From Omnitrophica WOR_2 bacterium RBG_13_41_10 (GTDB lineage: Bacteria; Omnitrophota; Gorgyraeia; Gygaellales; Profunditerraquicolaceae), in contig MHGH01000001.1 in assembly GCA_001805465.1 (NCBI GenBank), positions 2,452 to 35,003 of the forward strand: a stretch of DNA of 32,552 nucleotides, read 5' to 3'. This document shows positions 1 to 32,552 of the stretch, piece after piece; the stretch's first letter is position 1, and the number at the start of each line of letters is the position of its first letter. Under the pieces are notes generated by a model. That model did no database searches and had not been told where the DNA came from. It was given only the letters and a program-made list of their open reading frames with translations. Made by a program: the position numbers and the translations under genes.

Positions 1-2
1 AG

Positions 3-206
3 GCATTTGATCTGATAGCAAAATCCGGGGGTAAAGTAAATTCAATGTACGCGCTTCTGGGCAAATATGACATCGTGCTGATAACGGATTTTCCGGATGT
101 TGCAGACGTGATGAAGGCATCCATTGCCTTAAACAAGCTGACCGGTATAACCTTTACCAGCTTCCCTGCTATCAGTATCGAGGAATTTGACAAAATCACT
201 ACATAA
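3..206 (+). CDS. GYD-like domain protein, C-terminal part (5' end outside window)
   Basis: Open frame from the window edge: AFDLIAKSGGKVNSMYALLGKYDIVLITDFPDVADVMKASIALNKLTGITFTSFPAISIEEFDKITT*, matching the C-terminal pattern of GYD-type small proteins. Confidence 0.65.
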   Translation, partial: AFDLIAKSGGKVNSMYALLGKYDIVLITDFPDVADVMKASIALNKLTGITFTSFPAISIEEFDKITT

Positions 207-256
207 GCGGGATTACCGAAGGGTCGTCCCCGAATACAACTGGTAAATTTTAGCGA

Positions 257-589
257 ATGACAATAGTAAATATAATAGGAGAAGTAAGAAAGCTCGTAGA
301 TTTAGTAAGCTATCAGAATAGTGCTATCGTAAGCAAAGAGATTATTAAGAACGAAAAAGGAACGGTTACGCTGTTTGCATTTGATAAAGGACAGGGATTG
401 AGTGAGCATACCGCTCCTTTTGATGCATTAGTATATAATTTTGACGGTAAAGCAGAAGTAATTATCGAAGGAAAGCCGCATCTTTTAGGAGAGGGAGAGA
501 TTATAATTATGCCAGCAAATAAGCCGCATGCCTTAAAAGCGATAGAGCGTTTTAAGATGCTTTTAGTGATGGTGAGGGAGAAAGGATAA
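257..589 (+). CDS. Small cupin-domain protein
   Basis: 110 aa with cupin-type motifs (GLSEHTAPFDALVYNFDGKAEVIIEGKPHLLGEGEIIIMPANKPHALKA). Confidence 0.85.
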   Translation: MTIVNIIGEVRKLVDLVSYQNSAIVSKEIIKNEKGTVTLFAFDKGQGLSEHTAPFDALVYNFDGKAEVIIEGKPHLLGEGEIIIMPANKPHALKAIERFKMLLVMVREKG

Positions 590-590
590 A

Positions 591-2828
591 ATGAAGCGTA
601 TTTTATTGTTTATTTTGCCGATTTTAATCATTATTGCCGTGGCATTCACTATATTCGGAATCGTACAGGTCCGCTATGAAGAAGAAAAACTAATGGATGA
701 CCTGAAAAGGAAGGCCAGGGCTGTGGCGGAAAGCGTTGAATTGTCGGCAAGATATTCGCTTATTAACAATGACCTTAAGTCAGCCAAGCGCCTTGTAGAA
801 AGCTTCCAAAAGAGGGAGAGGATGCAGGGTTGCGTAATCTACGATAAGGAAGGCCTGATTTTAGCTATTACTGAACGAATCTCTGATTGGGGGCAGAAAG
901 AAAAGACATATATCAAAGAAATCCTAAATACCCAAAGTGCCAGGGGTGCAATTGAAATATTTGGGGATTATTCGGTATATAGCTACACCTTGCCGGTATT
1001 AGATGATGAGAATAATATTTTGGGCGTAGTAGAAGTCATATATGATACCTCTTATCTCTTCACTACCTTAGCCGATTTATGGAGGAGGATAAGCACAACA
1101 TTAATTATCTTGATATCGCTCATAGCAATCACTGCTGTTTTAATCCAAAGGCAGATTTTTATCCTTCCTGTGCGCCGGCTTACGCAATGGTTTAGCCATT
1201 TTCAAAGGGGCGAGATAGACGAAAGCCATCCTATAAAAGAAAAAGGAGAACTCGGCAAGCTTGCCAGTGAAGTAGAGCAGGTAGCATTAAGTTTACGGGT
1301 TGCCCGAAGGACAATTTCTGATGAAGCTTCTGTACGGTTGCAGAAAGAAGAAGTATGGACGGAATCCAAGTTAAGGGATTTAGTTCGTGCTAAACTAGGG
1401 GATAACGCATTATTTGTAGTTTCGAACCGTGAACCGTATATGCATGTTCTAGATGAATCTACCGGCGTGACTAAATGCATTAGGCCCGCAAGCGGCGTGG
1501 TTACCGCTATACATCCTGTTTTGTGCGCCTGCGGAGGAACATGGATTGCCCATGGCAGCGGCAATGCGGATAAGAAATTTGTTAATTCGAAAGATAAATT
1601 AGGCGTACCTCCTAAAGATAATCGCTATATTCTTAAAAGAGCGTGGTTAACGAAAGAGGAAGAAGATGGATATTATTACGGATTTGCTAACGAAGGCCTA
1701 TGGCCGTTATGTCACAATACACATACGCGGCCGATCTTTCGAGAGTCAGATTGGCAGATGTATAAAAAAGTGAATCAGAAGTTTGCCGATACTCTCCTTG
1801 AAGAATTACCGGCTAAGCCTCCGTTTATCTTTATTCAGGATTACCACTTTACATTACTTGCTAAGATGATTAAAGAGAAGCGACCCGATGCAACCATTGC
1901 CTTGTTTTGGCATATCCCTTGGCCCAATCCGGAAAATTTCTCCATATGTCCGTATCGTCAGGAAATTCTCGATGGAATGTTGGGCTGTGATTTAATCGGA
2001 TTTCATGTTCAGAATCATTGCAATAATTTCTTAGATACTGCCAATAGGCTTCTTGAGTCGCGCGTTGATACTGAGAAATTTAGCATCATCCGTTTCGATA
2101 AAGAGACATTTGTCAGGGCTTTTCCTATAAGCGTTGACGGCCATATAAGCGAAGGCAGTTTTAAGGTTGAACCGATCAGGGAGATAGAGAAGCTAAAGAA
2201 AGAATACGATCTAAAAGATAAAATAGTGGGATTAGGCGTAGATAGAATTGATTACACCAAGGGCATAATCGAGAGGGTATTGGCCGTCGACAGGTTTTTA
2301 GAAAAATATCCCGAGTACAAGAAAAAATTTGTCTTTATTCAGCTTGCCGCTCCCAGCCGAACGCATATAAAGCGCTATCATGACCTCATAGGCGAGATAG
2401 ATGAATTGGTGGAAAAGAAAAACTGGAAATATCTTGACGGTGATTGGAAACCGATAATATATCTAAAGCGCCATTTTTCTCAAGACGAGATAGAGCCTTA
2501 TTATATGCTGGCTGATCTGTGTATTGTCAGTTCTCTGCATGACGGTATGAATCTGGTTGCCAAAGAGTATGTGGCAGCCAAGAAAGATTTATCCGGAAGC
2601 CTGATTTTAAGCCAATTTACCGGTGCGGCGCGAGAATTAACCGATGCCATTCAGATTAATCCATATTCCATAGAAGAATTTGCTGATAGTATTAAGTTGG
2701 CTCTAGAAATGCCTTCGGAAGAGAAGGAAAAGCGCATGGAGAATATGCGTAAAATTATCAGCGAAAATAATGTCTATCGCTGGGCAGGTAATATCATTAC
2801 AGAACTTACGGCATTAAAGAAAGTTTAG
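591..2828 (+). CDS. Membrane sensor (TM - extracytoplasmic domain - TM - HAMP-like) fused to trehalose-6-phosphate synthase (GT20)
   Basis: N-terminal TM (LLFILPILIIIAVAFTIFGIV), about 140 aa extracytoplasmic domain, second TM (TTLIILISLIAITAVLI), HAMP-like segment, then GT20 motifs (VVSNREPY, CGGTWIAHGSG, IQDYHFTLLAKMI, FWHIPWPNPENF, VDRIDYTKGI, LHDGMNLVAKEYVA). Confidence 0.9.
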   Translation: MKRILLFILPILIIIAVAFTIFGIVQVRYEEEKLMDDLKRKARAVAESVELSARYSLINNDLKSAKRLVESFQKRERMQGCVIYDKEGLILAITERISDWGQKEKTYIKEILNTQSARGAIEIFGDYSVYSYTLPVLDDENNILGVVEVIYDTSYLFTTLADLWRRISTTLIILISLIAITAVLIQRQIFILPVRRLTQWFSHFQRGEIDESHPIKEKGELGKLASEVEQVALSLRVARRTISDEASVRLQKEEVWTESKLRDLVRAKLGDNALFVVSNREPYMHVLDESTGVTKCIRPASGVVTAIHPVLCACGGTWIAHGSGNADKKFVNSKDKLGVPPKDNRYILKRAWLTKEEEDGYYYGFANEGLWPLCHNTHTRPIFRESDWQMYKKVNQKFADTLLEELPAKPPFIFIQDYHFTLLAKMIKEKRPDATIALFWHIPWPNPENFSICPYRQEILDGMLGCDLIGFHVQNHCNNFLDTANRLLESRVDTEKFSIIRFDKETFVRAFPISVDGHISEGSFKVEPIREIEKLKKEYDLKDKIVGLGVDRIDYTKGIIERVLAVDRFLEKYPEYKKKFVFIQLAAPSRTHIKRYHDLIGEIDELVEKKNWKYLDGDWKPIIYLKRHFSQDEIEPYYMLADLCIVSSLHDGMNLVAKEYVAAKKDLSGSLILSQFTGAARELTDAIQINPYSIEEFADSIKLALEMPSEEKEKRMENMRKIISENNVYRWAGNIITELTALKKV

Positions 2829-3626
2829 ATGGAATATTTATTTTCTCATCGGAATAAATTAAAAGACATATTAACTGACAAGTTTGTGTTTCTTTTTTTG
2901 GACTATGATGGAACTTTAACCCCAATTGCGCAAACCCCCGATAAGGCGGTAATTTCTAAAGAAAAAAAAGATTTATTGGGCAGGCTATCTAACAATCCTA
3001 ACTGTAAGGTAGCTATTATCAGTGGTAGGTCGCTTAGCGATATAAAGGCCCTTGTAGGGATTAAAAGTATTATTTATGCCGGTAATCATGGCCTGGAAAT
3101 AGAAGGCCCAAAGATTAAATTTGAGAGCAGGCTTTCCCCGAGATTCAAGTCTATTATCAGGGATATATATAAAGATGCGGTTGGCAGGTTTTCCAAAATT
3201 AAGGGGGTTTTAATAGAAAACAAGGGATTGACCTTAAGCGTCCATTATCGCCTGGTAGATAAACAGGATATTCAAGAGTTCTTAAAGATATTAGCTGAAA
3301 TAACTGATCCTTATATTGTCCGCAATAAAATAAAGATTAATTCCGGTAAAAAAGTTTATGAGATAAGGCCTCCCGTAATGTGGGATAAAGGTAAAATTGT
3401 CTTGTGGCTGTTGTCTAGGCAACAATTTTTGTTAGAAAATAATAATATTTTGCCTATTTATATCGGAGATGATACTACCGATGAAGATGCCTTTAAGGCG
3501 CTAAAGAAGAAAGGCCTGACAATATTTGTGGGAGAAAAGGCCAGTCCAGGAGCCCGATATTATTTAAAAAATACGGAGGAGGTAACCGAACTCTTAAGGC
3601 TAATTTTTGATCTTAAGCATAAGTAA
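2829..3626 (+). CDS. otsB: Trehalose-6-phosphate phosphatase (HAD superfamily)
   Basis: HAD motif DYDGTLTPI, IISGR, NHGLEIEG, GDDTTDEDAFKAL; adjacent to the T6P synthase. Confidence 0.93.
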   Translation: MEYLFSHRNKLKDILTDKFVFLFLDYDGTLTPIAQTPDKAVISKEKKDLLGRLSNNPNCKVAIISGRSLSDIKALVGIKSIIYAGNHGLEIEGPKIKFESRLSPRFKSIIRDIYKDAVGRFSKIKGVLIENKGLTLSVHYRLVDKQDIQEFLKILAEITDPYIVRNKIKINSGKKVYEIRPPVMWDKGKIVLWLLSRQQFLLENNNILPIYIGDDTTDEDAFKALKKKGLTIFVGEKASPGARYYLKNTEEVTELLRLIFDLKHK

Positions 3627-3629
3627 GAT

Positions 3630-4301
3630 ATGGCAGAATTAATAAAGGCTAAAGAGCCATTTAGATTTTATACAAGATTGCACCTGACTGAGCTAACCGG
3701 TTTAAGGGCCTCTACCTTAAGCCAATTAGTAGGACTGATAAAAGAGGCTTCCGGTTCTTGCATTTACCACCATACCCATAGATTTCTGCAACAGCATCAG
3801 TATCTTTCTCCTGAGCCGCCGAATGACTTTGCCTATTGGGTAGCAGAGATTCTTGGCGAAAAGGAATTGGGGGAGAAACTCGCCAGCATTGATACCATTC
3901 AATACTCAACTATTCACGGCCTTCGCGAAGCGATTGTTACCACCATGGATGATTATCTAAAGAACAATGCTCTGGCAAAACTAAGATTTGCTGGCGAAGG
4001 AGCGGAATTCCATTTTATGAAATCAGTCAGTTTCGTAATTCCCACAAATTACGTTGTCTCTGATTTAAAAAATTTTAAAGATACATTGGGTAATATAACT
4101 ATTGATTCAATATACTTCCATATTTTTGAAGCACGATTGCGCCTGGAAAGAAAAACCAATGACTTTTCTAATTGGATAGAAAATTCCATAGGCGATAAAG
4201 AACTGGCAGAGGAGATTTCAAGGCTCGATCCTTATGCCTATACCTTAGAGGAATTAAGGAGAGTAATAATTAAGCTTATAGAAAAAAGGCTTTCCGTTTA
4301 A
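3630..4301 (+). CDS. DUF5752-like protein of unknown function
   Basis: 223 aa with two repeat-like halves (PFRFYTRLHLTELTGL...FAYWVAEILGEKELGEKLASID and FHFMKSVSFVIPTNYVVSDL...FSNWIENSIGDKELAEEISRLDPYAYTLEELR); lies between otsB and a TreT-like gene. Family name is from memory. Confidence 0.65.
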   Translation: MAELIKAKEPFRFYTRLHLTELTGLRASTLSQLVGLIKEASGSCIYHHTHRFLQQHQYLSPEPPNDFAYWVAEILGEKELGEKLASIDTIQYSTIHGLREAIVTTMDDYLKNNALAKLRFAGEGAEFHFMKSVSFVIPTNYVVSDLKNFKDTLGNITIDSIYFHIFEARLRLERKTNDFSNWIENSIGDKELAEEISRLDPYAYTLEELRRVIIKLIEKRLSV

Positions 4302-4302
4302 T

Positions 4303-5514
4303 ATGAAAAGAATAGATGAATATATTCCCATAGTGGGTAGTTCCGTTATTGACGATTTAAAATTACTTGGAGAAAAACTTAAAAATAAAGTTATTCAACA
4401 TATCAATTCTACGCCCGTAGGCGGCGGTGTTGCCGAAATATTAAACCGCATGGTTGGGCTGTTAAGAGAATTAGGCGTAGATACAAGATGGGACGTCATA
4501 AAAGGCGGAGAGCAATTTTTTGGAGTGACAAAAAAGTTTCACAACGCATTGCACGGCAGGGCCAAAGAGATAACCCAGAGGGATTTTGAAATATTCATGG
4601 AGACCAGCCAGCAAAATTTAGAAAATGTCAATACCTACGGAGATATTGTTTTTGTCCATGACCCGCAGCCAATAGCTCTGATAAAAAAGAAAGCCGCTAA
4701 CAAATGGCTTTGGCGTTGCCATGTTGACGTATCTAATCCTAATGAGAAAGTTTGGGGATTTCTTATGGATTTTATCGTTCAGTATGATTCTGTAGTTTTT
4801 TCTGCTCCGGCTTTCTCCCGGAAGTTACCCGTCAGGCAATTTTTAATTTCTCCATCCATTGACCCTTTAAGCGACAAAAACAAAGAATTACCCCAAGAAA
4901 CAATAAATTCGGTCTTAAGAAAATACGGTATTAAAAAAGACAAAGCAATCATCACCCAAATATCCCGTTTTGACCGCTTAAAAGACCCCATAGGCGTAAT
5001 TGAAGCATATTTGCAGGTAAAAAAATATATCAATTGCCAGCTGATCTTGGCCGGTGGTACCGCCGAGGATGATCCAGAAGGACTCCAAGTGCTTGAGGAA
5101 GTTAAAGAGAAAGCTAAGAATGACCGCGATATTCATATTTTGCTTTTACCACACAACGATATAGAAGTGAATGCACTGCAAAGGGTTTCCGATGTCATTG
5201 TTCAGAAATCTCTTAAGGAGGGATTTGGTTTAACGGTCGCCGAAGCTCTATGGAAAGCAAAACCCGTTGTAGCTTCTAATGTCGGCGGTATCCCCTTACA
5301 GATAAAACACAAATATTCCGGTTTATTGTGCCGTTCAGTTGAAGGCGCTGCTTTTGCGATAAAGCAGTTGCTTAATAGCCCGGAATACGCCCAAAAATTA
5401 GGAGAAAATGGCCGGGAGCATATTAGAAACAATTTCCTGCTTACCAGGCACCTAAGGGATTATATGTTGTTATTTCTTTCGCTTTATCATCCTGAAGATA
5501 TAGTGTATTTGTAA
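4303..5514 (+). CDS. GT4-family trehalose synthase (TreT-like) glycosyltransferase
   Basis: HINSTPVGGGVAEILNRMVGLLRELGVDTRWDVI, HDPQPIALI, WRCHVDVS, QISRFDRLKDPIGVIEAY, LKEGFGLTVAEALWKAKPVVASNVGGIPLQI. Confidence 0.85.
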   Translation: MKRIDEYIPIVGSSVIDDLKLLGEKLKNKVIQHINSTPVGGGVAEILNRMVGLLRELGVDTRWDVIKGGEQFFGVTKKFHNALHGRAKEITQRDFEIFMETSQQNLENVNTYGDIVFVHDPQPIALIKKKAANKWLWRCHVDVSNPNEKVWGFLMDFIVQYDSVVFSAPAFSRKLPVRQFLISPSIDPLSDKNKELPQETINSVLRKYGIKKDKAIITQISRFDRLKDPIGVIEAYLQVKKYINCQLILAGGTAEDDPEGLQVLEEVKEKAKNDRDIHILLLPHNDIEVNALQRVSDVIVQKSLKEGFGLTVAEALWKAKPVVASNVGGIPLQIKHKYSGLLCRSVEGAAFAIKQLLNSPEYAQKLGENGREHIRNNFLLTRHLRDYMLLFLSLYHPEDIVYL

Positions 5515-5604
5515 AAGGAGAGCGTCAGTGAAATTATTAAAAATTAGGTAAATTGTTCTCACTCCTGAATTAAACCCCCCAAGTAAAAAAAATCCAAACT
5601 TTTC

Positions 5605-5633
5605 TTGACATTAATTGCTTTTTGCGTTATATT
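5605..5633 (+). promoter_or_regulatory. Sigma70-type promoter of the MarR/efflux operon
   Basis: TTGACA (5605-5610), 17-nt spacer, TATATT (5628-5633). Confidence 0.75.
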
Positions 5634-5641
5634 TAATGGTA

Positions 5642-5668
5642 TTAATAGTTAAGATACTTAACTATTAA
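5642..5668 (+). promoter_or_regulatory. Perfect palindrome, likely MarR autoregulatory operator
   Basis: TTAATAGTTAAG-ATA-CTTAACTATTAA: 12-bp perfect arms with a 3-nt centre, just downstream of the -10 and 11 nt before the MarR ATG. Confidence 0.8.
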
Positions 5669-5679
5669 GGAGGTTAAAT

Positions 5680-6144
5680 ATGCCCGTAGTTTCTCTTAGC
5701 CATTTTGCCGGTAAAATGGGCGAGATTATGCCCATAATGATGAAAGAATTTACCCGGTGCATGGCCGTTGAATTGCATAAAGCAAAGGTTACCCTGCCGC
5801 AAATAATGATTTTACATTTTTTGGAGATGGAGCAGGAAGCCAAGATGAAAGACCTGGCGCGTTTTATGGGTGTTACCATGGCAGCCATGACCGGAATTAT
5901 CGAGCGCCTGGTAAAAAGCGGCCACTGTACAAGAATCTACGACCCCCAAGACCGCCGGATTATTAAAATAAGATTAACCGCTAAAGGCGATAATTTAGTA
6001 AAAAATATCAATGAAGGTAAACACCGGATGATCATAAAAATATTTGGTAAAATCTCTGAGACTGACCGGCAGGATTATTTACGTATCCTATTGCAAATAA
6101 AGGAGATTTTACTCAGAGAAAATTCTCATTTAGCACAATGCTGA
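5680..6144 (+). CDS. MarR-family transcriptional regulator
   Basis: 154 aa winged-helix pattern (LPQIMILHFLEMEQEAKMKDLARFMGVTMAAMTGIIERLVKSGHCTRIYDPQDRRIIKIRLTAKG). Confidence 0.92.
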   Translation: MPVVSLSHFAGKMGEIMPIMMKEFTRCMAVELHKAKVTLPQIMILHFLEMEQEAKMKDLARFMGVTMAAMTGIIERLVKSGHCTRIYDPQDRRIIKIRLTAKGDNLVKNINEGKHRMIIKIFGKISETDRQDYLRILLQIKEILLRENSHLAQC

Positions 6145-6154
6145 TTAAGGCAAA

Positions 6155-7711
6155 ATGTTTAAAAGGGCGTTAATTTTTTGTTTAAATATCGGGCTGATCT
6201 TTAGCCTTGTTTCTTCTGCCACAGCAAAAGATAAGCCTGGCAAGCCAGAAGAAAGGGCAAGGGAAATAGATAAAGCCCTTTTTATGGCCTCGGGCACTGT
6301 GGACAAGATTTTAAAAATTGGCTTAGTGGATTGTATGCTTTATGCCTTAAAACAAAATTCAGAAATTTTGGTTAAGCGCATCGAACCAAAATTAAAAGAA
6401 GACGAGGTGAAGATTGCTAAGGCCGATTTTGAGCCGACCTTTAATGCTGAATATACGGTACAAGATACAAACGAGGTTTCATCCAGCACTTTGCAGGGAG
6501 CGGATATTTTTAATACCCAAGACATGAATCTCAACGCCGATGTTTCGGGTAAGTTCACCAGCGGCACAGAATATAAGATGGGAATCCTTAATCAGAGATA
6601 TAAAAGTGATTCCACATACCAGGTCTTTAATCCTTATTATGCCATAGAGCCAAAAATTACTATCACCCAGCCGCTTTTTAGAGGCTTTGGCACAATGGTA
6701 AATAAAGCGGATATTATAGTCGCCCAGAATAATAGATTACAATCCGGCGCTTCTTTTAAGGATACGGTTATGGATACTATCAGCAAAGCAAAAATAGCTT
6801 ATTACAACTATATTTTTTATCTTGAAAGCTATGCTATTGCTAAGTTATCTTTAGAACGCGCCCAGCATTTATTGGAGATAAATAAAGCCAGATATCAAAA
6901 AGGGCTTATCAGTTCCGTTGATTTATTAGAAACAGAAGCAGCTGCAGCAGAGAGAGAAAAAACAGTGCTGACGGCTGAGGCCCAGGTCAAGAGAGCGGAG
7001 GATGACCTTAAACTCATTACCAATTTAGTTGATGACCCCCAAGTTTGGAACGCCAAGATTGAACTGATAGATAAGCCGGCATTTATTGTTGAAGAGGTAG
7101 ATTTACTGCAAAGCCTAAAAGCAGCCTTTGAATACAGGCCGGATTACTACTCTGCGAAGATAGATTTGAAAAGCCGGGATATCAAAATCGTAACTGCCCA
7201 GAACGCCTTGCTTCCTACCGTTGACCTAGTGGCTAGTTTTGGCTTAAACGGATTAGGAAAAGACTATCAGAGTGCCCTCCAAAAAGTTAACCCCGACTAT
7301 ACAGACTGGGGCATCGGGGTTAAATTCAGCCTTCCTTGGGGCAGTGGAGATCGGGCAAAATACGACCAGAGGCAATTAGAGAAAGCCCAGGCCTTACTTG
7401 TATTTAAAAGATTAGAGCAGAATATTATTCTGGAAATAAGGGATAAGGTGAGAAATGCCAAAACACAAAAACAGCAGGTAGATGTGGCTAAGCTTTCCAA
7501 GGAAAAAGAGGCCCAGAACTACGAAGCGCAGAAAGAGCGTTACGCCGCAGGCCAGGTTTCTACTCATGATATGCTGGATTATCAAGATAAATTATCACAG
7601 GCCGAGCTTGACTATGTCAAGGCGTTAATTGATTATAATATTGCCTTAATTAATCTGGATAAATCTCAAGGGATAACCTTAGCCAAGAACAATATTAAAC
7701 TGGAGGAGTGA
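6155..7711 (+). CDS. TolC-family outer membrane efflux protein
   Basis: Signal peptide; paired OEP-like repeats (DCMLYALKQNSEILVKRIEPKLKEDEVKIAKADFEPTFNAEYT; ARYQKGLISSVDLLETEAAAAEREKTVLTAEAQVKRAEDDLK; RYAAGQVSTHDMLDYQDKLSQAELDYVKALIDYNIALINLDKSQG). Confidence 0.92.
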   Translation: MFKRALIFCLNIGLIFSLVSSATAKDKPGKPEERAREIDKALFMASGTVDKILKIGLVDCMLYALKQNSEILVKRIEPKLKEDEVKIAKADFEPTFNAEYTVQDTNEVSSSTLQGADIFNTQDMNLNADVSGKFTSGTEYKMGILNQRYKSDSTYQVFNPYYAIEPKITITQPLFRGFGTMVNKADIIVAQNNRLQSGASFKDTVMDTISKAKIAYYNYIFYLESYAIAKLSLERAQHLLEINKARYQKGLISSVDLLETEAAAAEREKTVLTAEAQVKRAEDDLKLITNLVDDPQVWNAKIELIDKPAFIVEEVDLLQSLKAAFEYRPDYYSAKIDLKSRDIKIVTAQNALLPTVDLVASFGLNGLGKDYQSALQKVNPDYTDWGIGVKFSLPWGSGDRAKYDQRQLEKAQALLVFKRLEQNIILEIRDKVRNAKTQKQQVDVAKLSKEKEAQNYEAQKERYAAGQVSTHDMLDYQDKLSQAELDYVKALIDYNIALINLDKSQGITLAKNNIKLEE

Positions 7712-8592
7712 TGGCGAGTTCACGCAAGATGATTATAGCAGTATTTATGGTATTGACTGTTTTAGGCTGCCAAAAAGAGGAAAAAAGGCAGGCCGCAAAT
7801 GCAATAATCCCGGTAGAGGTTTCTAAGGTTGAATTTAAAGACCTTGAGGAAACGCTTGATTATGTAGGTAATATCAGGGCGCAGGAAGAGGCAGTAATTT
7901 ATCCTAAGGTCAACGGAAAAATTATGGAAAAAGTCAAAGAGGACGGAAGCCTGGTCAATAAAGGCGAAACAGTTGCCTATATCGACCGCGATGAAGTCGG
8001 TTTTAAATTTGAAAAGGCCCCTGTAGAAAGCCCGCTTAGCGGAATTATCGGCAGGGTTTATGTGGATATCGGAGAGAATGTCACCACGCAAACGCCCATT
8101 GCCTTGGTGGTTGATATGAGGCGCGTAGAAATAGATTTAGACATCCCGGAAAAATATTATTCAAAAATTGCCTTGGATCAAAAAGCAAGGGTTAAGGTAG
8201 ATGCTTATCTGGATGAAGAATTCAGCGGCCGGGTAACCAAGATTAGCCCGGTGGTAGATTTGTCTACGCGCGCTGCGCCCATTGAAATTACCATAGATAA
8301 TCCGCAAGGTAAGCTGCGCTCGGGAATGTTTAGTAAGGTAAGCCTGGTGCTCGCCGAGCATAAAAACGTGCCGGTGATTTTAAAAGAAGCAATTATGGGG
8401 AAAGTTCCGAATTTATACGTCTATGTTATAGAGAATCAAAAGGCGGTTTTAAGAAAAATTACCTTAGGTATCCGCCAGGGCCCGTATTATGAAGTAAGGG
8501 ATGGCCTTGGCCAAGGGGATCCGGTTGTGATTATGGGGCAGCAGAGACTTTATGATGGTGCAGAGGTAATTACGGAGGAAGAGAAAGAATGA
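7708..8592 (+). CDS. RND efflux periplasmic adaptor (MFP) lipoprotein, apparently lacking the alpha-hairpin
   Basis: Lipobox-like FMVLTVLGCQ; lipoyl halves (GNIRAQEEAVIYPKVNGKIMEKVKEDGSLVNKGETVAYID / APVESPLSGIIGRVYVDIGENVTTQTPIALVVD) followed by beta-barrel and membrane-proximal domains. Overlaps the tolC stop. Confidence 0.9.
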   Translation: MMASSRKMIIAVFMVLTVLGCQKEEKRQAANAIIPVEVSKVEFKDLEETLDYVGNIRAQEEAVIYPKVNGKIMEKVKEDGSLVNKGETVAYIDRDEVGFKFEKAPVESPLSGIIGRVYVDIGENVTTQTPIALVVDMRRVEIDLDIPEKYYSKIALDQKARVKVDAYLDEEFSGRVTKISPVVDLSTRAAPIEITIDNPQGKLRSGMFSKVSLVLAEHKNVPVILKEAIMGKVPNLYVYVIENQKAVLRKITLGIRQGPYYEVRDGLGQGDPVVIMGQQRLYDGAEVITEEEKE

Positions 8593-11500
8593 ATTTTCCT
8601 GAATTCGGAGTTAAAAGGCCGGTAACGAATTTAATGATTTTTTCCGCAATTCTGGTGCTGGCTTTTTACAGCCTTACCAGGATAGGCATAGATAGCATGC
8701 CTGAAATTGAGCCGCCTTCTATCAGTGTAATCTCCAGCTACCCCGGCGCAAGCCCGGAAGACGTAGAGACTAAAGTTACTGAAGTGCTGGAGAACCAGCT
8801 TGCCACAACCCCGGGGTTAGAGAAAATCACCTCTACTTCTTCAGAAGGTTCTTCTAGGATCACCCTTAAATTCATTTGGGGGACAAATTTGGATGAGGCA
8901 TCTAATGATATCCGCGACCGCATTGATTTAGCTAAACGGCTATTGCCGGATATCCCGGATGAAATGGATAACCCCATCATCTTTAAATTTAACACCGCTA
9001 ATATCCCGATAATATTTTTTGGTTTTACGGCAACACAATCGTATCCCGAGCTTTATGATTTAATTGATAAAAGAGTAGGCGATGCCTTGCGCCAGCTGCC
9101 CGGGGTGGGGACAGTGCAAATTCAAGGCGGCGGCTTAGAGCGCCAGATTAATATTTGGGTAGACAAGACTCGACTCCAAGGGTATGGTTTCTCCATACTT
9201 GATATTCAAAATGCCTTAAGACAGGAAAACATTACCCAGCCCGTGGGAGATTTGAAAACCGGCATGACAGATTATCTCCTGCGGCTTCCCGGTGAATTCG
9301 CTACTCCCGAAGAAATAAACTTGGTAATTTTAGGCAGGCGCGAAGGAAAGCTTATTTATTTAAAAGATGCAGCGCGCGTGGAAGACAGTTTTAAAGAAGT
9401 CACAAGCATGGTGCGCGTTGACAAACAGCGGGGCCTGATGATGATGGCGCAGAAGCAAAGCGGCACCAATACCGTAGAAGTTGCGCAAAGGATAAAAAAG
9501 CGCATGGAAGAGCTAAAAAAGACGCTTCCGGCAGATGTAAAGGTGGTTACTATTTTTGATACTTCCAAAGATATCATTACCTCGCTTAATTCATTAAAAT
9601 CTTCAGTGTGGCTGGCAATATTTTTAGTAATTTTAGTGGTCTGGTTTTTCCTGCGCCAGTTCGCCCCGAGTATGATTGTGGCCTTGACCATACCGTTTTC
9701 GCTTTTGATCAGCTTTATTTATCTTTTTTTAAACGGCAAAACTATTAATACCATCAGCCTTTCTTCCATAGCCATTGCCTCAGGCATGGTTGTTGATAAT
9801 GCCATTGTTATCGTAGACAATGTCTACCGCCATTTCGAACGGGGCCAGCGGCCGCAGGAGGCAGCAATTTTTGGCACCTCAGAAATGTTTTTAGCTATCG
9901 CCGCCTCTACTGTTACAACGGTCGTGGTTTTTCTGCCGATGTTATTTATTCCGGGAGTTGTCGGCGTTATCTTCGGAGAATTAGCAGTGATTATTATTGT
10001 CACGCTTCTGGCATCGCTTTTTACTGCCGCAACTTTTAGCCCGATGCTTTGTTCAAAATGGATGCATTCTAATAACAGCACAATTAAAGAAACACATAAG
10101 GCATTCATTAAATTCTATGATTTTTCTGAGAAAATGTTTAAGGGCTGGGAGGATTTTTATGCCAGACAGCTTGGCTGGTCTCTGGGGCATAAGAAAATCA
10201 TTATTATCGGTTTTAGCTTGGCGTTTATCTTTAGTTTAACCCTGACGCGTTTTGTCGGCAATGAATTTATTCCTGAAGAAGATACCGGGGACCTGCGCAT
10301 AAATATCAGCCTTGCTGTTGGGATGAGGCTTGAAGAAAGCGATAGAGTCTCCAAAAGAATTGAAGGCTTGCTTGCTCAGGATATCCCTGAAGCAGAATAT
10401 TATTATGTGAGAACCGGTTCAGTCAGGGGTTTGGGCAGGGCCTTTGGCGGCGCGCAGGGCTCGCATACTATCGCTGCCGGAGCAAAACTGGTAGCTAAGA
10501 CCAAGAGAAAACGTTCGGTTGTGGAAGTCGGGCAAATTATCAGAAACAAGATAAAAAATATTCCCGGGGTAATCAAGGCCGATGTCTCCACAGGTAACCC
10601 CATAGGCCGCCTGATTACCGGAGGGGGAGGCAAGGCAATTCAAATTGAAATTATCGGGCACTCATTTGAAGAAACTGATGCCCTGGCAGAAAAAATAAAA
10701 GGTATTTTAGAACAGATCCCCGGAACAGTAGATGCTTCTATCTCGCGCGAGTTTAACCGCCCGGAATTAAGGATTGATGTTGACCGGGAAAAAACAGCGG
10801 CGTTGGGCCTGGACATGGGCACTATCTCCAACACCCTTCGGGCTTTTATTCAGGGGGTAACTGCGACAAAATACCGCGAAAAAGGAGAAACTTACGATAT
10901 TTATGTCAGGCTTGAGGAGGCTTCGCGCACAAAACTAGAGGATATTGAAAACCTTTCTATCGTAGCCCCCCTGCCGCAGGAAAAAACTTCTTTTATTGCC
11001 TTGGCAGATTCAGAGGCGCTGAAAGGAATTTCCAGAGGCCATATTCAATTGTCTAACATCGCCAAAATTTCCGAAACCCTAGGGCCCCAGGATATTGACC
11101 GCAAAAACCGAGAAAGGGTAGTGCAGGTAGAATGTAATGCCTACAGGAGGTCTTCGGGAAAGATCATCGAGGACCTCAATAAAGAATTGGGTAAATTAAC
11201 CCTGCCTAGCGATGTCATGATTAACATCGGAGGCGAGGCAGAAGAACAAGGAAAGGCATTTAAAGACCTGACGATGCTGTTATTGCTGGGTATCTGTTTG
11301 GTTTATATGGTAATGGCCGCGCAATTTGAATCGCTCTTAGACCCTTTTATCGTTATGTTCGCCATTCCTTTTACCTTTATCGGCGTAATTTTAGGCTTTG
11401 TCCTGACCAATACAACCCTGAGCATTATTACGTTTTTAGGGATTATTATGTTGATGGGCATCGTGGTTAATAACGCTATTGTTTTGGTAAGCTATATTCA

Positions 11501-11771
11501 GATCCTGCGCGCCCGGGGTTTATCTATGTATGAAGCAGTAACTACAGCGGGAAAAGAAAGATTAAGGCCGGTATTAATGACCACAATCACTACTCTAGTC
11601 GGGCTCCTGCCTTTGGCAATGTCCCGGGGCGAAGGTTCTGAGGTCTGGCAGCCATTGGGTATTACCATGATCGGGGGGCTAACAATATCTACATTAATCA
11701 CCATGCTTTTTGTGCCTACACTTTATGCTATCTTCCACAGAAAAGCAGAGCTAACCGGAGGTGAGAAATAA
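8589..11771 (+). CDS. RND efflux pump inner-membrane transporter (AcrB/HAE1-type)
   Basis: 1060 aa; FGVKRPVTNLMIFSAILVLAFYSLTRIGIDSMPEIEPPSISVISSYPGASPEDVE; LSSIAIASGMVVDNAIVIVDNV; two symmetric halves with TM bundles. Confidence 0.97.
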   Translation: MNFPEFGVKRPVTNLMIFSAILVLAFYSLTRIGIDSMPEIEPPSISVISSYPGASPEDVETKVTEVLENQLATTPGLEKITSTSSEGSSRITLKFIWGTNLDEASNDIRDRIDLAKRLLPDIPDEMDNPIIFKFNTANIPIIFFGFTATQSYPELYDLIDKRVGDALRQLPGVGTVQIQGGGLERQINIWVDKTRLQGYGFSILDIQNALRQENITQPVGDLKTGMTDYLLRLPGEFATPEEINLVILGRREGKLIYLKDAARVEDSFKEVTSMVRVDKQRGLMMMAQKQSGTNTVEVAQRIKKRMEELKKTLPADVKVVTIFDTSKDIITSLNSLKSSVWLAIFLVILVVWFFLRQFAPSMIVALTIPFSLLISFIYLFLNGKTINTISLSSIAIASGMVVDNAIVIVDNVYRHFERGQRPQEAAIFGTSEMFLAIAASTVTTVVVFLPMLFIPGVVGVIFGELAVIIIVTLLASLFTAATFSPMLCSKWMHSNNSTIKETHKAFIKFYDFSEKMFKGWEDFYARQLGWSLGHKKIIIIGFSLAFIFSLTLTRFVGNEFIPEEDTGDLRINISLAVGMRLEESDRVSKRIEGLLAQDIPEAEYYYVRTGSVRGLGRAFGGAQGSHTIAAGAKLVAKTKRKRSVVEVGQIIRNKIKNIPGVIKADVSTGNPIGRLITGGGGKAIQIEIIGHSFEETDALAEKIKGILEQIPGTVDASISREFNRPELRIDVDREKTAALGLDMGTISNTLRAFIQGVTATKYREKGETYDIYVRLEEASRTKLEDIENLSIVAPLPQEKTSFIALADSEALKGISRGHIQLSNIAKISETLGPQDIDRKNRERVVQVECNAYRRSSGKIIEDLNKELGKLTLPSDVMINIGGEAEEQGKAFKDLTMLLLLGICLVYMVMAAQFESLLDPFIVMFAIPFTFIGVILGFVLTNTTLSIITFLGIIMLMGIVVNNAIVLVSYIQILRARGLSMYEAVTTAGKERLRPVLMTTITTLVGLLPLAMSRGEGSEVWQPLGITMIGGLTISTLITMLFVPTLYAIFHRKAELTGGEK

Positions 11772-12061
11772 TGTTAAAAATGGTAATGATTGCCTACAAT
11801 GAAGCAATTGATATGGAAGTAATGGAGATGATGGAAAAATGCAACTTGAAAAATTATACCAAAGTCATGGGAGTTTTTGGCCGGGGAGAAACCTCTGGCA
11901 CGCATTTAGGCAATGATATCTGGCCGGGCAGGAACAACCTTCTTTATGCCGCCACACCGGAAAATGCCGCAAAACAGCTGGCCTCTGCTGTAAAAGAACT
12001 TAAGGTCAAGCTAGGCAAAGAAGGCATAAAAGCTTTTGTCTGGAATTTGGATGACGAGTAG
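11771..12061 (+). CDS. Small PII-like / transporter-associated protein
   Basis: 96 aa ferredoxin-like pattern (MVMIAYNEAIDMEVMEMMEKCNLKNYTKVMGVFGRGETSGTHLGNDIWPGRNNLLYAA); ATG overlaps the RND stop (TAATG). Confidence 0.75.
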   Translation: MLKMVMIAYNEAIDMEVMEMMEKCNLKNYTKVMGVFGRGETSGTHLGNDIWPGRNNLLYAATPENAAKQLASAVKELKVKLGKEGIKAFVWNLDDE

Positions 12062-12070
12062 ATTTTTTAA

Positions 12071-12098
12071 TTGAATATTCTTTATATTATGCTAAAAT
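12071..12098 (+). promoter_or_regulatory. Putative promoter for the glycine-zipper lipoprotein gene
   Basis: TTGAAT (12071-12076), 16-nt spacer, TAAAAT (12093-12098) in an AT-rich gap. Confidence 0.45.
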
Positions 12099-12128
12099 TA
12101 AAACGAATCAGTTAAAAAAGGAGGCAAG

Positions 12129-12560
12129 ATGTACAAAAAAACATTATTTTTACTTGCAGCCCTGGCTCTTATAATAGCAGGCTGTGAAACAATGGGGCCA
12201 GATGCTAAGACAGGTACGGTTGCCGGTGGTTTGATTGGCGCAACCGCAGGAGGAATTATCGGGCATCAGAGCGGCCATGGCTTAGAGGGTGCAGCAATTG
12301 GCGCAGTAGTAGGAGCGCTCGGCGGCGGTTTAGTCGGCAGCAGCATGGATGATAGAGCCAAGGCAACTAACCCTAGCCATATTCCGCTTACCTCTATTGC
12401 AAATATGGCTTCCCAGGGTACCCCTGATGCGGTAATAATCGATGAAATTCAAAGGACTAAGTCGGTTTACAACCTAAATTCTGAGATCATTACTTACCTA
12501 AAAAATAATAAGGTAAGCGACAGGGTCGTTGATTACATGATGTCAACCTCTCAAAAATAA
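12129..12560 (+). CDS. Glycine-zipper lipoprotein
   Basis: Lipobox LALIIAGCET; Gly-rich repeat GGLIGATAGGIIGHQSGHGLEGAAIGAVVGALGGGLVG. Confidence 0.85.
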   Translation: MYKKTLFLLAALALIIAGCETMGPDAKTGTVAGGLIGATAGGIIGHQSGHGLEGAAIGAVVGALGGGLVGSSMDDRAKATNPSHIPLTSIANMASQGTPDAVIIDEIQRTKSVYNLNSEIITYLKNNKVSDRVVDYMMSTSQK

Positions 12561-12575
12561 GTTAAGGAGGCCGCT

Positions 12576-12920
12576 ATTAGCAGAATCGGAATTAGTGTCT
12601 TCTGTATATTAATAATGATTATGCTTTGCGCTAGTTATGGCTATTCGCAGGAAAGTTTAGCTGAACAATTATCGGTGCGGGTTGTAGAGGGCAGGGCCCA
12701 AAAGATTGATTCTGTGGGGCAGATATTAACAGTGCGTATTTTTAATGACGAAATAACTATTTTCGTGCCTGATAAAATTCAGATTGCCCGGGGTAGCGAA
12801 GCTATCCCCTTAGACGATATCAATGTAGGAGACTCACTAAGGATAAAATATTACGATGCCTCACCCGGCCCTTTAACAGCCATAAGCATTACTGATAACA
12901 ATGCGGTAGATGATTTTTAA
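12576..12920 (+). CDS. Small secreted protein of unknown function; start probably upstream of the called ATG (12615), possibly an ATT codon
   Basis: AAGGAGG at 12564-12570, 5 nt before ATT at 12576; continuous frame (I/M)SRIGISVFCILIMIMLCASYGYSQES gives a complete signal peptide. The ORF track start at 12615 leaves a truncated one without basic residues. Confidence 0.55.
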   Translation: MSRIGISVFCILIMIMLCASYGYSQESLAEQLSVRVVEGRAQKIDSVGQILTVRIFNDEITIFVPDKIQIARGSEAIPLDDINVGDSLRIKYYDASPGPLTAISITDNNAVDDF

Positions 12921-12931
12921 TTAGTTATTAA

Positions 12932-14158
12932 ATGATGAAGAAGTTTCTTTTTGTATTCCTTCTAGTATTATCTTTATTCATGGTACAGGAAAGTATAAGC
13001 CACTTTCCCATACCACTGCGAAAATCGCTGAAAGTCATCGCCGAAGGCAATTTTCTTGATATAGCCGAAGCGGCAACGCCCAAACTCATTATATTTTATT
13101 CGCCAAGCTGCCATAAATGCGCCCAGGTCAAAAACGAAGTAATCCCCCAGATACACGAAAAATTTAAGGACAAAATATCCATAGAATACCGCGATACCAG
13201 CGACATAGAAAATTATAAGTTATTATTGAGCCTGCGGGAAAAATATGCGCCTAATTTTGATGATACCGTGCCGGTATTTTACTTTAATGGAAATCTTTTA
13301 AGCAGCAAAGAGCCGTTAAGAGAAAATTTAGAGGCCTTAATTAATAATTCGCCAGGCACGACATCGCATGCACAAGAAGAGCCGTATGCAATAGATTTAA
13401 TCAGCCGTTTTAAAGGTTTTCCTCCGGCGGCTATTGCCAGCGCCGGACTGATAGACGGAATTAATCCTTGCGCTTTCACGGTGATAGTATTTTTTATTTC
13501 CTTTTTAGTCTTGCAGGGCTATAGAAAAAGAGAGTTAATTGTTACGGGCCTGTCTTTTATTTTTATTGTTTTTTTAACCTATATCTTAATAGGAATAGGA
13601 ATATTCTCTTTTCTTTATCGCTTAAGCAGTTTTTGGTTAGTGGCCAGGATATTTAATATCTCTATCGGGATTTTTTGTATTATCTTAGGAATTTTAGCGC
13701 TTTATGATTTCTTTAAGTTTAGGAAAACCGGCTCTAGCGCAGGCCTGGCTTTACAATTGCCGCAGGCAGTAAAAAATCAGATACATAAACTTATAGGTAA
13801 ACATTATAGAAAATCTAAAGATAAAACGCAGAAGCTGCCTGTCTATAGTTTGGTTTTCACTGCCTTGATTACCGGGTTTCTGGTGTCAATTTTAGAGGCA
13901 GTCTGTACCGGGCAGGTTTATCTTCCGACGATAACCTTTATTTTAAAAACCGCTCCCTTAAAGATGGAGGCTTTTGGATACCTTATACTTTATAACCTGA
14001 TGTTTATTTTTCCTTTGGCTATAATATTTTTGTTTGCCCTTTGGGGTGTTACCTCCGAACAATTTTCCAGGGTTTTAAAGAAGCACCTTTTATCCATCAA
14101 GATAATTATGGCTATACTATTTTTTGCTTTGGGCATATTCTTAATCCGGAGGGGATAA
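12932..14158 (+). CDS. Thioredoxin-like (CHKC) domain fused to CcdA/DsbD-type transmembrane domain
   Basis: Signal peptide; LIIFYSPSCHKCAQVKNEVIPQI; GLIDGINPCAFTVIVFFISFLVLQGY; ILEAVCTGQVYLPTITFIL; multiple TM helices. Confidence 0.88.
   Translation: MMKKFLFVFLLVLSLFMVQESISHFPIPLRKSLKVIAEGNFLDIAEAATPKLIIFYSPSCHKCAQVKNEVIPQIHEKFKDKISIEYRDTSDIENYKLLLSLREKYAPNFDDTVPVFYFNGNLLSSKEPLRENLEALINNSPGTTSHAQEEPYAIDLISRFKGFPPAAIASAGLIDGINPCAFTVIVFFISFLVLQGYRKRELIVTGLSFIFIVFLTYILIGIGIFSFLYRLSSFWLVARIFNISIGIFCIILGILALYDFFKFRKTGSSAGLALQLPQAVKNQIHKLIGKHYRKSKDKTQKLPVYSLVFTALITGFLVSILEAVCTGQVYLPTITFILKTAPLKMEAFGYLILYNLMFIFPLAIIFLFALWGVTSEQFSRVLKKHLLSIKIIMAILFFALGIFLIRRG
12980..13059 (+). repeat. 80-bp two-hairpin repeat, copy 1 (in-frame inside the thioredoxin-CcdA CDS)
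   Basis: 75/80 ungapped identity with 21550-21629 by direct reading; encodes MVQESISHFPIPLRKSLKVIAEGNFL. Confidence 0.93.
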
Positions 14159-14167
14159 ACGAAAAGA

Positions 14168-14551
14168 ATGCGTTTGTTCTTAGGTATTTTATTTTTATTT
14201 ATGGCAACCGGTTGTGCTGCTCAAGAAGAGCCTGATCAATACATTTGGGATTTTGGCAGCGCCAAAGAAAACGCAATATTAACACATGAGTTTATATTTA
14301 AAAATAATACTTCCCAGATGCTCACAATACAAAATGTCAGCACTTCTTGCGGCTGTACCATATCAGAAGTAAAACAAAAGATACTTTCACCGGGTGAATC
14401 TACTACCATAGAGGTTTCCTTTAATACTAAGGGCTACAGGGGTTTGGTAGAACAATACGTATATGTGAATACAGATGACCTTGACAATCCGGTTTTAAAA
14501 TATATAATAAAAGCTCAAGTTAATCCCCAGGCTTCAAGCAAACCCCAATAG
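14168..14551 (+). CDS. DUF1573-family lipoprotein
   Basis: Lipobox LFLFMATGCAAQ; IWDFGSAKENAILTHEFIFKNNTSQMLTIQNVSTSCGCTISEV...LSPGESTTIEVSFNTKGYRG. Confidence 0.88.
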   Translation: MRLFLGILFLFMATGCAAQEEPDQYIWDFGSAKENAILTHEFIFKNNTSQMLTIQNVSTSCGCTISEVKQKILSPGESTTIEVSFNTKGYRGLVEQYVYVNTDDLDNPVLKYIIKAQVNPQASSKPQ

Positions 14552-14590
14552 CTGGAATTCTAACAGAGAGGACAATAGGAGGTTTACAAA

Positions 14591-15559
14591 ATGTGGTCTT
14601 TAAGATTAAGGATGTGGCTTTTGTTGACGATTCTTTTTGGCCTGATCTACGCGGTAATCGTAGTGATCGGCCGCGCCTTTTTACACGTCGGTGATTTTTA
14701 TTTTTATCTGGCCATATCCTTGGTCATGATGTTTATCCAGTATATGATCGGGCCAAAGCTTGTAGAATGGAGTATGCGCGTTAGATACATCAATAAAGAA
14801 GAGTATCCGCGCCTGCATCAAATAGTCGCTGAGTTAGCCGTACGCGCAAAAATACCCACACCCCGCATAGGCATTGCCCAGATTAGCCTGCCTAATGCCT
14901 TTGCCTTTGGCAGAGGTATCCGAGACGGCAGGGTCTGCGTTACCGAAGGTATTTTGAAGCTGCTTAACGAGGATGAATTAAGGGCAGTGCTTGGCCATGA
15001 ATTGAGCCACTTAAAAAACAGGGATGTGCTGACTATTATGTTGCTGTCGGTTATTCCGATGGTGATGTATAGGATCGCCTGGAGTTTTTTATTTTATGGC
15101 CGCAGGCGCGACAATAGAGGAGGCAACACGGCATTGATAGGCCTGGCAGCGTTTCTTTTTTATTTTATCACCAACCTGTTGGTATTGTATGCTTCGCGTA
15201 TCCGCGAATATTTTGCCGATAAAGGTTCAGTAGCCTTAGGTAACCCTGCGCAAAACCTTGCCTCCAGCCTTTATAAGCTGGTCTATGGCTCTGCCCGGAT
15301 GAATAAAGAATCCCTTAAGGAAGTAGAGGGCCTGAAGGCATTCTTTATCAATGACCCTTCCCAGGCATTAAATGAGATTAGGGAACTTAAGCAATTGGAC
15401 CTGGATAAAAACGGCACCATTGATTCTTATGAGTTAGCACAAATAAGAATGAAAAAGGCAGCTTTAGGTTTTGGCGATAAATTGCTGGAATTATTAAGCA
15501 CCCATCCTAATATGCTTAAGCGTATAAAACGCCTGTCTCAAATACAAAAGTTAGCTTAA
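14591..15559 (+). CDS. htpX: HtpX-type M48 membrane zinc metalloprotease
   Basis: HELSHLKNRDVLTIM zinc motif, multiple TM helices, REYFADKGSVAL, C-terminal LLELLSTHPNMLKRIKRL. Confidence 0.93.
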   Translation: MWSLRLRMWLLLTILFGLIYAVIVVIGRAFLHVGDFYFYLAISLVMMFIQYMIGPKLVEWSMRVRYINKEEYPRLHQIVAELAVRAKIPTPRIGIAQISLPNAFAFGRGIRDGRVCVTEGILKLLNEDELRAVLGHELSHLKNRDVLTIMLLSVIPMVMYRIAWSFLFYGRRRDNRGGNTALIGLAAFLFYFITNLLVLYASRIREYFADKGSVALGNPAQNLASSLYKLVYGSARMNKESLKEVEGLKAFFINDPSQALNEIRELKQLDLDKNGTIDSYELAQIRMKKAALGFGDKLLELLSTHPNMLKRIKRLSQIQKLA

Positions 15560-15563
15560 GCCC

Positions 15564-15599
15564 GCTCTACAAAACAAGCTTTTATGCTTCCATTAGAGC
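15564..15599 (+). terminator. Imperfect nested stem-loop between htpX and lysS (possible weak terminator)
   Basis: GCTCTA (15564-15569) pairs with TAGAGC (15594-15599), inner AAGC/GCTT; no clean U-tract follows. Confidence 0.25.
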
Positions 15600-15609
15600 A
15601 TTCGAACTG

Positions 15610-15638
15610 TTGACATAACTTTAATTCTACTATATAAT
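15610..15638 (+). promoter_or_regulatory. Full-consensus sigma70 promoter of lysS
   Basis: TTGACA (15610-15615), 17-nt spacer, TATAAT (15633-15638). Confidence 0.85.
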
Positions 15639-15647
15639 TAATAATCT

Positions 15648-17090
15648 ATGGAATTAAACGAAATTCTCCAACAAAGACAGGCCAAGTTTAGTGCCCTAAA
15701 GGCTAAAGGCGTACCGGTATACGATAAGGTTTTCGCCGAAAATACCCCTATTGTTGAAGCCACTAGCGGCTTTCAGGAGGGTAAAAGGGTTTCTCTCTGC
15801 GGCCGGATTATGGCTAAACGTTTGCACGGCAAAGTCTTGTTTCTGGATTTAAGAGATGCCAGCGCAAGGATTCAGCTGTATATAAGAGAGGATTTTGTAG
15901 GTAAGGATAAATTCGCTATTTTGAGTGATATAGATATTGCCGACATCATAGGAGCCAAGGGAGAGCTTTTTAAGACCCATACTGGCGAGGCAACGGTTAA
16001 AGTAGAAGATTTCGTAGTTCTGGCCAAGGCCTTCAGGCCCTTACCGGAGAAATGGCACGGACTAAAAGATGTAGAGCTGCGTTACCGGCAGAGGTACCTA
16101 GACTTAATTGCCAACGAAGAAGTAAAAAAAGTATTCCTCATCCGCGCTAAAATTATCAAAGCCATGAGGAATTTCTTAGAAGACAGAGGTTTTTTAGAAG
16201 TAGAAACCCCCATGATGCACGCTATACCCGGAGGAGCTGCCGGCCGGCCTTTTAAAACACGCCATAATGAGTATGGCATAGATTTATATTTAAGGATCGC
16301 TCCGGAACTATATCTAAAACGCCTTTTAGTCGCAGGTTTAGATAAGGTCTATGAGATCAACCGCAGTTTCCGCAATGAAGGAGTGTCTACCAAGCATAAC
16401 CCTGAGTTTACCATGCTTGAAGTTTATTCTGCTTATGCTGACTATGAGGATATGATGCAGTTATGCCAGGATTTAATTGTCTTTGTGACAAAAGAGGTAT
16501 TAGGCAAGACTAGTTTTGATTATCAGGCTAGCCCCGTCGATATGGCGACGCCTTGGGAGAAAAAGTCTTTTGCTGAAATAGTCAAAGATAAATTTGACAT
16601 TCAACCTTGCGATGAAGCAGCGGTGATGATCAAGAAACTACAGGCCAAAGGTTTCGCCAAAGAAAAGAATAAGCTTACCCGCTCGCAGGTCGCCAAAATA
16701 ATCGAGGAGCTATTGGAAGAAGAGATGAAGACAAACCCTACTTTTGTCACTGACTATTTTACGGATTTGTGCCCTTTAGCTAAAAGCAAAAAGGATAATC
16801 CCTTGCTTTCGGAGAGATTTGAATTGTTTATCGCAGGGATTGAAATAGGCAATGCCTATTCGGAGCTAAATGACCCTCAGGAACAAAAGGAACGTTTTCA
16901 AGCTGAAATTAAGGATTTAGCCGGTGAAGAGAAGAAAGAAGTAGATGAAGATTATATTTTGGCTTTGGAGCATGGCATGCCTCCTGCCGGAGGGTTAGGC
17001 CTGGGAATAGATAGGCTGGTCATGCTATTGGCAAATCAGCCTTCGATCAGGGACGTGATTTTGTTCCCCTTATTAAGGCCGCAAATATAG
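15648..17090 (+). CDS. lysS: Lysyl-tRNA synthetase, class II
   Basis: OB-fold region SLCGRIMAKRLHGKVLFLDLRD; RYRQRYLDL; FLEVETPMM; RSFRNEGVSTKHNPEFTMLEVY; GLGLGIDRLVMLL. Confidence 0.97.
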   Translation: MELNEILQQRQAKFSALKAKGVPVYDKVFAENTPIVEATSGFQEGKRVSLCGRIMAKRLHGKVLFLDLRDASARIQLYIREDFVGKDKFAILSDIDIADIIGAKGELFKTHTGEATVKVEDFVVLAKAFRPLPEKWHGLKDVELRYRQRYLDLIANEEVKKVFLIRAKIIKAMRNFLEDRGFLEVETPMMHAIPGGAAGRPFKTRHNEYGIDLYLRIAPELYLKRLLVAGLDKVYEINRSFRNEGVSTKHNPEFTMLEVYSAYADYEDMMQLCQDLIVFVTKEVLGKTSFDYQASPVDMATPWEKKSFAEIVKDKFDIQPCDEAAVMIKKLQAKGFAKEKNKLTRSQVAKIIEELLEEEMKTNPTFVTDYFTDLCPLAKSKKDNPLLSERFELFIAGIEIGNAYSELNDPQEQKERFQAEIKDLAGEEKKEVDEDYILALEHGMPPAGGLGLGIDRLVMLLANQPSIRDVILFPLLRPQI

Positions 17091-17091
17091 A

Positions 17092-18282
17092 ATGAAAGCA
17101 GAGTTGTTTATAAGCTGGCGCTATCTTTTGACTAAAAGAAAAGAAAAATTCATATCTTTAATTAGCCTGATTTCTATTCTGGGGGTAGCTATTGGCGTTG
17201 CGGCCTTGATTATAGTGATTGCGGTGATGACCGGATTCGACAATGACTTAAGAGAAAAAATCGTGGGCAACTATTCGCATATTACCATTGCCGGTTATAA
17301 CGGCATAGATAAAAAAGAATACGATAACATAGTAAACATAATAACGAAAAATCCCCATATCAAAAGTATCAGCCCCTATGCTCAAGGGCAAACTTTAATC
17401 AAGCAGGAAAATAGGGTTTTTGCCGTAGGCTTAAAAGGTATTGACCCAACTAGCGAATCTGGGGTTACCAAGATAAAGCAATATCTAATCCAGGGTAATC
17501 TCAATAACCTAGAGGAGGGCGGGGTAATTATCGGAAGAGAGCTTGCCCTTTATTTAGGATTAGGCCTGAATACCAATCTTGCTATTTATTCGCCGTTTAC
17601 TAAGTTGAATAATTTAAAGATAGTAGGAATCTTTAATTCCGGAATGTATGATTACGATATGAACCTGATATTTACTAATCTAAAGACCGCCCAGGATATT
17701 TTAGGCCTTGGCGAACGCACTAGCGCCATAGCGGTCAAATTGGATAATATATACCTGGCCGATAAAATAAAAGATGAGCTAGCCAAGACCCTGGGTTTTA
17801 AGTTTAATTTAAAGACCTGGATGGAAATAAACACTAATTTTTTCGCTGCCTTGAAGCTGGAAAAATTGACCATGTTTATCATCTTGACATTGATAATCCT
17901 GGTCGCTTCCTTTAATATCATCAGTACCTTGGTAGTAATGGTAATGGAAAAGACCAAAGACATCGGCATATTAAAATCTATCGGGATGAGCAGTGCAAGG
18001 ATAAAAGCAATGTTTGTTTATGTCGGATTAATCATCGGCTCCCTGGGCACTATTTTAGGCGCCGCAGGAGGCATCGTCTTATGCGGCTTGCTGAAAAAAT
18101 ACCAATTTATAAAATTGCCTCCGGACATATATTACATCGATAGGCTGCCTGTTTCTATTGAGCTTTGGCCGGATATTGCCTTGATTGTTATCGTAGCAAT
18201 ATTTATCACCTTAATTTCCACTATTTATCCGGCAGCTAAAGCCGCTGGCCTTAAGCCGGTGGAGGCATTAAGATACGAATAA
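17092..18282 (+). CDS. Lipoprotein-releasing ABC transporter permease (LolC/E family)
   Basis: FISWRYLLTKRKEKFISLISLISILGVAIGVAALIIVIAVMTGFDNDLREKI; ILVASFNIISTLVVMVMEKTKDIGILKSIGMS. Confidence 0.93.
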   Translation: MKAELFISWRYLLTKRKEKFISLISLISILGVAIGVAALIIVIAVMTGFDNDLREKIVGNYSHITIAGYNGIDKKEYDNIVNIITKNPHIKSISPYAQGQTLIKQENRVFAVGLKGIDPTSESGVTKIKQYLIQGNLNNLEEGGVIIGRELALYLGLGLNTNLAIYSPFTKLNNLKIVGIFNSGMYDYDMNLIFTNLKTAQDILGLGERTSAIAVKLDNIYLADKIKDELAKTLGFKFNLKTWMEINTNFFAALKLEKLTMFIILTLIILVASFNIISTLVVMVMEKTKDIGILKSIGMSSARIKAMFVYVGLIIGSLGTILGAAGGIVLCGLLKKYQFIKLPPDIYYIDRLPVSIELWPDIALIVIVAIFITLISTIYPAAKAAGLKPVEALRYE

Positions 18283-18957
18283 ATGTTAGAAGCCAGTAAT
18301 ATACACAGAGTTTACGGCAACGGCAATAAGCAGGTTGCGGTATTAAAAGGCATAAATTTAAAAATAGAAAAAGGTAAATTCATCGCTATCGTCGGCCCAT
18401 CCGGAGCGGGTAAGTCTACGCTTTTGCATATACTGGGAGGATTAGATAATCCTACGCAGGGTAAGGTTATTTTTGAAGGCCAACAGATAGCGCAGCTTAG
18501 CGATGCTTCGCTTTGCAGGCTAAGAAATAAACGCATAGGCTTTGTTTTTCAGTTTTATCATCTCTTATCGGAATTTACGGTTTTGGAGAATGTGTTGATG
18601 CCGGCGTTAATAAGTACAGAGTACAGAGTACAGAGTACAGAGCTAAAAAAACGCGCATTAGGGCTTTTGGAAGAAGTAGGATTAACCAAGAGGGTGGAGT
18701 ATTTTCCCAGTCAATTATCCGGAGGGGAAAAACAGAGGGTCGCGATAGCGCGCGGCTTGATAAACAATCCGGGCCTGTTTCTTTGCGATGAGCCTACGGG
18801 AAACCTTGATTCTAAAACCGGGGATGGTATAATCTCTTTAATAAAAAAGATAAACCTAGAAAGCCAGATGGCCATAGTTTTAGTCACGCATAATTTAGAG
18901 TTGGCAAAAAATGCGGATAAAATTTATCATTTGAAGGACGGTGTCCTGGTAAATTAA
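18283..18957 (+). CDS. lolD: Lipoprotein-releasing ABC transporter ATPase (LolD family)
   Basis: Walker A GPSGAGKST, signature LSGGEKQRVAIARGL, Walker B GLFLCDEPTGNLD; adjacent to the LolC/E permease. Confidence 0.92.
   Translation: MLEASNIHRVYGNGNKQVAVLKGINLKIEKGKFIAIVGPSGAGKSTLLHILGGLDNPTQGKVIFEGQQIAQLSDASLCRLRNKRIGFVFQFYHLLSEFTVLENVLMPALISTEYRVQSTELKKRALGLLEEVGLTKRVEYFPSQLSGGEKQRVAIARGLINNPGLFLCDEPTGNLDSKTGDGIISLIKKINLESQMAIVLVTHNLELAKNADKIYHLKDGVLVN
18613..18642 (+). repeat. Heptanucleotide tandem repeat (AGTACAG)4.3 within lolD
   Basis: AGTACAGAGTACAGAGTACAGAGTACAGAG read directly; encodes STEYRVQSTE. Confidence 0.97.
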
Positions 18958-18967
18958 GGAGGATGTA

Positions 18968-19837
18968 ATGAAGGTCTACATTAACGGAAAATTTTATGAT
19001 AAGAATAATGCCAAGATTTCTGTATTTGATCACGGCCTTTTATACGGTGACGGTGTTTTTGAAGGTATACGTGCCTATAACCGCCTAGTTTTTAAATTAA
19101 GAGAACATATCGATAGGCTCTATGAGTCAGCGCACAGCATTATGCTCAAGGTTCCTTTAGCTCGTGAGCAGTTAATAAAAGCCGTTATTCTGACTTTAAA
19201 AGAAAATAACCTCAAAGATGCCTATATCAGGCTGGTGGTGACAAGGGGAGAAGGGGATCTGGGCTTAGACCCGCGTAAATGTGCAGGAAATGCTACCATT
19301 ATTATTATCGCCGACAGAATAGCCCTTTATCCTGAGAAGCTTTATAGGCAGGGCCTGGAGATTGTTACCGTACCGACGGTGAGGAATCTTCCTGAGGCCT
19401 TGAATCCGCAGATAAAATCCTTAAACTACCTGAATAATATCTTGGCTAAAATAGAGGCTATAAATGCCGGATGCGATGAAGCAATAATGCTGGATTCTTT
19501 AGGTTATGTGGCAGAGTGCACTGGAGATAATATCTTTATTGTCAAGCGCAATGAGCTTTATACTCCCCCTCAGTGTATGGGGACCTTAAGGGGAATTACC
19601 CGTGATGCAGTCCTAGAGTTAGCCCGAAAGAATAGAATCTTGGTGCATGAACACGTAATCACCCGTCATGAGGTTTACATATCCGATGAGTGTTTTTTAA
19701 CCGGCACAGCCGCAGAGATTATACCGGTGGTAAAAGTTGACGGAAGGGCTATTGGCAGTGGTAAGCCCGGAAAACTGACCTTGAGTTTAAACAAGAAATT
19801 CAGGGAGCTCACCAAGAAAGAGGGAGTGAGGTATTAA
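18968..19837 (+). CDS. ilvE: Branched-chain amino acid aminotransferase (class IV PLP)
   Basis: YINGKFYDKNNAKISVFDHGLLYGDGVFEGIRAY; SLNYLNNILAKIEA; GYVAECTGDNIFIVK; TGTAAEIIPV. Confidence 0.93.
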   Translation: MKVYINGKFYDKNNAKISVFDHGLLYGDGVFEGIRAYNRLVFKLREHIDRLYESAHSIMLKVPLAREQLIKAVILTLKENNLKDAYIRLVVTRGEGDLGLDPRKCAGNATIIIIADRIALYPEKLYRQGLEIVTVPTVRNLPEALNPQIKSLNYLNNILAKIEAINAGCDEAIMLDSLGYVAECTGDNIFIVKRNELYTPPQCMGTLRGITRDAVLELARKNRILVHEHVITRHEVYISDECFLTGTAAEIIPVVKVDGRAIGSGKPGKLTLSLNKKFRELTKKEGVRY

Positions 19838-19840
19838 CCG

Positions 19841-20335
19841 ATGTTATGCGATATTTGCGCTAAAAATCCGGCAACCGTGCATTTGACAGAGATTATCGAC
19901 GATCAGATGAATGAGCTGCATCTTTGTGAAGAGTGCGCGCATCAAAAGAGCGCGCAGATGGAGCAGCAGTTTGGTTTAAGCGATCTTTTGGCGGGCCTGA
20001 CGGAATTTGAGAAGCCCAATGCCAAGAAAGAAGTGGCAGTATCTCTTAAATGCCCAAACTGCGGCTTAGGTTACACAGACTTTAAAAAAATAGGGCGCTT
20101 AGGCTGCAGCGAATGTTACACCACTTTTAAGAGGTACCTGGCCCCTTTATTAAAGAAAATACACGGTTCTAATTTGCACGTCGGTAAGTCTCCGTTTAAG
20201 GTTGCTGTAAGTACTGATAAAAAAATGGATTTAGAGAGCCTGCGTAGTGAATTACAAAGAGCGGTTGAAATGGAAGAGTTTGAAGAGGCAGCAAGGATTC
20301 GCGATCAGATTAGAAGATTGGAAAAGAAGGAGTAA
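19841..20335 (+). CDS. mcsA: McsA-like zinc-finger/UVR protein (activator of protein arginine kinase)
   Basis: CDICAKNPATVHLTEI...LHLCEECA; CPNCGLGYTDFKKIGRLGCSECY; C-terminal UVR motif; followed by mcsB and clpC. Confidence 0.92.
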   Translation: MLCDICAKNPATVHLTEIIDDQMNELHLCEECAHQKSAQMEQQFGLSDLLAGLTEFEKPNAKKEVAVSLKCPNCGLGYTDFKKIGRLGCSECYTTFKRYLAPLLKKIHGSNLHVGKSPFKVAVSTDKKMDLESLRSELQRAVEMEEFEEAARIRDQIRRLEKKE

Positions 20336-20344
20336 AATTTTAAT

Positions 20345-21394
20345 ATGCAACTGGCTGATTTAGTAAACCGTACCAGCGAATGGCTTAAAAGCACAGGGCC
20401 GAACTCTGATATTGTTATCTCCAGCCGTATCCGCCTGGCCAGGAACTTAGACAAGGTGCCTTTTCCGCATTGGGCAAATAAAAAGCAGAGTGAAAATGTG
20501 CTCCTGAGCGTTGAGGAAGCCGTAGCTAAAACCGCTGAACTAAAAAATACTACCACCTTTAGATTAATGGACCTTGATAGCATAGATAAGCAATTCTTGA
20601 TTGAGCGGCACATGATGTCTTTAGAGCTTGCCCAGAAGTCCGACCATAAAGCCGTAGTAATCGATGAAGAAGAGACCATCGCGATTATGATTAATGAAGA
20701 AGACCATATCCGGATGCAGGTAATGCAATCGGGCCTGAATCTTTTTGAGGCCTGGAATATTATTAATAAGATTGATAGCGCTCTTTCTAAAGAATTATCT
20801 TTTGCCTTTCTAGCAGATTTAGGGTATCTTACTGCCTGCCCGACCAATGCCGGCACCGGGATGCGCGGTTCGGTGATGCTGCATTTACCGGCATTAGTGA
20901 TGACAAACCAGATCAACCGTGTCTTGGCAGCTATTGCCAAGTTAAGTTTTAACACCCGGGGGCTTTACGGAGAAGGCACGCAGGCCCACGGAAATTTTTT
21001 CCAGGTTTCCAACCAGGTTTCCTTAGGCCACAGCGAGGAAGAGATTATTGAAAACATAAACGGCCTGATCCGCCAGATTGTAGAACAAGAAAACCAGGCC
21101 AGGCAAGCTTTATTATCAGAAAATAGATTATTGCTTGAAGACAGGGTTAACCGCAGCTTTGCTTTATTAAAGAGTGCCCATATCATCTCCAGCCAGGAAA
21201 CCATAGATTTATTATCCATGGTAAGATTAGGATGCGATTTGGAAATGATTAAAAATATAGGCCGCAAGACATTAAATGAATTATTTATCCTGATACAGCC
21301 GGCGCATCTGCAAAAGATTGAAAATAAGAAACTTTCCAGTAACGAAAGGGATTTTAAAAGAGCGGAGTTAATCAGAAAAAAATTAGCCATATAA
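20345..21394 (+). CDS. mcsB: Protein arginine kinase McsB (ATP:guanido phosphotransferase)
   Basis: DIVISSRIRLARNLDKVPFPHWA; NEEDHIRMQVMQSG; GYLTACPTNAGTGMRGSVMLHLP; GLYGEGTQAHGNFFQVSNQVSLG. Confidence 0.95.
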   Translation: MQLADLVNRTSEWLKSTGPNSDIVISSRIRLARNLDKVPFPHWANKKQSENVLLSVEEAVAKTAELKNTTTFRLMDLDSIDKQFLIERHMMSLELAQKSDHKAVVIDEEETIAIMINEEDHIRMQVMQSGLNLFEAWNIINKIDSALSKELSFAFLADLGYLTACPTNAGTGMRGSVMLHLPALVMTNQINRVLAAIAKLSFNTRGLYGEGTQAHGNFFQVSNQVSLGHSEEEIIENINGLIRQIVEQENQARQALLSENRLLLEDRVNRSFALLKSAHIISSQETIDLLSMVRLGCDLEMIKNIGRKTLNELFILIQPAHLQKIENKKLSSNERDFKRAELIRKKLAI

Positions 21395-21404
21395 GTGAGG
21401 CCAC

Positions 21405-21535
21405 AACTTATGGAATAAAGTGAACATAAGTTGTACGGCCGAACTTATCCCCCCTGCTTTCTTGCGAAAGCAAGAAGGGGGGATTAATTCGTAGACGCTT
21501 CGCTATAATTTATGTTCGCTTAAGCTCCATAAGTT
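21405..21535 (+). repeat. Nested inverted-repeat (palindromic) element in the mcsB-clpC gap
   Basis: Outer arms AACTTATGGA (21405-21414)/TCCATAAGTT (21526-21535), second arms GAACATAA/TTATGTTC (21422-21429/21510-21517), central CCCCCC-TGCT-TTCTTGC-GAAA-GCAAGAA-GGGGGG hairpin (21449-21482). Confidence 0.85.
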
Positions 21536-21549
21536 ATCTCAGTCATTTT

Positions 21550-21629
21550 ATGGTACAGGAAAGCATAAAACACTTTCCCATACCACTGCGAAAATCGCTG
21601 AAAGTCATCGCCGAAGACGATTTTCTTGA
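21550..21629 (+). repeat. 80-bp two-hairpin repeat, copy 2 (clpC leader)
   Basis: 75/80 ungapped identity with 12980-13059; ends 9 nt before the clpC ATG. Confidence 0.93.
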
Positions 21630-21638
21630 GGAGGAAAA

Positions 21639-24059
21639 ATGTTCAACAGGTTTACCGAGCGTGCCAGAAAAGTAATTATCTTAGCCAAAGAAGAAGCTCG
21701 CCGTTTTAATCATGATTATATCGGAACCGAGCATATATTATTGGGGCTGATCCGCGAAGGAGAAGGGGTAGCTGCTGCGGTATTAGAGAAGATGGGTATA
21801 TCGTTAGAGAATATTCGCCTAGAAATCGAAAAATTAGTTCAACCCGGGCCTACCACTCAGATTATCGGCGATATTCCTTTTACCCCTCGCGCAAAAAAAG
21901 CCCTGGAATTAGCGGCGGAAGAAGCGCGCTCTTTAGGCCATAATTATATCGGCACCGAACATCTTTTATTAGGCCTGATTAAAGAAGGAGAGGGAGTAGC
22001 CTCGCAGGTATTATTGAATTTAGGGCTGGATTTAGCCAGGGTGAGGAATGAGGTATTGGAGGTTTTAGGTTCCGGTGTTCCGGGTTTTGGCCAAAACCAA
22101 CAGCAGGTAAAAACCAAAACCCCGGCCTTAGATGCCTTTGGCCGTGATTTAACCGCATTGGCCAATGAAAATCAGCTTGACCCGGTAATCGGAAGGCACG
22201 GGGAAATAGAGAGGGTAATCCAGACCTTAAGCAGGCGCACCAAGAATAATCCGGTTCTTTTGGGTGAAGCGGGTGTTGGCAAAACCGCTATTGTCGAAGG
22301 CCTGGCTCAGGCAATTATAGCAAATAATGTTCCGGAGGTATTAAGAAACAAGCGCATTGTTGTTTTAGATTTGGCCCTGATGGTTGCCGGGACAAAATAC
22401 CGCGGCCAATTTGAAGAGAGAATAAAAGCAGTGATGGAAGAGATAAAACGTTCTCGTGATGTAATTATTTTTATTGATGAATTGCATACCTTAGTGGGCG
22501 CAGGGGCTGCGGAAGGGGCAATTGATGCCTCTAATATTTTAAAGCCGGCACTCTCACGCGGAGAGATGCAGTGTATAGGCGCCACTACCCTGGATGAATA
22601 CAGGAAGCATATTGAAAAGGATGCGGCATTAGAGCGCCGTTTCCAGACCATTATGGTAGAGCCTCCGTCGGTTAATGAGACCATCGATATACTCAAAGGC
22701 CTGCGCGATAAATATGAAGCCCATCATCGCGTGGTGTTTCGCGATGAGGCGCTAGAGGCAGCGGCAAAATTATCAGACCGCTATATTACAGGCAGGTACC
22801 TTCCGGATAAAGCCATTGATTTGATGGATGAAGCCGGCTCACGCGCCAGGCTTAATGTTTTGGTTGTTCCGCCGGACATTAAGAAGCTCGAAGAAAAAGT
22901 AGAGGCCTTAAGAAAAGAAAAAGAGGCCTATATTAAATCGCAGGACTTTGAGAAGGCTGCTAGCCTAAGGGATCAAGAAAGGCAGGTACGCCAGGAATTA
23001 GAAGAACTGAATAAACAATGGGCAGTGGCTAAAGACAAGATGCGGCCGGAAGTCGGCGAAGAAGAGATCGCAAAAATCGTATCGCAATGGACCGGCATTC
23101 CTATCTTTAGATTAGAGGAGGCAGAGAGCGAAAAGTTATTGAAGATAGAGGAAGGGTTGCATAAGCGCGTAGTGGGCCAAGAGGAAGCTATCTTGGCTAT
23201 TGCCCATGCTGTCAGGCGCTCGCGCGCAGGAATCAAGGACCCTAAAAGGCCAATAGGCTCCTTTATATTTTTAGGGCCGACAGGAGTAGGTAAATCTCTT
23301 CTTGCCCGGGCATTGGCAGAATTTATGTTCGGGGATGAGGATGCGCTTTTGCAGTTAGATATGTCGGAGTATATGGAAAAATTTAATGTTTCCCGCCTTA
23401 TCGGTGCTCCGCCGGGATATGTGGGTTATGAAGAAGGAGGACAGCTTACCGAGAGAGTCAGGCGCCGGCCTTATTCGGTGATTCTCTTAGATGAAATCGA
23501 AAAAGCCCACCCCGATGTTTTTAATATTCTCTTACAGGTATTTGAAGAGGGCCGCCTTACCGATAGCTTCGGCAGAAAAGTAGATTTTAGAAATACGGTA
23601 ATAATTATGACCTCTAATGTCGGCGCAGAATTAATCCGTAAAACCGGCTCCTTAGGGTTTAAGACCCAGAAGGAAGAAGTTAGCTATCAAGAGATGAAGG
23701 AAAAGTTATTGGAAGAAGTAAAGAGGACTTTTAAGCCGGAGTTCTTAAACCGCATAGATGACACCATAGTTTTTAGGCCGCTCAATAAAGAAGATTTAAT
23801 CAAGATTATTGATATAGAGATAGGTTTTGTAGCAGAGAGGTTAAAAGAACATAACATCTCTTTAGAGGTCAACCAAGAGGCCAAAGAGTTTCTGGTAGAA
23901 AAAGGTTTTGACCCCATATTTGGAGCCAGGCCCTTAAAAAGGACTATTCAAAGATTCTTAGAAGATTCCTTGGCTTCCGAAATAATAGCTAAGAATTTTA
24001 AAGATGGCTCTCGAGTCAAAGTAATACGTAAGAACCTGGAGCTTGCTTTTGAACAATGA
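21639..24059 (+). CDS. clpC: ClpC-type AAA+ unfoldase
   Basis: Tandem Clp-N repeats ([26 protein letters not shown] / [26 protein letters not shown]), two Walker A motifs ([16 protein letters not shown]), UVR middle segment. Confidence 0.97.
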
Positions 24060-24838
24060 TAAACTTCCTGATAGATATAGGCCAAAAACTATTGGCATTG
24101 TTATCTTTTGTGGGGGGGTTGGCTAATTTAGCCGGCCAGGCATTTTATTGGGCGCTGGTGGGCCCTTATAAAAGAAGGTCTATCTTTGACCAAATGAAGA
24201 AAGTCGGCGTAGACAGCATGCCGATAGTTTTATTGACCGCTTTCTTTATCGGTGTGATTATGGCCTTACAGATTGCTTATATGATGCAGCGGTTGGGTTC
24301 TGAAATGTATATTGCCAGTATTGTGGCCTTATCGTTAGTAAGGGAACTGGGGCCGATTATAACTGCATTAGTAGTAGCAGGACGGGTGGGTGCAGCAATT
24401 ACCGCAGAGATAGGCTCTATGCAGGTTACCGAACAGATAGATGCCTTAGAAACCTTGGCCTCTAATCCCATCAGGTATCTAGTAGTCCCTCGGCTTCTTG
24501 CCTTAAGCCTGATGCTTCCTTTGTTGACGATTTATGCGGATATCATCGGTATATTCGGCGGGTATCTCATCTGCGTTCATAAATTAGGCATATCCAGCAG
24601 TATGTACCTGCACATTACTTTTGATGCCCTTTTATTGAAAGACTTATTTACCGGGCTATTTAAGACGGTGTTCTTTGGGATGATTATCGCCTTAGTCAGC
24701 TGTTACGAAGGCTTTAATGTAGAAGGCGGCGCAGAAGGCGTAGGAAGGGCTACCACCAAGTCGGTAGTGACAACTTTTATTTTAATTATTGCTGCTGACT
24801 GCTTCTTTACGGCTTTATTCTATTTTGCGATGCCTTAA
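24056..24838 (+). CDS. mlaE: MlaE-family lipid ABC transporter permease
   Basis: QAFYWALVGPYKRRSIFDQMKKVGVDSMPIVLLTAFFIGVIMALQIAYMMQRLGSEMYIASIVALSLVRELGPIITALVVAGRVGAAITAEIGSMQVTEQIDALE; ATGA overlap with clpC. Confidence 0.95.
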   Translation: MINFLIDIGQKLLALLSFVGGLANLAGQAFYWALVGPYKRRSIFDQMKKVGVDSMPIVLLTAFFIGVIMALQIAYMMQRLGSEMYIASIVALSLVRELGPIITALVVAGRVGAAITAEIGSMQVTEQIDALETLASNPIRYLVVPRLLALSLMLPLLTIYADIIGIFGGYLICVHKLGISSSMYLHITFDALLLKDLFTGLFKTVFFGMIIALVSCYEGFNVEGGAEGVGRATTKSVVTTFILIIAADCFFTALFYFAMP

Positions 24839-24857
24839 AATATAATTCGGAGTTTTT

Positions 24858-25622
24858 ATGCATGCCATAGAGATACAAAATTTAACCAAATTCTTTAATA
24901 CGCGTAAGGTCTTGGATAATTTGAGCCTGAACATAGAGAAGGGCCAGACCTGCGTTATTATCGGCCGTTCCGGCTGCGGTAAAAGCGTATTATTAAAACA
25001 CATTGAAGGCATATTAAAGCCGGATAGCGGCAAAATTATTATTAACGGGCAGGATATTACCAAATTAACCAATAACGAGATGGATAAGATACGTTTAAAA
25101 ATGGGGATGGTTTTTCAGGGAGGGGCGCTTTTTGATTCTATGACCGTCGGAGAAAACGTAGGGTTTAACCTTATCGAGCATAACCACGTCAGCAACAAAG
25201 AATTGTTGGAGAAAGTGGAGAGTGCCTTATGCGTGGTGGGCCTGTGCGGCATAGAAAATCTTACGCCTTCTGAAATAAGCGGCGGCATGAAAAAAAGGGT
25301 GGCCTTGGCAAGGGCAATATGCATAGAGCCGGAAATCATATTTTATGATGAGCCGACAACGGGAGTCGACCCCATTACCGCCGACAGTATAAACGAACTT
25401 ATAAAAACCATGCATGATAAATTAAAGGTTACCTCTATCGTGGTTACGCATGATATGAAAAGCGCCTATAGCATAGCCGATAAAATCGCGATGATGTACC
25501 AGGGCAAGATTATCGCCGAAGGCACGCCCCAAGAAATTCAGAATACTACTCATCCTGTAGTGCACCAATTTATAAATGGTTTAGCCAAAGGGCCGATTAC
25601 TGAAGCCCTGGATCATGATTAG
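24858..25622 (+). CDS. mlaF: MlaF-family lipid ABC transporter ATPase
   Basis: Walker A GRSGCGKS, ISGGMKKRVALARAI, IIFYDEPTTGVDPITADSINELI. Confidence 0.95.
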   Translation: MHAIEIQNLTKFFNTRKVLDNLSLNIEKGQTCVIIGRSGCGKSVLLKHIEGILKPDSGKIIINGQDITKLTNNEMDKIRLKMGMVFQGGALFDSMTVGENVGFNLIEHNHVSNKELLEKVESALCVVGLCGIENLTPSEISGGMKKRVALARAICIEPEIIFYDEPTTGVDPITADSINELIKTMHDKLKVTSIVVTHDMKSAYSIADKIAMMYQGKIIAEGTPQEIQNTTHPVVHQFINGLAKGPITEALDHD

Positions 25623-25655
25623 TCTAATTTAAATACAATAAATGGAGGTCTTAAG

Positions 25656-26279
25656 ATGCTGTTCGGTAAAACAAAACTAGAATTAAAGGTAGGGATTTTT
25701 GTTTTTACGGGTCTGGTAATTTTAGGGACCTTTATTTTACTTATCGGGGACTTTAAAGCCTGGGCTTCGGGACGCCGGATTAATTTTCTTTTTGATTTTA
25801 TCAATGGCGTTAAGGTAGGGGCACCGGTGAGATTTTCCGGAGTAGACGTAGGGCAGGTAAAAGAGATAAATTTTATTTTTAACCCTCAGGAAAATAAAAC
25901 CAAAGTCCAGATTACCGGCTGGATCAGAAGAGAAGTTAAGGTCCCTATTGATTCTACGGTTTGGATAAACACCCTTGGCTTGCTAGGAGAAAAATACGTT
26001 GAGATCATACCCGGAAAAGATTATGCGCACCTGGTAACTGACCAACCCATAACAGGAGAGGAGCCTATCGCTACTCATGAGATAGCAAAATTAGCGAAAA
26101 ATATAGCCAGTGATATTGATGAGAGTATCGTTAAGATTAAAAACAAGGAAGGCACTATAGGAAAACTCCTTTACGACGATGCTATCTACAACGACTTAGA
26201 AGCCTTGGTGGCGGATTTGAGGCAACACCCCTGGAAACTCTTCCGGAAGGCCAAAGAGAAGCCGGTTACAAAACAATAA
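25656..26279 (+). CDS. mlaD: MlaD/MCE-domain lipid transport protein
   Basis: N-terminal TM followed by MCE pattern FDFINGVKVGAPVRFSGVDVGQVKEI...VPIDSTVWINTLGLLGEKYVEIIPG. Confidence 0.93.
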   Translation: MLFGKTKLELKVGIFVFTGLVILGTFILLIGDFKAWASGRRINFLFDFINGVKVGAPVRFSGVDVGQVKEINFIFNPQENKTKVQITGWIRREVKVPIDSTVWINTLGLLGEKYVEIIPGKDYAHLVTDQPITGEEPIATHEIAKLAKNIASDIDESIVKIKNKEGTIGKLLYDDAIYNDLEALVADLRQHPWKLFRKAKEKPVTKQ

Positions 26280-26299
26280 TTATAAGTCATAAGGTTGCA

Positions 26300-27685
26300 A
26301 TGAAAACCAAAACCGTATTTGCCTGTCAGAATTGCGGGTATCAATCGCCGAAATGGTTAGGCAGATGCCCTGATTGTAATAGTTGGAATTCCTTTGCCGA
26401 AGAGAATTACACCATGCCTACTTCCGGCAAGGTAAAAGAACGGGCTTCTTTATATAAAGATGAACCGGTATTATTAAAAGAAATTGAAATCAAGGAGGCC
26501 GATCGTCTTAAAACCAGGATATCAGAATTGGACAGGGTTTTAGGGGGCGGCATCGTAGCGGGTTCAGTAATATTAATCGGCGGAGACCCGGGTATAGGAA
26601 AATCTACGATATCCTTACAGGTGTCCAATCAATTAACCAAAGAAGGCTCGACAGTCCTTTATGTCAGCGGGGAGGAATCTGCAGCCCAGACAAAATTAAG
26701 GGCTAAGCGCTTAGGCACGCAGGCCGAGCAGGGAAGTTTATACATCGTCAATCAGACGGATTTATCGCTGATTATAGAATATGCCAATAAATTAAAACCG
26801 GACGTCATCATTATTGATTCTATTCAGGTGATATTTGAGCCCTCTATAAGTTCATCTGCCGGAAGCGTCAGCCAGGTAAGAGAATGTGCCGGAATACTTA
26901 CGCAGTTAGCCAAGACCACCGGTATCTCTATTTTTATTATCGGCCATGTTACCAAGGAAGGGACTATTGCCGGACCCCGGGTCTTAGAGCATATTGTAGA
27001 TACCGTACTTTATTTTGAGGGAGATAGGTTCTCCATGTATAGGATTTTACGCGCCGTGAAAAATAGATTCGGCTCTACCAACGAAATCGGCGTATTTGAA
27101 ATGGATTCTAGCGGCCTCAAAGAAGTAAAAAATCCTTCGGAAATTTTTCTTTCCGAAAGGCCCAAGGATGTCTCCGGGTCAGTGGTGGCATCTGTTTTAG
27201 AAGGTAGCCGTCCGCTTCTGGTAGAAATTCAGGCATTAGTGAGTAAGTCTAGTTTTGGCTATGCCCGCCGCCGGGCCGAAGGCTTTGATTATAACCGCTT
27301 GGCGTTGTTAATTGCTGTTTTGGAAAAGAGGATAGGTTTATCGTTAGAGATAGAAGATATATTTGTCAATGTTGCCGGGGGCATCAGGATAGAGGATCCG
27401 GCAGCGGATTTGGCAGTAGCGGTAGCTATTGCCTCGGCCTTCCGCGATCAGTTTGTCCTGGCAGATACTTTAGTTTTAGGGGAGGTGGGCTTGGCAGGTG
27501 AAATTAGAAGCATATCGCAGACAGTCTTGCGGGTCAACGAAGCAGCAAACTTAGGATTCAAGCACTGCATATTGCCAAAAAATAATTATAAAGGTTTAGA
27601 ATATAAAAAAAATACCATAGAGTTAGTGCCGGTTTCTCATTTAAAAGAGGCGCTGGATATTTTATTATTAAGGGGGGCAAGATGA
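26300..27685 (+). CDS. radA: DNA repair protein RadA
   Basis: C4 zinc finger [18 protein letters not shown], Walker [27 protein letters not shown]-terminal Lon-like domain. Confidence 0.97.
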
Positions 27686-28662
27686 ATTTATTATTAGCGC
27701 GTATTCTTTTTAGTATCGTCGGTATGGTTATAGGTTATGGGATAATGGATCCTTACAACAAGGGGCCCTTAGGTATTCTACTGGGTTTGGGCGCAGCGTT
27801 AATACTGATATTGACAGAAATTGGAATGCGTAAAGTCTCTGTAAGGGGCCTCTCTAGCGCAGTCTTCGGCCTTATCTTAGGCCTGATTATGGCAAAGCTC
27901 GTTACCGATGCCGTTAGTCTTGCGCCTATACCGCAAGAAATCTTGTCTTCGATCCGAGGTATCCTAACTTTCATTTTTTGCTATTTGGGTATGGCAATAG
28001 GCCTAAGAGGCAAAGACGAATTTAATATTATTATTCCTTATGTCAGGCTGCGCCGGCAGGATCAAATAGAAGAGATGGTATTATTGGATACCAGCGTTAT
28101 TATCGACGGCCGCATCGTAGATATTTACAAGACGAAGTTCTTGGAAGGTAAAATTGTCATCCCGCGTTTTGTGCTTAAGGAATTACAGCAGATAGCCGAT
28201 TCTACGGATCCTTTAAAACGCCAGAGGGGCCGTCGAGGATTAGAAATTCTGCATATCGTGCAAAAAGAAGCAGGCCAAGATATTACTTTACACGAAGAAG
28301 AATTTCCCGAAACCCCCGAGGTAGATGCGAAGCTGGTAAAGTTGGCAAAATTATTAGAGGCCAAGATATTAACCGTAGATTTTAATTTAAATCGTATAGC
28401 CAGCCTCCAAGGTATTAAGGTGCTTAATATCAACGAATTAGCCAATGCCTTAAAGCCGGTGGTCATTCCGGGTGAAGAAATGCGGGTAAAGTTAATCCGC
28501 GAAGGCAAGGAGCATAATCAGGCCATAGGTTATCTGGATGACGGAACCATGGTAGTAGTAGAAGATGCGCGCCGTCTTATCGGCCAAGAGGTCAGGGTAG
28601 CAGTTACTTCTGTTCTACAGACGCCGGCCGGCAGGATGATTTTTACAAAAATAGAAAAATAG
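27682..28662 (+). CDS. PIN/TRAM-domain protein (YacL-like), membrane-anchored
   Basis: N-terminal TM helices; PIN motif [43 protein letters not shown]-terminal TRAM. Confidence 0.93.
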
Positions 28663-28663
28663 C

Positions 28664-29365
28664 ATGTATGTCAGCGCGATAGTTCTGGCAGCCGGCTTAG
28701 GGATGAGGATGAAGTCAAATACGGCAAAGCCGCTGCTTGAGATTAATCGTAAGCCTATTATTGTATATTCCCTTGAAATATTAAGTAGGCATCCTCAAAT
28801 AAAAGATATTATCCTGGTAGTAAATGCAAAATCCTTAAAAAATATTTTAAGCCTCCTAAAAAGATACCGCATAAAGAAAATAAAAGCTGTTGTATTAGGA
28901 GGAAAGCTTCGGCAAGATTCCGTACTAAAGGGCCTGGCGCAAGTAGATAGCTGTGCGGATTTAGTCCTCATACATGATGCAGCGCGGCCTTTTTTTACCA
29001 GCAGTATGGTAACTTCGGTAATCAGCGAAGCGCAAAAATCAGGAGCGGCTATTTTAGGCGTACCGGTGAAGGCGACGATTAAACAGGCCGCAGGCCGCAG
29101 GCCGCAGGCCGCAGGCATAGTAAAGAAAACCTTAAAAAGGGAAAACCTTTGGGAAGCGCAAACACCGCAGGTTTTTAAAAAAGATTTAATTATAGAAGCT
29201 TATAATAAATACGGCAGGAATAAAGTTACCGATGATGCTAGTTTAGTGGAAAAACTCGGGGAAAAGATAAATATTGTAGCCGGCTCATATAAAAATATAA
29301 AAATAACTACGCCTGAAGATTTAGTTGTTGCTGAGGCAATTATAAAGAAATGCAATACAGAGTAG
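28664..29365 (+). CDS. ispD: 2-C-methyl-D-erythritol 4-phosphate cytidylyltransferase
   Basis: AIVLAAGLGMRMKSNTAKPLLEINRKPI; LIHDAARPFFT; LWEAQTPQVFKKDLI; VTDDASLVE; followed by ispF. Confidence 0.95.
   Translation: MYVSAIVLAAGLGMRMKSNTAKPLLEINRKPIIVYSLEILSRHPQIKDIILVVNAKSLKNILSLLKRYRIKKIKAVVLGGKLRQDSVLKGLAQVDSCADLVLIHDAARPFFTSSMVTSVISEAQKSGAAILGVPVKATIKQAAGRRPQAAGIVKKTLKRENLWEAQTPQVFKKDLIIEAYNKYGRNKVTDDASLVEKLGEKINIVAGSYKNIKITTPEDLVVAEAIIKKCNTE
29084..29116 (+). repeat. Heptanucleotide tandem repeat (CAGGCCG)4.7 within ispD
   Basis: CAGGCCGCAGGCCGCAGGCCGCAGGCCGCAGGC read directly; encodes QAAGRRPQAAG. Confidence 0.97.
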
Positions 29366-29835
29366 GCATAGGTTACGATATACACCGTTTAGTCCAGGGG
29401 CGGCCTTTATTTATAGGGGGAGCCCAGATTCCTTATGTTAAAGGATTATTAGGACATTCTGATGGGGATGTGCTTTTACATGCTGTATGCGATGCCTTGT
29501 TAGGTGCGATAGGAGGAGGTGATATAGGCCAGCTTTTTCCCGATACCGACCCTAAATATCAGGGGATAGATAGCAAGGAATTATTAAAAGCCGTGGCAGA
29601 TTTGGTAAGGGAAAAAAAATATACGGTGAATAATGTGGATACGATAATAGTGGCTGAGGAACCCAAGATGTTGCCTTTTGAAAAAGAAATGAGAAGGAAG
29701 ATTTCCGCTATACTGGAGATTCCCGAAGATAGAGTGAATATAAAAGCCAAGACTAGCGAAGGAATGGGTGAGATCGGTAAGATTGAGGCGATCGCCTCTT
29801 ATGCAATAGTAAGTATAGTTCCTAGGGAGGACTAA
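29350..29835 (+). CDS. ispF: 2-C-methyl-D-erythritol 2,4-cyclodiphosphate synthase
   Basis: GIGYDIHRLVQGRPLFIGGAQIPYVKGLLGHSDGDVLLHAVCDALLGAIGGGDIGQLFPDTDPKYQG. Confidence 0.97.
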   Translation: MQYRVGIGYDIHRLVQGRPLFIGGAQIPYVKGLLGHSDGDVLLHAVCDALLGAIGGGDIGQLFPDTDPKYQGIDSKELLKAVADLVREKKYTVNNVDTIIVAEEPKMLPFEKEMRRKISAILEIPEDRVNIKAKTSEGMGEIGKIEAIASYAIVSIVPRED

Positions 29836-30519
29836 ATGGAAATTCTCATTATAAAGATAATAGGTGCGCTGATAATTTTATTTCTTTTGAAAATCTTATT
29901 CATTTCTTTATTTTTCTATCGGGACATTAAAGCGGCCCAAAAAAGAGACCCGGCAGCAAGGAGTTTTTTAGAGATAATATTACTTTATCAGGGTTTACAT
30001 GCCTTAATCAGCCATCGCGTTGCGCATTTTTTATACAGGATACATTTTTTTCTTCTCGCGCGCCTGATCAGCCAGATATCGCGTTTTATTACCGGCATTG
30101 AAATACATCCGGGCGCAAAAATCGGCAAGCGCTTTTTTATCGACCATGGGATGGGCGTAGTAATTGGCGAGACCGCCATTATCGGCGATGATGTGCTTTT
30201 GTATCAAGGTGTAACTTTAGGCGGAACGGGCCTGGAAAAAGGCAAACGCCACCCCACCCTCGGTAATAATGTAGTTGTTGGAACTGGGGCGAAGGTATTA
30301 GGGAATATAACCATAGGAGATAATTCCTATATAGGCGCTAATGCCGTAGTTATTAAAGATGTCCCGCCGAATTCTACTGTGGTGGGAGTCCCGGGGCGGA
30401 TTACCAAGCAGGAAGGTAAAAAAATTGATGTTAGCCTTGACCATATCCATATACTTGACCCCATTATGCAGAATATTGAAGAATTAGAAAAGCGGATTGA
30501 TAAACTGGAGAAACGTTAA
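29836..30519 (+). CDS. cysE: Serine O-acetyltransferase with N-terminal TM segment
   Basis: Left-handed beta-helix hexapeptides ([43 protein letters not shown]), RDPAARS; unusual hydrophobic N-terminus [28 protein letters not shown]. Confidence 0.92.
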
Positions 30520-30527
30520 AATTCCAA

Positions 30528-31928
30528 ATGCCCATTCACATATACAATTCACTTACCCGCAAAAAAGAAGAATTCACTCCTGCCAGTACCTTTAAAGCAA
30601 ATATCTATACCTGCGGTGTCACGGTTTATGATGACTGCCATATCGGCCATGCCAGGAGCCTTTATATCTTTGAGGTAATCAGGCGTTATTTAAAATACAG
30701 GCACTTTAAAGTCAATTTTGTGCGTAATATTACCGATATAGACGATAAGATTATAAACCGCGCCAAAGAGCTTAATCTGGATTGGCGCTCATTAGTAGAA
30801 AAGTATATCGCCGGGTATTATGAAGATTTAGCGGCCTTGGAAATAGATAAAGCTGATAGTGAGCCTAGAGCTACTGAGAATATAGCGGATATGGTTTCAT
30901 ATATTACAAAATTAATTGAGAAAGGTTATGCCTATACTACGAACACAGGAGTTTATTTTAATGTACGTAAATTTAAAGATTACGGAAAATTATCCGGCCA
31001 AAGTATTGATGAGATGCTAAATGGCGCCAGGAAAGAACCGGATGAAACAAAACAAGATCCTTTAGATTTTGCGCTTTGGAAAGTCTCTCGACCGGATGAG
31101 CCTTATTGGGAAAGCCCCTGGGGAAAGGGCAGGCCGGGTTGGCATATTGAATGTTCGGTAATGAGTCAAAAGTTCTTAAAAACAGATACCCTGGATATTC
31201 ATGCGGGCGGAAGAGATTTAATATTTCCCCATCATGAAAATGAAATTGCTCAAGGTGAGGCCTTAACCGGTAAGCCTTTCGCTAGATATTGGATACACCA
31301 TGGCCTGCTTACTATAAACGGCCAAAAAATGTCTAAATCCTTAGGAAATTTTTTGACTATTAAAGATTTTATTAGTAAATATCATGATGCCGATATTTTA
31401 AAGTTGTTATTTTTATCCGCCCACTATTCTCATCCCATAGATTATAATGAAACAAGGATAGAAGAGTACAAGAAACAAAAGAAGAATTTTGATAATGTTT
31501 TTGACAGCATAAACAACTGGATAGAAAATAAAAATAGGCCGGTTACTTTAGAGAATAATAAGATAAAAGTAGACAACATAGTAGCTAAGTTTGAAGCGGC
31601 AATGGATGAAGACTTTAATACTCCTTTAGCATTAGCTTCTTTGTTTGAATTAGCGGATTTAGTTTCTTCTTTTATATCCTCCGATAAGAAAGAAGCATTT
31701 GGTTACGCCAAGGCAAAATTAGAGAGTCTTTTTGAGATATTTGGATTAAAGCCCAAACCTAAAAAAACCTTGCCGTCGGATATACTTAAGATGGTAGCGG
31801 AAAGAGAAGGGGCAAGAAAAAATAAAGATTTTCAGAAGTCAGATGCCATAAGAGAAGAAATAAAAACAAAATTCAAATATTTAACTATGGACACAGGCTC
31901 GAGTGTAACTTTTACGGAGATTGAGTAA
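30528..31928 (+). CDS. cysS: Cysteinyl-tRNA synthetase
   Basis: IYTCGVTVYDDCHIGHARS; NITDIDDKII; GWHIECSVMS; IHAGGRDLIFPHHENEIAQ; KMSKSLGNF. Confidence 0.97.
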   Translation: MPIHIYNSLTRKKEEFTPASTFKANIYTCGVTVYDDCHIGHARSLYIFEVIRRYLKYRHFKVNFVRNITDIDDKIINRAKELNLDWRSLVEKYIAGYYEDLAALEIDKADSEPRATENIADMVSYITKLIEKGYAYTTNTGVYFNVRKFKDYGKLSGQSIDEMLNGARKEPDETKQDPLDFALWKVSRPDEPYWESPWGKGRPGWHIECSVMSQKFLKTDTLDIHAGGRDLIFPHHENEIAQGEALTGKPFARYWIHHGLLTINGQKMSKSLGNFLTIKDFISKYHDADILKLLFLSAHYSHPIDYNETRIEEYKKQKKNFDNVFDSINNWIENKNRPVTLENNKIKVDNIVAKFEAAMDEDFNTPLALASLFELADLVSSFISSDKKEAFGYAKAKLESLFEIFGLKPKPKKTLPSDILKMVAEREGARKNKDFQKSDAIREEIKTKFKYLTMDTGSSVTFTEIE

Positions 31929-32539
31929 TGAAAGGAAAGTTTATCACTTTTGAAGGTTCCGAAGGATGCGGCAAAAGTACGCAGTCAAGATTACTTTATC
32001 TATTTCTTAAAAATAAAGGTTACAAGGTAATTTATCTACGCGAGCCCGGCACAACACAGATCAGCGAAAAAATTAGAAAGATATTATTGGATTCGCAAAA
32101 TGCCTCTATGTCACCTAAATGTGAGTTGTTGCTTTATATGGCAGCGCGAGCGCAATTGGTAAATGAGATTATTAAGCCGGCGCTCTCTAGAAGCAAGATT
32201 GTGATATGCGATAGATTTTTGGATTCTACGATTGCCTATCAGGGATATGGCTTAGGTGAAAATATTAAATTTATAAAAGCTGTCGGACGTTTTGCCACAC
32301 AAGGCATAAAACCGGATTTAACCATATTCTTAAGCCTACCCTTAAAAAAAGGGCTGGCACTATGCGGCCGCAGCAAAGACCGCATTGAAAAAAGGTCTTT
32401 GGCATATCATTTACGCGTCAGATGCGGGTATCTAAAACTGGCCCATCTTGAGCCCAAAAGGATTAGAATAGTTAAAGTCGCCGACGATAAAAATAAAACC
32501 CAAGAGAACATCAGAAAGCTGATTTTAAGATTGCTATGA
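31928..32539 (+). CDS. tmk: Thymidylate kinase
   Basis: FITFEGSEGCGKSTQSRLLYLFL; LREPGTT; ICDRFLDSTIAYQGYG. Confidence 0.93.
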   Translation: MKGKFITFEGSEGCGKSTQSRLLYLFLKNKGYKVIYLREPGTTQISEKIRKILLDSQNASMSPKCELLLYMAARAQLVNEIIKPALSRSKIVICDRFLDSTIAYQGYGLGENIKFIKAVGRFATQGIKPDLTIFLSLPLKKGLALCGRSKDRIEKRSLAYHLRVRCGYLKLAHLEPKRIRIVKVADDKNKTQENIRKLILRLL

Positions 32540-32552
32540 CATTTCGCGATAT
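32536..32552 (+). CDS. Start of the next gene (MTFRD..., possibly holB by common synteny), truncated by the window
   Basis: ATG overlapping the tmk stop (CTATGA), five codons visible. Confidence 0.35.

Follow-up and report, generated by a model that had tools for sequence, protein, structure and literature searches.

A Cache-HAMP sensor joined to a trehalose-6-phosphate synthase-like enzyme in Omnitrophota: a candidate one-component receptor-enzyme in an osmotic/trehalose operon

The 32,552-nucleotide stretch of Omnitrophota DNA analysed here (hereafter the window) encodes, in the operon described below, a protein in which a membrane-spanning sensor is joined directly to a GT20 enzyme with the features of a trehalose-6-phosphate (T6P) synthase. 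The gene (591-2828, plus strand) is one uninterrupted open reading frame of 745 aa with an ATG start and a plausible ribosome-binding site, and its parts follow one another in the order TM1, Cache domain, TM2, HAMP domain, helical linker and complete GT20 T6P synthase. Pfam, family models, AlphaFold, Foldseek and hydropathy bear out this anatomy, which had been put forward in a preliminary description of the DNA, and the sensor-GT20 fusion is confirmed as a real observation. Sensor, HAMP and enzyme being carried by a single chain, we interpret the product as a one-component transmembrane receptor-enzyme within an osmotic/trehalose operon, in which the sensor would gate the enzyme; we place the probability of this reading at roughly 55%. 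The gene, its parts and its neighbours are as follows.

257..589, plus strand: cupin protein gene, immediately adjoining the fusion gene at its 5' end (Pfam)
591..2828, plus strand: candidate Cache-HAMP-GT20 receptor-enzyme, the whole open reading frame (745 aa; full-length relatives)
603..665, plus strand: TM1, residues ~5-25 (hydropathy; AlphaFold helix 2-58)
678..1046, plus strand: extracytoplasmic Cache domain, residues ~30-152 (sub-cut-off sCache_3_2 match; family support; fold)
1083..1160, plus strand: TM2, residues ~165-190 (hydropathy; AlphaFold helix 154-205)
1161..1310, plus strand: HAMP domain, residues ~191-240, with P193 and L197 in AS1 and with AS2 from ~220 (sub-cut-off HAMP score; family models; fold)
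1311..1409, plus strand: helical linker, residues 241-273 (AlphaFold; comparison with soluble OtsA)
1410..2810, plus strand: predicted GT20 T6P synthase domain, residues 274-740 (Pfam; fold; substrate residues)
2829..3626, plus strand: otsB, T6P phosphatase, in the same operon directly 3' of the fusion gene (T6PP model over its cut-off; synteny)
3630..4301, plus strand: DUF5752 protein, conserved in the operon (235.3 bits; synteny)
4303..5514, plus strand: treT-like trehalose synthase of family GT4 (TreT_GT1, 183.6 bits; synteny)

Hydropathy analysis identified only two hydrophobic segments in the reading frame (windows 1-30 and 165-194), with ~130-140 extracytoplasmic residues between them. 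Scored against Pfam, the query on its own fell below threshold for both sensory domains, sCache_3_2 reaching 23.6 bits over residues 30-149 (cut-off 28.4) and HAMP 17.9 bits over residues 192-236 (cut-off 25; 22.2 in the genome search, again under 25). Because these signals are weak in the query alone, the assignments were tested on its relatives: among 46 full-length relatives, 23 matched sCache_3_2, 15 matched dCache_1 and nine matched HAMP, each at E <= 0.01. The NCBIfam model for the WalK kinase covers residues 5-245 of the query (E 2e-12 with the whole protein, 1e-13 with the N-terminal part), a match that takes in the TM-Cache-TM-HAMP stretch, HAMP included, and a comparison of 22 N-terminal parts with kinase models gave matches to WalK in 21, to MtrB in 15 and to BaeS in seven. 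The HAMP and Cache profile similarity on which the preliminary description depended was thus recovered in the relatives and through the WalK model, but not at the Pfam cut-offs in the query alone.

An AlphaFold model computed with the family alignment reached a mean pLDDT of 83 overall and of 82 in the N-terminal part. It places a Cache fold between the two TM helices, in agreement with Foldseek and hydropathy; TM2 and AS1 run on as a single helix (154-205), which a break separates from the AS2 helix (220-250/254). Two amphipathic helices follow directly after the last TM segment, the first of them with the AS1 proline; P193 and L197 are invariant across relatives, and near-invariant residues are found across phyla. 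Foldseek comparison of the N-terminal part with the PDB ranked a WalK model at the top (256 aligned columns, E 1e-12), followed by sensor domains of WalK, KinD, CitA and DcuS. A profile search of solved structures with the sensor part gave weak matches only, including the Af1503 HAMP (E 0.18-0.19), and its top match, MJ0922, was taken as chance; profile-profile comparison of the sensor alignment with a HAMP protein from the same genome produced no useful alignment. We consider the Cache assignment well supported, and likewise the HAMP assignment, for which position, motif, fold and family models speak but the Pfam score does not. As modelled, the Cache fold is as similar to small-ligand sensors as to osmosensors. 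The input half of the protein (residues 5-245) resembles that of the sensor histidine kinase WalK/YycG in its succession of TM, extracytoplasmic Cache, TM and HAMP, but the kinase output of WalK/YycG is replaced in the query by a GT20 enzyme. No Pfam match to the dimerisation/phosphoacceptor or ATPase domains of kinases was found in the query, whose residues 274-740 are GT20, and a histidine kinase remnant was ruled out on the absence of kinase domains in Pfam and NCBIfam.

The C-terminal part contains a complete Glyco_transf_20 domain (Pfam; residues 274-740, 411.7 bits, E 5e-123) whose predicted fold matches that of OtsA/Tps1, the best 50 Foldseek matches to the full model all being T6P synthases with a TM-score of ~0.9 over the solved chains. 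Residues of Escherichia coli OtsA binding glucose-6-phosphate and UDP-glucose have been listed (PMC1769515), and these were mapped onto the query via the M. thermoresistibile OtsA together with motif spacing. All 11 published substrate residues are kept: the five listed for glucose-6-phosphate (R280, W318, Y362, W371 and R590, with R280 corresponding to the acceptor-binding R9 of E. coli OtsA) and those for UDP-glucose (G302, D417, H441, R552, D651 and E659). The same eleven positions are invariant in 78 membrane-sensor sequences, apart from a single ambiguous letter at Y362 and another at W371. Relative to other OtsA, the clade is marked by an SNREP[YF]xH motif and, in most members, by SG in place of GG. 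The query scores 419.6 with the OtsA equivalog model TIGR02400, under its cut-off of 564.85, and 308.9 bits with the glucosylglycerol-phosphate synthase model, below its OtsA model score; we accordingly file its sequence as that of an OtsA-like GT20 member, not of an OtsA equivalog. Because of the sub-cut-off score we infer the acceptor, an assignment strengthened by the adjoining otsB, which exceeds its own cut-off. With eleven substrate residues, the OtsA/Tps1 fold and a neighbouring otsB in its favour, the T6P synthase chemistry predicted for the GT20 domain is well supported, as the preliminary description had supposed.

OtsA is normally a soluble stand-alone enzyme or is fused to OtsB. 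The query shares with OtsA/Tps1 the complete GT20 fold, all published substrate residues and an adjoining otsB, but differs in being membrane-bound, in carrying an N-terminal receptor, in belonging to a clade of its own and in scoring under the equivalog cut-off. OtsA-OtsB fusions, present in the same phyla as the query family, likewise combine GT20 with an extra domain, in their case a C-terminal phosphatase with no TM seen. Almost all such fusions belong to a different GT20 branch, and the otsB of the window is a gene of its own; classification of the query among them was therefore rejected.

A scan of genome contigs identified 58 loci, nearly all from Omnitrophota and most of them aligning with the query from end to end at 66-84% identity; single loci were titled Elusimicrobia, Margulisiibacteriota and Spirochaetes. 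Full-length matches from whole-genome searches, which covered Omnitrophota, the Elusimicrobiota group, Margulisbacteria and Spirochaetota (other phyla through plasmids only), numbered 105 for Omnitrophota (103 of 386 genomes), 48 for the Elusimicrobiota group (45 of 249 genomes), seven for Margulisbacteria (75 genomes searched; one match cut by a contig end) and two for Spirochaetota (297 genomes searched), as tallied from the listed rows with phylum names taken from the locus record titles. Plasmid searches for full-length relatives returned none covering 80% of the query, with matches to the GT20 part only, the best in Aminobacter. The fusion is a conserved multi-phylum family, not a one-off.

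Individual loci depart from the common pattern. A fusion 81% identical to the query, in a MAG titled Spirochaetes RBG_16_49_21 (L003, 6001-8235), lacks adjoining otsB, DUF5752 and treT genes, and reflects either transfer or mis-binning. At another locus (L028, 5938-8235), the fusion gene is split by an in-frame stop that falls after the TM2 part and ahead of the HAMP part. A third (L109, 1974-6164, minus strand) contains an open frame of 1397 aa that begins ~640 residues ahead of the usual fusion start; the upstream part has no known domain over the cut-off, and it was left as an open frame rather than called an extra N-terminal fusion.

In a quick tree of 92 GT20 sequences, made without bootstraps, the membrane forms all group together in a single branch (SH-aLRT 98), to which the nearest groups are soluble OtsA of 490-515 aa from the same phyla. 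The lone 'soluble' entry within the membrane branch (L114) begins at the edge of its contig, its N-terminus missing from view. Soluble OtsA of the clade begin at about residue 250-256 of the query and, since residues from ~254 on are common to them, the fusion junction can be placed at ~241-254. TM1 and TM2 lie at a nearly constant distance from the enzyme in every close member and in most of the distant ones. Some Elusimicrobiota forms have lost the Cache domain but not TM2, the linker or the HAMP stretch, and one relative (L091) has a single TM with HAMP degenerate or missing. Cache-less relatives that keep TM2-HAMP show that the periplasmic sensor is dispensable for membrane binding, and because some relatives without Cache stay at the membrane, a periplasmic signal would not be needed everywhere. 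For three close pairs, among the few unsaturated at silent sites, dN/dS was 0.05-0.11 in the sensor, 0-0.11 in HAMP and linker and 0.03-0.07 in GT20, values indicating that sensor and HAMP are under purifying selection. The Aminobacter aminovorans plasmid pAA02 encodes a GT20 of this clade that has one TM and neither Cache nor recognisable HAMP (L071, 4785-6602); its gene adjoins GT4 and amylo-alpha-1,6-glucosidase genes.

The same-strand order sensor-GT20, otsB, DUF5752 and treT is found at 41-42 loci, the window counted. DUF5752 separates otsB from treT in the window and at ~40 related loci, those of Elusimicrobiota and Margulisbacteria among them; a literature search returned no paper naming it. 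The upstream cupin gene, present in this window only, was discarded as a conserved partner. A gene for an MscS-family mechanosensitive channel stands directly upstream of sensor-GT20 at 11 of 48 loci and of a soluble same-clade OtsA at four of 19 (L131, L135, L139 and L147), the MscS-bearing loci being related to each other and not independent events. It neighbours sensor-GT20 at L009 (4876-5958), L007, L013, L016-L018, L020, L022, L026, L029, L030 and L083, at the last of these on the downstream side, and at L009 genes for a CBS protein and a Na+/H+ exchanger are inserted between sensor-GT20 and otsB. The window and its incomplete genome yielded no MscS gene. The MscS and Na+/H+ exchanger neighbours point, as circumstantial evidence, to osmotic adaptation. 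Trehalose synthesis genes in Omnitrophota, with trehalose as a compatible solute, were reported in a 2021 study (PMC8542988), whose passages on Omnitrophota trehalose make no mention of the sensor fusion.

In the proposed gated receptor-enzyme, an active-looking OtsA is joined to an extracytoplasmic Cache domain and to a TM2-HAMP relay of the type that usually drives a histidine kinase. A cytoplasmic GT20 domain and an extracytoplasmic Cache domain fit both hydropathy and substrate location. The protein would probably work as a HAMP-mediated dimer, the HAMP helices of which might be shifted by a ligand, or by a membrane or osmotic change, at the Cache-TM part. In the AlphaFold model the AS2-linker helix ends ~30 residues ahead of R280, and is followed by a short linker helix (258-268) and by the first strand (274-278), with R280 two residues further on. 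Through the AS2-linker helix, HAMP motion could make the N-terminal active-site loop at R280 more or less ordered, and in this way turn T6P synthesis up or down. OtsB would then convert T6P to trehalose in the cytoplasm, and TreT would provide a second trehalose route from nucleotide-glucose and glucose. The input is most likely the osmotic or envelope state. The preliminary description, which had suggested direct control of T6P synthesis by periplasmic or osmotic signals with no response regulator in between, is supported in part.

The main rival to gating is plain membrane tethering, whereby the N-terminal part would hold the enzyme against the inner membrane, close to a channel, an exporter or OtsB/TreT. 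The Cache domain would then be a leftover or a docking site that transfers no signal. Such an anchor would suit both the Cache-less relatives, in which TM2 is kept, and the Aminobacter plasmid relative with its one TM and no recognisable HAMP. The constraint on Cache and HAMP seen in dN/dS, the near-invariant residues across phyla and the nearly fixed TM-to-enzyme spacing argue against it, however, as does the HAMP stretch retained in most Cache-less forms, which a plain anchor would find superfluous; on balance we judge tethering alone less likely than gating. Considerably less probable is that the receptor is real but that its GT20 domain glucosylates another acceptor, such as glycerol phosphate, to yield a different compatible solute. 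The distance from the OtsA equivalog cut-off (419.6 vs 564.85) and the clade's own SNREP[YF]xH and SG-for-GG marks could be read in this way, against which stand the retention of five out of five glucose-6-phosphate residues, the otsB gene that adjoins in most loci and is above its T6PP cut-off here, and the lower score of the glucosylglycerol-phosphate synthase model (308.9 bits). Mis-assembly, a frameshift or the chance joining of a kinase input domain to a GT20 gene might be suspected from the fragmented assembly of the source genome and from the stop in L028, but can be excluded for practical purposes by the full-length relatives in many independent genomes: well over 100 genomes, from several phyla, preserve the entire frame free of stops at 39-84% identity.

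Gating by the sensor, our preferred reading, would set the protein beside established uses of HAMP. HAMP relays drive kinases, chemoreceptors, cyclases and phosphatases, and HAMP-linked one-component enzymes include diguanylate cyclases, adenylate cyclases and PP2C phosphatases. These enzymes likewise carry sensor, HAMP and enzyme in one chain, but they make or remove signals, whereas the output of the query would make a metabolite, the precursor of a compatible solute. Such single-chain coupling is in itself known. Keyword searches of the open-access literature found no paper on HAMP joined with T6P synthase, the matches being unrelated by title, and the HAMP-GT20 architecture may already be listed in databases such as InterPro. 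We give even odds to the broader proposal that Omnitrophota, Elusimicrobiota and Margulisbacteria possess a widespread class of proteins in which an extracytoplasmic Cache-HAMP relay directly gates a metabolic glycosyltransferase, so that a single protein switches compatible-solute synthesis across the membrane without phosphorelay or transcription. If true, no route from an external signal to osmoprotection would be shorter than HAMP wired to the enzyme for a bulk protective solute, T6P formation would offer a simple assay for the control of an enzyme by HAMP motion, and phyla known almost only from metagenomes would gain a concrete, testable trait.

Other genes of the window include a 408-aa open reading frame (12932-14158) with no Pfam match at E <= 0.001, and, at 5680-11771, a MarR regulator followed by TolC-, HlyD- and AcrB-family genes that together form, by Pfam, a complete-looking tripartite efflux operon. 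Further downstream (19841-24059), genes for a UVR-motif protein (McsA-like), an ATP:guanido phosphotransferase (McsB-like) and a ClpC-like ATPase stand in series and may form a set for arginine-phosphorylation proteolysis in this Omnitrophota genome.
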